A stretch of 64,000 bases of DNA from positions 124,001 to 188,000 of the forward strand of contig WGMB01000006.1 in NCBI GenBank assembly GCA_016125275.1, given 5' to 3'. Numbering within the stretch: position 1 is the first letter of the stretch; every line of letters begins with the position of its first letter. Below, piece by piece: positions 1 to 64,000 of this stretch. The notes under the pieces were generated by a model. The model was given only the letters and a program-made list of their open reading frames with translations. It ran no database searches and was not told where the DNA came from. The position numbers and the translations under genes are program-made. Origin of the DNA: Acidobacteriota bacterium (lineage in GTDB: Bacteria > Acidobacteriota > Terriglobia > Bryobacterales > UBA6623).

Positions 1-189
1 CGCCTTGATGACCTCGATTTTGCGGTCCCCGGTCCATTCCAGCACGACTGCGGCGGGGCCGCCCCGGGCCGGCGACGGGACCGCGCGGGATTCCGCGAGC
101 CGCCGGCTGATGGCTTGGTGCTCCTCGACCGAGATCTCGCCCCGCGAGAGGCGGAGGTCGGCGATGTGCTGGGGGTTCTGGGGCTCCAT
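1..189 (-). CDS. SHOCT-like / L7/L12 C-terminal-like protein, 5' part only
   Basis: The first 63 codons of a minus-strand gene that leaves the window on the left. The ATG at 189-187 lies 17 bases after the trpD stop, so it is probably co-transcribed with trpD. Residues 8-30 look like a SHOCT helical hairpin (IADLRLSRGEISVEEHQAI). The last visible residues, GDRKIEVIKA, match the beginning of the ribosomal L7/L12 C-terminal fold, where KIxVIKxVR is typical. This suggests a small L7/L12-C-domain protein that is not a ribosomal subunit. Its function is unknown, and the decisive C-terminal half is outside the window. Confidence 0.6.
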   Translation of the reverse strand, partial: MEPQNPQHIADLRLSRGEISVEEHQAISRRLAESRAVPSPARGGPAAVVLEWTGDRKIEVIKA

Positions 190-206
190 GGCGTCGGCGA
201 TGGCGG

Positions 207-1244
207 TCAGTCGGCGCGGTAGGACTGCGTGAGGGCCACGAAGCTTTCGAGCTTGGCCATAGCCGCCCCGCGGTCGATCGATTGCCGGGCCAGCGCCATG
301 CCCTCGAGCAGATCCGCGGCGGCTCCGGAGGCCACCAGCGCCAGCGAGGCGTTGGCGCAGACGATGTCGCGCGCGGGCCCGTTGGAGCCCTCCAGGACCG
401 CCCGCACGATGCTGGCGTTTTGGACGCGGTCTCCGCCCAGGAGCTGCCCGGGGAGGGCGCGGGGCAGGTCGAAATCGTCCGGGGTGATCTGGCGCGAGAA
501 AGCCGCGCCGTCGCGCACTTCGGCGAGCTGCGTGGAGGTCGTGGTCGTGACCTCGTCGAGGCCATCGTCGCCGTGGACCACAAAGGCGCGCCGGACGCCG
601 AGCCGGACCAGCGCTTGGGAGACCAGCGGCAGCAACCGCTCGTCGGCGACGCCCAGCACCTGAGCCCCCGCCCCGGCGGGGTTGGTGAGCGGGCCCAAGA
701 TGTTGAAAACCGTACGGATCTTGAGGGCCTTGCGCACCGGTTGCACCGACCGCATCGCCGGGTGGATCAGCGGGGCGAACAGGAAGCCGAAGCCGACCTC
801 GTCGATTGCCTCGGCGGCCTGCGCGGGCGTGAGCTGTACGTTTGCGCCGAGCTCTTCGAGTACGTCGGCCGAACCGCAGCGGCTGGTGATCGAGCGGTTG
901 CCGTGTTTGGCCACCGGCACGCCCGCGCCGGCGACCACGAAAGCGCTGGCGGTGGAGATATTAAAGGACTTGACCGCGCCGCCGCCGGTGCCGCAGGTGT
1001 CTACCAACTGCTCCGGCCGCACGCTGACGGGCGCCACCGGGGCGGCGTGCGAGCGCATCGAGCGGGCGAAACCGACCACCTCGTCGACCGTCTCGCCCTT
1101 CATGCTCAAGGCCGTGAGCAGGCCGCCGATCAGCGCCGGTTCGGCTTCGCCTTCGAGGATTTCGTCGAGCGCTTCGGACGCCTCGGCCTCGGTCAGATCC
1201 TGTCTTGCGGCGGCTTTCTTCAGCGCGCCTTCGACTGCCGTCAT
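207..1244 (-). CDS. trpD: anthranilate phosphoribosyltransferase
   Basis: Cytosolic enzyme of tryptophan synthesis that transfers the phosphoribosyl group of PRPP to anthranilate. The 345-residue product has the usual family length. The N-terminal helical domain carries the family's GLLTALSMKGET segment. The PRPP loop CGTGGGAVKSFNIST and the KHGNR motif follow, with the GGAP-like substrate segment later. The frame is open further upstream, but the ATG at 1244 gives the normal N-terminus (MTAVEGALKKAA). Upstream on this strand are two -10-like hexamers, TACAAT at 1311-1306 and TATAAG near 1276. No other trp gene is in the window. The gene is divergent from sucC. Confidence 0.95.
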   Translation of the reverse strand: MTAVEGALKKAAARQDLTEAEASEALDEILEGEAEPALIGGLLTALSMKGETVDEVVGFARSMRSHAAPVAPVSVRPEQLVDTCGTGGGAVKSFNISTASAFVVAGAGVPVAKHGNRSITSRCGSADVLEELGANVQLTPAQAAEAIDEVGFGFLFAPLIHPAMRSVQPVRKALKIRTVFNILGPLTNPAGAGAQVLGVADERLLPLVSQALVRLGVRRAFVVHGDDGLDEVTTTTSTQLAEVRDGAAFSRQITPDDFDLPRALPGQLLGGDRVQNASIVRAVLEGSNGPARDIVCANASLALVASGAAADLLEGMALARQSIDRGAAMAKLESFVALTQSYRAD

Positions 1245-1249
1245 GGAAA

Positions 1250-1279
1250 TTGCGTTCCCTCGAAACGATGCCTTATAGT
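1250..1279 (+). promoter_or_regulatory. candidate promoter of sucC-sucD-ndk
   Basis: TTGCGT at 1250-1255 and TATAGT at 1274-1279 are separated by 18 bases, close to a sigma70-type -35/-10 pair. The predicted start of transcription is near 1286, giving a leader of about 44 bases before the sucC ATG. It faces the trpD promoter region, so the two transcripts would overlap at their 5' ends. Confidence 0.45.
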
Positions 1280-1329
1280 GGGTCTTCCGACTACGATCCG
1301 CCTCGATTGTAGCGTCACCGACCGATCCC

Positions 1330-2490
1330 ATGAAAATCCACGAGTATCAGGCCAAGGAGATCCTGCGCCGCTACAAGGCGCCGACGCCGCGGGGCGAGGT
1401 CGCCTACACGCCCGACGAGGCGAAGGAGATCGCCGAGAAGCTCGGCGGACGCGTCGTCGTCAAGGCGCAAATCCACGCCGGCGGGCGCGGCAAGGGCGGC
1501 GGCGTGAAGCTTGCCGACGGCCCCGAGCAGGCCAAGGAGATCGCCTCCAAGATCCTGGGCATGACGCTGGTGACGCACCAGACCGGGCCGGAAGGTCGGC
1601 TGGTCAAGCGCGTGCTCGTCGAGGAGACGCTGCCCATCGCTCGCGAGATCTACCTGGGCGTGACGCTCGATCGCGCCATCGGCAAGGCCGTGTTCATGGC
1701 GTCCACGGCTGGCGGCATGGAGATCGAAGAGGTCGCCGCCAAGGACCCGGACCTGATCCTGAAGGAAGTCATCGAGCCGGGCATCGGCCTGGCCGGCTAC
1801 CAGGCGCGTCGGCTGGCGTTCAAGCTCGGCATCGAAGGCGCCGCCTTCAACCCGGCCGTGCAGGCCATCCAGGCGCTCGCCCAGGTCTATGAAGAGACCG
1901 ACGCGAACCTGATCGAAATCAACCCGTTCGTGGTGACCGACGACGGCCGCGTGGTGGCGCTCGACGCCAAGCTCGACGTCGACGACAACGCCCTCTACCG
2001 GCACGCCGACATCGTGAAGATGCGCGACCTGGACGAAGAGGAGCCGCTCGAGACCGACGCCATCGACCACGGCTTGAACTACATCAAGCTCGACGGCAAC
2101 GTCGGCTGCATGGTCAACGGCGCAGGCCTCGCCATGGCGACCATGGACATCATCCAGTACGCCGGCGGCATGCCCGCGAACTTTCTCGACGTGGGCGGCG
2201 GCGCCAACGCCGATCAGATCAAGAACGGCTTCCGGATCATCCTCTCGGACCCGAACGTCAAAGCCATTCTCATCAACATCTTTGGCGGCATCCTCCGCGT
2301 CGACGTGCTGGCCGAGGGCGTGATCGCGGCGGCCAAAGAGCTCGACATTCCGGTGCCGATCGTACTGCGACTGGAAGGCACCAAGGTCGAGGAAGGCCGC
2401 AAGCTGCTCCAGGAGTCGGGCATGAACTTTACCGTCGCTCCGAACATGAAGGAAGCCGCCGAGCAGGTCGTCGCGCTGGCGAAGGGTTAA
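1330..2490 (+). CDS. sucC: succinyl-CoA synthetase (ADP-forming) beta subunit
   Basis: Beta subunit of the TCA-cycle ligase that makes succinate and ATP (or GTP) from succinyl-CoA. It is 386 residues, the standard length. The N-terminal ATP-grasp domain opens with MKIHEYQAKEILRRY and holds the glycine-rich segment HAGGRGKGGGVK near residue 50. The C-terminal phosphohistidine-docking region contains GCMVNGAGLAMATMD and NIFGGILRVD. The stop is 3 bases before the sucD ATG, so the two subunits are translated from one message. No clear Shine-Dalgarno sequence is visible before the start. Confidence 0.97.
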   Translation: MKIHEYQAKEILRRYKAPTPRGEVAYTPDEAKEIAEKLGGRVVVKAQIHAGGRGKGGGVKLADGPEQAKEIASKILGMTLVTHQTGPEGRLVKRVLVEETLPIAREIYLGVTLDRAIGKAVFMASTAGGMEIEEVAAKDPDLILKEVIEPGIGLAGYQARRLAFKLGIEGAAFNPAVQAIQALAQVYEETDANLIEINPFVVTDDGRVVALDAKLDVDDNALYRHADIVKMRDLDEEEPLETDAIDHGLNYIKLDGNVGCMVNGAGLAMATMDIIQYAGGMPANFLDVGGGANADQIKNGFRIILSDPNVKAILINIFGGILRVDVLAEGVIAAAKELDIPVPIVLRLEGTKVEEGRKLLQESGMNFTVAPNMKEAAEQVVALAKG

Positions 2491-2493
2491 GCA

Positions 2494-3360
2494 ATGAGCG
2501 TTCTCGTCGACGAAAACACTCGCATTCTCGTGCAGGGCTTCGGCCGCGCGGGACAGTTCCATGCCGAGCAGTGCATGGCCTACGGCTCGAAGGTCGTGGG
2601 CGGCGTCACGCCCGGCAAGGGCGGGCAGCAGATTCTGGGCGTGCCGGTCTTCAACACGGTCGCCGACGCGGTGAAGGAGACCGGAGCGAACGCCTCCTTG
2701 ATCTTCGTGCCGCCTCCGGGCGCGGCCGACGCCATTCTGGAAGCGATCGACTCCGAGATTCCGTTGGCGATCTGCATCACCGAAGGCATTCCGGCGCGCG
2801 ACATGATCGCCGTCGGCCAGATGGTGAAGCGGTCGAAGACGCGCTTGGTGGGACCGAACTGCCCCGGCGTGATCTCCCCCGGCAAGTGCAAGATGGGCAT
2901 CATGCCCGGTCACATCCACAAGCCCGGAACGGTCGGCGTGGTCTCCCGCTCGGGAACCTTGACGTATGAAGTCGTCGGCCAGCTCACCGGCATGGGGATC
3001 GGCCAGTCGACGTGCATCGGCATCGGCGGCGACCCGATCATCGGCACGACCTTCGTGGACGCCCTGGACCTGTTCCTGAACGATCCCGGCACCGAGGCGA
3101 TCATGATGATCGGCGAAATCGGCGGCACGGCGGAAGAGGCTGCGGCGGAGTTCGTGAAGAACCACCCGATCAAGAAGCCGTTGGCGGCCTTCATCGCGGG
3201 AGCGACGGCGCCTCCGGGGCGTCGCATGGGTCACGCCGGCGCGATCATTTCCGGCGGCAAGGGCACCGCGGCGGACAAGAAGGCCGCCCTCGAAGCCGCG
3301 GGCATCAAGGTGGCTCCTTCGCCGGCCGAGATGGCCTCGACTCTCGCCAGCCTCATGTAG
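2494..3360 (+). CDS. sucD: succinyl-CoA synthetase alpha subunit
   Basis: Alpha subunit of succinyl-CoA synthetase; it binds CoA and carries the phosphohistidine intermediate. It is 288 residues, as expected. The CoA-binding Rossmann domain is N-terminal ([16 protein letters not shown]). The SRSGTLTYE loop follows, and the catalytic His lies in [17 protein letters not shown], about residue 247, matching the family position. It sits immediately after sucC and 28 bases before ndk. The three genes form an energy-metabolism operon. Confidence 0.97.
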
Positions 3361-3388
3361 GGCCGGCGACGCGCAGATACACACAACC

Positions 3389-3805
<417 letters not shown>

Positions 3806-3814
3806 GGCCCCTTC

Positions 3815-5002
3815 TCAGGGAAAATCCGTTCGCACCAGCGAGCGGTCGATTTCCGCGACGCTGGCGACGCCGCACTGGGCCATCGCCAGCGTTAGCTCCG
3901 TTTGCAGGATCTCCAGCACCCGCTGCACGCCCGCCGCGCCGAAGGCTCCCAGCCCCCACAGCGCCGCGCGGCCCAGCAGTACGCCGTCAGCCCCCAGCGC
4001 CAGCGCTTTGAGCACGTCGCTGCCGCGCCGGAAGCCGCCGTCTACCAGCACCGGGATCTTGCCGTCGACCTCGTCGACGATCTCTTCGAGCGTTTCGATG
4101 GTCGCCGCCACGTGGGGCATGTAGCGCGCGCCGTGGTTGGACACCACCACGGCGTCGGCCCCGCTGTCCACGGCCAGCCGAGCGTCCTCGGCGGTCAGCA
4201 GACCCTTGACGACGATCGGCAGCGGCGTCCAGGAGCGCAACGTCTCCAGAAAATCCCAGGTCAGATCCGGCGTCTCCGGGTTCAGCCCATAGGGGTTGGA
4301 CGGACGGCCCCCGCGGGCTCGGCTGCGCCTGCGGGCGGCCACTTGGGCTTGCGCGCCCTGCGCGGTGCGCTCGCCGAGGTTCGCGCCGTGGCGCAGGCGT
4401 TCGCGCAGCGAGGTGTACTGCGCGTCGACGGTCCAAACGATGGCCTTGCAGCCCACCTCGCCGGCCTGGTCGATGCGCTCCCGGGCGGCCGTCGGGTTGA
4501 GATGCACGTAGAGCTGCGACCATAGCGGGCCGGTGGCCGCGGCGGCGATGTCGGCCAGGGGAAAGGTCGCCACGTGGCTGACGCACATGGTCGTGCGCGC
4601 GGCCGAGGCGCCCCGATGCATCTCCACGTCGCCTTCGGAGTGAACGCCTTGCTGACCGCCCGTTGGCGCCACGAGCAGGGGCGACGCCATCGGTTGGCCC
4701 AGGATCGTGGTGGTCAGGTCCACCTTTGTGACCGCGGCCAGAGGCCTCGGTTGGAGCGTGATCCAGTCAAAGGCTTTGCGGTTGCGGCGCAGCGCCACCT
4801 CGTCCTCCACGCCGCCGGCGACGTAGTCGTAGTTGAGCTGCGTCATCTTGGCGTGCGCGATCGGCTCGAACTCGAGTGCGCTCGCCAGCTCGTCGAGCCC
4901 GGGCGTCCGCTGGTGGTCGGCGCGCGAGGCGTACTGAGCGTCCAAGAGCGGAGAGCCCGCCAGAAAGCCGGCGAGCCGGTGGAGAGCTTGGCGACGGGTC
5001 AT
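3815..5002 (-). CDS. FMN-dependent alpha-hydroxy-acid oxidizing protein
   Basis: Member of the FMN-dependent glycolate oxidase / L-lactate dehydrogenase family, a TIM barrel that oxidises 2-hydroxy acids. Family features are NYDYVAGG near the N-terminus, LLVAPTGGQQGVHSEGD, TVDAQYTSLRERLRHG and the FMN/active-site segment VVVSNHGARY with its His, followed by PVLVDGGFRRGSDVLKALALGADGV written here in part. The normal SNHGGRQLD is altered to SNHGARYMP, so the substrate may be atypical. The protein begins MTRRQALHRLAGFLAG, a possible Tat signal, suggesting export. The ATG at 5002 is preferred over one at 5014 because the -10-like TACAAT at 5018-5013 overlaps the latter. Confidence 0.88.
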   Translation of the reverse strand: MTRRQALHRLAGFLAGSPLLDAQYASRADHQRTPGLDELASALEFEPIAHAKMTQLNYDYVAGGVEDEVALRRNRKAFDWITLQPRPLAAVTKVDLTTTILGQPMASPLLVAPTGGQQGVHSEGDVEMHRGASAARTTMCVSHVATFPLADIAAAATGPLWSQLYVHLNPTAARERIDQAGEVGCKAIVWTVDAQYTSLRERLRHGANLGERTAQGAQAQVAARRRSRARGGRPSNPYGLNPETPDLTWDFLETLRSWTPLPIVVKGLLTAEDARLAVDSGADAVVVSNHGARYMPHVAATIETLEEIVDEVDGKIPVLVDGGFRRGSDVLKALALGADGVLLGRAALWGLGAFGAAGVQRVLEILQTELTLAMAQCGVASVAEIDRSLVRTDFP

Positions 5003-5012
5003 GGCCGCCGGC

Positions 5013-5018
5013 ATTGTA
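5013..5018 (-). promoter_or_regulatory. -10 element of the hydroxy-acid oxidase gene
   Basis: TACAAT read on the minus strand, ending 10 bases before the ATG at 5002. The predicted leader is about 4 nucleotides, too short for a ribosome binding site. No convincing -35 is visible. Confidence 0.5.
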
Positions 5019-5027
5019 CTACGAGGA

Positions 5028-5612
5028 CTAGTCGGCCCCGCGGGTCTCGTGGCAGAAGCTGCAGCCCAGCGGCGCCTCGGTCTCTCGGTGGCACTGCATG
5101 CAACCGGCCATGGAGATGTTGAACTCCTTGGCCACGGCGTCCATGGAAGCTACGTCGCCATGGCAGGCCGCGCAGGTCACCTTGGCGCGCTCGAGGTGTT
5201 TGCGATGGCTGAAGTAGACGAAGTCGGCGATCACGTACACCGGCGTCCAGTCGATCTCCTTGCCGGCACGGTGCGCCGCCGTCAACGCTTGAATGGCGGG
5301 CGAGTCGGTCTTCACCTGCACGTGGCAGCCCATGCAAACTTCCGTCCCGGCGATCTCGGCAAAGACGCCCGGGTCGGGCATGGGGTGGCAAACGGCGCAC
5401 TCGAGGCCCTGTGCGGCATGCTTCTTGTGGCTGAACGGCAGCGGCTGCTCGGGGGCGGGGCGGATGATCGAAAGATTCGGGAGTTGTTGCGCCGAGGCCT
5501 CCCCGGCAAAGCCGATCCACGCAACCGCGAACATCGCCGGAAGCCACACAATCACGTGGAAAACGCGCCCGCACAGGGGCCGGAGTCGGGAAGCGGGCGT
5601 CCGAAGCGGCAT
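5028..5612 (-). CDS. secreted five-haem c-type cytochrome
   Basis: A 194-residue exported electron carrier. A hydrophobic stretch at residues 17-36 ending ASAQQ is a signal peptide or anchor. Five CxxCH sites follow: CAVCH, CMGCH, CAACH, CMQCH and CSFCH. The FSHKKH and FSHRKH motifs supply extra His ligands, as in cytochrome c7/c3-type proteins. The exact redox partner is unknown. The ATG at 5612 is chosen because TACAAT at 5630-5625 would start transcription only about 6 bases upstream. An alternative ATG at 5645 overlaps the stop of the glycosyltransferase gene (TGATG) and would allow coupled translation of an 11-residue longer form. Confidence 0.85.
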   Translation of the reverse strand: MPLRTPASRLRPLCGRVFHVIVWLPAMFAVAWIGFAGEASAQQLPNLSIIRPAPEQPLPFSHKKHAAQGLECAVCHPMPDPGVFAEIAGTEVCMGCHVQVKTDSPAIQALTAAHRAGKEIDWTPVYVIADFVYFSHRKHLERAKVTCAACHGDVASMDAVAKEFNISMAGCMQCHRETEAPLGCSFCHETRGAD

Positions 5613-5624
5613 GGATCGCTCGCG

Positions 5625-5630
5625 ATTGTA
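5625..5630 (-). promoter_or_regulatory. -10 element of the five-haem cytochrome gene
   Basis: TACAAT followed by CGCG on the minus strand, 12 bases before the ATG at 5612. The same TACAATCGCG string recurs before the cupin gene at 17767. Confidence 0.5.
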
Positions 5631-5644
5631 CAACGACGAACGCA

Positions 5645-6847
5645 TCACAAGGCCCTGCGGGCGACCTCGCGGTAGACCTCCAGGACCTGCTCGGCCGAGC
5701 GGTCCCAACTGAACTTGCGAACCTGCTCGAAGCCGCGCTTGCGGAGATCGCTGCGGTACTCGTCGTCGAGCAGGATCTTCCGCAGGCCTCGGGCGATGTC
5801 GAAGACGTTGGTGGGGTTGACGAGCTCGGCGGCGTCGCCCACCGACTCCGGCAGCGACGATACCGAGGAGGTCACCACCGGCGTGCCGTGCGCCATGGCC
5901 TCCAGCGGAGGCATGCCGAAGCCCTCGTACAACGACGGAAACAGGAAGGCCGTTGCCTCGTTGTAGAAGCAGCGCAGCGTCTCCAGCGGCACGAAACCCA
6001 GAAAGCGCACCGAGTCCTGCAGCCGGCTGCGCATCACCGCACGGCGGACTTCCGGGTAGCGCGCCAGATCGTCGCCGATCACGATCAGCTTGAGATGGTG
6101 GTACTTCCAATGGTTCTCGAGCTGGGCCTTCACCACCGCGAAGGCTTCGATCAAGCGCGGCACGTTCTTCTGCGGTTGAATGCGACCGGCGTAGAGCACG
6201 AAGGGGTCGGAGATGGAGTAGCGCTCCAGGGTCAGCTTGCGGACCTCGGGGGGTACGGGCTGGGCGACCTGCTCGTCGACGGCGTCGTAGATCGTGGTGA
6301 ACTTGCTGTCAGGTAACCCCAACCGCTTGACGGCGTCGCGCCGGGTGGCTTGCGACACGGTGATGATGCGGGAGGCGCGATCCAGACCCCGGCGCAGGAC
6401 GCCGCGTTGGAGCCGTTCGAGGACCTGCGAGCGGCGGTCCTTCGGGAAATAGAGATTGTTGAGGTCGTGCAGCGTCACCACGTATGGCGCCGGCGTCGAC
6501 AGAGGGGCCCAGCGGTGGGGGATGTGGAAGACGTCCAATCCAAGGCCGCGCAGCACGAACCAGAAGTCCAGGTGGCTGCGCAGGGAATCGAAGCGACGCC
6601 CATACTGGACCAGCCGGAAGTTCGGACCCAGATCGCCCAGGAACTCCCGGTTTCTCGGACCGCCGAGCAGCACGTAGCTATGCTCGGGGCCCACGCGCGC
6701 CAGCGAACGGACCAGATTCTTGGTGTAGATCCCTACGCCGAACTCGCCGGCTCGGCGAATGTCGATCCCGATCAGCAGGGGACGTGAAAGTGCAGGGCCG
6801 TCGCCGAGTGACGACGCGGGGCCCGCGGTTGTTTGGAAGGCTTCCAA
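5645..6847 (-). CDS. GT4-family glycosyltransferase
   Basis: A 400-residue GT-B fold retaining glycosyltransferase. The N-terminal domain shows the glycine-rich acceptor loop in [15 protein letters not shown]. The central linker reads [12 protein letters not shown]. The nucleotide-sugar site is [20 protein letters not shown], with the two Glu of the E-x7-E motif. Acceptor and product are not deducible; it is probably cytoplasmic and builds an envelope or exopolysaccharide glycan. A TAGAAT -10 at 6907-6902 lies 54 bases upstream. Its stop overlaps an alternative start of the cytochrome gene. No other glycan synthesis genes adjoin it. Confidence 0.92.
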
Positions 6848-6901
6848 GCGAAAGGCAAACGACCGGGCGAAACGTCCTCCCAGCCCCTCAAACTCGCTGT
6901 G

Positions 6902-6919
6902 ATTCTAACATGATAAGAT
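6902..6919. promoter_or_regulatory. back-to-back divergent -10 elements (GT4 gene / proS)
   Basis: TAGAAT on the minus strand (6907-6902) and TAAGAT preceded by TGA on the plus strand (6914-6919) are six bases apart. They predict transcription starts at about 6895 and 6926, pointing outwards to the glycosyltransferase and proS. Confidence 0.45.
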
Positions 6920-6976
6920 CGAAATTCCGTGTGGCCGGGCGTTTGCCGCCCGGCCGCTGCTGCTTCGACCACCCCC

Positions 6977-8692
6977 ATGCGCTGGAGTCAACTCTTCATC
7001 CCGACGCTGCGCGACGCGCCGGCCGACGCCGAAGTCGTCAGTCACAAGCTGCTGTTGCGGGCGGGCTACGTGCGCCAGCTCGCAGCGGGCTTCTACTGCT
7101 ATCTGTATCTAGCCAAGCGCTCGATCAACAAGATCGAGGCGATCATCCGCGAGGAGATGAACGCGATCGGCGCCCAGGAGATCTTTCTGCCGGAGGTGCA
7201 TCCGGCCGAGATCTGGCAGGAATCGGGGCGCTGGGACGCCATCGGCGACGACATGTTTCGCTTCAAGGACCGCTTCGGGCGCGACCTGTGCCTCGGCATG
7301 ACCGAGGAAGAGGTCGTCACCTGGCTGGCCCGCGGCGAGATGCGCTCCTACAAGCAGTTGCCGCAGATCTGGTATCAGATCCAGGCGAAGTTTCGCGATG
7401 AGCCGCGCCCGAAGTCGGGCCTGATGCGCGTCCGGCGGTTCACGATGAAGGACTCCTACTCCTTCGACATCGACGCCGCCGGGTTGGACGTCAGCTACAA
7501 CAAGCACTACGACGCCTACTGCCGTATCTTCTCGCGCTGCGGCCTGGAGTATCTGGCGATCGAGGCGCATTCGGGCGCGATGGGCGGTAGCGAGTCCCAC
7601 GAGTTCGTCGTGCCGTCGGACGCCGGCGAAGACCGGGTAGTCGAGTGCGCCGCCTCCGGCTACGCCGCCAACCTCGAAAAGGCTGTCGCCCAGGCGCCCG
7701 CGCCGACCGAGCCGGACCCGGAGGGAGACGCTGCGCCGGCGGAGCTCGCCACGCCGAACCAGAAGACGATCGCCGAAGTGGCCGCGTTCGACGGGCTGCC
7801 GGAGACGCACCACATCAAGACGCTGGTGCTGGTGGCCGACGGTCAGCCGGTGATGGCCCTGCTGCGCGGGGATCGCCAGCTCAACGAGACCAAGCTCGCC
7901 AGCCTGCTCGGCGCCAACGAGATCCGTCCGGCGCATCCGGAAGAGTTGCGCCAGTGGCTCGGCGCCGACGCCGGCTCGCTCGGGCCGGTCGGCGCGCCGA
8001 AGTCGATGCGCATCGTGGCCGACACCGCGCTCGAGGGCCGCAAGAACCTCGTCGCCGGAGCGAACAAGACCGGGTTCCACCTGCGGAACGTGACTCCGGG
8101 CCGCGACTTTGCCGCCGAATTCGTGGACATTCGAGAGGTCGAGGAGGGCGACCTCGACATCGAGTCCGGCCAGCCGGTTCGGCTGCGCAAGTGCATCGAG
8201 GTCGGGCACATCTTCAAGCTGGGCTACAAGTACTCCCAGTCGATGGATTTGCGCGTCTCCGGCGATGAAGGCAAAGAGGTTACGCCCATCATGGGCTCCT
8301 ACGGCATCGGCGTCGAGCGCATCCTCACGGCGGCCATCGAGCAGAATCACGACGAGGCCGGCATGGCCATGCCGGCGGCGATCGCTCCGTTCGAAGTGGT
8401 CGTGACGCCCATCAATTGGAAGACCGACGAGCAGCGCGAGGCCGCCGAGACGCTCTACGCCAGTCTGCTGGAGGCCGGCGTGGACGCCCTGCTCGACGAC
8501 CGCGCCGAGCGGGCCGGCGTCAAGTTCAATGACGCCGATCTGGCCGGCATCCCCTTCCGCGTCGTGGTAGGCAAGAAGGTGACCGAAGGTCTGGTGGAAC
8601 TCGCCGTGCGTTCGACACGTCAATCGAGCGATGTTAAGATCGAGGAGGTTGTAGGACTTCTTCGAGAAAAGCTCGCCGCCGCCAAGGCCTGA
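6977..8692 (+). CDS. proS: prolyl-tRNA synthetase
   Basis: Class II enzyme that charges tRNA-Pro. The 571-residue size and the insertion between motifs 2 and 3 mark the bacterial type with an editing INS domain (about residues 220-390). Motif 1 lies around PAEIWQESGRWD, motif 2 is FRDEPRPKSGLMRVRRFTMKD and motif 3 is MGSYGIGVERILTAAIEQNHD. The C-terminal anticodon-binding domain ends in LLREKLAAAKA. The frame is open 16 codons upstream, but the ATG at 6977 gives the standard N-terminus MRWSQLFIPTLRD. It is transcribed divergently from the glycosyltransferase. Confidence 0.96.
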   Translation: MRWSQLFIPTLRDAPADAEVVSHKLLLRAGYVRQLAAGFYCYLYLAKRSINKIEAIIREEMNAIGAQEIFLPEVHPAEIWQESGRWDAIGDDMFRFKDRFGRDLCLGMTEEEVVTWLARGEMRSYKQLPQIWYQIQAKFRDEPRPKSGLMRVRRFTMKDSYSFDIDAAGLDVSYNKHYDAYCRIFSRCGLEYLAIEAHSGAMGGSESHEFVVPSDAGEDRVVECAASGYAANLEKAVAQAPAPTEPDPEGDAAPAELATPNQKTIAEVAAFDGLPETHHIKTLVLVADGQPVMALLRGDRQLNETKLASLLGANEIRPAHPEELRQWLGADAGSLGPVGAPKSMRIVADTALEGRKNLVAGANKTGFHLRNVTPGRDFAAEFVDIREVEEGDLDIESGQPVRLRKCIEVGHIFKLGYKYSQSMDLRVSGDEGKEVTPIMGSYGIGVERILTAAIEQNHDEAGMAMPAAIAPFEVVVTPINWKTDEQREAAETLYASLLEAGVDALLDDRAERAGVKFNDADLAGIPFRVVVGKKVTEGLVELAVRSTRQSSDVKIEEVVGLLREKLAAAKA

Positions 8693-8783
8693 CCTTGTCA
8701 GGCTCGACCGCGCCGGGCCTTGATCCCTATCCTTCGATCCCCGCCCAACGTCGAAGGAATTCGAGCGGTTCGAGTTGCAAGAA

Positions 8784-11375
8784 ATGACCAAACGGTCTCC
8801 CCGCCGCGCTTCCGGAAAATGGGCGATCCGGTCGCGCCTTCTCACCCGCGCGAGCTGGCTCGTGCAGAAACCGCTCGGAAAGGGAGTGCTCGCGGTCGCC
8901 CTGCTGGGCTTGATCGGGGCGGGCGCCGGGTTCAACCACTACTGGTGGAAGTACTCCCGCGTCATCGACAGCAAGCTCGCCGGCGGACCGTTCAACCGAG
9001 CCTCCAAGGTATTGGCGGCGCCGACCCCGGTCTACGTGGGCCAAGATTCCGGCGACGACGAGATTCTGGCGCAGTTGCGCGAAGCCGGCTACTCCGACTC
9101 CCGCCACAACGCCGTCGGCCATTATCTGCGCAAGGAAGGCTCGGTGGAGATCTATCCCGGGCCCTTGTCGTACTTCGCGCAAGAGCCCGCGGTGCTCTAC
9201 TTTGAGGACGGCAAGATCAGCCGGATCGTCTCGCTCAACGACAACGTACCGCAGACGGCCTATGAGCTCGAGCCGCAACTGATCACGCATCTGTTCGACG
9301 ACGAGCGTTCCAAGCGCCGTATTCTGCGCTTCGAGGACTTTCCGCCGCAGCTCGTCAACGCCGTCCTCGCGATCGAGGATCACCGCTTCTACAGCCACTG
9401 GGGCATCGACGTCATCCGTCTGACCAAGGCGATCATTGACGGCGTGGTCTCGTGGGAGCAGCCGCGCGGCACCTCCACGCTGACGCAGCAGTTGGCGCGC
9501 AACTTCTTCTTGACCATCGAGCAGACCTACGAGCGCAAGGTGGCCGAGGCGCTGATCGCCATCCAGCTCGAGCTGCGTCTGACCAAACAGCAGATTTTCG
9601 AGTACTACGCCAACCAGATCTTCATGGGGCGCAGCGGCAGCTTCAACGTGATGGGCATGGGCGAGGCGGCGCGAGCCTACTTCGATAAGGACGTCCGTGA
9701 GCTCACGCTGGCCGAAGCGGCGCTGCTGGCCGGGTTGCCGCAGGGCGCCAGCTACCTGAACCCCTACCGCCATCCGGAACGAGCTCTCAACCGCCGCAGC
9801 CAGGTCCTCTCGGCGATGCTGCGCTGGGGCTACATCGACGAAGAAGCCTTCAAGGAAGCCTCGCAGGAGCCCTTGAAGTTGGCGCGCGGCCACATCGAGT
9901 CCAGCGCCGCGCCCTACTACGTCGATCTGGTGAACGCCCACCTGCAGGAGAAGTTCGACTCCGACGAGCTCGTCACTCAGGACTATTGGGTCTACACCAC
10001 GCTCGACAAGGACCTGCAGCGGGCGGCTGTGGACGCGGTGCGCATCGGCATGCAGGAGGTGGACGCGGCAATCGCCAAGCAGCGCCGCTTCAAGGGAAAG
10101 GAACCGCCCCGGGCGCAGGCCGCCCTGGTGGCGTTGGACCCCTCGACGGGCGAGGTGAAGGCGATCGTCGGCGGACGCGACTACGGCGAAAGCCAGCTCA
10201 ACCGCGTGCTCGCCAAGCGGCAGCCTGGATCGGTGTTCAAACCCTTCGTGTTTGCGGCCGCGCTGGACACGGCGCTCGACGAGGAGCGCCAGCGGCTGGT
10301 CGAGGAAGGCGAGTCGAACCTGTTCAAGGAGATCGGCTGGTCGCTCTACGATCCCGGCCAGGTCTACACCACCGCGAGCCTGGTCGACGATGTGCCCACG
10401 ACGTTCTGGTATGACGGCAAGCCCTACGAGCCCGCCAACCACATGAACAAGATCTACGGCCTGATCAGCTTCCGCTACGCTCTGCGGCGCTCGATCAACA
10501 TCGCCACGGTGAAGGTGGCGGAGATGGCCGGCTACGGCCGCGTGGCTGAGATCGCCAAGCGCGTCGGGCTGGGCGACGGCATTCAGCCGACGCCTTCGAT
10601 GGCGTTGGGCTCCTATGAGGCGACGCCGCTGGAAGTGGCCGGCGCCTACACGGCCCTCGTGAACGGAGGCGTGCGCAAGAAGCCCTCGTTCGTCCGTATG
10701 GTGCGCGACAGCGAAGGACGGACGCTCGAGCGGAGCAAGCCGGAGGAAGTGCAGGCGCTCGACCCGCGCGTGGCCTACCTGGTGACGAACCTGCTCGAAG
10801 ACGTGATGGCGCACGGCACCGGCGTCGGCGCGCGCTACCGCTACAAGTTCAACGAGCCCGCCGCCGGCAAGACCGGCACCGACGACGACGGCTGGTTTGC
10901 CGGATTCACCAGCAACCTGCTTTGCGTGGTGTGGGTGGGTTTTGACGACAACACGGACCTGAGCCTGGAGGGCGCGCACTCGGCGCTGCCCATTTGGGCC
11001 GAGTTCATGAAGCAAGCGCACGCCCTGCGGCCCTACCGCAACCCTAAGCCGTTCGAGGCGCCCGAGGGCGTCATCACGGTGGAGCTCGACCCGGTGACGC
11101 TCGAGCTCGCCACGCCGGCCTGCTCCGAGCGCCAGAGCGAAGTCTTCATCGCCGGCTCGCAGCCCAGCCGTTTCTGCCGTCTGCACGGCGGCGGCGGGGG
11201 AATCACGCTGGCGACCAACGTGGCCGGCTGGGACAGCGCGCCGGTGGTCGGAGATCCGGGCGTGGCCGCCACGGCCGAGGGCGCCGCGGCCGACCCCGCC
11301 GCCGAGAATCCTGAAGACGTCAAGCGCAAGAACGGCTTCTTGAAGCGGATCTTCGGGATTCTCAACAAGAAGTAA
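8784..11375 (+). CDS. bifunctional penicillin-binding protein (PBP1B-like)
   Basis: Class A PBP that polymerises and cross-links peptidoglycan at the cytoplasmic membrane. It is 863 residues. A membrane anchor lies at about 38-55. Residues 80-145 resemble the UB2H domain of PBP1B (LREAGYSD, GSVEIYPGPL). The GT51 domain has EDHRFYSHWGID and RGTSTLTQQLARNFFLT. The transpeptidase domain has the nucleophile motif GSVFKPF (about residue 482), SIN (about 569) and KTG (about 695). A Pro/Ala-rich tail ends with a basic segment. The ATG at 8784 is chosen; an in-frame TTG lies three codons earlier. The gene stands alone between proS and a TPR gene. Confidence 0.93.
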   Translation: MTKRSPRRASGKWAIRSRLLTRASWLVQKPLGKGVLAVALLGLIGAGAGFNHYWWKYSRVIDSKLAGGPFNRASKVLAAPTPVYVGQDSGDDEILAQLREAGYSDSRHNAVGHYLRKEGSVEIYPGPLSYFAQEPAVLYFEDGKISRIVSLNDNVPQTAYELEPQLITHLFDDERSKRRILRFEDFPPQLVNAVLAIEDHRFYSHWGIDVIRLTKAIIDGVVSWEQPRGTSTLTQQLARNFFLTIEQTYERKVAEALIAIQLELRLTKQQIFEYYANQIFMGRSGSFNVMGMGEAARAYFDKDVRELTLAEAALLAGLPQGASYLNPYRHPERALNRRSQVLSAMLRWGYIDEEAFKEASQEPLKLARGHIESSAAPYYVDLVNAHLQEKFDSDELVTQDYWVYTTLDKDLQRAAVDAVRIGMQEVDAAIAKQRRFKGKEPPRAQAALVALDPSTGEVKAIVGGRDYGESQLNRVLAKRQPGSVFKPFVFAAALDTALDEERQRLVEEGESNLFKEIGWSLYDPGQVYTTASLVDDVPTTFWYDGKPYEPANHMNKIYGLISFRYALRRSINIATVKVAEMAGYGRVAEIAKRVGLGDGIQPTPSMALGSYEATPLEVAGAYTALVNGGVRKKPSFVRMVRDSEGRTLERSKPEEVQALDPRVAYLVTNLLEDVMAHGTGVGARYRYKFNEPAAGKTGTDDDGWFAGFTSNLLCVVWVGFDDNTDLSLEGAHSALPIWAEFMKQAHALRPYRNPKPFEAPEGVITVELDPVTLELATPACSERQSEVFIAGSQPSRFCRLHGGGGGITLATNVAGWDSAPVVGDPGVAATAEGAAADPAAENPEDVKRKNGFLKRIFGILNKK

Positions 11376-11540
11376 ACTTCTGCGGGCCGTCCGCTCGGCG
11401 CCGGCTCTCCCGACTTTGCAAATCGCGTCCCCGGGTGTAGGGTGATATTGAACACTCGGAGAGAACGCTCTTCCGCGTCGTTTTCGCAAGGCCTTTCGGG
11501 CCGCGGCCGGCGCGGATCGGGCGAACACACGGAGGGCGTG

Positions 11541-12311
11541 ATGGTTCCCGCGCTGGTTGCCTTATTGCTGTTCCCGCAACTGGTGGATTCGACCGACAAG
11601 GTTGGAGCCCAGGCCGCGGTCGAGGCCGAAATCTCCCACGAGAAGCGCGGCGACATCTACATGGCGCGCAAGATGTACCGCGAGGCCGTGGACGCCTATC
11701 GCGAGGCGCTCGGCGAGCAGCCCCGCAGCGCGCGCCTCTACAACAAGCTCGGCATCTCCTTCCATCACCAGTTGATGTTTGGAGAGGCTCGGCGGCAGTA
11801 CGAGCGGGCCTCGGAGTTGGACCGCAAGTACGCTCAGGCGATCAACAACCTGGGCACCGTCTACTACGCCGAGAAGCGCTACAAGAAGGCGCAGAAGGAA
11901 TACGAGAAGGCGCTCAAGCTGACGCCCAACTCGGCTTCGGTGTACAGCAATCTGGGGACGGCCTTTTTTGCCAGAAACAAGTTCAAGCAGGCCTCCCAGG
12001 CCTATCTGACCGCCCTCGAGCTCGACCCCGAAGTCTTCGAGCACCGCAATCAGGCGGGCACGCTGCTGCAGGAGCGCTCGGTCGAGGACCGCGCCAAGTA
12101 CTACTACTTCATGGCTGAAGCCTACGCGAAGGCGGAGATCTATGACCGGGCGTTGCTGTACCTGCGGCGGGCCTTCGAAGAAGGCTTCAAGGACGCCGGC
12201 AAGGTCCTGGGCGAGTCCGCCTTCGAGCCCCTGCACGGGGTGGTCGAGTTCCGCATGTTGGTGGACCCGGAAGGGAAGATCCTGCCGCCGCCCCAGCAGG
12301 CGAGCAACTGA
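11541..12311 (+). CDS. TPR-repeat secreted protein
   Basis: A 256-residue protein with a short hydrophobic N-terminus (MVPALVALLLFPQLV) that may be a signal sequence. At least four tetratricopeptide repeats follow, for example AQAINNLGTVYYAEKRYKKA and ASVYSNLGTAFFARNKFKQA. TPR arrays mediate protein-protein contacts; no catalytic motif is visible. The start is set by the strong GGAGG six bases before the ATG at 11541. TTGCAA, 16 bases, then TAGGGT near 11415-11442 is a candidate promoter. The gene follows the PBP by 165 bases, so a role in envelope assembly is only a guess. Confidence 0.85.
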   Translation: MVPALVALLLFPQLVDSTDKVGAQAAVEAEISHEKRGDIYMARKMYREAVDAYREALGEQPRSARLYNKLGISFHHQLMFGEARRQYERASELDRKYAQAINNLGTVYYAEKRYKKAQKEYEKALKLTPNSASVYSNLGTAFFARNKFKQASQAYLTALELDPEVFEHRNQAGTLLQERSVEDRAKYYYFMAEAYAKAEIYDRALLYLRRAFEEGFKDAGKVLGESAFEPLHGVVEFRMLVDPEGKILPPPQQASN

Positions 12312-12378
12312 CGGCGGGGCCTCTCCGCCCTGACGGTCGCGCGTGGCGTGCTAGAGTCCGACTTTGGGTTCGGGTTCC

Positions 12379-14424
12379 ATGCCTCGCCTCTCCCTACTCC
12401 TCCTGCTGGCCGCCTTCGGCTTCGGCGTCGCCGCCCGCGGATACATCCGCAATGAGCGCACCGCCGGAGTCCCCTACTTCCAACGCGATCCGGCCCAAGT
12501 CTCCTATCTCGTCTACTCCGGGACGGTCGCGGGCTTGCGCAACAAGGACGGCGAGCTGATCATCACGCCGGACAGCAGCCCGACCGCGGCCATCGCCGCC
12601 GCCATGGAGCGCTGGAACCGCGTTCCCGGCTCCGCGCTGCGGTTCTCCGCCCCGCTGCCGACCGACGACGGCGCGTCTCGCATCGATCAGCTCAACCTCG
12701 TCACTTTTGCCGACGACGCCTTCAACCGAGCGCTCGTCGGCGGGGCCATTGCCGTCACGCGGCTGAGCTCCGATCCCGACGGCGGCTTGACCGATACCGA
12801 CGTCATCTTCAACCCCGCTCTGCCGTTCTCCACGACGCAGGCGGCCAACACCTTCGACATCGAAGGGACTCTGGCGCACGAGCTGGGCCACGCGATCGGG
12901 CTCGATCACGCCGGGCCGGTCACCTCCACGATGTTCGCCACCGCCGTGCGCGGCTCGCGTCGACTGCGGACGCTCACCGAGGACGACCGAGCCTTCGTCC
13001 GCGAAGTCTATCCGGGGCCGGACCTCGAGCCGACCGGTGCCCTCTCCGGCGTCGTCTCCGACACGACCGGCGCGCTCGTCGGCGGGGCCCTGATCACAGC
13101 GATCGACGTGCGCCGGAACCTGCTCGTGGGAACGATCGCCGACAATACCGGCGCCTTTCGGCTTGCGGCGTTGCCGCCCGGCGAGTACGCCCTGACGGCC
13201 GAGCCCTTGGACGGCCCGGCCACGGTGCAGCAGCTCGGCTTTTCGCGCCGGGGCGCCGACGAGACCTTCCGTTCGGTGGTCGCGGGCGGTCCGCAGACGC
13301 CGGCGATGACAGCCGTTACGGCGGGCGCGACCGCCATGCAGGATCTGGTTTCCGACGCTGGCGAGGCGTCTCTCAACATCTTGGGGCTGGCGACGCCCGA
13401 GCCCTCCGGCGAGGTCGTGACGCGCGCCGGGATCGTCGTGCAGCGCGGCCGGCAGTACGCCGTGCAGATGCACGGACCCGGGCTGCAGAAGAACGAGGTC
13501 ACCGAGGATTCGCTCTTCTTCTTGGGCTCCGGCGTCAGCGTCATGCCGGACAGCTTCTCGCGCGATACGGTCTCGGTTGGGGGCGTCACCTATCCCCGCC
13601 TGCGCTTTCAGATCGCCGTCGCCGCCGATGCGCCCTTCGGCAGCGTCACGCCCGGCGTGGCTACCGCGACGGACGTCGCCTTCCTGAGCGCCGGCATCGA
13701 GATCGAGCCGGACACCCCTACGCCGACATTTTCGGCCGACGGCGTCGTCAACGCCGCGAGCTTCGCCGGCGGGCCCATCGCTCCCGGGGCCATCGTCTCG
13801 ATCTTCGGCTCGAACCTGGGGCCGTCCACGCCGGCGCTGGGTGCGTTTGACACTGTGAACGGCGCGCTCCGCTCCGAGCTGGAGGAGACCGCCGTGTTCT
13901 TCCAGGAGACGCCTGCGCCGCTGTTCTACGCCGATTCCGGGCAGATCAACGCCCAGGTCCCGGCGACCCTCACCCCCGGCAACTCGGCGCTGGTCCGGAT
14001 CGTCCGGCAAGGGGTTTCGAGCGCGCCGGCGGTGGTCTCGGTGGCCGGCGAGTCCCCGGGCCTGTTCACTCTGGACGGGCGGCGGGCGGCGGCGCTCAAT
14101 CAAGACGGATCGCTCAACACGTTGGAATCGCCGGCGGCTGCCGGAACCGTGGTCACGCTCTACGCCACCGGCCAGGGGGCGGTGGAACCTGTCGTCGCCA
14201 CGGGCATGCCGGCGGGCGTGGACCCGCTGAGCCGGGCGGACGGCGTGGAGGTCCTGGTCGACGGCCGTTCGGCGGAGATCCTGTTTGCCGGGTTGGCGCC
14301 GGGATTCGTCGGCCTGCTCCAGGTCAACGTGCGACTCCCGGCGGATGTTCCGGCCGGCGAACGCTCGCTCGAGCTGCGCATCCGGGGCGCGCAGGCGGCC
14401 GAGGCTACGCTGGCCGTGCGGTAG
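12379..14424 (+). CDS. secreted matrixin-like metalloprotease with Solibacter C-terminal domain
   Basis: A 681-residue exported protein. The signal peptide is at residues 1-20. A zinc metalloprotease domain carries HELGHAIGLDH at about 165-175, the HExxHxxGxxH signature of M10/M12 metzincins; its Met-turn is probably STMFATAV. A carboxypeptidase-regulatory-like beta domain follows from about 219 (LSGVVSDTTGALVGGA). The last 225 residues begin GVVNAASFAGGPIAPGAIVS and match the Solibacter C-terminal domain (TIGR03437), found mainly in Acidobacteriota. Substrates are unknown; extracellular protein degradation or surface display is likely. TAGAGT at 12352-12357 is a candidate -10. It converges with the next gene, with 6 bases between stops. 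Confidence 0.87.
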   Translation: MPRLSLLLLLAAFGFGVAARGYIRNERTAGVPYFQRDPAQVSYLVYSGTVAGLRNKDGELIITPDSSPTAAIAAAMERWNRVPGSALRFSAPLPTDDGASRIDQLNLVTFADDAFNRALVGGAIAVTRLSSDPDGGLTDTDVIFNPALPFSTTQAANTFDIEGTLAHELGHAIGLDHAGPVTSTMFATAVRGSRRLRTLTEDDRAFVREVYPGPDLEPTGALSGVVSDTTGALVGGALITAIDVRRNLLVGTIADNTGAFRLAALPPGEYALTAEPLDGPATVQQLGFSRRGADETFRSVVAGGPQTPAMTAVTAGATAMQDLVSDAGEASLNILGLATPEPSGEVVTRAGIVVQRGRQYAVQMHGPGLQKNEVTEDSLFFLGSGVSVMPDSFSRDTVSVGGVTYPRLRFQIAVAADAPFGSVTPGVATATDVAFLSAGIEIEPDTPTPTFSADGVVNAASFAGGPIAPGAIVSIFGSNLGPSTPALGAFDTVNGALRSELEETAVFFQETPAPLFYADSGQINAQVPATLTPGNSALVRIVRQGVSSAPAVVSVAGESPGLFTLDGRRAAALNQDGSLNTLESPAAAGTVVTLYATGQGAVEPVVATGMPAGVDPLSRADGVEVLVDGRSAEILFAGLAPGFVGLLQVNVRLPADVPAGERSLELRIRGAQAAEATLAVR

Positions 14425-14430
14425 CGGCCT

Positions 14431-15885
14431 CTAGCGGCGTCGGTAGAGTGTCATCTCCGGCCGCAGGGTTCTCCAGTCGAGCGGGGCTCCCGCTTCGCCG
14501 AGCGTGGTCCACAGCCACAGCGGCCGGGCCCGAAAGACGGCGATGCGGTCGTAGTCGCGCTCCAGGATGGTGAGGTTGGCGGGTGAGGCGGGCTCGGGGC
14601 TCGCGTCGGAGGTGACGGCCCAATCCGGGGGCGCGGCGCTCAGGTCGCCGTGGAACAGATCCGGCCCCGGGGGATAGGTCGAAGGATTTAGCGGCGGAAC
14701 CTCGGGCTCCGGCAGAGAAACGGTCTGCCCCGGCCGGGCCGCCTGCCGCAGTACGGATAGAGCCAGGTTGGCGGGATGTGGGGCCAGACGCGCCTCCACC
14801 AGCCGCAGAGCCGTCAGGCCGGCGACCAGGAGGGCCGTCGCCCCGGCCCAGCGCCGGTAGGGGACGGGCAGGGAAGCCAAGCCGCAGCCGGCCGCCACGG
14901 CGCCGAGGGGCAGAATCGGCGTCAGCGATTGGAGGAAGGGTCCCTGGGCGATCAAGGGAACCAGGAAGCCCCCCGCCAGCGCTGCAGCGACCATCGTCCC
15001 CGCCGGGTCGCGGTCACGGAGCCACGCCCACAGCCTCCAAAGCGCCAACCCCGCGGCCGGAATCCCCAAGCCGAAGCGCGCGAAGTCGCCAAGCGATCGC
15101 AGCAGCAGAAGGGGGCCGTCGGCTGCCGGTTGCCAGGCCGAAGCCGCCTCCCGCCACACGCTCGTGGGATCGGTCAGCAGCAGAGGGGTTCCGATCACGA
15201 AGCCCAGAGTCGCGGCAGCCAGCATCTCCGCCGCGGCGCGGCGTCCGCGTCCGCGAGCCGCCGCTGCCAGCAGACCTGCCATCTGCAGGACCAGAGAGGC
15301 TTCGACGGCGCAGGCCAACCCGGCCAAGAGCCCCAGCCGACGCATGCGCCGATCCAAGGCTGCCCAGCAAGAGGCGATTGCCAGCAGGGCGGCGGCGGAG
15401 TCCGGGCGAATCTGGCAAGCTTGCAGAACCAGGCCCGGCGCCATGGCGGCCAATGCCGCCGCCCAGAGTCCGGCGGCCACGCCGCCCAGCCGCAGCCCCA
15501 GCAGAAAGACCAGGAAGACCGCCCCGAGGTCGAGGATCGCCGAAAGGAGGCGACCTGCCAGGTAGACGCGCTGAAAGGCGCCGGGGCGCATCTCCAGAAA
15601 TCCGTCGCGCCAGTCTGCGTCGAGGTATCCGGCCGCATGGGCGATCTCCAACGCCGCCAGCGTCAGCCCCTCATGCAGGCTGCCCCACTCTCCCTCAGCG
15701 CGCAGCCGAGCGGCGGCGAACAGCGCGTCGTCCTCTTCGAGGGAATAGGAAGAGCGGAACCCGGACGCGGCGGTCTCGGCGTCAGTCGGCGGAAGGCCCC
15801 AATCCAGCCCCACGCAGCGCAACAGCAACGCCGTCGTCAGGATGGCCCAGAGCGCGAAGAGCTGGCGCGCGCTGAGCTCACCCAC
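14431..15885 (-). CDS. polytopic membrane protein, GT39/ArnT-like
   Basis: A 484-residue integral membrane protein with roughly ten hydrophobic segments. The first is followed by LRCVGLDWGLPPTDA, which resembles the N-terminal signature of GT39/ArnT-type lipid-linked sugar transferases. The usual periplasmic acidic pair may be represented by LEEDD near residue 48. The C-terminal third is soluble and Pro-rich. Donor and acceptor are unknown. The start is a GTG at 15885 with GGAGAG five bases upstream; an ATG slightly earlier is out of frame. It lies 17 bases after the murJ-like stop, so the two genes probably form an envelope-glycan unit. Confidence 0.7.
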   Translation of the reverse strand: MGELSARQLFALWAILTTALLLRCVGLDWGLPPTDAETAASGFRSSYSLEEDDALFAAARLRAEGEWGSLHEGLTLAALEIAHAAGYLDADWRDGFLEMRPGAFQRVYLAGRLLSAILDLGAVFLVFLLGLRLGGVAAGLWAAALAAMAPGLVLQACQIRPDSAAALLAIASCWAALDRRMRRLGLLAGLACAVEASLVLQMAGLLAAAARGRGRRAAAEMLAAATLGFVIGTPLLLTDPTSVWREAASAWQPAADGPLLLLRSLGDFARFGLGIPAAGLALWRLWAWLRDRDPAGTMVAAALAGGFLVPLIAQGPFLQSLTPILPLGAVAAGCGLASLPVPYRRWAGATALLVAGLTALRLVEARLAPHPANLALSVLRQAARPGQTVSLPEPEVPPLNPSTYPPGPDLFHGDLSAAPPDWAVTSDASPEPASPANLTILERDYDRIAVFRARPLWLWTTLGEAGAPLDWRTLRPEMTLYRRR

Positions 15886-15902
15886 CGGCGCTCTCCATCG
15901 CC

Positions 15903-17225
15903 CTAGCCCTCTTCGGCGAGCTTGCGTACATGGGAAACGATCACCGCGGCGCCCACGGCAAAGCCCGCCGCGGCGCCGGCTCCGATCAGCGCCGGCTCCA
16001 CGCTTGGCAGCAGGGCGCACACCGCCGCGTTGATGCCCAGCGCCAGCAGCGCCGCGACCATCGGCGCGCGGTAGACGCCCATGCCGAACAGTGTGCGTGA
16101 GAGCAGATCCACCACGCCGCGGCCCACGATCACCGGCATGTAGCCGAGCACGACCGCCGCCACAGCGGCCGTCGAGGCCGCGCCGAACTGCCCGCGCTCG
16201 AACAGGATCTCGACCAAGGGTTCGCGAAAGACCATCAGCACGACCATCATGACCGCGCAGACCCCGGCCGTGAGCAGAGCGGCCCGCTGCATGGCGCGGG
16301 CCGCGCTGCGGCGTTCTCCGGGCGAGGCCTGCAGGGCGGCGATCTCCGGCAGCAGCGACTGCGACAAGGGAACCACCAGCAGCGCCAGCGGCACCCGAAA
16401 CAGCTTGAAGCCGTAGTCGAACGCCGCCGTCATGCCGGGCCCGAACGTCGAAGCGTAGGCGCGCGAGACCGCCGTGGTCAGCTCCATCGCCAGCGCCTGG
16501 CCCAGGATCGGCGCCGGACCGGACAGCAAGGACCACAGCTCGATGCCGGGCGTCTGGGGCGGCTTCTCGCGGCTTTCCGGCAGGCGCCGGGCATAGAGGA
16601 AGGCCCACAGCAGTTGCAGCCAGGAGCCCGCCACGTAGCCGACCGCGAAGCCGTAGACCCCCAGCCGGTCATGCAGCAGCAGGGCGCCGACGATCGTCGC
16701 CACGTTCACCGTAGCGTTGTGCAGGGACGGGATCACGAATCGACGCCGGCTGTACAGCAGCGCCGAATACGCGAAGCTGCAACCGACCGCCGCCGGCGCG
16801 AGCCCGGCCACCCGCAGCAGGCCTGCGCTCAGCCGGGCCGTCTCCGGGTCGAGGCCCGGTGCGAACAGCAGCACGATCGGGTTGGCGAAGATCAGAAACG
16901 CCAGCGAAGAGCCGACCGCCAGCCGTACGACGGGCCACAGGATCTCCTGGAAGGAGCGGCCGCCCATCGCCCCCGAAGGCGTCAGCCGCGGCGTGAAGCC
17001 GAAGATGACGGCCAGCGCCAGGACGCTCCACCACAGCTCGATCGGCGCCATGGCAGCCGTGAAGGCGTCCGCCTCCGGGCCCGTCCCCATCAGATAGCCC
17101 ACGGTCGCCTGGCGCAAAAAGCCCGCCAATTGGGCGGCGGCCAGACCCACGGCGACGATCAGGCCGCCTTGCAGGACCCGCTTGCGTGAGATCGAGGGAA
17201 CTTGAGGGTCTGCCTCGGACGACAT
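15903..17225 (-). CDS. MurJ/MviN-like lipid flippase
   Basis: A 440-residue polytopic membrane protein of the MOP exporter superfamily. The N-terminal helices read AAQLAGFLRQATVGYLMGTG and PEADAFTAAMAPIELWW, typical of MurJ/MviN lipid II flippases. FERGQFGAAST near residue 340 matches the MurJ motif FERGxF. It is shorter than classic MurJ (about 510), so it may carry another undecaprenyl-linked glycan. Transport of a lipid-linked glycan to the periplasm fits the membrane glycosyltransferase gene directly downstream. I saw no second murJ copy here for comparison. Confidence 0.82.
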   Translation of the reverse strand: MSSEADPQVPSISRKRVLQGGLIVAVGLAAAQLAGFLRQATVGYLMGTGPEADAFTAAMAPIELWWSVLALAVIFGFTPRLTPSGAMGGRSFQEILWPVVRLAVGSSLAFLIFANPIVLLFAPGLDPETARLSAGLLRVAGLAPAAVGCSFAYSALLYSRRRFVIPSLHNATVNVATIVGALLLHDRLGVYGFAVGYVAGSWLQLLWAFLYARRLPESREKPPQTPGIELWSLLSGPAPILGQALAMELTTAVSRAYASTFGPGMTAAFDYGFKLFRVPLALLVVPLSQSLLPEIAALQASPGERRSAARAMQRAALLTAGVCAVMMVVLMVFREPLVEILFERGQFGAASTAAVAAVVLGYMPVIVGRGVVDLLSRTLFGMGVYRAPMVAALLALGINAAVCALLPSVEPALIGAGAAAGFAVGAAVIVSHVRKLAEEG

Positions 17226-17302
17226 GAGAAGACGGCAAAGCCGGTCACAACGCCCGGGCGGGGGAGCGTCGCACCCATTCTACCCGCGAGCCCGGCCGGC
17301 GG

Positions 17303-17767
17303 CTACTTCGCGTGAACCTTGACGATTAGGTAAGTAAGCTTCTCCCCGCTCGCCAGCACGATCTGGTGCGGCAGCTTGGGAGGGATGTTGACGACGTCGC
17401 CTGGGGCCAACTTGCGGGTGGAGGCGCCCTTGAGCGAGGCGCCGCGAATCTCACCGGGCTCGGTGGTCTTGGCGTCCACCACCTCGCCGCCGTAATGCAA
17501 CGTGCCCGTGCCCGATTGCACCACGTAGAAGTCCGTCTGGTTGTCGTGCACCTCGGCCGGTCCGTCGTCCTCGCGGTAGACCACCAGCACGTAGTGGCTG
17601 CCGAAGTCGGCCAGCCGCTCCAGGGCGTAGTGCTGTTCGTTGAGCTTGGGCGCAAGCTCCTTGGAGTAGGATTTGAGCTCCTTGGAGGGCCAGACGGTCA
17701 CCTCTTCGGCCGAGAGGGTCGTGGCCAACAGCAGCAACGGCAGGGAAGCAACGGCGAGAATGCGCAT
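17303..17767 (-). CDS. secreted cupin-domain protein
   Basis: A 154-residue protein with a signal peptide (residues 1-20, ending LSAEE) and a single cupin barrel. The metal-site remnants are EVHDNQTDFYVVQSGTGTLHYGG and PGDVVNIPPKLPHQIVL, with His, Glu and a second His in the normal order. Small secreted cupins can be isomerases, dioxygenases or sugar-binding proteins; the sequence does not tell which. The ATG at 17767 is supported by TACAAT at 17781-17776, only 8 bases upstream, so the message is nearly leaderless. The gene stands in the same direction as its neighbours. Confidence 0.85.
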   Translation of the reverse strand: MRILAVASLPLLLLATTLSAEEVTVWPSKELKSYSKELAPKLNEQHYALERLADFGSHYVLVVYREDDGPAEVHDNQTDFYVVQSGTGTLHYGGEVVDAKTTEPGEIRGASLKGASTRKLAPGDVVNIPPKLPHQIVLASGEKLTYLIVKVHAK

Positions 17768-17775
17768 CGCCCGCG

Positions 17776-17781
17776 ATTGTA
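17776..17781 (-). promoter_or_regulatory. -10 element of the cupin gene
   Basis: TACAATCGCG on the minus strand, with the hexamer ending 8 bases before the ATG. It predicts a leader of about two nucleotides. Confidence 0.5.
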
Positions 17782-17802
17782 CTGCGGCAAGGCGGGCCGG
17801 GG

Positions 17803-18567
17803 CTACTCGCCGGAGCTTTCCGGGCGTCGGACGCGGCCGACGATGTCGCTCCAATGCGGGAATGCGGAGAGCCCCTCGGGCGCGTCGAAAGGCTCCTCGA
17901 CTTCCAGCAGACCGTTGCCCTCGAGAGGTTTGTCGAGTTTGATGTGGAAGCGGCCCAGCAGACGGCCGGTTCCGTTGTCCTCGCCGCGCTCCAGCACCAG
18001 CACCTCGTAGTCGCCCGCGGGGGCCGGCGCCATCTCATGGTTCGTGAGCGCGGCCCGGATGCGCACCTCGGCATTGGCGTCCCGCCAAGCCCGCAGCCCG
18101 GAAACTTCCAAGCCGCCCGCTTCGGGAATCGTGACGGCGGCCTCCGCCGAGTCGCCGCCCGCGAGCTCGTCACGCCACTGGCTGAACAGCTCCGGGCTGC
18201 TCATGTAGACGGCGACGCCGGCCGAAGCCAGCACCAGGAACAGGAACAGCAACAACTGCGATGGGCTCAGCGAGAGTGCGTGCTCCGGAGCAGGCGGCCG
18301 GACCGGCGGAGCGGGGATAACCGGCGCCCGCGGGCTCAGCGGCTCCATTCTCGGAGCCTCCACTCTCGGGGCGGCCACAGCCGGCGCCGCTTCGACTTGC
18401 GGGGTTAGGAGGGGCCGCGGAGCGATCTCCGGTTCCGGCTTCAGCTTGGGGCTGCCGCTGGCCGACCCGAAGGCCGTCTCTCCTGCATCCGCCGGCTCGC
18501 AATACGGACAGTGCGTGTGCGAGACGTCAACATCCTTCCCGCAGCGCTGGCAGACCCAGGTAAACAT
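17803..18567 (-). CDS. zinc-ribbon, single-pass membrane protein of unknown function
   Basis: A 254-residue protein built from an N-terminal zinc ribbon (CQRCGKDVDVSHTHCPYC, residues 6-23), a long Pro/Ala-rich linker, one transmembrane helix at about 105-124 (LLLFLFLVLASAGVAVYM) and a C-terminal globular domain of about 110 residues. That domain resembles a beta-sandwich (VRIRAALTNHEMAP, YEVLVLERGED). The layout suggests a cytosolic metal-binding head with an extracytoplasmic sensor or binding domain. I do not recognise the C-terminal family. The -10 TAGAAT at 18585-18580 lies 12 bases before the ATG. Confidence 0.75.
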   Translation of the reverse strand: MFTWVCQRCGKDVDVSHTHCPYCEPADAGETAFGSASGSPKLKPEPEIAPRPLLTPQVEAAPAVAAPRVEAPRMEPLSPRAPVIPAPPVRPPAPEHALSLSPSQLLLFLFLVLASAGVAVYMSSPELFSQWRDELAGGDSAEAAVTIPEAGGLEVSGLRAWRDANAEVRIRAALTNHEMAPAPAGDYEVLVLERGEDNGTGRLLGRFHIKLDKPLEGNGLLEVEEPFDAPEGLSAFPHWSDIVGRVRRPESSGE

Positions 18568-18579
18568 GCCTGAGCCCGA

Positions 18580-18585
18580 ATTCTA
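18580..18585 (-). promoter_or_regulatory. -10 element of the zinc-ribbon gene
   Basis: TAGAAT preceded by GC on the minus strand, ending 12 bases before the ATG at 18567. The predicted leader is about 6 nucleotides. Confidence 0.45.
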
Positions 18586-18595
18586 GCATCCTCGG

Positions 18596-18805
18596 TCAGG
18601 CTGCTCGCCGAGAGGCCGATGAAGCGCCCCAGCAGCGGAACAGCGGAAGCATGCCGCTCCAGCGACACGGCGACTCCTCGAGCTTCGCCGGCGCCTCGAC
18701 CACGGCTTCCGGCGCAGCTTCTTCCGCCGGGCGACGGTAGGAGGCCACGTGAAAGCTGGCGGTCCCGTAATCGATGAAATTCCACTCCACGTTGGGCTGA
18801 GTCAC
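18596..18805 (-). CDS. candidate small protein downstream of a palindromic operator
   Basis: An open frame of 69 codons from a GTG at 18805, preceded by AGAGGGGA about ten bases upstream. An in-frame ATG at 18844 would lie inside the palindrome. The N-terminal half (VEWNFIDYGTASFHVASYRR) looks like real protein. The C-terminal half is Glu/Pro/Ala-rich and less convincing. No known family is recognised. It fills most of the 340-base gap between two clear genes. The TATGCT on the minus strand at 18845-18840 could be its -10. It may instead be a remnant or untranslated DNA. Confidence 0.35.
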   Translation of the reverse strand: MTQPNVEWNFIDYGTASFHVASYRRPAEEAAPEAVVEAPAKLEESPCRWSGMLPLFRCWGASSASRRAA

Positions 18806-18840
18806 GATTCCAAATCCCCTCTCTCGCGTCGGCGCAAGGA

Positions 18841-18864
18841 GCATACCGATCGGTATGCATACCG
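18841..18864. promoter_or_regulatory. overlapping perfect palindromes, TetR-type operator candidate
   Basis: GCATACCGATCGGTATGC (18841-18858) is a perfect 18-base palindrome. CGGTATGCATACCG (18851-18864) is a second perfect palindrome sharing its right arm. Three copies of the CGGTATGC half-site are thus arranged head to head and tail to tail. Such ATACCG-CGGTAT sites are typical of TetR-family operators. The site overlaps a TATGCT -10-like hexamer for the small gene at 18596-18805. No TetR-family gene is visible in the window. Confidence 0.6.
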
Positions 18865-18908
18865 TTGAGTATGGACTTGGGCGCCGCCGCGGTCAAGCGT
18901 CGATTCGG

Positions 18909-20600
18909 TTAATTTCCGCCCAGCGAGCGCAGCGCCTGTTCCGCTTCGGGGTCTCCGTAGGGCCAGTGGGAGAGGTAGAGCTGCAAGGCCGCACGGCCTC
19001 GCTCGCGGTCCCCCGCCTGGAGGTACAGGAACCCCAAGTTCCGGGCGCAGGAGGGCAGGTCGGGCGAGTTTTCGATGTAGAGGCGGCAGGAGGCGTCCAG
19101 GTGTTCGATCACCCCGGAGAGCGGCTGCTCGTCCGATGCGATCAGCGCGGAGTTGGCCGGGTTGTTTCGTACGAAGACGACGGCCTGAGCGTCGTGGCGG
19201 ATGAGCTTCCAGTCCTCCAACCCCGGGCGGCCGAGATCCAGGATCAGCGGGTAGACCACGCCGGAGACGTACTCGAAGCCGTTCATGACGATGGAGTCGA
19301 CCGAGTACTTGTCGAGCAGGCTGCGGCGCAGCGCGGCGGTCTGGGCGGGGTTTTGGTCGCCGTAGAGCAACGCCTGGTAGTCCCTGTAGACGCCCTCATT
19401 CAGAGCTCGGCCGTCGATGAACGTCTTGCGTTCCGGACCGAGCGCCCAGATCAGATAGCCCCCGTACTCGTAGGTATTGAACATGTGGCCGGCGAGGTTC
19501 CGCTCCTTGATGAAGTCCGTCGCCGCCACGGGGAACTTCCATTCCGCGGCGCGAAGCTGGAAGAGCCTGCCTTGGACGCCGAAGCCGACCAGCAGCGTTG
19601 CCGCGAGGCCGACGAGCAGGCCCGGCCCGAGGCGAGGGTCGAGGCGGGAAGCCTTTCCCTCGACCAACGGGCGGCCATAGATCGCCAACAAGGCCGGAGC
19701 CAGAAATGCCACCAGCGGCAGGTTCCGGAACGCCAACAAGGCGGCCGAGCCGAAGGCCACGAAGAGCAGCCCGTGGGCGATGCGGACCTGTTTGATCCGA
19801 GCCACCAGCAACGCAGCCGCGGCATAGAGCAGGAGTTGGAAGATGTAGGGCGGCCCCCACAGCGGCGGGCGCGACCACTCGATCAGGGTTTGGGTCAGAG
19901 CGCTCTCGCGATACCCGGCGAGAATCGCCAGGATTCCGAAGCCGGAAGGGTTGAGCCCGGAGACGGCGACGGCCGCCGCGGCGGCGATCCACAAGGGCTT
20001 GCGCCGTTCCGAACCCAGCGCCTCCACGGCGTAGCAGCCCAGAACGACCCAGCCCATGAAGAAGCCGCCGTGGGAGTTCGCCCACAGCAACGACAGAGCG
20101 GGAAGCAGCCACAGCCAGCGGTCCGAGCCGCCGTCCCGCCAGCTCTCGAGGATCACGACGAAGACGGGAACCAGGACGAACGTCAGCAGCGCCGGCCGGT
20201 CGGCGGCAAACAGCAACAGCGTTGGGGCCGCCGCCAGAGCCGTCAGGCACGACCAGGCCATGCCCGCCCCCGAGCGCCAAGCCAAGAAACCGGCCAGCCC
20301 GCAGACTGACGCCAGCAGCAAACCCTTCCACAACGCCAGCAGCGGAAAGCCGCCTACCGCGTACACGCAATACCACAGCGCCTGGGAGAGCCACTCGTGC
20401 GTGAGGTTGAAGTAGCGCACCCGCTCCTCGCCGGGATAACTCGGCTCGCCGAGATCCGTGGTGTAGGCGAACGGGTCCGGGACAGGCAACCGCTGATTCT
20501 CGAGCACGTACTCGCCGGTGGCGAGGTGCCACCAGAAGTCCGTATCGGCGACCTCGGTGGAGAACGCTCCGAGCAGCAGCACGGCCGTCAGAGCGGCCAA
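18909..20600 (-). CDS. large integral membrane protein with soluble C-terminus
   Basis: A 563-residue protein with about ten hydrophobic helices in the first 350 residues. It opens with TDFWWHLATGEYVLENQ, followed by PVPDPFAYT, the signature of a family of bacterial membrane proteins of glycosyltransferase C-like appearance. A periplasmic alpha/beta region (YEYGGYLIWALGPERKTFID) and a short TPR-like C-terminus complete it. Enzymatic activity is unproven. The only ordinary start is a weak TTG at 20600. The frame stays open to about 20793 with coding-like residues, so the true start may be a non-standard codon upstream. Confidence 0.78.
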   Translation of the reverse strand: MAALTAVLLLGAFSTEVADTDFWWHLATGEYVLENQRLPVPDPFAYTTDLGEPSYPGEERVRYFNLTHEWLSQALWYCVYAVGGFPLLALWKGLLLASVCGLAGFLAWRSGAGMAWSCLTALAAAPTLLLFAADRPALLTFVLVPVFVVILESWRDGGSDRWLWLLPALSLLWANSHGGFFMGWVVLGCYAVEALGSERRKPLWIAAAAAVAVSGLNPSGFGILAILAGYRESALTQTLIEWSRPPLWGPPYIFQLLLYAAAALLVARIKQVRIAHGLLFVAFGSAALLAFRNLPLVAFLAPALLAIYGRPLVEGKASRLDPRLGPGLLVGLAATLLVGFGVQGRLFQLRAAEWKFPVAATDFIKERNLAGHMFNTYEYGGYLIWALGPERKTFIDGRALNEGVYRDYQALLYGDQNPAQTAALRRSLLDKYSVDSIVMNGFEYVSGVVYPLILDLGRPGLEDWKLIRHDAQAVVFVRNNPANSALIASDEQPLSGVIEHLDASCRLYIENSPDLPSCARNLGFLYLQAGDRERGRAALQLYLSHWPYGDPEAEQALRSLGGN

Positions 20601-20789
20601 GACCCATTCGAGAGCCGAGACGCCGGAGACCGCGACCGAAGCGGCTACGGCCTCGCCCGACTCAGACTTGCCGGACTCGGACTGGACCGCAGCCGGGCGG
20701 CGGATGGTTTTGCGCTTGGACAGAAGAATCCAGGCTAGCGCGCGGTTTCCGGGCCCGGCAACCGCCGCGGTCTCGGCCTGCGAGGGGGC

Positions 20790-21809
20790 CTATGTTACCG
20801 CCGTTTCCAGCAGCGTCAGGGTTCCGGCATCGGCGTCGAGCTCCGCTTCGGCCCCCACCGGGATCGTCGCCAGGTCGTCAACATGCCCGATCATCAGCCC
20901 GCGCAGGGCCGGCTTGCCCAGCGGCTCCAACCGGTCCCGCAGGATCTCTTCCAGGCTGCGGCTGCGCCCCGAACCCGGCTTGGACTCGGTGAACTTACCC
21001 ACGGCCACCGCCGCGCAGGCCTCGAACACCCCGGCCAGCCAGAGGTGCGTGAGCATGCGGTCGATGCGGTAGGGAGATTCGTCCACGTCCTCGATGAACA
21101 GGATCTTGCCCGTGAAATCCGGCGCGTAGGGAGTGCCCAGCAGCGTCGAGAGCAGCGTCAGGTTGCCGCCCGCCAGCTTGCCGCGCGCTTTGCCGCCGAC
21201 GATCGTCGTCAGCCTGTTCTCACGTTCCACCTTGCCCGGCCGCGCCTCGAATGGAGGCGGCTCGGCCAGCCGCACCGGCGCCGAGGGCTCCACCAGGACC
21301 TTGCGCAGCCCGCCCAGCGCGTACTCGCTCCAGGTGCGCAGGGCCGTCGGGCCGTGGAAGGTGACCAAGCCCGTGCGGCGCTGGATCGAGCCCAACAGCG
21401 CCGTGATGTCGCTGAAGCCCAGCAGAATCTTGGGGTTCTTGCCGATGGCGTCGAAATCCAAATAGGGCAAGATGCGCTGAGCGCCATAGCCGCCGCGGAT
21501 GCAGAAGACTGCGTCGACCGCATCGTCTTCGAAGGCCGCTTGCAGATCCGCCGCACGCTCCTCGTCCGAGCCGGCGAGGTAGTCCGTCCGGCTGAACAGA
21601 TGCCGCCCTGCTTTGACCTTGTACCCCAAGGATTCGACGGTCTCGATGCCGAAGCGTATGTCCTCGTCTTCCCAGGCGTTGGAGCTCGGCGCGACCAAGC
21701 CGACGGTGTCGCCGGGCTTCAAGCGCTGGGGTTTGACGGTTTCGGCGGCGGACAGGGGCAAGGGCAGGGCCATGGCGGGCAGGAGCGAGAGAAAGCTGCG
21801 GCGGCGCAT
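20790..21809 (-). CDS. S66-family LD-carboxypeptidase
   Basis: Serine peptidase of the muramoyltetrapeptide carboxypeptidase family (LdcA-like), which trims the terminal D-Ala from cell-wall tetrapeptides or cleaves related amide bonds. It is 339 residues. Residues 1-21 form a signal peptide with RRR, perhaps Tat-type, so it acts outside the cytoplasm, unlike E. coli LdcA. The nucleophile Ser133 lies in GFSDITALLG. The Glu and His of the Ser-Glu-His triad are in FIEDVDE and GHVDD. It lies 6 bases after the stop of the upstream 402-residue gene, so the two are probably co-transcribed. Confidence 0.87.
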   Translation of the reverse strand: MRRRSFLSLLPAMALPLPLSAAETVKPQRLKPGDTVGLVAPSSNAWEDEDIRFGIETVESLGYKVKAGRHLFSRTDYLAGSDEERAADLQAAFEDDAVDAVFCIRGGYGAQRILPYLDFDAIGKNPKILLGFSDITALLGSIQRRTGLVTFHGPTALRTWSEYALGGLRKVLVEPSAPVRLAEPPPFEARPGKVERENRLTTIVGGKARGKLAGGNLTLLSTLLGTPYAPDFTGKILFIEDVDESPYRIDRMLTHLWLAGVFEACAAVAVGKFTESKPGSGRSRSLEEILRDRLEPLGKPALRGLMIGHVDDLATIPVGAEAELDADAGTLTLLETAVT

Positions 21810-21815
21810 CGCTCC

Positions 21816-23024
21816 CTAGATGATGCGATAAACCCGCGCCATCCAGTAAGGCAGCAGGAAGTCGACGCCGGCGGTTTCGATGTAGCCGTCGCCGCCGCCA
21901 TGAAGCTGGAAGGGGCTGCGCTGCCACACGAAGTCCGTACGCACGCGGTCCTCCACCGGCAGCGGGTCGCAGGCGCGATCCTCGCCGCACTCCGGGACCA
22001 CGCCGCGCCAGTCGATGCTGAAGTCGCGCGAGGGCCGGCGGACCCAGGCCAGCAGCAGCTCGACCGTCTCGGCGTCGCGCCGCTCGTCGGGCCCCTGCAA
22101 GACCCGGTCGATCATGTTGAAGTGCGCATTGCCATGGTCATCGACCGTGCGCCGGTAGACCTTGTAGGCGGTCATGTAGCGGCCCCGGTGCGTGTCGGAA
22201 AGCTCCGAGCGGATCAGCGAGAACATCGCGATGGCGATGAGATTGAACTTGAAGTACGAGGAGTGATCGTCGAGCACTTCCAGGCCGATCACGGGAATCG
22301 TCTGGGCCGAGCCGAGCAGGCGCTCGTTGCGGTAGGGCTTGCTGAAGCGGGCGTCGTTGACCTGTCGGCCGACTTGCAGAATGGCCAAGCGCTGGTCCAC
22401 TCGGTGCCAGAAGACCGTGGAGATGGAGCCGTCCGGCATCCGTACGGCCCAGTCCTTGTCGAGCAGGAACTCGATGGTGCGGGTGACCAGATCGCGGATG
22501 TCGGCGCGGATGCCCTCGTCGTAGATCCACTCGAAGGCCACGCTCAGGCCGAACAGGAAGCCCAGATACTGGTCGCGCGAGGTGTTGCCGATCCACACCG
22601 CCGGCGCGCCGTCGAGCATCGCTGAGTAGATCCCGTTGCCCTCTTCCTCGACGGCCACGGAGGCGGCCCAGGGGGAATCCGCCGGCAGCCAGCCGCGCGC
22701 CAGCAGGTTCGTGCCGGTGACGTCCACCAGCTTGCGCATCTCGCCGATGCAGCGGATGATCGCGTACCAGGCGTCCGCCGAGCCGGTGGCGACGAAGCGA
22801 TAGGTTTCGGCCGCCAGGAAGTGCCCGGTCCAGATGGCCGAGTCGCCGCCGCGCGAATAAGCCGCGACGACCTCGCTGTCGGGGGCCTCGAAGATGGGGT
22901 CCAGGATCGTTCCGTGAGGCAGGTGGCGCTGGAGCAGCCGGGCGCGGACCTCGTCCGCGGTCTGCTCCAGAATCTCCTCCGGTCGCCGGATGCGCGACCG
23001 GGCCAGGGCGAAACGCTTGCTCAT
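21816..23024 (-). CDS. unrecognised 402-residue protein, probably alpha-helical barrel
   Basis: No family is recognised. It is a soluble protein with no signal peptide and many aromatic and acidic residues. Segments such as SRGGDSAIWTGHFLAAETYR, RGWLPADSPW and DNTSRDQYLG-like SRDQYLGFLFGLSVAFEW suggest an (alpha/alpha) barrel as in six-hairpin glycosidases and lanthionine-cyclase-like folds. Conserved-looking D, E, W and H residues are spread along the chain, but no motif can be assigned. The start is secure: AGGAGG lies seven bases before the ATG. It precedes the LD-carboxypeptidase gene by 6 bases, suggesting a linked role in wall or glycan turnover. Confidence 0.72.
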   Translation of the reverse strand: MSKRFALARSRIRRPEEILEQTADEVRARLLQRHLPHGTILDPIFEAPDSEVVAAYSRGGDSAIWTGHFLAAETYRFVATGSADAWYAIIRCIGEMRKLVDVTGTNLLARGWLPADSPWAASVAVEEEGNGIYSAMLDGAPAVWIGNTSRDQYLGFLFGLSVAFEWIYDEGIRADIRDLVTRTIEFLLDKDWAVRMPDGSISTVFWHRVDQRLAILQVGRQVNDARFSKPYRNERLLGSAQTIPVIGLEVLDDHSSYFKFNLIAIAMFSLIRSELSDTHRGRYMTAYKVYRRTVDDHGNAHFNMIDRVLQGPDERRDAETVELLLAWVRRPSRDFSIDWRGVVPECGEDRACDPLPVEDRVRTDFVWQRSPFQLHGGGDGYIETAGVDFLLPYWMARVYRII

Positions 23025-23100
23025 CGGGGACCCTCCTGTTTGGACGCATCCGGGCCCCGGGCTCGTTTCGTCCCGAGGCCGCGGGCGCCGAATCGCCGCC

Positions 23101-23751
23101 CTAGAAGCGGATCAGGAAGCCGGCCGTGGCGGCCCAGCGCGTGCTCGGATCGTCGAGCGTGAGCCCTGGGATGACACGGTCCCGGCCGCCCGAGGTCAGG
23201 CCGCGGATCTCGCCGCGTACGCCGAAGTGGCGGCCCAGCACCACGTCGACGCCGCCTCCCATGCTCGCGCCCCAAGTTCCTTTGTTCTCGAGCTCGAGCC
23301 GGGAGGTCGGCAACGAGCCGCCCAGCGTCGTCGGGTTGACCCGCGCGATCCGCGCATACCCGACGCCGCCGAAGATGTAGGGTTGCAGGAAGAACGGCTC
23401 GAGAAAGCGCACCTGCAGGCCGGGCGTGATGAAGCCGGAGTAGCTGTCGGTGTCGACCGTGCTCTGGTCGAAACGGCTCTCGCTCGGGAGCTGGTCCTGG
23501 AAGAAGAAGAACGGCACGTGCAGGTGCAGGGAGAGGCCGTCGCCGCCCAGTAGCCGGTGGTTGAAGGCGACGCCGCCGGCTAGCCCGCCGTCTTCCTTGA
23601 AGACGTTGCCGGGCAGCCCGGAGAACTCGAAGCGACGGCCTTCGGAGACGACCCCGCCGATCTGCAGGGCCAGCTCATTGGATTGAGCGGAAAGCAGCGG
23701 AGCCGCCGCCAGCATCCCGCCGCAGAGCAACAAAACAGTGTTGATTCGCAT
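23101..23751 (-). CDS. outer-membrane beta-barrel protein
   Basis: A 216-residue protein with a signal peptide (residues 1-22, ending LLSAQ) and alternating hydrophobic strands, for example GLSLHLHVPFFFF, LQVRFLEPFFLQPYIFGGVGYARI and WGASMGGGVDVVLG. It ends in WAATAGFLIRF, a C-terminal phenylalanine beta-signal recognised by the BAM machinery. Size and pattern fit an eight-stranded barrel of the OmpA/OmpW type. No ligand can be inferred. The gene is divergent from the secreted protein at 23952, with 200 bases between. Confidence 0.85.
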   Translation of the reverse strand: MRINTVLLLCGGMLAAAPLLSAQSNELALQIGGVVSEGRRFEFSGLPGNVFKEDGGLAGGVAFNHRLLGGDGLSLHLHVPFFFFQDQLPSESRFDQSTVDTDSYSGFITPGLQVRFLEPFFLQPYIFGGVGYARIARVNPTTLGGSLPTSRLELENKGTWGASMGGGVDVVLGRHFGVRGEIRGLTSGGRDRVIPGLTLDDPSTRWAATAGFLIRF

Positions 23752-23951
23752 GGACTTTCATGGGCGGGCGCTCGATGGAAACTGCAGGACGAACCGCACC
23801 GGCGCGAGTGGCCGGCGGGGACCGCCCCTCCCGATCCTACTATCTTTCCGCCGTGGCGCTCCCGGCACCGTCTGGAACCTCCCCGAATCCAGCGATGTTC
23901 GCCAAGCATGCAACAATCGCTCCAGCGCGCTCGTCTCAAGGTACGAACCCG

Positions 23952-24779
23952 ATGCAGGACGCTCCGAAGATCACCCGCCGTCAGGCGCTGGCCGTCGCCG
24001 CGCCGCTCTTTCTGACCGTGCCGTTGCGCAGCCAGAGCGCTCAGGAACAGGGCCGGCAACTCGTACAAAAGGCCCTGCAGGCGCTCGGCGGCGAGGCGTT
24101 CTTGAACCTCCACGACCAAGTTGCCTCCGGACGCGCTTATTCCTTCTACAACGCCAGCGTCCGGGGGCTGGCCCGCATCACGGTCTACGATCGCTTCGAG
24201 CCGATGCGCCCGGACGCCCCGGCTGACTGGCTGCCGGTGAGCCGGCGCGAGGTCTACACCGAGAAGGGCGACTACTACTCCCTCTTCCGCAACGGCAAGG
24301 GCTGGGAGGTGACCTACCAGGGCGCGCGGCCCCTGCCGGCCGACGTGATGGAGAAGTACCGCCTCGGCGTGCAGCGCGACTTCCTCTACTTTCTGCGCTA
24401 CCGCCGCGACGAGAAGGGCCTGTACTACTATTCGCCCGGCATGGAGATCGTGGACAACGTTCCGACCGACGTCATCGAGATCACCGACTACGACGGCGAG
24501 ACCATCAAGGTGTATGTGCGCCAGTCCGACGGTTTGCCGCACATGGGGCTCTACACTCGGCGCGACCCCAAAACTCGTATCCCGTACGAGGAAAAGACAA
24601 TCTGGTCGAAGTACAAGCCCTCCGGGGACGGCGCCACGCTGCCCTGGAACATCCGCAAGGAACGCGATGGCGAGGAGATCTACGAGCAGTTCGCCGGCGA
24701 GATGAAGGTCAATCAGAACTTCGAGAACGACGTGTTCGATCTGCCTCGCGGCGTCAAGGAACTGCCGCCGGACGTATAG
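23952..24779 (+). CDS. Tat-type secreted protein, LolA-like fold
   Basis: A 275-residue exported protein. Residues 5-27 form a twin-arginine-like signal (ITRRQALAVAAPLFL). The mature part is rich in beta strands with repeated aromatic residues (RREVYTEKGDYYSLFRNGKG, IEITDYDGETIKVYV). This resembles the LolA/LppX-like lipoprotein-carrier fold often found in Acidobacteriota secreted proteins; the assignment is by pattern only. The frame runs further upstream, but the ATG at 23952 directly precedes the signal peptide. The stop is 20 bases before the MerR-TPR start. Confidence 0.72.
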   Translation: MQDAPKITRRQALAVAAPLFLTVPLRSQSAQEQGRQLVQKALQALGGEAFLNLHDQVASGRAYSFYNASVRGLARITVYDRFEPMRPDAPADWLPVSRREVYTEKGDYYSLFRNGKGWEVTYQGARPLPADVMEKYRLGVQRDFLYFLRYRRDEKGLYYYSPGMEIVDNVPTDVIEITDYDGETIKVYVRQSDGLPHMGLYTRRDPKTRIPYEEKTIWSKYKPSGDGATLPWNIRKERDGEEIYEQFAGEMKVNQNFENDVFDLPRGVKELPPDV

Positions 24780-24786
24780 ATCCTGC

Positions 24787-24792
24787 TAACCT
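24787..24792 (+). promoter_or_regulatory. -10 element of the MerR-TPR gene
   Basis: TAACCT preceded by GC, ending 7 bases before the GTG at 24800. It predicts a leaderless or one-base leader message. The hexamer is a weaker match than TACAAT. Confidence 0.35.
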
Positions 24793-24799
24793 TTCCCTC

Positions 24800-25714
24800 G
24801 TGGAGGCCTTGAAGGCGTCGGATGGGTTCACCCGTGCAGACATCCGTCGAATTCTCAACATCCACGAGCGCAGCCTGAAGGCCTGGGAAAGGCATCGGCT
24901 GATCGATTTGCGGGGTCGGCTCGGCTTTGGAGACCTGGCCGCCCTGCGCACCCTCAAGCGCCTCAGCGACAGCCGCATCCCGGCTCTGCGCATCAAGAAT
25001 TCCCTGGCCGCGCTGCGGAAGCGCACGGGCGTCCGGCGGCCGCTGGTCGACCTTACCCTGCGTCCTCAGGGGCGTAAGATCGCTGTGCAGACCTCTGGCG
25101 CGCTGATGGAGGCCGAGACCGGCCAGTTCCTGCTGCCGTTCGATCCGCATGCGCCGGGCCGCGTCAAGACGCTGGAGCTGCGAGCCACGCCGCCGCCCGT
25201 CCGTCTGGACGAAGCCGAGACCTGGTTCCAGCGCGGGCTCGAGATCGAAGAGCGCGGCGGGGAAGCCGAGACGGCCCGAGAAGCCTACGAGCGGACGGTG
25301 GAGCTCAACCCCATGGCAGCCGGCGCTTGGGTCAACCTGGGCACCCTGCTCTACCGCGCCCGGCAGCTCGAAGAGGCCGAGAAGCGCTACGTGAAGGCTC
25401 TGGAGATCGCGCCGGACTACGCCCTGGCGCACTTCAACCTCGGCAACGTCTACGAGGAGCAGGGGCGGCTGACCGAGGCCCTCGACGCCTACCAGACGGC
25501 CTTGCGCATCGAGCCGGGCTACGCCGACGCGCACTACAACCTGGCGCTGGTCTACGAGCGCACCGGCGAGCTCATGCGGGCGGCCAAGCACTGGCGGGCC
25601 TACCTGAAGCTGGATCCCGCCAGCCCGTGGGCCGGCATCGCCCGCCAGCAGCTCGGCTCGCTGTTGCAGGTGACCCCGGGCGGCCAAGCCCGGCGGCGGC
25701 CGCTGCGCCGCTGA
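24800..25714 (+). CDS. MerR-type HTH fused to TPR repeats
   Basis: A 304-residue protein joining a winged-helix domain (FTRADIRRILNIHERSLKAW, residues 10-29, followed by helices resembling the MerR N-terminus) to three or four TPRs from about residue 138 (AAGAWVNLGTLLYRARQLEE, ALAHFNLGNVYEEQGRL, ADAHYNLALVYERTGEL). The DNA-binding head with a protein-binding tail suggests a transcription factor controlled by a partner rather than a small ligand. Targets are unknown. The start is GTG. Stop-to-stop distance to convergent aroE is 10 bases. Confidence 0.82.
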   Translation: MEALKASDGFTRADIRRILNIHERSLKAWERHRLIDLRGRLGFGDLAALRTLKRLSDSRIPALRIKNSLAALRKRTGVRRPLVDLTLRPQGRKIAVQTSGALMEAETGQFLLPFDPHAPGRVKTLELRATPPPVRLDEAETWFQRGLEIEERGGEAETAREAYERTVELNPMAAGAWVNLGTLLYRARQLEEAEKRYVKALEIAPDYALAHFNLGNVYEEQGRLTEALDAYQTALRIEPGYADAHYNLALVYERTGELMRAAKHWRAYLKLDPASPWAGIARQQLGSLLQVTPGGQARRRPLRR

Positions 25715-25724
25715 CGGCGCGCCG

Positions 25725-26576
25725 CTAAGCTTCGAGCGCTTCCGCCAGGGCGCGCTTCATCACGCCTTCGTCAGGGTCCTGCCCGGTCCAGAGCTGGAAG
25801 CCGATCACGCCTTGGTAGACCAGCATCGACAGGCCGTCGAGCGTGGGCAGCCCCTGCTCCCGGGCCATCCGCAGAAGGCCCGTTTCCGGCGGATTGAACA
25901 CCGCGTCGGCCACGAGACAGCAAGCCTCGGCCAGGCTCACGGCCGGAACGGCGTCCACGTCGGGATACAGGCCGATCGAGGTGGCGTTGACGAAGATGTC
26001 CGTCTCCTTCGGCACGGAGTAGGTCCCGACCCAGGGTTCGAAGCGGATCGGCCCCTGGGCGGACGCCTTCAGATCGGCCGTCATGCGCTCGCCGCGTTCG
26101 ACCCTGCGGTTCACCACAAGCACATCCGCTGCACCGGCCAGCAGTAGCTCGGCGGCGACCGCGCGAGCCGCTCCGCCGGCTCCCAGCAACACAATGCGTT
26201 TGCCGGATGGCTCGACCCCTGCGTCCTGCCGCATCCCGCGCAGAAAGCCCTTGCCGTCGGTGTTGTCGCCGACGAGCCGGTCGCCCCGGCGAACGATCGT
26301 GTTGACCGCTCCGATTAGGCGCGCGGCCGGAGTCAGCTCGTCCAGGTGATCGATCACGGCCACTTTGTGCGGAATGGTGAGGTTCAGGCCGCGCATGCCG
26401 AAGGCGCGTACGCCCCGCATGGCGTCCGCTAGGTTTTCCGGGCCGACCTCGACGGTGAGGTAACGCCAATCCAGGCCCGCCGCCCGGAAAGCGGCCTCCT
26501 GCATGACGCCGGTGGGGTTCTCGGCGACGGGCTGCCCGAAGCAGCCGACGAGCTCTGCTTTGAAGTTCTTGGACAT
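25725..26576 (-). CDS. aroE: shikimate dehydrogenase
   Basis: NADP-dependent reduction of 3-dehydroshikimate in chorismate synthesis. It is 283 residues. The substrate-binding domain has NLTIPHKVAVIDHLDELT with the catalytic Lys. The dinucleotide loop is LLGAGGAARAVAAEL, followed by VNRRVERGE, where the Arg residues fit NADP preference. NATSIGLYPD and GLSMLVYQGVIGFQLWTG are also typical. The TAGGCT at 26594-26589 lies 12 bases before the ATG. Divergent from the sulfatase gene. No other shikimate-pathway gene is nearby except trpD at the left end. Confidence 0.95.
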   Translation of the reverse strand: MSKNFKAELVGCFGQPVAENPTGVMQEAAFRAAGLDWRYLTVEVGPENLADAMRGVRAFGMRGLNLTIPHKVAVIDHLDELTPAARLIGAVNTIVRRGDRLVGDNTDGKGFLRGMRQDAGVEPSGKRIVLLGAGGAARAVAAELLLAGAADVLVVNRRVERGERMTADLKASAQGPIRFEPWVGTYSVPKETDIFVNATSIGLYPDVDAVPAVSLAEACCLVADAVFNPPETGLLRMAREQGLPTLDGLSMLVYQGVIGFQLWTGQDPDEGVMKRALAEALEA

Positions 26577-26588
26577 CTTGTCGCGCCC

Positions 26589-26605
26589 AGCCTAGCGCAT
26601 ATACT
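26589..26605. promoter_or_regulatory. back-to-back divergent -10 elements (aroE / sulfatase)
   Basis: TAGGCT on the minus strand (26594-26589) and TATACT on the plus strand (26600-26605) are five bases apart. Predicted transcription starts are near 26582 and 26612, giving leaders of about 6 and 24 bases. Confidence 0.45.
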
Positions 26606-26635
26606 GGAGCGTTCGGCAGACCCGCCGCGACCTCC

Positions 26636-28165
26636 ATGAAGAGTCTTTGTCCCTTACTGGCCACTTTGCTGCTCTACTCGGGGAGCTGCGCGCCGGCGCC
26701 GGCGGCCGAGCGGCCGCCCAACCTCGTGATCGTCTTCGCCGACGACATGGGGTACGGCGATCCGCAGGTTTACAACGACCGCTCCCGCATCCCTACCCCG
26801 CACATTGATGCGCTCGCTGAGCGCGGCATGCGCTTCACCGACGCGCACACCGCCTCGTCGGTCTGCACGCCGTCCCGCTACGGTCTGCTCACCGGACGCT
26901 ACCCTTGGCGCTCGCGGCTGCCCGTGGGCATCGTCGACAGTTGGGGCGGCCCGGTCATCGACGCCGACCGCCTCACCCTAGGCAAGATGCTGCAGCAAAA
27001 GGGCTACGCGACGGCCTGCATCGGCAAGTGGCATCTGGGCTGGGATTGGCCGCTCCGGGGCGGAGGCTATCTCTCCGACGAGCTCGAAGGAGTGAACGTG
27101 CCGGCCGCCCGTCAGGAAGCCACCGGCCTGCGGATCGACTTTTCCCGTCCCATCCGCAGCGGTCCTGTTACCCGCGGGTTCGACTACTACTTCGGCGACG
27201 ACGTGCCGAACTTTCCGCCCTACGCCTTCCTCGAGAATGACCGCGTGCTGACCGCTCCAACCGACCGCATGCCGGCGCAGAAGGGCCAGCGCGTCGGACC
27301 GATGACGCCGAACTGGGACCTGTTCGCCGTACAGCCGACCATCGCCGCCCGCGCCATCGAATGGCTGGAGGAGCGCGCCGCCGAACCCGAGAAGCCGTTC
27401 TTTCTCTACATGCCCTTGCTGGGCCCGCACACGCCCATTGTGCCCAGCTATCCCTACCGCGGCCGCAGCGACGCCGGCCAGTACGGCGATTGGGCGCACC
27501 AGATGGACGCCATGCTGGGTCGCGTCGTCGAGACCCTCGAGCGAACCGGCCAGATGGAGAACACCATCGTGGTCTTCTCCTCCGACAACGGCTCGCCCGC
27601 CCGCAGCGGCCTGGGGACCTTCGGTCAGACCAACACCGTCACGGAGCTCTACAGCCACGTCCCAAACGCCCCCTGGCGAGGGCTGAAGGCCGACGCCTGG
27701 GAGGCCGGGCATCGCGTGCCGTTGGTCATCCGTTGGGACGGCCGCATCCGCGCCGGCGTCGCCAACGACGTGACCGTCTGCCTGACGGACCTGTTTGCAA
27801 CCGTGGCCGAGCTGTTCGGCGTCGAGCTGCCGGATGACGCCGGCGAGGACAGCTTCTCGTTGGCGCCGCTGCTGCTGGCGAACCGCTCAGAGCGCTACGC
27901 CCGTCGGCAGATCGTGCATCACAGCCACCAGGGGCTGTTCGCCATCCGCAAGGGCGACTGGAAGCTCATCCTGGGCTCAGGATCGGGCGGCTTTTCGCAA
28001 CCGCGCGGCCAGATCGTGGAGCCCGGTCAAGAGGGGCCGATGCAGCTCTACCTGCTCACCGAAGATCCCAGCGAACGCCGCAACCGCATCGAGGAGTTTC
28101 CGGCCCGCAAGCAAGAGCTGCTCGACGAGCTCGGCTCTCTCATCCGCAACGGCCGCTCCCGCTGA
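26636..28165 (+). CDS. secreted arylsulfatase-type sulfatase
   Basis: Type I formylglycine sulfatase, 509 residues, exported by a signal peptide that may be a lipoprotein signal (LLYSGSCAPAP, Cys18). Metal ligands D36 and D37 lie in VFADDMGYGD. Cys77 in SSVCTPSRYGLLTGR is the CxPSR residue oxidised to formylglycine. HLGWD, GPHTPIVP and FSSDNGSP complete the active site. The substrate is a sulfate ester, probably of a polysaccharide. A maturase gene is not present in the window. It is transcribed divergently from aroE and ends 21 bases before the convergent cytochrome gene. Confidence 0.92.
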   Translation: MKSLCPLLATLLLYSGSCAPAPAAERPPNLVIVFADDMGYGDPQVYNDRSRIPTPHIDALAERGMRFTDAHTASSVCTPSRYGLLTGRYPWRSRLPVGIVDSWGGPVIDADRLTLGKMLQQKGYATACIGKWHLGWDWPLRGGGYLSDELEGVNVPAARQEATGLRIDFSRPIRSGPVTRGFDYYFGDDVPNFPPYAFLENDRVLTAPTDRMPAQKGQRVGPMTPNWDLFAVQPTIAARAIEWLEERAAEPEKPFFLYMPLLGPHTPIVPSYPYRGRSDAGQYGDWAHQMDAMLGRVVETLERTGQMENTIVVFSSDNGSPARSGLGTFGQTNTVTELYSHVPNAPWRGLKADAWEAGHRVPLVIRWDGRIRAGVANDVTVCLTDLFATVAELFGVELPDDAGEDSFSLAPLLLANRSERYARRQIVHHSHQGLFAIRKGDWKLILGSGSGGFSQPRGQIVEPGQEGPMQLYLLTEDPSERRNRIEEFPARKQELLDELGSLIRNGRSR

Positions 28166-28186
28166 GCCGCGACGAACGCCGTCCGG

Positions 28187-28843
28187 CTAGTGGCAGCCCA
28201 TGCAGCGAAAGTTGCGGCCGTGGCAGGGTTGGCAGGTGAGCTTCTGCTCCGCCGTGAGAACGCCGGTGGAGTGTGCGTCGATGAACTCGCGGGTGTGATT
28301 CTCCGGCTTGATGGGAAAGTCCGGCGCGTGGCAGGTTTCGCAGGTGAAGGGATTGTCGATCTGGTCGTGGCAGACCAGGCAGTCTGCCATGTGAGGCAAG
28401 TCGACCGAGGCGTCGACCGCGGTGGATTGTTCCATGCCGCGATGACAGCCGACGCAGGCGCCCTCGGCGTCGAGCTGGGCGCGAATGTCGGGAACGGGCC
28501 CCAGGTAGGCGCCGTTGTCGATCGCTTCCGCCAGCTTGGCCGCCACGTTACCCAGCTCGAGATGCTGCTGGTGGCTGAAGGAGAACGAGCGCGGCGCCGG
28601 CGTTCGATCCTCGAGCGGCGCCACGTCAACCTTCGGAGCGGTCTCCCCGTTGTGGCAGACCAGGCAGAGCTGCGCCTGCGGGAGGTTGTTGTCCGTCGCC
28701 GCGTCGCTGCCCGCCACCGAAGCGTGGCAGACGTTGCACTGCAAGCCGACCTTGCCGAGGTGGAGCTGGTGCGAAAACTCGAGCTCGGCAGCGGCGCTCA
28801 CTGCGCCCGCGAAGCTCAACGCGACGAGGATCCGAATCCACAC
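28187..28843 (-). CDS. secreted seven-haem c-type cytochrome
   Basis: A 218-residue periplasmic electron carrier. After a signal peptide (ending AVSAAAE) come seven CxxCH sites: CNVCH, CLVCH, CVGCH, CLVCH, CETCH, CQPCH and CMGCH, the last at the very C-terminus. FSHQLH and FSHQQH supply axial His, as in cytochrome c7/c3-type proteins. The GTG at 28843 is preferred over one at 28870, because the TACAGT at 28880-28875 would start transcription at about 28868, after the upstream codon. It differs from the five-haem cytochrome at 5028-5612 in spacing, so it is not a recent duplicate. Confidence 0.83.
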   Translation of the reverse strand: MWIRILVALSFAGAVSAAAELEFSHQLHLGKVGLQCNVCHASVAGSDAATDNNLPQAQLCLVCHNGETAPKVDVAPLEDRTPAPRSFSFSHQQHLELGNVAAKLAEAIDNGAYLGPVPDIRAQLDAEGACVGCHRGMEQSTAVDASVDLPHMADCLVCHDQIDNPFTCETCHAPDFPIKPENHTREFIDAHSTGVLTAEQKLTCQPCHGRNFRCMGCH

Positions 28844-28871
28844 GATCGACCACGCCGGAACCGGCGACACT

Positions 28872-29510
28872 TCACTGTACCAACCGGGGCTTGGCCGGCC
28901 CTGGGAGCCTCGAAACGAGCTCCGCGAAGCGCTGACGGCGGCCGTCGATGAGCTTCTTCCAGATGGACGTCGGCGCCGGATCGAAGACCAGCGACGAGGC
29001 GGCCGGAAGGATCATCCAGTCGCCGCGGGCCACCTCGCCGTCGAGCTGTCCGGGCCCCCAGCCGGCATAGCCGGCGTAGCCGCGCAGCCGCTTCTCGTCG
29101 AAGCCGGCCACGATGAGACTGGCGAGCGTGCGGGCGCTGCCTCCGGCATAGACATCGCCGAAGATGGGTTCCAACTCCTCCGGCGGCTCCTCGGCGCGGA
29201 CCAGGATCAGCAGCCCGTCCTGCTGCACCGGGCCGCCGAAGTAGATGCGGTCCGTGCGGCCTTCCAGGGATTCCACCGTGGGCAGGACCTCGGCGAGGGT
29301 CACGGTGGCGGGACGGTTGATGATCAACCCCATCGCGCCCTCGGGCCCGTAGTCGATCAACAGGACGACCGTCCGCGCAAAATTGGGATCGAGCACCTGT
29401 TCCTCGGCCACCAGGAACTTGCCGGCGGCCAAGGCGTCGACGCCGGACTGCTGGGCTCCGGCGGCCAGCGCCAGGCCGAATAGGCAGACCAGGAGTCGTG
29501 CGCCCGGCAT
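28872..29510 (-). CDS. YqgE/AlgH (UPF0301) family protein
   Basis: A 212-residue member of the AlgH/YqgE family, linked in pseudomonads to alginate control but without a proven biochemical role. Family motifs are KFLVAEEQVLDPNFARTVVL, GAMGLIINRPA, IYFGGPVQQD and GYAGWGPGQLDGE. Unusually it carries a signal peptide (MPGARLLVCLFGLALAAG), so this copy is predicted to be exported; most family members are cytosolic. The ATG at 29510 is chosen because TACAAT at 29523-29518 ends seven bases before it and overlaps an earlier in-frame ATG at 29519. The message is predicted to be leaderless. Confidence 0.87.
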   Translation of the reverse strand: MPGARLLVCLFGLALAAGAQQSGVDALAAGKFLVAEEQVLDPNFARTVVLLIDYGPEGAMGLIINRPATVTLAEVLPTVESLEGRTDRIYFGGPVQQDGLLILVRAEEPPEELEPIFGDVYAGGSARTLASLIVAGFDEKRLRGYAGYAGWGPGQLDGEVARGDWMILPAASSLVFDPAPTSIWKKLIDGRRQRFAELVSRLPGPAKPRLVQ

Positions 29511-29517
29511 GGCCCTC

Positions 29518-29523
29518 ATTGTA
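29518..29523 (-). promoter_or_regulatory. -10 element of the yqgE-like gene
   Basis: TACAAT on the minus strand, ending seven bases before the ATG at 29510. Transcription would begin at about 29511, immediately before the start codon. Confidence 0.5.
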
Positions 29524-29556
29524 AGGGCCCCGGCAAACGGCAACGCCGCCTTATGG

Positions 29557-30204
29557 TCAGTCCCAGCGCTCCGCCGACTCCTGGGGCCGCGGCGGTCCCG
29601 CAAACTGGATGCCGAAGACGTAACGCTCACCGTCGGTGTGCCCGTGGGTCACCGATCCGAAGCGCTGCCAGCCGTCATGGATGATGGAGACCGTCGACTG
29701 CACCGGAATGCGGCTCTCGCCGGAAAGGCCAAGTCCGCCCTCGCCGACATCGAGGATGCGCACCCGAACCTCCTGGCGGCCGTGCGAAGGCGATTGCCAG
29801 ATGACCGTGGCCTCACCCTGGATCGGAGTCCGATCGAAGCGGCGCTGTTCATGACGAATGAGCTTGAGGCCGATCCGCCAGTCGCCATGGTCGGCTTGGC
29901 AGTGCCGCACCATCGCCTTCGCCGGGGCTTCCTCCCCCAGGGTGATCAGCACCGGCGAGCCCGCGTCCAGCCGGTAGGGCGAGCGCAGCCCCATGCCTTC
30001 CTTGGAACGGTCGCAGACCCAGGCAATCTCGGCGTGGCGTTCCCCTTCCTCGTCGATCCATTCGACCAGAGCTCGTTCGGCGCTGGAGGTCCGATCTCCC
30101 GCCCGGTGCTCCGGTTCCTCGGCGACGAGCCCGAGCGTTGGCGGGTGCTCCTCCCGGTTCCTGGCAAGCAAGCGGTCGAAAAGACCCGAGAACAGCACCG
30201 ACAT
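29557..30204 (-). CDS. tandem PilZ-like domain protein
   Basis: A 215-residue cytosolic protein with two PilZ-like beta-barrels. The first (about 45-100) has DRSKEGMGLRSPYRL. The second (about 118-205) begins HEQRRFDRTPIQGEATV, with the RxxxR motif, and continues LDVGEGGLGLSGE in place of the usual D/NxSxxG. Cyclic-di-GMP binding is therefore plausible for the second domain, with Gly replacing Ser. AGGAG directly abuts the ATG at 30204 but is six bases before a GTG at 30198, so translation may begin two codons later. It is 36 bases downstream of the DUF72 gene. Confidence 0.8.
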   Translation of the reverse strand: MSVLFSGLFDRLLARNREEHPPTLGLVAEEPEHRAGDRTSSAERALVEWIDEEGERHAEIAWVCDRSKEGMGLRSPYRLDAGSPVLITLGEEAPAKAMVRHCQADHGDWRIGLKLIRHEQRRFDRTPIQGEATVIWQSPSHGRQEVRVRILDVGEGGLGLSGESRIPVQSTVSIIHDGWQRFGSVTHGHTDGERYVFGIQFAGPPRPQESAERWD

Positions 30205-30239
30205 CTCCTGAGGACGATCGGCGGATCGGGCCGGCGAGT

Positions 30240-30953
30240 TCAGTCTGAAAATCGGCCGAGCAGCTCTTCGGCGTAGAGAGCGCCATGCGGGGTGTCTTCG
30301 TGCTTGAAGTACAGGAAGACCGAGCGACCCTCGCCGAGCAGGTCGCCCACTTTGTCCCCGATGGCCGCGCGGTCGTCGGCGGAGTAGTCCGCCTTGCGCA
30401 GGCGGAAGTAGACAAAGTCGGCCGTCATCACGTCCGGCGCGACGAGCGTTTCGGACTCGGCCTGGCACAGGCAGGCGTTGCTCCGCCGGAGCGCTTCATA
30501 GACCGACGGCTCATGCCAGCTCTCGTGCCGAAACTCGAAGGCGCACCGCATATCGGCCGGCAGCAGAGGCAGAAACTTCTCGAGTCTTTCGAGATCGAGC
30601 TTGAGGTGGGGCGGCAACTGGAACAGCACGACGCCGAGCCGGCCGGCCTGCCGCAGCGGCCCGAGCGAATCCAAAAAGAACGTCGTCGCCTCCCCGGCCT
30701 CCTTCAACCGCAGGAAGTGCGTGATGCGCTGGTGCGCCTTGACGCTGAAGACGAAGCCGTCCGGCGTCTGGTCGATCCACTTCTGGAGCGACGACGCGGT
30801 GGGCGTGCGGCGGAAGGTGTAGTTGATCTCGACACTGTTGAGCCGCGAAGCGTAGTGTTCCAGAAACTTCGCCTGGGGCGTCTTGGCCGGATAGAAGTCG
30901 GGCTTCCAGGCGGGATAGGCGAAGCCGGAGGCGCCGGCGTACAGGCGAGCCAT
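30240..30953 (-). CDS. DUF72 family protein
   Basis: A 237-residue TIM-barrel protein of the YecE/DUF72 family, whose biochemical role is not established. Typical segments are YAGASGFAYPAWKPDFYP, LNSVEINYTFRRTP, FEFRHESWHE and YFRLRKADYS, and the Gly, Tyr, Glu and His positions agree with the family. The ATG at 30953 is supported by TATACT at 30969-30964, ten bases upstream. It is divergent from galT and is followed by the PilZ gene, which may share its transcript. Confidence 0.9.
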   Translation of the reverse strand: MARLYAGASGFAYPAWKPDFYPAKTPQAKFLEHYASRLNSVEINYTFRRTPTASSLQKWIDQTPDGFVFSVKAHQRITHFLRLKEAGEATTFFLDSLGPLRQAGRLGVVLFQLPPHLKLDLERLEKFLPLLPADMRCAFEFRHESWHEPSVYEALRRSNACLCQAESETLVAPDVMTADFVYFRLRKADYSADDRAAIGDKVGDLLGEGRSVFLYFKHEDTPHGALYAEELLGRFSD

Positions 30954-30963
30954 AGCGTTCGCC

Positions 30964-30969
30964 AGTATA
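30964..30969 (-). promoter_or_regulatory. -10 element of the DUF72 gene
   Basis: TATACT on the minus strand, ten bases before the ATG, giving a leader of about four nucleotides. Confidence 0.5.
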
Positions 30970-31037
30970 GCGAGGCCTTCCGCTGCAACGAATCGGCCGG
31001 CGCGGGGATCTTGCTAGGCTGAAAGGGCTTACACGTC

Positions 31038-32084
31038 GTGGACCTGACTGCCCAGCCGCATCGGCGTTGGAACCCCTTGAGCGGAGAGTGGACTCTCGTA
31101 TCGCCCCATCGCTCCCGGCGTCCGTGGCAGGGCAAGGTCGAACCGGTCGCTGCGGACGACCTGCCGCCGCATGACCCGGGCTGCTACCTCTGCCCCGGTG
31201 TGGAGCGCGCGGGCGGCGTCCGCAATCCCGACTACGATCAAACCTTCGTCTTCGACAACGACTTCCCCGCGCTGCTGCCGGCCGGGCCCGAGGCTGAGCC
31301 ACTGGACGAGGACGGCCTGCTGATGGCGCGCCCGGAACACGGCGTCTGCCGCGTCGTGTGCTTTTCGCCACGTCACGATCTCACGCTGGCCCGTATGGAG
31401 CAGCCGGCCCTGCGGGGCGTGGTGGACGTCTGGGCTCAGCAGGACGCCGAACTGGGGAGCCGTGACGACCTGCGTTACGTCCAGATCTTCGAGAACCGCG
31501 GCGAGGCGATGGGTTGCAGCAATCCCCACCCGCACGGGCAAATCTGGGCCACCGGCGCGCTACCCAACGAGCCGGAGAAGGAGCTGCGCGAGCAACGCTT
31601 CTACTGGGACGAGCGGCGCCGGCCGCTGCTGGCGGACTACCTCGCCCTGGAGATGAACCGCGTGGAGCGGGTGGTCTGCGCTAACGAGGAGTTCGTGGCC
31701 CTGGTCCCTTTCTGGGCGGTGTGGCCCTTCGAGATCCTGCTGCTGCCGCGGCGGCCCTTCGCCGCCTGGCGAGAGATGACGTCCGCCGAGCGCGACGGGT
31801 TGGCGGAGATTCTGGGCCGGCTCTGCCGCCGCTACGACAATCTCTTCCAGGCGCCGTTCCCCTATTCGATGGGCTTTCATCCGGCGCCGTGCGACGGCGA
31901 AGAACACCCCGAGTGGGTCTTCCACGCCCACTTCTACCCGCCGCTGCTGCGCTCGGCGACGGTCCGGAAGTTCATGGTGGGTTTCGAGATGTTGGGCATG
32001 CCGCAGCGGGACATTACGCCCGAGGCGGCGGCGGCCCAGTTGCGGCGCCTGCCCGATCGGCACTACCGCGACGCGCTAGAATGA
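31038..32084 (+). CDS. galT: galactose-1-phosphate uridylyltransferase
   Basis: Leloir-pathway enzyme that exchanges UDP between UDP-glucose and galactose-1-phosphate. It is 348 residues. It shows [20 protein letters not shown], the CYLCPG zinc-site pair, the nucleophile motif NPHPHGQIW (His near residues 164-166) and HAHFYPP near the end. The start is GTG; TAGGCT at 31015-31020 is a weak -10 candidate. No galK or galE adjoins it, so the rest of the pathway is elsewhere. Its stop codon is embedded in the next gene's promoter. Confidence 0.95.
32077..32082 (+). promoter_or_regulatory. -10 element of the DUF1549/DUF1553 gene, inside the galT stop
   Basis: TAGAAT at 32077-32082 shares its last base with the TGA stop of galT (32082-32084) and ends 18 bases before the ATG at 32101. 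Confidence 0.45.
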
Positions 32085-32100
32085 GCCCCGGACTCGTTCG

Positions 32101-35100
32101 ATGCGTCTGTTGACCGCGCTCATTTCGCTAGCCGCCCTCCCCCTTGCCGGGCTCGCCGCCGCCCTGGACCCTCCGCAGCGCATCGAGTTCAACCGCGACG
32201 TCCGCCCGATCCTTTCCGATCGCTGTTTCGCCTGCCACGGGCCCGATGCGGAGAACCGCAAGACGCCCTTGCGCCTCGACACCGCCGAAGGGGCTGCGGT
32301 GGATCTCAACTCCGGCGGCCGCGCCCTGACGCCGGGCGATCCTTCGACCAGTAAGCTCATCGAACGTGTGCGCAGCGACAGCCCCGTGCTGCGCATGCCA
32401 CCGGCCTACGCCGGCCACGACGCGCTGACCGAGCCGGAGATCCGCGTGCTCGAGCGCTGGATCGAGCAAGGAGCGGCCTTCGAGTCGCACTGGGCGTTTC
32501 GGTCGCCGACCCGCCCGCACACGCCGGTGGTTCGTCGCCAGGACTGGGTACGCAACCCGATCGACGCTTTCGTGCTGGCCCGGCTGGAGCAGGAGGGGCT
32601 GTCTCCTTCGCGCGAAGCCGACAAGGCCAAGCTGCTGCGCCGCGTGAGCCTCGACTTGACGGGCTTGCCGGCCTCGCCGGTCGAGCTCGATCGCTTTCTC
32701 TCCGACCGCTCGCCGGACGCCTATGAGAAGGCCGTGCGTCGGCTACTCGATTCGCCGCGGTATGGCGAGCGTATGGCCCTGCTTTGGCTCGACGCCGCGC
32801 GCTATGCCGACACCAACGGCTATCAGAGCGACGGCTCGCGTTCGATGTGGCGCTGGCGGGACTGGGTGATCGCGAGCTTCAACCAGAACATGCCGTTCGA
32901 CGAGTTCACCGTCGAGCAGATCGCCGGGGACTTGCTGCCCGGCGCCACTCGCGACCAGATCCTGGCCACGGGCTTTCTGCGCAACCACAGGACCAACGCC
33001 GAGGGCGGCATTGTCGAGGAAGAGTTCATGGTGGAGTACGCCGCCGACCGGGCCGAGACGACCGCGACGGTATGGATGGGGCTGACGGTCGGCTGCGCCC
33101 GCTGCCACGACCATAAGTTCGACCCCATCAAGCAGAAGGAGTTCTACCAGCTCTTCGCCTACTTCAACAACCTCGACGAGCGAGGCCTGGTCTACAACTT
33201 CGGCAACGACGGGCCGCAGATCAAAGCTCCGACCCGCGAACAGGACGCCAAGCTCGAAATCCTCCGCGCCGCCGCCGCCGAAGCCGACAGCAAATGGGAC
33301 GCCTTGGCCGGGCCGATCCGGGCCGCCCGCAAGAGCTGGGAGAGCGGGCTCGCTCCCGACGCCCACGCGGACTTCCCCTCCCGGAACCTGCTGGCGCGCT
33401 TCCCGCTCGACGACGCCTTGGAGGCGACTGCGCTGGTCGGAGTGGACGACGACAAACGGAACCTGCAACCGAAGCCTTCCGAGCCGGCCTTCTCTGACGG
33501 CCTTTTCGCCAGGGCCGGGGCTTTCGACGGCGAGCGCTATCTCGACGCCGGCGGCATTGCGGGATTCCAGTACGACGACCCCTTCACGGTCTCCCTCTGG
33601 CTGAAGCCGGAGGCCGCTGACGGCGGCGTGATCTCGCGGATGCAGGACCACGACACGGGTTCTGGCTGGGGCCTGTTGTTGCGCGAGGGGCGGTTGCGCT
33701 TCGAGTTCACGATGCGCCACACGGACCACTCCTTGCGGGTCGAAACCCAGCGCGCCCTGCCGCTCGACGAGTGGAGCCACGTCGCCATCGTCTTTGGCGG
33801 CGAGTTGCCCAGCCACCGCTCGCTGCGACTGGTGGTCAACGGTGAGAGTTGGCCGTTCGAGGTGGAGTGGGATGACTTGAAGTGGCCGATCGGCTACGCC
33901 AACTACCCGCTACGCATCGGCGCGGCGGCCGGCCGGCGCTTCCAGGGCCTCATCGACGAGGTGCGGATGTACGGGCGCGCGCTGGACGAAGCCGAGGTCG
34001 CCGCTTTGGGCGTCTCGACGCCGGTCGGCGTTCTGGCCGCCCGGGCCCGGCGGACCGAGGCCGAGGAGGCTCGCCTACAACTGGCCTTCCTGGAAGCGGC
34101 GGCGCCCCGGGAGATTCGCACCGCGCTGGAGGCGAAGCGAGAAGCCGAGCGCCGGGCCGAGCGGTTCGAGAAGTCCTTGCCCACCGTGATGGTGATGCGC
34201 GAGATGGATCAGCCGCGGCAGGCGCATGTGCTGCGCCGCGGCGCTTACGATGCGCCCGGCGACCCCGTCAGCCCCGGCGTGCCGTCGTTTCTGCCGCCGC
34301 TGCCCGCGGATGCCCCCGCGAACCGGCTGGGGTTGGCGCGCTGGCTGGTGGCGCCAGAGAATCCTCTGACGGCGCGCGTGGCGGTCAATCGCTTCTGGCA
34401 GATGCTGTTCGGCCGCGGCCTGGTGGCCACGGCGGAGGACTTCGGCTCGCAAGGCCAGTGGCCGTCCCATCCGGAGCTGTTGGATTGGCTGGCCGTGGAG
34501 TTCGTCCAGTCGGGCTGGGACGTCAAGCATCTGCTCGAGCTGATGGTCACCAGCGCGGCCTATCGTCAGGACTCCGCCGTCACGCCGCAGTTGCTGGAGC
34601 GCGACCCCGAAAACCGCCTGCTGGCCCGTGGGCCCCGCTTGCGACTGGACGCCGCCGCCATCCGCGACCAAGCGCTTTGGCTGGCCGGCGAGTTGCAGCA
34701 GGAGATCGGCGGACCGCCGGTGAAGCCCTATCAGCCCAAGGGGCTTTGGGAGGAGGTCTCCGGTCGCAGCTACGTGCTCGACGAAGGCGGCGACCTCTAC
34801 CGGCGAAGCCTCTATACCTACTGGAAGCGCACGGTGGCTCCGCCAGCGATGATCGCCTTCGACGCTAGTGATCGTGAGAGTTGTTCGGTCAAGCCCAAGC
34901 GCACCAACACACCGTTGCAGGCTCTGAACCTGATGAACGACGAGACCTACCTGGAGGCCGCCCGCCACCTGGCCGAGCGCTCGCTGCGCGACGGCGGCCT
35001 GACGCCGGAGGACCGCCTGTCGTGGGCCTTCCGGTTGGCGACGGCGCGCCCGCCGACGGCCTCGGAGTCCAAGGCTCTGGTGGGACTGCAAGCTCGGCTG

Positions 35101-35256
35101 CTGGCCGACTACCGCAAGAACCCCGACGCCGCGTACGACTACCTGGAGCCGGGCGAGTCGGGCTGGGATTCCGGTTTCGACGCAGCCGAGTTGGCCTCCT
35201 ACGCCGGCGCGGCCAGCCTGATCCTCAATCTCGACGAGGTGATTACCAAGGAATGA
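32101..35256 (+). CDS. PSD1-type cytochrome with DUF1549, LamG and DUF1553 domains
   Basis: A 1051-residue secreted protein of the kind abundant in Planctomycetes and some Acidobacteriota. A signal peptide (1-21) is followed by a cytochrome-like domain with CFACH (42-46), DUF1549 from about 150 ([19 protein letters not shown]) with a second CxxCH, CARCH, near 332, a LamG/concanavalin-like beta-sandwich at about 455-640, and DUF1553 from about 740 ([20 protein letters not shown]). The function of this family is unsettled; polysaccharide degradation or surface redox chemistry has been proposed, and the LamG insert fits a carbohydrate role. It overlaps the DUF1501 gene by four bases. Confidence 0.92.
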
Positions 35257-36692
35257 AACCCCTCGACGAACACCGCAAGTTATTGACGCGCCGGCACTTC
35301 TTCGGCAAGACGGCCACGGGCCTGGGGCTGCCCGCCCTGGCCGGGCTGCTGGCTCGCGACCTGCCGGCCAAGGGCGGCTCGGGTGGCCTGTCCGGCCTGC
35401 CGCACTTCGCGCCGAAGGCCAAGCGCGTGATCTACCTGTTCATGTCGGGCGGGCCGTCCCAGATGGAGCTGTTCGACTACAAGCCGAGTCTCGACGGCTC
35501 GGTCGGCCAGGAGCTGCCGGCCTCCATCCGGGGCAATCAGCGGCTGACCGGCATGACTTCCACGCAGGCGAGCTTTCCGGTCGTGCCATCGAAGTTCTCG
35601 TTCGCGCGCCACGGCGAATCCGGCGCCTGGGTCAGCGAGCTGTTGCCGCACACGGCCAAAGTCGTCGATCGGCTGTGCTTTTTGCGGGGGATGCACACCG
35701 AGGCGATCAACCACGACCCGGCGGTGACGTTCTTCCAGACCGGCTCGCAGATCGCCGGCCGGCCCAGCATGGGCGCCTGGATCAGCTATGGGCTGGGCAG
35801 CGAAAGCGAGGATCTGCCGGCCTTCGTCGTGCTGATTACCCAAGGTACGGGCGGACAACCCATCTACGATCGACTTTGGGGCGCGGGTTTTCTGCCCACT
35901 CGCTACCAGGGCGTCAAGTTCCGCTCGGTCGGCGATCCGGTGCTGTGGTTGACCGACCCCGAAGGGTTCTCCCGCGACCAGCGGCGCGCTTGGCTCGATA
36001 CCCTCGAGAGCCTGAACCACGAGCGGCTGGCCGAGTTGGGCGACCCGGAGATTGGCACCCGCATCGCCCAGTACGAAATGGCCTTTCGGATGCAGTCTTC
36101 CGTGCCGGAGCTCACCGACCTCTCCGCCGAGCCCGACAAGACCTTCGAGCGCTACGGCGACGACGCCAAGAAGCCCGGAACCTTCGCCGCGAACTGCCTG
36201 CTCGCCCGGCGGCTGGCCGAGCGCGGCGTTCGCTTCATCCAGCTCTACCACAGGGGTTGGGACCAGCACGGCGGACTGCCGGGCGGCATCAAGAAGCAGA
36301 CCGAGGCGACCGACCAGCCCAGTGCGGCCCTGATCGAAGACCTGGCTGAGCGCGGGTTGCTCGACGATACGCTGGTCGTCTGGGGCGGCGAGTTCGGTCG
36401 CACCGTTTACTGCCAGGGGCGGCTCACGCCCGAGGACTACGGCCGCGACCACCACCCGCGCTGCTTCACCATGTGGATGGCTGGCGGCGGCGTCAAACCC
36501 GGCTTTTCGATCGGCGAGACGGACGACTACTCCTACAACGTGGTCTCGGGCGCGACCCACGTGCACGACCTCCAGGCGACGATCCTGCACCAGTTGGGAA
36601 TCGACCACAAGCGGCTGACCTTCCAGCACCAAGGCCGGGACTTTCGCCTGACCGACGTGCACGGTGAGCTGATCCAGCCGATCCTGGCTTGA
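35253..36692 (+). CDS. DUF1501 family protein, Tat-exported
   Basis: A 479-residue protein of the DUF1501 family, which shares the alkaline phosphatase/sulfatase fold. A twin-arginine signal is clear: [20 protein letters not shown]. Family motifs are [58 protein letters not shown] and [17 protein letters not shown], with probable metal-binding Asp and His. The ATG at 35253 overlaps the upstream TGA stop (ATGA), so translation is coupled to the DUF1549/DUF1553 protein. The pair is one of the commonest planctomycete-type cassettes; the products probably work together at the cell surface. Confidence 0.93.
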
Positions 36693-36723
36693 GCCGCACG
36701 GGGCTTCGGCCCGCGATGAACGC

Positions 36724-37296
36724 TCAGTCCGCGTAGTGGCGCGTGATGAGGTCGTGCTGCACCCACAGCAGCTTGCCAAAGGCCCGCAGAGCGTCCGCTT
36801 TGGCCTCCGCCGGCAGGTCCGCGGCGAGGATCGTGGCGGTGAGGGCGTCGCTGACGAACCCCATCAGCGCGTTCATCTGCACCAGCGGGACGTCGATCGA
36901 GGCGTTGCCGGCCTTGGTCGTATGGATCTTGCCCACCATGTCCAGGTACTCGAGCAGCTTGCCGTCGTAGGGCGCCGTCACCAGCCGCTCCAGATAGCGG
37001 GACAAATGGGCCTTGCGGAAAGCGATCTGCGGATGGTCCGGCGTCAGCTCCTCGAGCTTCGCGGGGACCGCTCCGTCATAGCCGTGCTGGCGCGGAGCGA
37101 AATGACGCCAAGTGCAGTCGTACTCGTAGAGCTTGGCGTAGACGGCGTCCACCAGTACGGGCACGAGCGGAGCCAGCCAGGCCGCCGCTCCATGGATGGA
37201 CGCGATGTCCTTGGGGCCGAACCCCATGAACCCGGCCACGTAAGAGAAACGGTATCCCAGGTCGGATTCGAGCTTCTGTTCGTCGATCGATTGCAT
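36724..37296 (-). CDS. protoglobin-domain protein
   Basis: A 190-residue single-domain haem protein of the protoglobin family, related to globin-coupled sensors but without an output domain. Family features are the N-terminal LGYRFSYVAGFMGFGPKDI, the helix LVPVLVDAVYAKLYEYD and RKAHLSRYLERL, with His97 as the likely proximal haem ligand. Roles in O2, NO or CO binding are possible. GGAGGG lies 10 bases before the ATG. Divergent from the LRR gene. Confidence 0.87.
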   Translation of the reverse strand: MQSIDEQKLESDLGYRFSYVAGFMGFGPKDIASIHGAAAWLAPLVPVLVDAVYAKLYEYDCTWRHFAPRQHGYDGAVPAKLEELTPDHPQIAFRKAHLSRYLERLVTAPYDGKLLEYLDMVGKIHTTKAGNASIDVPLVQMNALMGFVSDALTATILAADLPAEAKADALRAFGKLLWVQHDLITRHYAD

Positions 37297-37415
37297 GCCC
37301 TTGCACCCTCCCTGATTCCATCGGCGAACTCTCCGTATCCGTTCAGGGCCGAGCGATGCTGTTTTCCGACTGCTGTATCCTAACGGTCGAGAACCGGACT
37401 GGGGAGGATGACGTG

Positions 37416-38006
37416 ATGACCCGCAGACGAGCAGCCCTGACGTTTTCCCTCGCGGCCTTCGCAGGCCTCGCGCCGCGAGCCCGTGCGGCGGAGCCCTCGC
37501 CGCAAGCGATCGCGAAGGTCTCCGAGCTAGGGGGTCTGGCGCTCGAGATCGCCCAGAAGGATCCCCGCATGGATGTGAGCTTCCGAGGCGCCGACAAGCT
37601 GGAGGATTCCGACTTGGCCGTGCTCAAGGAGCTCGGCGATGTGGTCTACCTGCGTCTCGGTTCCACGCCCGTCGGCGACGCCGGTATGGACTACGTGGCG
37701 CCTCTGACCGGCCTCATCAAGCTCAGCCTCGAGAAGACCAAGATCACCGACGCCGGCCTCGCCAAGCTCGAAGGTTTGACCAATCTCGAATACCTCAACA
37801 TTTACGGCGACGAGGTCACCGACGCTGGTCTGGAGCATCTCAGCGGCATGAAGAAGCTGAAGCATCTCTACGTGTGGCAGACGAAAGTGACTGACGCAGG
37901 CGTCGAGAAGCTCCAGAAGGCTCTGCCCGAAGTGAAGATCGATCGCGGCTGGGAGCTGCCGGCGTCGGAAACCGACAAGGCCAAGGAAGCGTCGGAATCC
38001 AAGTAG
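37416..38006 (+). CDS. secreted leucine-rich-repeat protein
   Basis: A 196-residue exported protein. Residues 1-27 are a Tat-like signal (MTRRRAALTFSLAAFAG, ending ARAAE). Four to five ribonuclease-inhibitor-like LRRs follow, for example ITDAGLAKLEGLTNLEYLNI and VTDAGLEHLSGMKKLKHLYV. Such short LRR proteins are binding scaffolds; the partner is unknown. The ATG at 37416 has GGGAGG eight bases upstream; the frame also contains an earlier ATG before the signal peptide. TATCCT at 37376-37381 is a candidate -10. Confidence 0.83.
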   Translation: MTRRRAALTFSLAAFAGLAPRARAAEPSPQAIAKVSELGGLALEIAQKDPRMDVSFRGADKLEDSDLAVLKELGDVVYLRLGSTPVGDAGMDYVAPLTGLIKLSLEKTKITDAGLAKLEGLTNLEYLNIYGDEVTDAGLEHLSGMKKLKHLYVWQTKVTDAGVEKLQKALPEVKIDRGWELPASETDKAKEASESK

Positions 38007-38038
38007 CCGCGCGCGCGAATCCCTTACCCTGAGAAGAG

Positions 38039-38659
38039 ATGCGGAAAACGAGTCTAGCCCGCCTGTTGCTCGCAGGACTGTGTTGTGTCGCCGGTCTGTC
38101 GGCGGCGACAAAGGAAGAGATCGCCGAAGTCGACAAGCTGCTGCGGGACGGCTCCGACCGCTTCCTGGCGCTGGTGAAAGACCTTTCGCCGGAGCAGTGG
38201 AACGCCAAGGTCCCGCTGATCCAGCACTCGATCGGGGAGGAAGCCGAGCACATCGCACTGTCGGAGAACGAGCTGCAGCAGGTGGTCTTGCAGGCCATGC
38301 AGGCGGCTCCGGCCCCCGGCGCCGCTGAGCGGCTCAAGGGCAAGCAGGCGAAGCTCAAGGAAGTGATGCTCGGCAAGGACGCCGCCGAGAATTTCCAGTC
38401 TCCCAACAAGATCGCCAACAAGGCCGAGCTACTGGAGTATTTTCCGCTGGTGCACAAGAAGCTGATCGCCATGTGGGATTCGACCAAGGAGCGCGAGATG
38501 GACGAGCACGTCTACGTCCACCCGCTGCCCAAGGTCGGCGAGCTCAACGCCTTGCAGTGGTTCTACTACATCGCCCTGCACCGCGAGCGGCACATCCGCC
38601 AGATCGAGGCGATCAAGTCGCATCCGGATTTCCCCGGGCAGACCCAGAGCGCGGACTAG
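38039..38659 (+). CDS. secreted DinB-fold protein
   Basis: A 206-residue protein with a signal peptide (residues 1-22) and a four-helix DinB/YfiT-like fold. The metal-site histidines lie in QHSIGEEAEHIALS and ALHRERHIRQIEAI, the usual three-His arrangement of this superfamily. Members are often metal-dependent thiol transferases, but secreted ones are not characterised. It is not related to DNA polymerase IV despite the family name. TACCCT at 38025-38030 ends eight bases before the ATG. The stop is 13 bases before mpg. Confidence 0.83.
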   Translation: MRKTSLARLLLAGLCCVAGLSAATKEEIAEVDKLLRDGSDRFLALVKDLSPEQWNAKVPLIQHSIGEEAEHIALSENELQQVVLQAMQAAPAPGAAERLKGKQAKLKEVMLGKDAAENFQSPNKIANKAELLEYFPLVHKKLIAMWDSTKEREMDEHVYVHPLPKVGELNALQWFYYIALHRERHIRQIEAIKSHPDFPGQTQSAD

Positions 38660-38672
38660 CCGTGGAGGCGGC

Positions 38673-39260
38673 GTGCCGAACCTCTACGGACGCCGGCCTC
38701 TGCCTCGATCCTTCTACGAGCGGGATACGGTCTCGGTGGCCCGGGATCTGCTGGGGACGGTCGTCGTCCATGGACCGGTCGCCGGACGCATCGTCGAGAC
38801 CGAGGCCTATCTGGGGGCCGACGACGAGGCCGCCCATAGCTTCGCCGGCCTCACCCCTCGCACCCGCGTCATCTTCGGCCCGCCCGGCCGCGCCTACGTC
38901 TACTTCACCTACGGCATGCACTACTGCCTGAACCTGGTCGCCGAGCCGGAAGGCCGGCCCGGTTGCGTGCTGCTCCGAGCGCTCGAACCGCTCGCCGGTG
39001 TCGAGGAGATGTTTCGCCGGCGGCCCAAGGCGCGGCGTGAGACGGACCTGTGCTCCGGGCCGGCAAAGCTCACTCAGGCGCTCGACGTAGGGCTCGAGCT
39101 CTACGGCGCTGACGTCACCCGAGGCCCGCTGACCGTGCATCCGCCCGCCGCGAGCGACTCGTTCGAGATCGTCGTTTCGCCGCGAATCGGGATCACTCGC
39201 AGCGCCGCTCTCCCGCTGCGCTTTTTCATCCGCGACAATGAGCATGTCAGCCGCCGCTGA
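38673..39260 (+). CDS. mpg: 3-methyladenine DNA glycosylase (AAG type)
   Basis: Base-excision repair enzyme that removes alkylated and deaminated purines. The 195-residue product has the AAG family pattern: FYERDTVSVARDLLGTVVV, the catalytic Glu in IVETEAYLGADDEAAHSF, YVYFTYGMHYCLNLV and RPGCVLLRALEPL. The start is a GTG with GGAGG a few bases upstream. It lies directly before dinB and cca, forming a short repair and RNA-maturation run. Confidence 0.93.
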   Translation: MPNLYGRRPLPRSFYERDTVSVARDLLGTVVVHGPVAGRIVETEAYLGADDEAAHSFAGLTPRTRVIFGPPGRAYVYFTYGMHYCLNLVAEPEGRPGCVLLRALEPLAGVEEMFRRRPKARRETDLCSGPAKLTQALDVGLELYGADVTRGPLTVHPPAASDSFEIVVSPRIGITRSAALPLRFFIRDNEHVSRR

Positions 39261-39269
39261 CGCTCCGTC

Positions 39270-40523
39270 GTGCCGCGACCGCGCCACATCTTCCACCTCG
39301 ACATGGACGCGTTCTTCGTGTCCGTGGAAGAGCTCGAAGACCCTTCGCTGAAGGGCAAGCCCGTCGTCGTAGGAGGGCAGGCGCACGAGCGCGGCGTGGT
39401 CTCGGCCGCCTCCTACGCGGCGCGACGCTACGGGGTCCACTCGGCGATGCCGCTGCGAGAGGCCTACCGGCTCTGCCCCACGGCCATCTTTCTCGACGGG
39501 CATCCGCACCGCTACCGGGAGTACTCGAAGAAGGTGCACGCGATTTTGCGGGATTTCTCGCCGGCCGTGGAGCAGGTCTCGATCGACGAGGCGTTTCTGG
39601 ATCTCACCGGCGCCGAGAGATTGCTCGGGCCGCCGCTGGCCGCCGCTCACGCACTCCATGAGAGGGTTCGGCGGGAGACGGGCTTGCCCTGCTCGATCGG
39701 CGCCGGCTCGTCGCGCCTGGTGGCCAAGATCGGTTCCGGGCTGGCCAAGCCCAACGGCGTGCTGTGGATCCAGCCGGGGCTGGAGGCGAGCTTCCTGGCG
39801 CCGCTCGACATCAAGAAGATTCCGGGCGTCGGCAAGGTCATGCAGCAGAAGTTGCGCGACTGCGGCGTCCACCGGATCGGCCAGCTCGCCGGGCTCGACG
39901 AAGGCTTCTTGGCCCAACGCTGGGGCAAGCTCGGCCGAGCCCTGGCCGGCAAGGCCCGCGGCGAGGACGCCGGCGGCTGGTTCGACGGCGAGATCGGCGG
40001 GCGCGACCTGCCCAAGTCCATCAGCCACGAGACGACCTTTTCGATCGACACGAACGACCGCGCGCTCATTGACGCCACGCTCGCCAAGCTCGTGCAGTTG
40101 GTCGCCCGGCGACTCCGCGAGCATGGCCTCTGGACGCGTACGGTCCAGCTCAAGCTGCGCTACGACGACTTCTCGACCTACACTCGCGCGCACACGCTCG
40201 AAGAGGCCACGCAGCTCGACAACGTTCTGCTGCAAACCGTCCGTCGGCTGTTCCTGGAGAACTGGAAAGTCCCGCGCAAGGTCCGGCTGTTGGGCGTCCA
40301 AGCGGGCTCGTTGTCGAATCCGGAGGGCCAGCTCGGCCTGCTCGACTCGGAACAGCGGCGCAAGTGGGGCAGCGCTTTGGCGGCGGCCGACGCCTTGCGC
40401 GACCGTTTTGGGGAGACTGCGGTGGGTCTGGCCGCCGCCATGCGCCACGGACGGCGCGAGCGCGTGCACGAGAATCCGGCGGGCCTGCCAGGCAAGGAGC
40501 CCTCCTCCAGGAAGCAACAATGA
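39270..40523 (+). CDS. dinB: DNA polymerase IV
   Basis: Y-family translesion polymerase, 417 residues. Catalytic motifs are HLDMDAFFVSVEELE (first Asp) and QVSIDEAFLDLTG (Asp-Glu pair). The helix-hairpin-helix IKKIPGVGKVMQQKL and a little-finger domain (RTVQLKLRYDDFSTYTRAHT) follow. The C-terminus is basic and lacks an evident QL-type beta-clamp motif at the extreme end. The start is GTG. The stop overlaps the cca start by ATGA, so the two are translationally coupled. Confidence 0.95.
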   Translation: MPRPRHIFHLDMDAFFVSVEELEDPSLKGKPVVVGGQAHERGVVSAASYAARRYGVHSAMPLREAYRLCPTAIFLDGHPHRYREYSKKVHAILRDFSPAVEQVSIDEAFLDLTGAERLLGPPLAAAHALHERVRRETGLPCSIGAGSSRLVAKIGSGLAKPNGVLWIQPGLEASFLAPLDIKKIPGVGKVMQQKLRDCGVHRIGQLAGLDEGFLAQRWGKLGRALAGKARGEDAGGWFDGEIGGRDLPKSISHETTFSIDTNDRALIDATLAKLVQLVARRLREHGLWTRTVQLKLRYDDFSTYTRAHTLEEATQLDNVLLQTVRRLFLENWKVPRKVRLLGVQAGSLSNPEGQLGLLDSEQRRKWGSALAAADALRDRFGETAVGLAAAMRHGRRERVHENPAGLPGKEPSSRKQQ

Positions 40524-41857
40524 CAGCGGAAGTTCTAGCGCGATCGGTGGTGGAGGAGCTGCGGCGAGCGGGCCACGAGGCCTACTTCGTGGGCGGCTGC
40601 GTCCGCGACAGGCTGCTCGACCGGCCGATCAAGGATTTCGACGTAGCCACCGACGCCACCCCGCAGGACGTCAAGATGCTGTTTCCCGACGCCGAGCTGG
40701 TCGGGGCGGCCTTCGGCGTCGTGCTCGTCAAAGCCGGCGGCGAGGTCGTGGAAGTCGCGACCTACCGGGTGGACCACGAGTACAGCGACGGCCGACGGCC
40801 CGACGGCGTGACCTTTACCCGCAGCGCCGAAGAGGACGTCCAGCGCCGCGACTTCACCATCAACGGCTTGCTCTACGACCCCGTGGAGCGCCGGGTGATC
40901 GACTACGTGGGCGGGCGCAAGGATCTCGAGGCCGGAATCATCCGCGCCATCGGCGAGCCGGCGCGCCGCTTCCAGGAGGATCGCCTGCGGCTGCTCCGGG
41001 CGGTGCGCTTTGCGGCCCGATTCGGCTTCACCATCGAGGCCGCCACGCTCGAGGCCATGCGGGCGCAGGCCGCGCGAATCGCCGATATCGCCGCCGAGCG
41101 CATCCGCGACGAGCTCAACCGCATTCTGACCGAGGGCGGGGCGCGCCGGGGCTTCGAGCTGCTCGACGAGTCCGGCCTGCTCGAACACGTGCTGCCGGAG
41201 ATCAAGGCGATGCAAGGCGTCGAGCAGCCGCCGCAGTTCCACCCCGAAGGCGATGTCTGGACCCATACGCTGATCATGCTCGAAGGGTTGGCTGCCGGTT
41301 GTGAGCCGACGCTGGCGATGGGCGTGCTTCTGCATGACGTAGGCAAGCCCGGAACCTTCGTGCGGGCGCCGGACCGCATCCGCTTCGACGGTCATGTGGA
41401 GCTGGGCGTCGAGCTCGCCACAGCGATCTGCCGCCGGTTGCGCTATTCCCACGCCGACACCGAGCAGATCCTGGCGCTGGTGAAGAACCACATGCGCTTC
41501 GGCCACGTGCAGGAGATGCGAGAGAGCAAGCTCAAGCGGTTTCTGCGCATGGACGCTTTCGACGAGCACCTCGAGCTGCATCGGCTGGATTGCTCCTCCA
41601 GTCACGGCAATCTCGATAACTACGATTACGTACGCCGCCGCCTCGACGAGATCCGCAGCGAGCCCGAAGGCGGCCTGCGGCCTGCGCCGCTGCTGACGGG
41701 CCGAGACCTCATCGCCGCCGGCTATCGGCCGGGCCCCGCCTTTCAGCCGATGCTGGAGGCGGCCGAGGACGCCCAGCTCGAAGGTGCCGTTCACACGACG
41801 GCGGAGGCGCTCGAGCTCGTGCGGCTACGGTTCCCGGGCGAGCGGCCGGGCGGCTGA
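40520..41857 (+). CDS. cca: CCA tRNA nucleotidyltransferase with HD domain
   Basis: Adds or repairs the 3' CCA of tRNA, or acts as a poly(A) polymerase. The 445-residue product has the class II head GGCVRDRLLDRPIKDFDVAT, the RRDFTINGLLYDP segment and the RRFQEDRLRLLRAVRFAARF helix. A C-terminal HD phosphohydrolase domain has LLHDVGKPGTF. This layout is common in bacteria with a single enzyme. The start overlaps the dinB stop (ATGA). Confidence 0.93.
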   Translation: MTAEVLARSVVEELRRAGHEAYFVGGCVRDRLLDRPIKDFDVATDATPQDVKMLFPDAELVGAAFGVVLVKAGGEVVEVATYRVDHEYSDGRRPDGVTFTRSAEEDVQRRDFTINGLLYDPVERRVIDYVGGRKDLEAGIIRAIGEPARRFQEDRLRLLRAVRFAARFGFTIEAATLEAMRAQAARIADIAAERIRDELNRILTEGGARRGFELLDESGLLEHVLPEIKAMQGVEQPPQFHPEGDVWTHTLIMLEGLAAGCEPTLAMGVLLHDVGKPGTFVRAPDRIRFDGHVELGVELATAICRRLRYSHADTEQILALVKNHMRFGHVQEMRESKLKRFLRMDAFDEHLELHRLDCSSSHGNLDNYDYVRRRLDEIRSEPEGGLRPAPLLTGRDLIAAGYRPGPAFQPMLEAAEDAQLEGAVHTTAEALELVRLRFPGERPGG

Positions 41858-41863
41858 CCCGCG

Positions 41864-41869
41864 TATACT
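41864..41869 (+). promoter_or_regulatory. -10 element before the DUF2007-like pair
   Basis: TATACT, seven bases after the cca stop and 20 bases before the ATG at 41890. It would give the small gene pair its own promoter. Confidence 0.45.
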
Positions 41870-41889
41870 GAGCAGTTCGGTCTGGCGCT

Positions 41890-42123
41890 ATGCAGCACGA
41901 TACGCTGGTCCCCGTGTTTACGGCGGGGGATCTGTCCGCGAACGCCGAGGCGGAGGTCCTCAAGGCCCTGCTCGAGTCCGCGGGAATCCCGGCGATCATC
42001 CGGCATACGCCGCCGACGTTTCAGCGACCCGGAGGCGTGAGCCTGCTCGTGTTGTCGGGCGACCAGTCCGACGCCGAAGAGCTGATTCGCGACGCCCGGG
42101 AAGAAGCCATCGAGGCCGATTGA
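41890..42123 (+). CDS. small DUF2007-like protein, first copy
   Basis: A 77-residue acidic protein resembling DUF2007, a small ferredoxin-like domain thought to act in signalling. It shows VFTAGDLSANAEAEVLKALL, ESAGIPAIIRHT and SLLVLSGDQSDAEELI. It has no signal peptide or membrane segment. The next gene, 9 bases downstream, is a diverged paralogue. Confidence 0.78.
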   Translation: MQHDTLVPVFTAGDLSANAEAEVLKALLESAGIPAIIRHTPPTFQRPGGVSLLVLSGDQSDAEELIRDAREEAIEAD

Positions 42124-42131
42124 GGTAGCCA

Positions 42132-42407
42132 GTGTCCGAACAAGAAGAGCAGCACAATCCCAGCGAAGAGCTCGTCAACGTGTTCTCGTCGAGCAGTTTC
42201 GACGCCGAGTCCGAGGCCGATGTCGTGCACGCGCTGCTGCAGTCGGCGGGCTTTGATTCGATGATCGTCCGACAGAACGCTCCGGAGCTGCCGACCGGCG
42301 TCGTCGAGGTCCGCGTCTTCGCCTCCCAGGCCCAGGACGCCTTGGCGTTCATCGAGTCCTCCACGGTCGACACGACGGACGACGAAGAAGCCGACGAAGA
42401 CGAGTAG
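42132..42407 (+). CDS. small DUF2007-like protein, second copy
   Basis: A 91-residue protein with the same layout as its upstream neighbour: VFSSSSFDAESEADVVHALL aligns with the first copy, then QSAGFDSMIVRQ and VEVRVFASQAQDALAFI. It differs by a strongly acidic tail (DTTDDEEADEDE). The start is GTG. The pair probably arose by tandem duplication and may act as a heterodimer. Confidence 0.75.
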   Translation: MSEQEEQHNPSEELVNVFSSSSFDAESEADVVHALLQSAGFDSMIVRQNAPELPTGVVEVRVFASQAQDALAFIESSTVDTTDDEEADEDE

Positions 42408-42460
42408 CCGGCGCGGCGGTTGCGCCCGCCCGGTTTCGCAAAGCCTCAGGGCCCTCCGGT

Positions 42461-43711
42461 ATGAAGTTCTTCGGGACGGTCGCTCTCTGTGCGTGTGCGT
42501 TCGTCTGGGGCGCGCTGGCCTACCGGGGCAATCTGTTCCCGTATCCTCAACTGCGTAGCGCGGCCGTGGCTCTGGGCGCGCTCGATCTAGGCCGCGAAGA
42601 GGCGGCCCCGCGAGGCGGCCGTTCCGCCCGCAAACGCCTGGAAACGCTGGGCTACCTGCAGTCGGCGCCGGTCGAGGCCGACGCAGCCGAAAGCGGCGTC
42701 GTACTAGCGAATCGGCAGCTTTCCTTCGACGGGTTGAATCTCTACAAGGAGACCGGCGTCTCGACGGCGCATCTGATCGACAACGCCGGCGTCGAAGTCT
42801 ACTCCTGGACGATGGATCAGGGGCGCTGGATTCACGCCGAGCTGTCGCCGGACGATGGCGCGTTGATCGGCGTCAGCGAAGAGGGCTTCGTGTTCCGCCT
42901 CTCGGCCGACTCGCGCCTCGAATGGAAGACGCCGGCCCGCGCCCACCACGACTTGCAGGTCCGGTCCGACGGCTCGATCTGGGCCCTGACGCGCCGCGAT
43001 TCCCGCTGGCCGGAGCGCTACGGCGACCAGCCGATCGTGGAGGACACCATCACGGTCCTCTCCCCCCAGGGCGAGTTGCTGCGGGAGATCTCCCTGCTCG
43101 AACCGTTCCGCGGTTCCCCCTACGAGTACCTGCTGCCGGCGGCGGAACCTTCCACAGGCCAGGGCAAAGCCTATGAGCTGCTGCACGCCAACCACGTCGA
43201 AGTCTTCGACGGGACCCTGGCGCACCGCTCGGCGCTCTTCCGAGAGGGCAACCTGCTGGTCTCGTTCCGCACGCTCAACGCCGTCGCCATTCTGGAGAAG
43301 GACAGCGGCCGGATCCTTTGGCTGTGGGGGCCGACCAATCTCAGCGTGCAGCACCACCCGAGCCTTCTGGACAACGGCAATCTCTTGATCTTCGACAACG
43401 GCTACGACGAGTCCCGGGTCATCGAGGTCGCCGTGCCTGAGGGGCGGATCGTCTGGGAATACTCCGCCGGGCCGAGCTTCTTCTCGGTGTGGGGCGGCTC
43501 TGTGCAGCGGCTGCCGAACGGCAACACCCTCATCACCAGCTCGGCGCAGGGCTCGGTCTTCGAAGTCACCCCGCAGGGCCAAACGGTCTGGAAGTTCGTC
43601 AATCCCCGGCCGGTCGACGACGGCGGCTCCGCCACTTCGCGGCCGTCGCGATGGAACATCTGGCGGATGACGCGATTTCCCCGTTCGGCGCTGAAGTTTC
43701 TGGACCGGTAG
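42461..43711 (+). CDS. arylsulfotransferase (ASST)-like beta-propeller protein
   Basis: A 416-residue exported protein with an N-terminal hydrophobic segment (residues 4-20) that may act as signal or anchor. Repeated four-strand blades carry motifs typical of ASST/PQQ-like propellers: VYSWTMDQGRWIHAELSPDD, HHDLQVRSDGSIWALTRR, LLHANHVEVFDG and QHHPSLLDNGNLLIFDNG. In true ASST enzymes a His is transiently sulfated; HANH or HHP could supply it. The acceptor is unknown. It converges with the sulfatase-like gene, stops being 16 bases apart. Confidence 0.83.
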   Translation: MKFFGTVALCACAFVWGALAYRGNLFPYPQLRSAAVALGALDLGREEAAPRGGRSARKRLETLGYLQSAPVEADAAESGVVLANRQLSFDGLNLYKETGVSTAHLIDNAGVEVYSWTMDQGRWIHAELSPDDGALIGVSEEGFVFRLSADSRLEWKTPARAHHDLQVRSDGSIWALTRRDSRWPERYGDQPIVEDTITVLSPQGELLREISLLEPFRGSPYEYLLPAAEPSTGQGKAYELLHANHVEVFDGTLAHRSALFREGNLLVSFRTLNAVAILEKDSGRILWLWGPTNLSVQHHPSLLDNGNLLIFDNGYDESRVIEVAVPEGRIVWEYSAGPSFFSVWGGSVQRLPNGNTLITSSAQGSVFEVTPQGQTVWKFVNPRPVDDGGSATSRPSRWNIWRMTRFPRSALKFLDR

Positions 43712-43727
43712 GGGCTCGGGGCGGACG

Positions 43728-45410
43728 TCAGTTGATGTAGCCCAGCGACTTGAGCGTCTCGATCTGCTGCGGAGAGGCCCGCACGGCCTGGGTCTGCGAG
43801 TCTTTCGACTCGCTGAACTGCACCCAGGACTCCACCAAACCGGAAAGCGCCTGCTCACCGGCGTCTGCGCTCGACATGTTGCGCTCTTCGCCGGGGTCGG
43901 CGACCAGATCGTAGAGTTCCTGGCGGCCCTTCGAGTCCACCACGTACTTCACCGCCGGCGTGCGGACGGAGCGCAGCTTGCCGCCCAGCAGATCCCCGAA
44001 AGCCAGCCGTTCCGGGCCGCGGGCGCTTTCGGGATCGAGCAGCGGAACGAGCGTCCGCGCCTGGTAGAGAGGGTCCACGCCGTCGCTGCCGAAACCGGCG
44101 GCGTCGGTGCCGGCCAGCTCCAACAGGGTCGGGCCGATGTCGATCGAGCGCACTTGGTCCGGCACAACGCCACCCGCCCGGATCTTCGCCGGAAAGCGGA
44201 CGATCAGCGGCACCAGCAGCACCTCGTCATACAAAGTGGCTCGGTGGCCGAAGCGGCCATGCTCGCCGAACTCTTCGCCGTGGTCCGACGTCACCGCGAT
44301 GATCGTGTCGTCGAAGAGCCCGCGCTGCCGAAGGTCGTCGAAGAAGCCCCCAAGCTGGTCGTCCATGTGGCGGATCTCACCGTCGTAGAGCGACAGCAAG
44401 TGGTTCAGATCCTCTTGCGGGAGCCCGGGCTTCAGCGCCGGATTGGTGTCGAAGTCCAAGCCCGTCAACGACCCCTTGTAGTCCGGGTCGAACATCGTGT
44501 CGTACGGCGGCGGCGGGTTGAAGTCGTAATGCACGTCATAGAAGTGCAGGAAGAGGAAGAAGGGCCGCTCGGATTCCTGCCGCTGCCACTGATCCAGCCA
44601 GCGGTTCGCCAGTTGGATGATGTGCGGCGAAGTGATCTCCTGTTTGTCGGCGCCGAAGTGGCGCTTGCCCACCGAAAAGTCGTCGTAGTAGTCGAAGCCC
44701 CGGGCGAATCCCCACTTGGCGTTCAGATACCCGGCGCTCACCACGCCGCCGGTCGCATAGCCCAGCCGAGACAGGCGCAGAGCGAGCGTGTCCGTGTCCG
44801 GCGGCAGGCTGCGGGTGTCCACGTAGACCCCGGTCAGCAAGGGATCCAGGCCCGTGAGCATGCTCATATGCGACGGGAGAGTCCAGGACGTCGGCGCCAC
44901 GACGTTTTCGAAGCGGACGCCCTCGCGAGCCAGCTCATCCAATCGCGGGCTCGTCGGCCGTTCATAGCCGTAGCTGCTGAGATGATCCGACCGCAAGGTG
45001 TCGATCGAGATCAGCAGGATGTTCGGGACCTTTTCGAGCGGGGCCAGCGCCGGCGTCGGACGCATCGCCCAGCCGGCGACGAAGACCGCGACCAGAAGCC
45101 CCGCGGCGAGCTTTCCAGACCCGGCGAAAAGCTCTCCGGCCCGCCGCACCCAAGCGCCCATCCGCCCGTCCCGGAGGGCGGCGACCGACAGAGCTATCAC
45201 GAGCAAGGCCACCAAACCCGTCGAGCCGATCCGTCCGACGCGGGCGGCGAGACTCAGCCGGTACTGCAACTCCACTTGATCTCGCAGCAGCCACTCCGTG
45301 GCCGCCATGCCCCAGGCGTCCAAGGGCCAAAGGATCGCCGGCGCCAAGCAGAACACGGCGACGACCGCCGAATCCCAGCGCGGCCAGCGGAACCGCCAGC
45401 AGGGCCGCAT
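43728..45410 (-). CDS. membrane sulfatase-like hydrolase, main frame of a frameshifted gene
   Basis: This frame encodes a second and third membrane region, then a sulfatase/phosphatase-fold domain: ILLISIDTLRSDHLSSYGYE, SWTLPSHMSMLTGLDP, FLHFYDVHYDFNP and VTSDHGEEFGEHGRFGHR. The nucleophile position has SWTLPSH, not CxPSR, so a Thr as in LtaS-type phosphoglycerol transferases is likely and formylglycine is not used. The ATG at 45410 is not the real start. The preceding membrane helices continue in another frame (45376-45708) and join near 45376-45374, where dropping one G of a GGG run restores one 660-residue protein. Confidence 0.85.
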   Translation of the reverse strand: MRPCWRFRWPRWDSAVVAVFCLAPAILWPLDAWGMAATEWLLRDQVELQYRLSLAARVGRIGSTGLVALLVIALSVAALRDGRMGAWVRRAGELFAGSGKLAAGLLVAVFVAGWAMRPTPALAPLEKVPNILLISIDTLRSDHLSSYGYERPTSPRLDELAREGVRFENVVAPTSWTLPSHMSMLTGLDPLLTGVYVDTRSLPPDTDTLALRLSRLGYATGGVVSAGYLNAKWGFARGFDYYDDFSVGKRHFGADKQEITSPHIIQLANRWLDQWQRQESERPFFLFLHFYDVHYDFNPPPPYDTMFDPDYKGSLTGLDFDTNPALKPGLPQEDLNHLLSLYDGEIRHMDDQLGGFFDDLRQRGLFDDTIIAVTSDHGEEFGEHGRFGHRATLYDEVLLVPLIVRFPAKIRAGGVVPDQVRSIDIGPTLLELAGTDAAGFGSDGVDPLYQARTLVPLLDPESARGPERLAFGDLLGGKLRSVRTPAVKYVVDSKGRQELYDLVADPGEERNMSSADAGEQALSGLVESWVQFSESKDSQTQAVRASPQQIETLKSLGYIN

Positions 45411-45708
45411 TGAGCACGAAATCGCCGACGAATACGGACGGAAGGAAGGCGAGCGCTTCCGCCGCCGATGTCAAGTCCCGGTAGTTGCTGATGGCGACCG
45501 GCAAATGGGCGAACGGGTTGCTCCCGATCTCCACATACAGGGCCGACAGGAAGTAGTAGCCGGTCTCACGCACCCGGCCGCCGTGGGCGGAGACAAAAAG
45601 CCAGAGTGTATTGCAGAGAGCGGCGATCAGAGTCGCCAGGGCCGCCGCGGCAACCGCTCTGCCCCAAGGCATAGGGTGACCCGGGCCTTGCACAGGCTGG
45701 TTTGCCAT
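45376..45708 (-). pseudogene. N-terminal part of the sulfatase-like gene, shifted frame
   Basis: From the ATG at 45708 (GGGGA four bases upstream), this frame reads as a good membrane N-terminus: AVAAAALATLIAALCNTLWL, then ALYVEIGSNPFAHLPVAISN and FVGDFVLNAALLAVPLAAL. After about 45376 it turns into unlikely Gly/Arg-rich sequence, while the overlapping frame becomes membrane-like (SAVVAVFCLAPAILWPLDAW). TAAAAT at 45751-45746 is its -10. The shift is either a sequencing error, a real mutation or a programmed event. Listed as pseudogene only because the reading frame is broken as given. Confidence 0.7.
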
Positions 45709-45806
45709 TCGTTCCCCGTCGAATTTCCGTCTCGAACTTTCGATCATTTTAGCAGTCCGGTTTGGGGAGCCTTCAGGGCAACGCCCTCCGCTTCGGGCGC
45801 ATCATG

Positions 45807-45812
45807 GACAAT
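45807..45812 (+). promoter_or_regulatory. candidate -10 element of the SPOR-protein gene
   Basis: GACAAT, one base from TACAAT, ten bases before the GTG at 45823. Predicted leader about four nucleotides. Confidence 0.35.
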
Positions 45813-45822
45813 AAGGGCGATC

Positions 45823-46842
45823 GTGACGGGCACCCCCAAAGACTCTATCGGCGGCGGCGGCAAGGTCGGTTGGCCGGCGCTCCTTGCACTGGCCTCGATC
45901 GTTGCCGTGGGAGCGGCGGCTTGGGTGGTTTCCCAAGGAGTCGCCCGTCGGCAGGAACAGCTCGACGAGCGCCTCGGGCGCCAACAGAATCTCGAGGCGC
46001 GCCTAGCCGAAGCCCGGGCCGAGGAGGATCGCCGGCGGGCGGCGATCGAGCAGGCCGAACGAGATCGGCGGCAGGCCCTGGAGAACGCCGAGCAGGATCG
46101 CTCCGGCGCCGAGGCCGCCGCCGAGCAGAAGCTGCGGGCCGACGAAGCCCGCGCGGCCGCCGCTGAGGCGGCGCAACAAGCGATGCGGCAGGCCGCCGAA
46201 GCGAAGCGCCGAGCGGCCGAGGAACGCAAGAAAAGAGAGGAGGAATGGACTCGGCTGGCGCGGGCCCTGGGCAAGGTCGCTCCGACCGAGCGCTCTGGGT
46301 GGACCATCATCACGGTCTTTCCGCCCAATCTCGAACGGGAGAGACTGAGCCGGCTGGCCGGGATACTGCTGGCCAACCAGGGCTATCAAGCGGTGCTCGA
46401 AGATGCGGGCGATCCGGCTCGGGCCGAGCAGATCAAGAAGTACCTGATCGCCGCGGGAGCGCCCCCGGAAGTTCTACATCGGGCCGCCGGCAAGGGCGAC
46501 CGGATGCGCCTGCTGGTCAGCGACACGATCCTCAACGAACCCCAGCCGCCGCCCGCTGAGCCAGCCTTACCGGATCCGCCCTCCGCGAAATCCGGCCGGA
46601 CCGCAGCCACTCCTCTGCAGGAGGGCTATCAGATCCAGGTCGCAGCCTTCCAGGACCCCTCTGACGCCAAACGCCTCGCCAAAACCCTGCGGACGAACGG
46701 CCACCCGGTGGAGGTGGACTCCGAGAGCCGCCAGGGCTGGGTGCGCGTCTTGGTAGGACCCTTCGCCGACCGCACCGCGGCTGAGCGCGCCGAACGCAAG
46801 CTCCGTGACGCGGGCCGAGAAACTTGGCTGCAGCGCCGCTAG
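45823..46842 (+). CDS. SPOR-domain membrane protein with coiled coil
   Basis: A 339-residue single-pass inner-membrane protein. The transmembrane helix is at residues 13-35 (WPALLALASIVAVGAAAWVV). A long charged coiled coil follows (about 38-145, rich in Ala, Glu and Arg). A globular region of about 75 residues comes next (WTIITVFPPNLERERLSRLA). The SPOR domain closes the protein (GYQIQVAAFQDPSDAKRLAK). SPOR domains bind denuded peptidoglycan at division septa, so a cell-division or wall role is likely. The GTG at 45823 is the best start. Confidence 0.87.
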   Translation: MTGTPKDSIGGGGKVGWPALLALASIVAVGAAAWVVSQGVARRQEQLDERLGRQQNLEARLAEARAEEDRRRAAIEQAERDRRQALENAEQDRSGAEAAAEQKLRADEARAAAAEAAQQAMRQAAEAKRRAAEERKKREEEWTRLARALGKVAPTERSGWTIITVFPPNLERERLSRLAGILLANQGYQAVLEDAGDPARAEQIKKYLIAAGAPPEVLHRAAGKGDRMRLLVSDTILNEPQPPPAEPALPDPPSAKSGRTAATPLQEGYQIQVAAFQDPSDAKRLAKTLRTNGHPVEVDSESRQGWVRVLVGPFADRTAAERAERKLRDAGRETWLQRR

Positions 46843-46891
46843 CGGTTCCCGCGCCTTGCACGGAGCAAACGTTTCGGTACAGCATAGCGGC

Positions 46892-48796
46892 GTGTCCCTT
46901 CGGATTGCGGTCGTCTGCTTCCTCGCTCTCGCGCCCCTGTTCGGCGCGGAGAAGCCCAATATTTTGTGGATCGTGCTCGAAGACCTGAGCCCCGAGCTCG
47001 GTTGCTACGGCGACCCCTACGCCGTTACGCCCAACATCGACCGCCTCGCCCAGCAGAGTGCGATCTACACGCGCGCATTCTCCAACGGCGGCGCCTGCGC
47101 GCCCGCTCGATCCACGCTCATCACGGGCATGTATCCACCCGGCATCGGCACGCACCATATGCGCTCGGAAGGCCTGCCGCCCGCCTTCGTGCAGGGCTTT
47201 CCCGTCTATCTCCAGCAGGCCGGATACTTCACCTCTAACCACGCCAAGCAGGACTATAACTGGATCGCCCCGGCTGCCACCTGGAACGTCAACGACAACG
47301 ATTGGCGCAGCAAGGGCTGGACGCAGCGCGGCGACCGGCCCTTCTTCACCGTCATCAACATCGCTGACACGCATTCGAGCCAGGTCTACCAGCCTTGGGC
47401 GCCCTGGCTCGAGCGGCGCGAGGCGCTCGAGCCAGGGCAGCGCCACGATCCGGCCCGCGCGGTCGTGCCGCCCTACTATCCCGACACGCCTGAAACCCGC
47501 GAGATCCTGCGGCGCTACGCCGACAACGCCACCTTCGCCGACCAGAAAGTCGGCGAGGTCCTCGACAAGCTCGAGGCCGACGGTCTGGCCGATTCCACGA
47601 TCGTCTTCTTCTATTCCGACCATGGAACCGGACTGCCCCGTAGCAAGAGCTTCCAGTTCGAATCGTCCACGCGTGTGCCGTTGCTCGTGCGTTTCCCTGA
47701 GAAGTTTGAAGATTTGGCCCCAGTCGCCCCGGGCGGCCGCGTGGAGCGTCTGGTCTCCTTCGTCGACTTCCCGGCCACCGTGCTCAGTCTCGCCGGCGTG
47801 CAGATTCCAAAGCACTTCCAGGGTGAAGCGTTTCTCGGCGACGGCCGCAAAGGCTTTCCGCGCCAGTTCGTCTTCGGCTACCGCGATCGCATGGACGAGC
47901 GCTATGAATTGATCCGCTCGGTGCGCGACGGCCGCTTCAAATACATCCGAAACTACTTTCCGCACCTGCCCTGGTTCCACGAGCAAACGCGCCTGTATCC
48001 GAGCACGAACCCGCTGCTGGAGATCTGGACGCAGCTCGCCGACGCAGGCAAGCTGCAAGGGCCCGCAGCGCTCTACATGGCTCACAGCAAGCCCCGCGAA
48101 CAGGTCTTCGACCTGCGCGAGGACCCCAACGAGATCCACGACTTGGCCGCGGACCCGGACTACGCCGGAGTTCTGCGAAAAATGCGCAAGGCTTTTCGCG
48201 CCTGGCTGTTCGAAATTCAGGACCTGGGCTTCCTCCCCGAAGAGGAGATGTGGCTGCGCTTCGAGGGCCGCGCCTACGACGCCGTGCGGGCCGATCCCGA
48301 GGCCTACCCGATCGAAAGAATCCTCGCCGCCGCTGACTTGGTGGGAGCGAGGGGATCCTCGGTCGTGGCGCGGCAGACCGAGCTGCTGGCCGATGCCGAT
48401 CCGACCGTCCGATTCTGGGCCGCCGTGGGGCTGACCGCGCAGCGAGAAGCCGCTTCACCCGCCGCCGAAGCTTTACTCAAAGCCTTGGAAGACGAGCGCC
48501 CGTCGGTCCGCACCGCGGCGGCCCAGGCGCTGTGCAATCTGGGGCGTTGCGGACGTGCTCTGCCCGTCCTGCTGGAGAATCTGCGCTCGGACCAGCAGTA
48601 CGTTTCGCTGCGGGCGGCCAACGCTCTGGACCACTTGGGCGAGCGCGCCCGGCCCGTCTTGCCGGCGATGAAGGACTTCGTCGCTTCGTCTTCCCAGCTC
48701 CACGACAGAGAGTTCTTCGGCCAAGCCCCATTCAGTCATTGGGCGCTGCGGCAGGCGATCCGACGCTTGGAGCGCAATGCCCCGGCTGCGCCCTAA
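46892..48796 (+). CDS. secreted sulfatase with HEAT-repeat C-terminus
   Basis: A 634-residue exported type I sulfatase. A signal peptide (1-19) precedes PNILWIVLEDLSPELGCYGD; Glu-Asp stands for the usual Asp-Asp metal pair. Cys69 in GGACAPARSTLITG is the CxPxR formylglycine site. IADTHSS, FFYSDHGTGLPR and YIRNYFPHLPW follow. From about residue 480 the chain becomes HEAT-like helices (TVRFWAAVGLTAQREAAS, SVRTAAAQALCNLGRCG). The repeat tail is probably a binding platform. The GTG start is set by TACAGC at 46878-46883, which gives almost no leader. Confidence 0.9.
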   Translation: MSLRIAVVCFLALAPLFGAEKPNILWIVLEDLSPELGCYGDPYAVTPNIDRLAQQSAIYTRAFSNGGACAPARSTLITGMYPPGIGTHHMRSEGLPPAFVQGFPVYLQQAGYFTSNHAKQDYNWIAPAATWNVNDNDWRSKGWTQRGDRPFFTVINIADTHSSQVYQPWAPWLERREALEPGQRHDPARAVVPPYYPDTPETREILRRYADNATFADQKVGEVLDKLEADGLADSTIVFFYSDHGTGLPRSKSFQFESSTRVPLLVRFPEKFEDLAPVAPGGRVERLVSFVDFPATVLSLAGVQIPKHFQGEAFLGDGRKGFPRQFVFGYRDRMDERYELIRSVRDGRFKYIRNYFPHLPWFHEQTRLYPSTNPLLEIWTQLADAGKLQGPAALYMAHSKPREQVFDLREDPNEIHDLAADPDYAGVLRKMRKAFRAWLFEIQDLGFLPEEEMWLRFEGRAYDAVRADPEAYPIERILAAADLVGARGSSVVARQTELLADADPTVRFWAAVGLTAQREAASPAAEALLKALEDERPSVRTAAAQALCNLGRCGRALPVLLENLRSDQQYVSLRAANALDHLGERARPVLPAMKDFVASSSQLHDREFFGQAPFSHWALRQAIRRLERNAPAAP

Positions 48797-48859
48797 GCGG
48801 CTCCCCGAACCCAGCTAGGGTCCTGTCCGTACGACGCGGGCGATAAGCCACCAGGGGGA

Positions 48860-48904
48860 TTGATTTCCCAATCGGTACGGGCTAGGTTAGTACCAAAGTA
48901 CTGA
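48860..48904 (+). promoter_or_regulatory. strong promoter with operator-like inverted repeat
   Basis: TTGATT (48860-48865), exactly 17 bases, then TAGGTT (48883-48888) is the best-spaced -35/-10 pair in the window. An inverted repeat, TTAGTAC-CAAA-GTACTGA (48887-48904, one mismatch), covers the predicted transcription start near 48895, where a repressor would act. Roughly 140 bases of leader follow before the small gene at 49036. Confidence 0.5.
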
Positions 48905-48999
48905 TACCGAAAAACTCTCACTACATTTTGTTCGCAACTGTTCGAAATCGAGACCCCTGGGCCGTGGGTCAGCATTTTTGGGGAGGAGGCGTACACAAC

Positions 49000-49020
49000 A
49001 TGATCTCGACCTGGAACTGA
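49000..49020 (+). CDS. candidate leader peptide MISTWN
   Basis: A seven-codon reading frame including the stop. A very strong AGGAGG (48984-48989) lies ten bases before its ATG. It ends 15 bases before the ATG of the small gene. It contains no run of one amino acid that would suggest classical attenuation. It may tune translation of the next gene by coupling, or be chance. Confidence 0.25.
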   Translation: MISTWN

Positions 49021-49035
49021 TACAGGAGTTTCTCC

Positions 49036-49233
49036 ATGACCAACCTGAAGTCCCCCCGTTTGAAACGACACCGAATCGCGCAGCGACTCTCCCGTCTGAC
49101 GCGTAATGCTCCCGACGCAGCGTCCGTCCGTACCACGCTGGCCGATCTGCGCCAGGAGCTCGAACAAGTCAACCGTATGATCCGAGTGTTGGAGTGGGCG
49201 TCGGCGCAACCGCTGTCCGAGCCCCGCACCTGA
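49036..49233 (+). CDS. small basic coiled-coil protein
   Basis: A 65-residue protein of no recognised family. The first 22 residues are strongly basic (KSPRLKRHRIAQRLSRLTR). Residues 31-54 form a likely amphipathic coiled coil (LADLRQELEQVNRMIRVLEW). AGGAG lies seven bases before the ATG. The basic head and helical tail would suit nucleic-acid binding or a small regulatory subunit. The well-formed promoter, inverted repeat and long leader support a real gene. The preceding 240 bases have no other gene and look less G+C-rich than the surroundings. Confidence 0.55.
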   Translation: MTNLKSPRLKRHRIAQRLSRLTRNAPDAASVRTTLADLRQELEQVNRMIRVLEWASAQPLSEPRT

Positions 49234-49261
49234 CTTCGATTCTTGCCCGTGTCTGGTTCGC

Positions 49262-49267
49262 TAAGAT
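49262..49267 (+). promoter_or_regulatory. -10 element of the alcohol dehydrogenase gene
   Basis: TAAGAT preceded by GC, nine bases before the ATG at 49277; predicted leader about three nucleotides. Confidence 0.45.
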
Positions 49268-49276
49268 CGATCGTGC

Positions 49277-50260
49277 ATGCGACAGATCTTATTGAACCAG
49301 CCGGGCGAGTTTTCGACCTCCGAGCAGCCTCGCCCGGTCGTCGGCGAGGGAGAGGCGCTGGTCCGGATCCACCGAATCGGCGTCTGCGGCACGGACCTGC
49401 ACGCCTTTGCGGGCCGCCAGCCCTTCTTTACCTACCCCCGCGTTCTAGGACACGAGCTCGGCGTTGAAGTCGTCGAGGTCGCGCCCAACAACCTTGGCGT
49501 CGCCGTTGGCGACCATTGCGCCGTCGAACCCTACCTGAATAATCCCTCCAGCCACGCCAGCCGCCTGGGCCGTCCCAACTGCTGCGAAGAGCTCAAGGTC
49601 CTCGGCGTACACGTCGACGGCGGCATGAGGGGCTTTCTGAACGTCCCCATCCGGCTGCTGCACAAGTCCGAAAAGCTCTCGTTCGAGCAGTTGGCGTTGG
49701 TGGAGACGCTCGGCATCGGCGAGCACGCCGTCGAGCGCAGCGCGATTCCGGCGGGCGAGACGGCTCTGGTCATCGGCGCCGGGCCGATCGGCTTGGCCAT
49801 CGCGCAGTTCGTCCAGGCGGCCGGAGCGACGCCGGTCGTGGCGGACCTCAGCGCGCCGCGCCGCGGCTTCGTCGCCGATCTCGGCATCGAGGCGATCGAA
49901 TCGCCCGGCGACCAGCTGTTTGACTTCGTCTTCGACGCCACCGGCTCCAAGGCGTCCATGGAAAAGTCGTTCGACTACTGCGCGCACGGCGCCAATCTGG
50001 TCTTCGTCGGGCTGGTGCAGGATACGATCTCGTTCCACGATCCGAGCTTCCACCGCAAGGAGCTCACGCTCAAGTCCAGCCGCAACAGTGCGCACGCCTT
50101 CCCCAAGATCATTCGGATGATCGAGGAGGGGCGGATCGACACCAACCCGTGGGTCAATCATCGCCTCACGCTGCGCAATACGCCGACGGAGTTCGCCGGT
50201 CTGCGGGCCATTCCCGATCTCGTCAAGGCCGTCATTGAAGTGGACGAAGGCGATCTATAG
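49277..50260 (+). CDS. zinc-type alcohol dehydrogenase, L-galactonate/sorbitol dehydrogenase-like
   Basis: A 327-residue medium-chain dehydrogenase. The catalytic zinc site is GVCGTDLHAF with GHELGVEVVEV. The cofactor loop is VIGAGPIGLAIAQFVQAAGA, with VVADLS at the end of beta-2, fitting NAD. The structural-zinc lobe has only NCCEELKVLGVHVDGGMRGF, which is similar to L-galactonate-5-dehydrogenase-like proteins, so the structural zinc may be absent. Oxidation of a sugar acid or polyol is likely. It precedes the racemase-like gene by 73 bases. Confidence 0.87.
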   Translation: MRQILLNQPGEFSTSEQPRPVVGEGEALVRIHRIGVCGTDLHAFAGRQPFFTYPRVLGHELGVEVVEVAPNNLGVAVGDHCAVEPYLNNPSSHASRLGRPNCCEELKVLGVHVDGGMRGFLNVPIRLLHKSEKLSFEQLALVETLGIGEHAVERSAIPAGETALVIGAGPIGLAIAQFVQAAGATPVVADLSAPRRGFVADLGIEAIESPGDQLFDFVFDATGSKASMEKSFDYCAHGANLVFVGLVQDTISFHDPSFHRKELTLKSSRNSAHAFPKIIRMIEEGRIDTNPWVNHRLTLRNTPTEFAGLRAIPDLVKAVIEVDEGDL

Positions 50261-50333
50261 AGCTCGCCTTCCGACGCCGAGCGAAACCCGCCGGCATACG
50301 CGCGCTCCTCGTCCGCAGTAAGCTGAGGGGCTG

Positions 50334-51005
50334 ATGCCGACTCTCGCCATGATCCACACCAGCCCGCTGGTGATCCCCGTCTTCTCGAAACTGGCCGCCG
50401 CCAAGCTGCCGCAGGTGGAGTGCTTCCACATGCTCGACGAGAGCCTGCTGAAGAACACGCTCAAAGCCGGCCGCCTGGAGCCGGCGACGACCCGCCGCGT
50501 GGCTTCGATGACCTCGCTGGCCGGGGAAGCCGGCGCGGACGTCGTGCTGGTGACCTGTTCGTCGATCGGGCCGGCGGTGGACGTGGCCCGCCAAGTCGTG
50601 GCCTTTCCCGTCGTGCGCGTCGACGAGGCGATGGCGGACGCCGCCGTGGCCCAGGGCGGCCGCATCGGAGTCGCCGCCACCTTGCGCTCCACGCTCGAGC
50701 CAACGGTCTCTCTGATCGAGGCCCGGGCCCGCCTCATGGGCATCGAACGCGAGGTCGAGCCGCAGTTGTGCGAAGGCGCCTTCGAGGCGGCCTCGGCCGG
50801 CGACGCCGAACGCCACGATCAGCTTGTCGAGCGGGGCCTGCTGGAGCTCGCCGGCGGCGTGGACGTGATCGTGCTGGCGCAAGCCTCGATGGCTCGCGTC
50901 GTGGCCGCTCTGCCTCCTGGCCGGATCTCGGTCCCGATCCTGTCGAGCCCGGAGTCCGCCATCGAACGGGCGGCAGAGGCGCTGCGCAGCCTCGCCGCCG
51001 GCTAG
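50334..51005 (+). CDS. Asp/Glu racemase-fold protein with one catalytic Cys
   Basis: A 223-residue protein of the aspartate/glutamate/hydantoin racemase superfamily. The first half-site is intact: VVLVTCSSIGPAVD, Cys75. The second half-site, where CTE normally stands, reads VIVLAQASMARVV with no Cys (near residue 184). Two-base racemisation is therefore unlikely; a decarboxylase, isomerase or lyase reaction is more probable, as in arylmalonate decarboxylase, which keeps only one Cys (the other one). Its neighbour is a sugar-acid-type dehydrogenase. The stop is 18 bases before the CorC-type gene. Confidence 0.8.
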   Translation: MPTLAMIHTSPLVIPVFSKLAAAKLPQVECFHMLDESLLKNTLKAGRLEPATTRRVASMTSLAGEAGADVVLVTCSSIGPAVDVARQVVAFPVVRVDEAMADAAVAQGGRIGVAATLRSTLEPTVSLIEARARLMGIEREVEPQLCEGAFEAASAGDAERHDQLVERGLLELAGGVDVIVLAQASMARVVAALPPGRISVPILSSPESAIERAAEALRSLAAG

Positions 51006-51023
51006 CTTCGGCCGCCGCGTCGC

Positions 51024-52391
51024 ATGGAAGAGCTGCCTCTATCGGTTCGCCTCATCGTTCTCGCCCTGCTGTTGGCGGTGAACGCCTTCTTTGCCGCCGC
51101 CGAAGTCGCCCTGGTCTCGGTCCGTGAGACCCGTCTGCGGCAGTTGGCGGAGACCGGCCACCGGCGCGCCCGCGCTGCGCTCGGCTTGCTGGCCTCGCCG
51201 GACCGCATGCTCTCCGCCACGCAGTTGGGCGTCACGCTGGCGAGCCTGGGGCTGGGCTGGGCCGGCGAGGGAACGGTTTTCCGGATCATCGAGCCGCTAC
51301 TCAACCGGCTGGTCCCGCCCGCCTTCGAACAGGCCGGCCATCTGGTCTCCTTCCTCATTGCCTTCCTGGCCATCACCTACTTCCACATGGTGCTGGGCGA
51401 GGTCGTGCCAAAGAACTTGGCGCTCGAGCGGTCCGAGCGGCTCGCGCTGGCGGTGGCGCCTCCGCTGGAGCTGTTCGCCCGCGTCACGGGCGTCTTCGTC
51501 TCCATCGTCAAGGGGACGGCGGCGCGTTTGTCCCGGCTGCTGGGCCTCGAGCTCAAGGGCGCGCAAGAAGGCTACACCGCCGAGGAGCTCAAGCTGATCG
51601 TCAGCGTCAGCGGACGCGAGGGCGAGCACGCCGCACGGCAGGAGGAGATGCTGCATCGGGCCATCGACTTCTTCCAGGTGACCGTGCGGGAGGTCATGAC
51701 CCCTCGCCAAGAGATGGTCGCCTTGCCCATCGACGCCGCTCTGGACCAGGTCATCGATTGCCTAGCCCGCAAACGCCATTCGCGCATTCCGGTCTACGAA
51801 GGCGCCCCGGAGAACGTCGTCGGCGTCGTGATTGCCAAGGAGATTTGGTCGTTCGTGCAGCAGATGCGCCGCTGGCAGATGCTCGATCGCCCGCCGCCGA
51901 AGTTTCTGCTCAAGTCCTTCGTGCGCACCGTGGAGTTCGTTCCCGAGACCAAGGACCTCTACGAGCTGCTCGAGGAGTTCCAGGAGCGCCGGCGCCTGCT
52001 CGCGATGGTGGTGGACGAGTTCGGCACCGTCTCGGGCCTGGTCACCGTCGAAGACGCCGTTGAGCAGATCGTGGGCGAGATCCGCGAAGAGCACGAGCCG
52101 CCCGAGCCGCTCGAAGCCGAGGGCGGACCGGTCGAGCTCGACGGCCTGACCAACATCCGCGATCTCGACGCCTACTACGACATCGGGCTGCCCTACGACG
52201 CCGGATTCGAAACCCTGGCCGGCTTCCTGTTGCAACGTCTGGGACATATCCCGCAAACTGGCGAATCAACCGACTTCGAAGGGCGACGGTACGAAGTCGT
52301 CTCGATGGACCGCAACCGCATCGCCCGCGTCCGTATCGCCCCCCTCGCGCCGGAACCCGACTCCGACCCGCTCGACGCCGACGGTTTGTAG
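51024..52391 (+). CDS. CNNM/CorC-type membrane protein with CBS pair
   Basis: A 455-residue protein of the hemolysin C/CNNM family, proposed to move or sense Mg2+ and related cations. The N-terminal CNNM/DUF21 domain has four hydrophobic segments (LIVLALLLAVNAFFAAAEVA). A CBS pair follows from about residue 215 (REVMTPRQEMVALP, HSRIPVYEG, VVDEFGTVSGLVTVEDAVEQ). The CorC_HlyC domain is C-terminal (YDAGFETLAGFLLQRLG). It is tightly spaced with the GT2 gene downstream (8 bases). Confidence 0.93.
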   Translation: MEELPLSVRLIVLALLLAVNAFFAAAEVALVSVRETRLRQLAETGHRRARAALGLLASPDRMLSATQLGVTLASLGLGWAGEGTVFRIIEPLLNRLVPPAFEQAGHLVSFLIAFLAITYFHMVLGEVVPKNLALERSERLALAVAPPLELFARVTGVFVSIVKGTAARLSRLLGLELKGAQEGYTAEELKLIVSVSGREGEHAARQEEMLHRAIDFFQVTVREVMTPRQEMVALPIDAALDQVIDCLARKRHSRIPVYEGAPENVVGVVIAKEIWSFVQQMRRWQMLDRPPPKFLLKSFVRTVEFVPETKDLYELLEEFQERRRLLAMVVDEFGTVSGLVTVEDAVEQIVGEIREEHEPPEPLEAEGGPVELDGLTNIRDLDAYYDIGLPYDAGFETLAGFLLQRLGHIPQTGESTDFEGRRYEVVSMDRNRIARVRIAPLAPEPDSDPLDADGL

Positions 52392-52399
52392 ACCCGCCC

Positions 52400-53074
52400 A
52401 TGTGGAAGAACTGGAAGATCACGGCGATCATCCCGTGCCTGAATGAAGAGCAGGGCGTCGAACAGGTGCTGCGCCTGATGCCCGACTACGTCGACGAAGT
52501 CATCGTGGTCGACAACGGCTCCACCGACCGCACCGCCGAGGTCGCCGCGAGCTTCGGCGCCAAGGTCGTGCCGGAGCTGGTGCGCGGTTACGGACGCGCC
52601 TACAAGAAGGGCTTCTCCGAAGCCACCGGCGACGTGATCGTCACCCTCGACGGCGACCACTCCTACCCGGTCGATGCGCTCTCCTACCTGCTCAGCGCCT
52701 TCGAACACCTCGACGTGGACTTCCTGAACGCCTCGCGCTTCCCCGTGCGCGACAGCAAGGCCATGAGCCTCAAGCACATGTTCGGAAACTGGGTGCTCTC
52801 GCTGGTCACCTCCGCACTGTTCTTTCGCTGGGTCAGCGACTCGCAGTCCGGCATGTGGGTCTTCAAGCGCTCGATCCTCGAGAAGATCCGGCTGGAGTCC
52901 GACGGCATGGCGTTTTCCGAGGAGATCAAGGTCGAGGTCATCAAGAACCGCTCCCTCAAGTTCGAGGAGATCCCAGTCAGCTACAGCTCGCGTTTGGGCG
53001 AGATCAAGCTGAACCCTTGGCGCGACGGCTTCCAGAACCTGCTGTTCCTGTTCCGGCGCCGGCTGGGGCTGTGA
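52400..53074 (+). CDS. GT2-family glycosyltransferase
   Basis: A 224-residue GT-A glycosyltransferase. ITAIIPCLNEEQGVEQVL and VDNGSTDRT form the nucleotide-sugar site. The DxD-type motif is VTLDGDHSYP. The C-terminus (NPWRDGFQNLLFLFRR) is like membrane-associated polyprenyl-phosphate sugar transferases (dolichol-phosphate mannosyltransferase-like). There is no transmembrane segment. The methyltransferase gene is 10 bases downstream. Confidence 0.92.
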   Translation: MWKNWKITAIIPCLNEEQGVEQVLRLMPDYVDEVIVVDNGSTDRTAEVAASFGAKVVPELVRGYGRAYKKGFSEATGDVIVTLDGDHSYPVDALSYLLSAFEHLDVDFLNASRFPVRDSKAMSLKHMFGNWVLSLVTSALFFRWVSDSQSGMWVFKRSILEKIRLESDGMAFSEEIKVEVIKNRSLKFEEIPVSYSSRLGEIKLNPWRDGFQNLLFLFRRRLGL

Positions 53075-53084
53075 GGCGCCGCTG

Positions 53085-53828
53085 ATGGAGCGCTACCGCC
53101 TCTACGACGGCTTCGCGGCCTTCTACAACCGCTACTGGGGCGAATACTTCCTCGAAGACGCCCGCGCCGGCGTGGCCGACGCCCTGCTGGCCCGCCTGCC
53201 GCCAGGCTCGCGCGTGCTGGACCTGTGCTGCGGCACCGGACAGACGGCCGCCTGGCTCCTCGCCTGCGGCTTCGAGGTGGTGGGCGTCGACGGCTCCGAG
53301 CCGATGCTGCGCTACGCCCGCGAGAACGCTACCACGGCCGAGTTTCTGTGCGCCGACGCCCGCGAGTTCGTCTTGCCGCAGCCCGTGGCGGGAGCGCTGG
53401 CGACGTTTGACAGCATGAACCACCTGCCGACTCTCGAAGGCCTGCGGCAGGTCTTCGAGCGCGTCTTCCAGGCGCTGCTGCCCGGGGGCTGGTTCCTGTT
53501 CGACATCAACACCCACGAGGGCTTCGAGTACGCCGCCGACGAGACTTACGCCGTCACCGCCGCCGACCACGTCGGCATCGTCCGCAGCCTCTACGATGCG
53601 GCGACGCGCACCGGAACCTCCTGGATCACGCTCTTCGAGCCGGCCGAAGGAGGCCTTTGGGCCCGGCGCGATCTCGAGATCCCCGAATACTGCCATCCGA
53701 CCGGCCAGGTGGTTGCGGCGATCGAGGCCGCCGGCTTCCGCAAGCCGCGCATCTTCGACGCGACCGAGGATTTCGGCATGCCCAAGGCCGAGGGACGCCT
53801 TTTCCTGCTGACGCAGCGCCCGACCTGA
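53085..53828 (+). CDS. class I SAM-dependent methyltransferase
   Basis: A 247-residue enzyme of the Rossmann-fold methyltransferase class. Motif I is VLDLCCGTGQTAAWLLACG, followed by the acidic loop VVGVDGSEPMLRYAREN. Motif IV region is ALATFDSMNHL and post-motif LLPGGWFLFDINTHEGF. The substrate is not indicated. Because it closely follows the GT2 gene, methylation of a lipid-linked sugar is one possibility. Confidence 0.9.
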   Translation: MERYRLYDGFAAFYNRYWGEYFLEDARAGVADALLARLPPGSRVLDLCCGTGQTAAWLLACGFEVVGVDGSEPMLRYARENATTAEFLCADAREFVLPQPVAGALATFDSMNHLPTLEGLRQVFERVFQALLPGGWFLFDINTHEGFEYAADETYAVTAADHVGIVRSLYDAATRTGTSWITLFEPAEGGLWARRDLEIPEYCHPTGQVVAAIEAAGFRKPRIFDATEDFGMPKAEGRLFLLTQRPT

Positions 53829-53844
53829 GACGGCCGGTGAGTGC

Positions 53845-53850
53845 TACACT
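53845..53850 (+). promoter_or_regulatory. -10 element of the FAH-family gene
   Basis: TACACT, 27 bases before the TTG at 53878; the leader of about 20 bases contains GGAG. Confidence 0.4.
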
Positions 53851-53877
53851 AGCGCCTTCCGAACGGAGAATCGAACC

Positions 53878-54651
53878 TTGAAGTACGTCCGCTACGAGCA
53901 CCAGGGCAAGACCGCCTACGGCATTCTTTCGGGGGAGCAGATCGAGGAGCTCTCCGGCAATTTCATCGGGGCCGAGCCCTCGAAGACCGGCTCCACGGTC
54001 GCGCTGTCGGACGTGAAGCTGCTCTACCCGGTGGAGGCCCCCAAGGTCCTCTGCGTCGGGCTGAACTATCAGAGCCACCTCAACGGCCGTCCCACGCCCG
54101 CCAAGCCGGAGATCTTCTACAAGCCGCCGACGGCGCTGCAGAATCCCGGCGACCCGATCGAGCTGCCTTCGGACTCCAAGGACGTACACTTCGAAGCCGA
54201 GCTGGTGGTGGTGATGGGCAAGACGGCCAAGAACGTCTCAGCCGCCGACGCCGCCGGCTACATCTTCGGCTACACCTGCGGCAACGACGTCTCCGAGCGC
54301 AACTGGCAGAACGGCAGCCAGGGCGACAAGCCGGACGTGCAGTGGTGGCGCGCCAAGGGCTCGGACACGTTCGGCCCTCTGGGCCCGGCCGTTGAGACCG
54401 AGCTGGATGTGCCGAACAAGCGCATCACCTGCCGCTTGAACGGCGAGGTCAAGCAGACGCAGATGCTCAGCGACCTGATCTTCCCGCCGGCGAAGATCAT
54501 CGAGTTCGTCACCCAGTTCATCACCCTCGAGCCGGGCGATGTGATCTACACCGGCACGCCGGGCCGCACGTCTCCGATGAAGGCGGGCGACAAGGTCGAG
54601 GTCGAGATCGAAGGTATCGGCGTACTGGAAAACCCCGTCGCCGCCGGCTGA
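53878..54651 (+). CDS. fumarylacetoacetate hydrolase-family protein
   Basis: A 257-residue FAH-fold hydrolase or isomerase for beta-keto or 2-hydroxydienoic acids. Family markers are VLCVGLNYQSHL, the metal-binding Glu in FEAELVVVMG, GYTCGNDVSERNWQ, KGSDTFGPLGP and PGDVIYTGTPGRT. The likely start is the rare TTG at 53878, directly before LKYVRYEHQGKTAYG-type sequence and without an in-frame ATG nearby. It probably acts in aromatic-ring or hydroxy-acid catabolism, in keeping with the molybdenum hydroxylase just downstream. Confidence 0.9.
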   Translation: MKYVRYEHQGKTAYGILSGEQIEELSGNFIGAEPSKTGSTVALSDVKLLYPVEAPKVLCVGLNYQSHLNGRPTPAKPEIFYKPPTALQNPGDPIELPSDSKDVHFEAELVVVMGKTAKNVSAADAAGYIFGYTCGNDVSERNWQNGSQGDKPDVQWWRAKGSDTFGPLGPAVETELDVPNKRITCRLNGEVKQTQMLSDLIFPPAKIIEFVTQFITLEPGDVIYTGTPGRTSPMKAGDKVEVEIEGIGVLENPVAAG

Positions 54652-54724
54652 GCGCGGTCGCCGCGAATTTTCCTTGTCGTCACGCGGACGGACCTTGCGC
54701 CCACTCAGGCGGAGGGTTCATCCC

Positions 54725-55003
54725 ATGAAGCGCTACATCATCGAACGGGAAATCCCGGCGGTCGGCAGTCTGGACCGCAAACAACTCCGCGAGGCCTCGA
54801 AGAAGTCGAACGCGGCCCTGGCGGAGTTGGCTCCTCGCATCCAATGGATCGAGTCGTTCGCCGTGGCCGACAAGACCTTCTGCGTCTACCTCGCGGAGGA
54901 CGAAGAGGTCATTCAGCAGCACGCGGAGATGAGCGGTTTCCCCGCCAGCCGCATCAACGAAGTCCGCGCCATCTTCGACCCCACCGACGCCCGCAGGGCC
55001 TGA
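54725..55003 (+). CDS. DUF4242 small protein
   Basis: A 92-residue ferredoxin-like protein of the DUF4242 family, whose studied member SCO4226 binds nickel. It begins MKRYIIEREIPAVGSLDRKQ and contains WIESFAVADKTFCVYLAEDE and EVIQQHAEMSGFP. The Cys and His residues could bind metal. GGAGG lies about nine bases before the ATG. It is placed between the FAH-family gene and the molybdenum hydroxylase. Confidence 0.83.
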   Translation: MKRYIIEREIPAVGSLDRKQLREASKKSNAALAELAPRIQWIESFAVADKTFCVYLAEDEEVIQQHAEMSGFPASRINEVRAIFDPTDARRA

Positions 55004-55063
55004 GCGGACGCTCGGCGCAACAGTCCGTAACCGGAGTGTCATGGCCCAGGGGCTCCCCTGGGC

Positions 55064-55069
55064 TATACT
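55064..55069 (+). promoter_or_regulatory. -10 element of the molybdenum hydroxylase cluster
   Basis: TATACT preceded by GC, ending 12 bases before the coxM-like ATG at 55082. The predicted leader is about six nucleotides. Confidence 0.5.
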
Positions 55070-55081
55070 CCTAGGTCGGCT

Positions 55082-55984
55082 ATGCGCTGGATCGACTACG
55101 AATCACCCCAAACCCTCGACGAAGCGGTCGCACTTTTCCAAAAGCACGGCCCCAACGCGCGCGCTCTGGCCGGCGGAACCGACCTGCTGGTGCAGCTCAA
55201 GGTCGGCCGGCGAGAGCCCGACGTCGTCATCGACATCAAGAAGATCCCCGCCCTGCGCGCCATCGAGTGGGATCCGGTCAAGGGCCTCACGCTCGGCGCC
55301 GCGGTCCCCTGCTACCAGATCTACGGCGACGAGCGCGTCCGGAAGCACTATCCGGGGCTGACCGACGTGGTCGAGATGATCGGCGGAACGCCCATCCAGG
55401 GCCGCGCCTCGGTCGGCGGCAACCTCTGCAACGCCTCGCCCAGCGCGGATTCGATCCCGATGCTGATCGCCTACCGTGCGATCTGCCACATCGTCGGCCC
55501 GTTCGGCGTGCGGCACCTGCCGGTGGAAGAGTTCTGCCTGGCGCCGGGCAAGAACGCCCTGGCTCCCAACGAGTTTCTGGCGTCGCTGCACCTGCCCCCG
55601 CCGGCGCCGCATTCGGGCGCGCGCTACCTACGCTTCATCCCGCGCAACGAGATGGACATCGCCGTGGTCGGCGCGGGCGTCACCGTGACGCTCAACGCCG
55701 CCGGCGACCGCTTCCAGACGGCGCGGATCGCCCTGGCCGCCGTCGCCCCGACGCCTCTGTTCGTCGCCGAAGCCGGCGACGCGCTGGCCGGCGAGCCGGT
55801 CTCCGACGACAGCATCCGCATGGCCGCCGAGATGGCCAAGGCCGCCGCCCAGCCCATCGACGACATGCGCGGCACGGTCGCCTACCGCAAGCATCTGGCC
55901 GAAGTGCTCACCCGCCGCGCCCTGGGCGACGCCGTCCGTCGGGCCCGCGGAGAGATCCTGCCCGGCCCCGTCCATCAGCACTGA
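55082..55984 (+). CDS. molybdenum hydroxylase FAD-binding subunit (CoxM-like)
   Basis: A 300-residue medium subunit of the xanthine dehydrogenase/CO dehydrogenase family. FAD-binding motifs are ARALAGGTDLLVQLK and the second TPIQGRASVGGNLCNASPSA. It passes electrons from the iron-sulfur subunit to an acceptor. The C-terminal domain reads RYLRFIPRNEMDIAVVGAGV. The M-S-L gene order is that of cox-type operons. The substrate cannot be assigned from this subunit. Confidence 0.93.
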   Translation: MRWIDYESPQTLDEAVALFQKHGPNARALAGGTDLLVQLKVGRREPDVVIDIKKIPALRAIEWDPVKGLTLGAAVPCYQIYGDERVRKHYPGLTDVVEMIGGTPIQGRASVGGNLCNASPSADSIPMLIAYRAICHIVGPFGVRHLPVEEFCLAPGKNALAPNEFLASLHLPPPAPHSGARYLRFIPRNEMDIAVVGAGVTVTLNAAGDRFQTARIALAAVAPTPLFVAEAGDALAGEPVSDDSIRMAAEMAKAAAQPIDDMRGTVAYRKHLAEVLTRRALGDAVRRARGEILPGPVHQH

Positions 55985-55997
55985 GTGGAAGGGCCGC

Positions 55998-56003
55998 TAT
56001 GAT
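55998..56003 (+). promoter_or_regulatory. possible internal -10 element before the coxS-like gene
   Basis: TATGAT, 14 bases after the coxM-like stop. It would start a second transcript with a leader of about 75 bases before the iron-sulfur subunit gene. Weak evidence; the 100-base gap has no other feature. Confidence 0.25.
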
Positions 56004-56084
56004 GAGCTGCGAGAAACGTTCGACCGACCCCGGGCTTCCCAACCAAAGCCCCCGCCCCGAGGCGAAGGCTCGCTAGAGAACACG

Positions 56085-56570
56085 ATGATGCCGAAGAAAT
56101 CCTATGTCCAGGCCGTGATCAACGGCGAGTCCCGCGAGTTTCTGTGCGAGCCGCGCCAGACCCTGCTGGAGGTCCTGCGCGAAGAGCTCGGCCTGACCGG
56201 CGCCAAGGAAGGCTGCGGCGACGGCAACTGTGGAGCCTGCGTGGTGATTCAGGACGGCCGCCTGGTGTGCTCTTGCTTGGAATTGGCCGTGGAGTCGGCC
56301 GGAACTGAGATCACGACGGTCGAAGGCGTCGCCGGACGCCAGGAGCTGCATCCCTTGCAGCAGTGCTTCTTGGAAGACGCCGCACTGCAGTGCGGCATCT
56401 GCACGCCGGGCTTCTTGGTGTCGGCCAAGGCTCTGCTCGACAAGAACCCCGACCCCAGCGAGCCTGAGATCCGGCTCTGGCTCGCCAACAACCTGTGTCG
56501 CTGCACCGGCTACGACAAGATCGTGCGCGCCGTCGAGCACGCCGCTGAGAGAATGCGGCAGGAGGCTTGA
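56085..56570 (+). CDS. molybdenum hydroxylase 2Fe-2S subunit (CoxS-like)
   Basis: A 161-residue small subunit. The plant-ferredoxin-like cluster is held by C44, C49, C52 and C64 (EGCGDGNCGACVVIQ, then VCSC). The second 2Fe-2S cluster uses CGICTPGF and CRCTGY. It relays electrons from the molybdenum site to FAD. The stop is 6 bases before the CoxL-like start. Confidence 0.95.
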   Translation: MMPKKSYVQAVINGESREFLCEPRQTLLEVLREELGLTGAKEGCGDGNCGACVVIQDGRLVCSCLELAVESAGTEITTVEGVAGRQELHPLQQCFLEDAALQCGICTPGFLVSAKALLDKNPDPSEPEIRLWLANNLCRCTGYDKIVRAVEHAAERMRQEA

Positions 56571-56576
56571 ACCACG

Positions 56577-58883
56577 ATGACTCACAAACCTGACTCCTAC
56601 GAGCACAACATGGTGCTCGCCCAGAAGCAGTTCCGTGTCCTCGGGACGCGCCCCATCCGCCACGACGGCGTCGACAAGGTCACCGGCCGGGCGCTCTACG
56701 GCGCCGACATCGACCTGTCGGGCCTGATCCACGGCGCCATTCTGCGCAGCCCTCACGCGCACGCCCGTATCGTCTCCATCGATACCAGCGCTGCCGAAGC
56801 GATGGAGGGCGTGCTGGCCGTGGTCACCGCCGCCGATCTGGGCGACTCGGGCGACAAGATGATCGACCTGGGCGAAGGCGAGCAGAACCTGAGCTTTCTG
56901 CGCGGCAACGTCTTGGCGAGCGGCAAGGCGCTCTACAAGGGCCACGCCGTGGCCGGCGTCGCCGCCGCCAGCCTGCACGTCGCGCAGGAAGCCGTCAAGC
57001 GTATCCGCGTGGAGTGGGAGCCCCTGCCCGCCGTGACCACCACGCAGCAAGCCATGGCCGACGGCGCTCCCGTTCTCCATGACGGTCTGCGTACCAAGGA
57101 GCTCGGCAAGGAAACTGATCAGACCGGCAACGTAGCGGCGCACTTCCGCTACGACAAGGGGTCGCCCGACGAAGGCTTCGCCCAGGCCGACGTGATCGTG
57201 GAGCGTTCTTTTGACACTGCCACGGTCCACCAGGGCTACATCGAGCCCCAGAACGCCACCGCTCTGTGGAACAACGACGGCCGGCTCCAGATCTGGACCT
57301 CCACCCAAGGCTCGTTCGTCGTCCGCGACACCACGGCCGCAATCCTCGACATCCCCGTCTCGCAGGTCAAGGTGACGCCGATGGAGATCGGCGGCGGCTT
57401 CGGCGGCAAGATCCCGGTCTACCTCGAGCCCGTGGCCGCCCTGCTGTCGAAGAAGACCGGCCGGCCCGTGAAGCTCGTGATGAGCCGGCAGGATGTGTTC
57501 GAAGCGACCGGCCCGACGCCGGGCTCGCACATTCGCGTGAAGATGGGCGCGACCAACGACGGCCGCATCGTGGCCGCCGAAGCCTGGATGGCCTACGAGG
57601 CCGGGGCCTACCCGGAGTCCTTTGTCGTCCCCGGGGCGATGTGTGTGTTCGCCTGCTATGACATCGACAACATCCGCGTCGACGGCTTCGACGTGGTCGT
57701 CAACAAGCCCTCCACGGCCGCCTACCGGGCGCCCGGCGCCACCAACGCCGCCTTCGCCGCGGAATCGGTGGTGGATGAGATCGCCGAGAAGCTCGGCGTC
57801 GACCCCCTCGACCTGCGGCTGAAGAACGCCGCCAAGGAAGGCACGCGGCGGGCCGACGGGGTGAAGTTTCCGCGCATCGGCCTGGTCGAGGTGCTGGAAG
57901 CCATGAAGGCGCACCCGCACTACCAGACGCCGCTCGAAGGCCCCCACCGCGGGCGCGGCGTGGCGGTCGGCTTCTGGTTCAACGTCGGGCTCGAGTCGAG
58001 CTGCTCCATCAGCGTCAACTCCGACGGAACGATCAGTCTGGTCGAAGGCTCCACCGATATCGGCGGCACGCGCACGTCCATCGCCATGCAGGCGGCGGAA
58101 GTGCTGGGCATCTCCGCCGAGGAGGTGCGTCCTTCGGTGGCTGACACCGATTCGGTCGGCTATACCTCGGTCACCGGAGGCAGCCGCGTCACCTTCGCCA
58201 CCGGCTGGGCGGCGCACAACGCGGCCCAGGACGTCGTGGCGCAGATGAAGGAGCGCGCCGCGATCCTGTGGGGCGTCGACGCCGGCGCCGTGGAGTTCGC
58301 CGACGGGACTTTCCGCAGCGGCGACAACTCCCTCGCCTTCAAGGAGTTGGCGAAGAAGCTCAGCGAAACCGGCGGCCCGGTCACCGGCCGCGCGACGGTC
58401 CACCCGAAAGGCGTCGGCGGCTCGTTCGCCGGCAACATCGTCGACGTCGAAGTCGATCCGGAAACCGCCAAGACCAAGATTCTGCGCTTCACGGCTTTCC
58501 AGGACGCCGGCAAGGCCATCCACCCGAGCTACGTGGAAGGTCAGATGCAGGGCGGCAGCGTGCAAGGCATCGGCTGGGGCCTGAACGAGGAGTACTTCAT
58601 GACCGATCAGGGCGTGATGGCCAACTCGACCCTGCTCGACTACCGCATGCCGACGGCGCTCGACTTGCCGATGATCGACACCTGCATCATCGAGGTCGCC
58701 AACCCGGGTCATCCCTTCGGCGTGCGCGGCGTGGGCGAGGCCTCGATCGTGCCGCCTCCCGGCGCCTTGGCCAACGCCATCCACAACGCCACGGGCGTTC
58801 GCATGAGCCGCTTGCCGATGAGCCCTCCGCGCCTCATGGAAGCGATCTGGGCGCTCGAGTCCAATCCGATTGCGGCGGACTAA
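56577..58883 (+). CDS. molybdenum hydroxylase catalytic subunit (CoxL/XdhB-like)
   Basis: A 768-residue molybdopterin cytosine dinucleotide-type subunit. Motifs include RHDGVDKVTGRALYGADID, HQGYIEPQNATALW, IGGGFGGKIPVYLEP and the active-site Glu in GVGEASIVPPPGALANA. The loop that in true CO dehydrogenase carries the copper-binding Cys reads TAAYRAPGATNAAFA, without Cys, so this is not an aerobic CO oxidiser. The substrate is a heterocycle, aldehyde or aromatic acyl-CoA; the neighbouring FAH-family gene favours an aromatic catabolic step. Confidence 0.93.
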   Translation: MTHKPDSYEHNMVLAQKQFRVLGTRPIRHDGVDKVTGRALYGADIDLSGLIHGAILRSPHAHARIVSIDTSAAEAMEGVLAVVTAADLGDSGDKMIDLGEGEQNLSFLRGNVLASGKALYKGHAVAGVAAASLHVAQEAVKRIRVEWEPLPAVTTTQQAMADGAPVLHDGLRTKELGKETDQTGNVAAHFRYDKGSPDEGFAQADVIVERSFDTATVHQGYIEPQNATALWNNDGRLQIWTSTQGSFVVRDTTAAILDIPVSQVKVTPMEIGGGFGGKIPVYLEPVAALLSKKTGRPVKLVMSRQDVFEATGPTPGSHIRVKMGATNDGRIVAAEAWMAYEAGAYPESFVVPGAMCVFACYDIDNIRVDGFDVVVNKPSTAAYRAPGATNAAFAAESVVDEIAEKLGVDPLDLRLKNAAKEGTRRADGVKFPRIGLVEVLEAMKAHPHYQTPLEGPHRGRGVAVGFWFNVGLESSCSISVNSDGTISLVEGSTDIGGTRTSIAMQAAEVLGISAEEVRPSVADTDSVGYTSVTGGSRVTFATGWAAHNAAQDVVAQMKERAAILWGVDAGAVEFADGTFRSGDNSLAFKELAKKLSETGGPVTGRATVHPKGVGGSFAGNIVDVEVDPETAKTKILRFTAFQDAGKAIHPSYVEGQMQGGSVQGIGWGLNEEYFMTDQGVMANSTLLDYRMPTALDLPMIDTCIIEVANPGHPFGVRGVGEASIVPPPGALANAIHNATGVRMSRLPMSPPRLMEAIWALESNPIAAD

Positions 58884-58909
58884 CCGTCCGCCCAACGGGC
58901 GATTCGCCG

Positions 58910-59227
58910 ATGCCGCGGGTCTTTCTGCCTACGATGCTCCGGGAGCTGACCGGGGGCGCCGCCGAGCTCGAAGCCGCCGGCGCGACGGTGCGTGAGCTGC
59001 TCGACGAGCTGGAGGCCCGGCATCCGGGCCTGCGGGCCAGACTCTGCGACGGCGACCGGCTTCGCTCGAACTTGGCCGTGGCCGTCAACGGAGAAGTCGA
59101 GCCGTTGGGGCTGCTGGCCCGCGTGCAGCCTGACGCCGAGGTGCATTTCGTGCCGGCGATCGCCGGCGGAAGCGGGGCCCGGCGCTCCGCTTTCGTTTGC
59201 CCTGCCGGGAGCCGTGTGATTCAATAG
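58910..59227 (+). CDS. MoaD/ThiS-like protein with tail beyond GlyGly
   Basis: A 105-residue ubiquitin-like protein of the MoaD/ThiS family. TVRELLDELEARHPGL and NLAVAVNGEVEPL are typical. The usual C-terminal GlyGly is present at 86-87 (VPAIAGG) but is followed by 18 more residues (SGARRSAFVC and on). Sulfur-carrier activity needs a terminal GlyGly, so processing by a protease would be required, or this copy has another function. Position after the CoxL-like gene fits a cofactor role. Confidence 0.82.
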   Translation: MPRVFLPTMLRELTGGAAELEAAGATVRELLDELEARHPGLRARLCDGDRLRSNLAVAVNGEVEPLGLLARVQPDAEVHFVPAIAGGSGARRSAFVCPAGSRVIQ

Positions 59228-59246
59228 CAGGCGAGAACTTCTCGCG

Positions 59247-61589
59247 ATGCGCCGGCTTCTGCTGCTGGTCTTCGCGTGCCTGCCACTCGCCGCGCAAACA
59301 GCGGATCCCGTCGCGGATCTGCTCGACCAAGGGTATAGACATCTCCGCACCGGCGACCGCGTCGGAGCGATCGCCGCGTTCGAAGACGCCCGGCGCCTCG
59401 CGCCCGATCGGCCCGAGATCAGCCGGGAGCTCGGCTTCGCCCTGCTCGGTAACGGCGAGCGCGAGCGCGCCCGCCAAGCCTTCGAGCGCGCCTGGGAGCT
59501 GGACCCGGCCCACTCCGCAACCGCCCAGCAACTGGGTTACCTCCGCGCCGAATCCGGCGACGCCGACGGCGCACGGGAGGTGTTCCAGCGGGCCGCCCTC
59601 GACGAATCCACCCGTTCGGCCGCCACGGCCGCTCTAGCGGCTCTCGAGAGCCCCTCCGCCCCCGAGAATCCAGCGCTCGAGCGGGCCTACGCGGCGCAAC
59701 GCGCCGGCGACCTCGAAGCGGCGGCGGACGCCTTTGGCGAAGCCGCCGAGCTGGCCCCCCAACGGCCTGACATTCGCCAGAATCTCGCCTACGTCCTCCT
59801 CCGGACCGGCGAAACCCTTGCGGCCGTACGGGCCTTCGAGGAAGCTCTGCGGCTCAACCCCGGCGAGGACCGCACGGCGCTCGAGCTGGCCTTTCTGCGT
59901 CACGAGACAGGCGAGCAGGCCGCCGCCCTCGCCGGCTTCCGCTCGCTGCGCGACTCCGCCGACACCGGCGTCGCCCGCACCGCCGCCGAGGCGGCCGATC
60001 GGCTCGAAGCCGAGCTGGGAGGCTCGATCGAGCGCTGGGAGGCGGCCGTTCGCACCCAGCCCGACAACCGCGCGGCCCGGATCGAGCTGGGCGATCTCTA
60101 TGAGCGGCGCGGCCAACCGGCGCTCGCCGCCGCCGAGTACGCGGCGGCCTATCCGCTCCCCGGGCCGAATCCGGACGAGATCCTGCTGAAGCTGGGCCGC
60201 GCCCGGTTGCAGGCCGGCGAGCTGGTCGAGGCCCACGGCGCGTTTCTGCTGGCTTCGCGCTCGGCCGAGACGCGGATCGCCGAGACCGCCCGCGACCTGC
60301 TGCCCGACCGTACGCCCTGGGCCAACGAGTTTCGCGCCGCCCTGGCCTTGGCGCCTTCCCATACCGCTCTGCGCAAAGAGCTGGCCTACCTGCTGCTGGC
60401 CGTGGGCCAGAGCGAAGAGGCCGTCGGTGAGCTCGAGCGGGTGCTGGAGATCGATCCCGGCGACCTCCAGGCGGCTGCTCAGTTGGCCTTCCAGGAGATC
60501 GAAGCCGGACGGCCCGAGCGCGCCGTCGAGCTGCTCGAACGGGCTCGCGGCTCCAGCGACCCCGCCCTGGCCGGCAAGGCCGCCGAGACGCTTTCACGCA
60601 TCCAAGCCGAACGAGCCGGCTCCGCCCGCGCCCTGGGCGAGAAGAGCCTGCGGGCCAGCTACCTCCGCGACGCCCGCCTACAGTTTCAGAAGGCCTGGGA
60701 GCTCAGGCCCGGCGATCCCGGCCTGGCCTACAAGCTGGGCGTGGTCAACAACTTGCTCCAGCAAGATCGCGAAGCCGTCCGCTGGTTCGCGCTGGCCTCC
60801 GGCGCCGACGACCCTCAGCTCGCCGCCCAGGCGCAGCAGTCCTATCGCAACCTGGCGCCGCAGTTCCGGCGGGTCACGACGTCGGTCTGGATGCTGCCGT
60901 TCTACTCCAAGCGCTTCGGCACGGTTTTTGGCTACGCCCAGGCCAAGACGGAGTTCCGGATCGGCGACCTGCCCGTCCGGCCCTACATCTCCCTGCGGTT
61001 GTCCGGCGATGTGCGCCGTCGAACCGGGGGCGCCTCGCCGCAGCAACTCTCCGAGAGCGCCCTGATCGGCGCCTTCGGCCTGCGGGCGCCTCTTCGCCAC
61101 GGCTTCACCCTGTGGGGCGAGGCGGGGCAGTCGGTGAGCTACCTGGGCGAACGCGCCCCGGGAACGCCGTTCTCCGCGCCTGACTACCGCGGCGGCCTGA
61201 ACTGGTTCCGCGCCCGGGGTCCCGGCCTGGGCTCGCAGGAGACCGGCGTCTTCCAGGAGTGGAACGTCGACGCCGTCTACGTCAGCCGCTTCGACCACGA
61301 CGCGCTGGCCTACTTCCGCTACCGGCCGGGCTTCACGCTGCCGCAGCGCGGGCCCTGGAAGGCCCAGCTCTACGCCAACTGGAACGTAACCATCGACGCC
61401 TCGCGGCAATACTGGGCCAACTACGTGGAGACCGGCCCGGGCTTCCGGCTGCGCGTTCCCGGCGTGCGCCCACCGATGGATTTCTCGGTCGACTTCGTGC
61501 GCGGCGTACACCTGTCGAACCGAGGCAACGTGCGCCGGCCCAACTACTTCGACGTACGCGCCGGCGTCTGGTACTCGTTCTCGCGATGA
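59247..61589 (+). CDS. TPR protein with C-terminal outer-membrane barrel
   Basis: A 780-residue exported protein. A signal peptide (1-16) precedes about twelve TPR-like repeats (DRPEISRELGFALLGNGERE, RPDIRQNLAYVLLRTGETLA). The last 230 residues, from about residue 550, are beta strands rich in aromatics (VTTSVWMLPFYSKRFGTVFG, RQYWANYVETGPGFRLRV) and end in DVRAGVWYSFSR. This layout is that of outer-membrane exopolysaccharide exporters such as BcsC, PgaA and NfrA-like proteins. TTCAAT at 59220-59225 is a candidate -10 overlapping the previous stop. Coupled to the next gene by ATGA. Confidence 0.87.
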   Translation: MRRLLLLVFACLPLAAQTADPVADLLDQGYRHLRTGDRVGAIAAFEDARRLAPDRPEISRELGFALLGNGERERARQAFERAWELDPAHSATAQQLGYLRAESGDADGAREVFQRAALDESTRSAATAALAALESPSAPENPALERAYAAQRAGDLEAAADAFGEAAELAPQRPDIRQNLAYVLLRTGETLAAVRAFEEALRLNPGEDRTALELAFLRHETGEQAAALAGFRSLRDSADTGVARTAAEAADRLEAELGGSIERWEAAVRTQPDNRAARIELGDLYERRGQPALAAAEYAAAYPLPGPNPDEILLKLGRARLQAGELVEAHGAFLLASRSAETRIAETARDLLPDRTPWANEFRAALALAPSHTALRKELAYLLLAVGQSEEAVGELERVLEIDPGDLQAAAQLAFQEIEAGRPERAVELLERARGSSDPALAGKAAETLSRIQAERAGSARALGEKSLRASYLRDARLQFQKAWELRPGDPGLAYKLGVVNNLLQQDREAVRWFALASGADDPQLAAQAQQSYRNLAPQFRRVTTSVWMLPFYSKRFGTVFGYAQAKTEFRIGDLPVRPYISLRLSGDVRRRTGGASPQQLSESALIGAFGLRAPLRHGFTLWGEAGQSVSYLGERAPGTPFSAPDYRGGLNWFRARGPGLGSQETGVFQEWNVDAVYVSRFDHDALAYFRYRPGFTLPQRGPWKAQLYANWNVTIDASRQYWANYVETGPGFRLRVPGVRPPMDFSVDFVRGVHLSNRGNVRRPNYFDVRAGVWYSFSR

Positions 61590-63514
61590 GACGAGGGGCC
61601 TGGCTGGCCTGCTGGCTGGCGTCCACCCTGGCCGCCGCCGAGCCGCAGCTCCAGGTTCCTTCCACCGCGACCGGCGTCGCCGCTGTGGCGGCCACTCTGG
61701 GCCTCTTCGCAACGGCCGAAGAGGCAGCCTTCCGTGTCGTGATCGGCGACAGCGACGCGGCCCAGACTCTGGGCTTCCGGCCGACGCCGCAGACCGTCCG
61801 CGTGGCCGCCCTGCGCGACGCCTTGGCCCCCGAGCTCGAGATCTTCTGGCAAGAGCCCCTCGAGGTTCCGGTCTTCACACTGCCGGAGGGCGCCGTCGTC
61901 TTCACCACCGAGAAGCGGACGGGCGCGCCTCTGGCGGCCGGAACGAAGACGCCGTCCGGAGCCGTTCTCTGGCTGGCCGTGGCCCCGGGCGCCCGGGGCT
62001 ACGAGAGGTATCCGCTCTGGCTGCACGCCTTGCTGGAGCTGGGCCTGGAGCCGCCGTTCCGCAACGCTCGGACCTGGGTCTTCTACGACCCCGCCTACCG
62101 GCTCCGCGTGGAACCCAACCTGCTGGCCCGGCGCTGGCGAGAGGCCGGCGTGGCGGGCGTACACGTCGCCGGCTGGCCCTTCTTCGACGGCGACGAGGGC
62201 TCCGCGGAGCGCTTGCGGGCCCTGCTGGCGGCCTGCCGCCGCCAAGGCGTGCTGGCCTACTGCTGGCTCGAGCTGCCTCACGTCAGCGAGGGCTTCTGGC
62301 AACACTTCCCGCAGTGCCGCGAGAAGACCGCCGCCGGGCTGGACGCCCAGCTCGACTGGCGCAAGCTGATCGCGTTGTCCGACCCGGCCTGCGCCCAGCA
62401 GGCTCGGCAAGGCGTAGAACGCCTGTTGACGGGCTTTGCCTGGGACGGCGTCAACCTGGCCGAGCTCTATTTCGAGTCCCTCTACGGCCCAGCCGATCCC
62501 ACCCGCCTGACGCCGTTCCATCCCTCCGCGCGGGAGGCCGCACAGGCCGCTCTGGGGTTCGACCCGCTCGCACTGTTCGACGCCGACGGCGATCGCTTCT
62601 GGAGCCGCAGCCCCGAGTCCTGGAAAGCCTTTGCCGACTGGCGCGCCGACCTCGCCTTGCGGCTGCAAGCGGAATGGCTGGGATTCCTCCGCCAGACCCT
62701 GCCGCGCGCCGACCTCGTCGTCACCCAGATCGACGACCGCTTCGAGCCGCGTATGCGCGAGCTGCTCGGAGCCGACGCCGGAGCCCTGCTGGCGCTGCCG
62801 GAAGAGGACTTCACTTTGCTGATCGAAGATCCCGCGCCGCTGTGGGCCCTGGGCCCGGAGCGCTACGAGCGGATCGCCGCAGCGTATGCGCCGCTCACCG
62901 GCGACCCCGGACGCCTCGCCATCGACCTCAACATCGTCGAGCGCTACCAGCAGACCTACCCCACCCGCAAGCAACTCGGCGGCGAGTTCCTGACATTGGT
63001 CGACCAAGCCGGCCGCGGCTTCGAGCGCGTGGCTTTGTATTTCGAGAGCTCCATCAGCGGTCCGGACCTGGCGCTGCTGCCGCGCATCGCGGCCGGCGCC
63101 CGCATCGTCGAGCGCGCCCCGAACGGAGCCCGCATCGTCGCCGAATCCCCCCGGCCCTTCGGCCTGAGCTGGGACGGGTCGGCGATCGTGGACGGCGGGC
63201 TCTGGCCGCTCAGTGACCGCCACACGGTGTGGCTCCCCAGGGGCCGACACGTGGTGGAAGCCCCGCAGGCGCCGCAAGCCCTCCCGCCGGCCCGAGTCCT
63301 GTGGCTGAACGCCGAGCCCTTGGCCGCTTCCGTCCACGGCCGGGAGGTTCGCTTTTCCTACTGTTCACAGCCCGCCGCCCCCGTGCTGCTCGACCGGCGG
63401 CCGGCCGAGACGCTCGTTGACGGCCGCCCCTACGACGCCGGCTGGGAGCAGACCCGCAGCCACTGGTCCGGCCGTCTGCCGCCCGGCGAGCACACGGTTC
63501 GCCTCGTCTTCTGA
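61586..63514 (+). CDS. secreted TIM-barrel glycoside-hydrolase-like protein
   Basis: A 642-residue exported protein (signal peptide 1-18). The central region looks like a TIM-barrel hydrolase: RWREAGVAGVHVAGWPFFDG, RQGVLAYCWLELPHVSEGFW, TGFAWDGVNLAELYFESLYG and VVTQIDDRFEP. The WDG-N-AE-YFES and Asp/Glu-rich elements recall the hydrolase domain of PgaB and related exopolysaccharide-cleaving enzymes, but I cannot assign a CAZy family. Its ATG overlaps the stop of the outer-membrane TPR gene (ATGA), so the two probably act on the same exported glycan. Confidence 0.75.
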   Translation: MRRGAWLACWLASTLAAAEPQLQVPSTATGVAAVAATLGLFATAEEAAFRVVIGDSDAAQTLGFRPTPQTVRVAALRDALAPELEIFWQEPLEVPVFTLPEGAVVFTTEKRTGAPLAAGTKTPSGAVLWLAVAPGARGYERYPLWLHALLELGLEPPFRNARTWVFYDPAYRLRVEPNLLARRWREAGVAGVHVAGWPFFDGDEGSAERLRALLAACRRQGVLAYCWLELPHVSEGFWQHFPQCREKTAAGLDAQLDWRKLIALSDPACAQQARQGVERLLTGFAWDGVNLAELYFESLYGPADPTRLTPFHPSAREAAQAALGFDPLALFDADGDRFWSRSPESWKAFADWRADLALRLQAEWLGFLRQTLPRADLVVTQIDDRFEPRMRELLGADAGALLALPEEDFTLLIEDPAPLWALGPERYERIAAAYAPLTGDPGRLAIDLNIVERYQQTYPTRKQLGGEFLTLVDQAGRGFERVALYFESSISGPDLALLPRIAAGARIVERAPNGARIVAESPRPFGLSWDGSAIVDGGLWPLSDRHTVWLPRGRHVVEAPQAPQALPPARVLWLNAEPLAASVHGREVRFSYCSQPAAPVLLDRRPAETLVDGRPYDAGWEQTRSHWSGRLPPGEHTVRLVF

Positions 63515-63523
63515 ACAACGAGA

Positions 63524-63555
63524 GACCCCGGAGAAGCCGTCGCCTCTCCGGGGTC
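63524..63555 (+). terminator. strong perfect hairpin, possible terminator or insertion target
   Basis: GACCCCGGAGA (63524-63534) and TCTCCGGGGTC (63545-63555) form a perfect 11-pair stem with a ten-base loop. It starts ten bases after the stop of the hydrolase-like gene. There is no T tract, so as an intrinsic terminator it is incomplete. IS110 elements often insert beside such palindromes. Confidence 0.5.
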
Positions 63556-63687
63556 CACGCCGATCGCCGAGAATCGGCGATTCAGTCAAGATGGAGCGAC
63601 CAACTCGAGTTCGTAGCATCGCGGGTTACGCTGACTGCGAAACGAAGCACAGCGGCGCAGAGCCGCATACGAAAGGAGTTGGCCGCC
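63556..63687 (+). other. candidate left end of an IS110-family element, possible bridge RNA
   Basis: About 130 non-coding bases before an IS110-type transposase. It contains a perfect short hairpin, ATCGCCGA-GAA-TCGGCGAT (63563-63581), and a second possible hairpin, GCGGC-GCAGA-GCCGC, near 63650. In IS110-group elements the bridge RNA is encoded in the non-coding stretch upstream of the transposase, so this is where it would be. The exact left boundary cannot be set with the right end missing. Confidence 0.4.
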
Positions 63688-64000
63688 ATGACGAAGATAC
63701 TGTTTGTAGGAATGGATGTCCATGCCGAGACGATCGCGGTGGCGGTCGCCGAGCAGGACGGAGAAGTACGCAGCCACGGCGTAATCCCCAACCGGGTCGA
63801 GTCGATCCGGAAGCTGGTCGGCAAGCTGGGAGCGGCCAAGCGGCTGCGGGTCTGCTACGAGGCCGGACCGACCGGCTACGCGCTCTACTGGCAACTGGCC
63901 GCGCTTGGGGTGGCCTGCGAGGTCATCGCACCGAGCCTGATTCCGCGCAAGCCGGGCGAGAGGATCAAGACCGACCGCCGCGACGCCGAGAAGCTGGCGC
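63688..64000 (+). CDS. IS110-family transposase, 5' part
   Basis: The first 104 codons of a DEDD-type transposase that continues beyond the window. FVGMDVHAETIAVAVAEQDG carries the first catalytic Asp. RLRVCYEAGPTGYALYWQL carries the Glu. VIAPSLIPRKPGERIKTDRR followed by DAEKLA carries the next acidic residues. This N-terminal DEDD domain is diagnostic of IS110. GGAG lies twelve bases before the ATG. IS110 transposases act with a bridge RNA. Whether it is intact is unknown. Confidence 0.92.
   Translation, partial: MTKILFVGMDVHAETIAVAVAEQDGEVRSHGVIPNRVESIRKLVGKLGAAKRLRVCYEAGPTGYALYWQLAALGVACEVIAPSLIPRKPGERIKTDRRDAEKLA

Follow-up and report, generated by a model that had tools for sequence, protein, structure and literature searches.

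Close known counterparts of the site considered here come from two lines of work. In the account given in PMC3017554, the leaderless acuR-acuI-dddL operon of Rhodobacter sphaeroides is repressed by AcuR itself, which acts at an inverted repeat lying over the promoter, and the mapped transcript begins at the AUG; the operator is given there as TAATAGAC-n6-GTCTATTA, which is of the AGAC type. A structural precedent for two TetR-family dimers occupying one long operator is provided by CprB and QacR, as treated in PMC4150764. No published description of the operator sequence discussed below was recognised in the literature, as judged from search results alone.

The window, that is, the whole stretch of 64,000 nucleotides that was analysed (Acidobacteriota bacterium, contig WGMB01000006.1), contains on its plus strand an 18-bp perfect palindrome, GCATACCGATCGGTATGC, at 18841-18858 and a 14-bp perfect palindrome, CGGTATGCATACCG, at 18851-18864; the pair with a common arm, as recorded in the initial annotation, is therefore present. 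We consider it likely that a sigma-70-type promoter, directed leftward into a small orphan gene, here carries a double TetR-family operator, whose most likely repressor is a TetR protein encoded on another contig. The palindromes make most sense as a pair of adjoining 16-bp operators whose centres are 16 bp apart. The first putative operator, O1 (CATACCGATCGGTATG, 18842-18857), is a perfect dyad that extends to 18 bp with the G/C pair flanking it at 18841 and 18858. The second, O2 (CATACCGTTGAGTATG, 18858-18873), is a dyad made by a fourth, weaker half-site; it matches at 12 of 14 specified positions, and it is one mismatch away from CATACYGnnCRGTATG. Read on the minus strand, 18873-18841 is CATACTCAACGGTATG followed by CATACCGATCGGTATGC. 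The 14-mer at 18851-18864 would be a by-product of O1 and O2 meeting at their inner half-sites. There are four half-sites forming two abutting operators and not, as first described, three half-sites, and the feature, although real, extends as far as 18873 and so exceeds by three bases the interval 18596-18870 originally assigned to it.

An inverted repeat with symmetric half-sites, here an 18-bp perfect and a 16-bp dyad, is what is looked for in a TetR-family operator. The 18-bp palindrome alone is not striking, because perfect palindromes of 18 bp or more number four in the window, where 60 first-order Markov simulations gave 0.8 on average and never as many as four; the other three, of 18-20 bp, are at 8357-8376, 56379-56396 and 61982-61999. 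None of the 60 simulations produced an arm-sharing pair with lengths of 18 bp or more and 14 bp or more. Two dimers on adjacent half-sites are an established mode of binding in the TetR family, of which the operators treated in PMC4150764 are examples, and the arrangement in the window would allow it; its two dyads differ from the operators of CprB and QacR in being nearly perfect and in having 16 bp between them from centre to centre. A scan of a genome collection (from which the genome studied here was perhaps left out) with CATACCGnnCGGTATGCATACCG gave a sole match, in Streptomyces sp. NRRL S-340 (L014 605-640), where a pair of CATAC/GTATG palindromes, again in a 16-bp register, precedes an FMN oxidoreductase gene. 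This tandem CATACCG site belongs to a distant organism and has a target other than the small gene of the window.

A sigma-70 scan of 18560-18960 reported a single promoter-like site, TTGACC-17-CATACT, on the minus strand at 18896-18868 (mean of 0.1 in 50 shuffles). Its predicted -35 hexamer, TTGACC, lies at 18891-18896 and, after a spacer of 17, its predicted -10 hexamer, CATACT, lies at 18868-18873 within O2, of which it is the first hexamer on the minus strand, giving a predicted overlap with promoter elements of the kind that is characteristic of TetR-family operators. A different -10-like hexamer, TATGCT (18845-18840, minus), had been proposed to lie beneath the half-sites; it is discarded since the scan reports only TTGACC-17-CATACT. 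An ATG on the minus strand at 18859-18861, 7 nt past the -10, has the same position as the tetR start codon of the orthologues described below and, on the AcuR precedent, may be the +1 of transcription. The promoter, TTGACC-17-CATACTCAACGGTATG, shares its layout with those of the tetR orthologues, but the ATG here opens a frame without coding signal. A leaderless gene starting at ATG 18861, by analogy with tetR, was considered and rejected: its first 45 codons score -21.9, compared with a real-gene average of +25.7.

The scores come from a codon model trained on ten genes of the window, with 45-codon windows compared with real-gene and wrong-frame windows. The open frame 18596-18844 (minus) is present, as annotated, and its ATG at 18844 had been taken to put the 5' end of the gene under the palindromes. 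This is not borne out: ATG 18844 lies inside the operator, downstream of the -10 CATACT, and the coding signal fits a start at GTG 18805, behind a Shine-Dalgarno-like GAGAGAGGGGA, giving a gene of 69 amino acids (MTQPNVEWNFIDYG...) at 18596-18805 on the minus strand. In this the small gene is unlike leaderless acuR, as its Shine-Dalgarno-like start is downstream of the predicted +1. The first 45 codons from GTG 18805 score 21.5, a value that 25 of 78 real-gene windows equal or fall below and that none of 390 wrong-frame windows reaches; for the last 45 codons the score is -8.0, a level attained by 81 of the 390 wrong-frame windows. The front of the gene is coding-like and the last 24 codons are not, which may reflect either a frameshift or an unusual tail. 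It should be noted that in 18567-18700, where the frame loses its signal, the +1 frame (GVAVSLERHASAVPLLGRFIGLSASSLTED) is partly coding-like, as if frameshifted.

The description of the small frame as lacking a family holds, there being no match in Pfam or NCBIfam. Among the 18 family genomes a homologue is found in the genome studied here and in no other, and among 396 genomes of the phylum the only convincing match is again its own, the 11 others being weak and partial (E 0.002-0.009), several with internal stops. No convincing homologue was thus found in relatives. The upstream neighbour, a protein of 563 amino acids, is likewise confined to this genome among the 18 of the family.

Three leftward genes on the same strand follow the promoter: the small frame, a gene for a zinc-ribbon-like protein of 254 amino acids (17803-18567, minus) and a cupin gene. 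The zinc-ribbon-like gene, with homologues in 54 of the 257 genomes of the order (the present one counted), is a possible read-through target, and an alternative to the reading given above is that the operator serves chiefly this gene, with the small frame as a leader. The shared strand, the distance of about 29 nt from the stop of the small gene to the ATG and the absence of any terminator-like site from a scan of 18560-18960 are consistent with this. We nevertheless regard it as unlikely, in that the zinc-ribbon-like gene has a promoter-like TGCTAGAAT of its own just before its ATG (by eye), and the upstream DNA compared for its relatives in the family does not contain the operator segment. 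The small gene is found at one of the 13 zinc-ribbon-like loci with upstream DNA compared, that one being the locus in the window.

The initial annotation held that the site belongs to a regulator encoded elsewhere, and a candidate is indeed found. The genome is 97.6% complete and contains five TetR_N genes, one of which, on another contig (G000:C5:23315-23962, minus; hereafter C5), encodes a 215-residue TetR protein and has the palindrome CATACTGAGCAGTATG spanning its start codon. The protein passes the curated cut-offs for TetR_N (49.3 bits; cut-off 24) and for TetR_C_13 and TetR_C_13_2 (62.2 bits each; cut-offs 27 and 27), and is the sole one among the five with a C-terminus of the LmrA/YxaF- and AcuR-like kind (TetR_C_13), the remaining four having TetR_C_7, TetR_C_33, TetR_C_30 and TetR_C_33. 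Near the starts of these genes the best match to CATACCGnnCGGTATG is 12/14 for the C5 gene and 8-9/14 for the other four; 12/14 is reached by none of 532 background windows from the same genome. It is the symmetric variant CATACTGAGCAGTATG, and not the exact 18-mer, that provides the motif at a tetR gene of the same genome. The proposal of a TetR-type operator over the promoter of a family-less gene gains support from this matching palindrome at one of five TetR genes, and the sequence correspondence makes the C5 protein the most likely repressor of the window site.

The C5 protein is related to AcuR (NCBIfam AcuR model, E 4.7e-26), but at 91.3 bits it falls below the cut-off of 247 for the equivalog. 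The likeness to the R. sphaeroides system extends to the inverted repeat over the promoter, as at the window, and to the start codon of C5 tetR, which stands directly at its putative promoter in a geometry that would fit a leaderless transcript such as that mapped for acuR in PMC3017554. Autoregulation of C5 tetR would be the natural reading by this analogy. The differences are that the AcuR operator reported in PMC3017554 is AGAC-type and the window and C5 sites are CATAC-type, and that no acuI or dddL partner was identified in the organism. In the PDB, the sequences matching the C5 protein include that of CprB (E 4e-11).

Matches to C5 TetR (E <= 1e-15) occur in 29 of 257 order genomes, its own included, and in none of the other 17 genomes of the family. 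The six closest orthologues (L031-L036; 46-52% identical) have the palindromes CATACTGGTTGGTATG, CATACTAGTTGGTATG (twice), CAAACTAGTTGGTATG, CATACTTGTCGGTATG and CACACTAGTTGGTATG, located 16-19 nt past TTGACA or TTGACT, and in seven of seven cases, the C5 gene included, the last ATG of the palindrome is the in-frame tetR start (frames judged by eye). In L037, which follows at 37% identity, the site is of a mixed kind, GATACCGACTGGTCTG. Among 30 TetR matches, a recognition helix could be extracted from 15, to which the following counts refer. The helix TKGALYHHF accompanies CATAC-like/GTATG sites in seven of seven cases (the left arm being CAAAC in L034 and CACAC in L036), and KGG[LI]YNHF accompanies AGAC-type sites in five of five; of the other three, two have the helices TKGALFHHF and TKGAFFHHF and the third lacks a clear site.

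These comparisons bear on whether the window contains a TetR-type operator of another regulator, one whose gene lies in unassembled DNA of this genome or which belongs to a different subfamily. ACCGnnCGGT cores are also found, with AGAC flanks, in the sites of other TetR_C_13-like proteins, and completeness of 97.6% leaves room for a further gene. Such an origin seems improbable to us, given only five TetR_N genes, four of them of other C-terminal families and with different upstream sequences, and given that an ATAC flank accompanies the TKGALYHHF helix, which among the five is present only in the C5 protein.

Sites beside other genes are also seen in the group. In G156, TTGACA and then CATACCGGTTGGTATG precede a glyoxalase-family gene on a different contig from tetR, and therefore remote targets probably occur among these regulators. 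A AAACCGACTGGTCGGTTTT palindrome is found between tetR and a DoxX-like gene in L037, and CATACCAACCAGTCTG precedes a SnoaL-like gene in L035. Second palindrome-like sites are present just past tetR, near 2126 in L031 and L033 and near 2144 in L035 (tetR orientation); in L031 and L033 the gene next to this site is convergent, and the target of the site may have been lost.

The genome-wide search proposed for the 18-base palindrome had a mixed outcome: the exact 18-mer occurs once in the 7.55-Mb genome, even with up to three mismatches allowed, and a symmetric variant stands at the C5 tetR start codon, as described above. Allowing up to two mismatches, CATACYGnnCRGTATG occurs at 34 places in the 7.55 Mb, compared with 21 for its reversed control, a count that is partly post hoc, the motif having been made degenerate after both sites were seen. 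Two of these places are exact (O1 and C5:23960-23975), one, O2, has a single mismatch, and there are no others at this level; of the 31 with two mismatches, 24 are in frames that score as coding and seven are unclear. In the order, CATACCGnnCGGTATG is found in five of 257 genomes and its reversed control in two, and among the four foreign matches there are two in coding-looking frames (by eye); taken alone, this recurrence is near chance level, and the open frames around the four foreign matches showed no link to tetR. A family relative without a close TetR orthologue (G009) has CATACCGGACGGTATG at L013 1501-1516, near a TIR-like open frame (by eye).

The objection raised in advance, that the site would have neither another copy nor conservation in relatives, applies to the unique 18-mer and to the window site and small gene, which are unconserved, but not to the degenerate site, which recurs at tetR and its orthologues. 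That the palindromes arose by chance or are a relic to which no regulator binds, the small frame decaying or being no gene, is given little credence: the frequency of 18-bp palindromes in the window, the lack of conservation, the non-coding last 24 codons and the partly coding-like +1 frame downstream speak for it, and the abutting double site absent from all 60 simulations, the promoter geometry common to the window site and the tetR gene, and a front of 45 codons that beats 390 of 390 wrong-frame windows speak against it.

We therefore return to the double operator with the C5 protein as its likely repressor, which would work as an ordinary TetR-type switch. In the absence of ligand, two dimers centred 16 bp apart would block polymerase, the one on O2 covering the -10 hexamer and the start point and the one on O1 covering the first transcribed bases. 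The same protein would also bind the single site at its own start codon, and a small-molecule ligand would release the dimers. As a regulator acting on a promoter, the arrangement in the window is of an established sort; it is the orphan target gene that is the unusual part of the system.

On this basis an isolated palindrome becomes a testable regulator-target pair, made up of one TetR protein, its single autoregulatory site and a remote double site. The association of TKGALYHHF with CATAC/GTATG and of KGG[LI]YNHF with AGAC could aid the assignment of operators in poorly studied phyla. We suggest, tentatively, that C5 TetR governs a regulon of two promoters, that of its own gene and that of a lineage-specific 69-residue protein. 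If this is true, a small-molecule sensor would have the orphan protein as its chief output, the relatives of this sensor acting on glyoxalase-, DoxX- or SnoaL-like genes.
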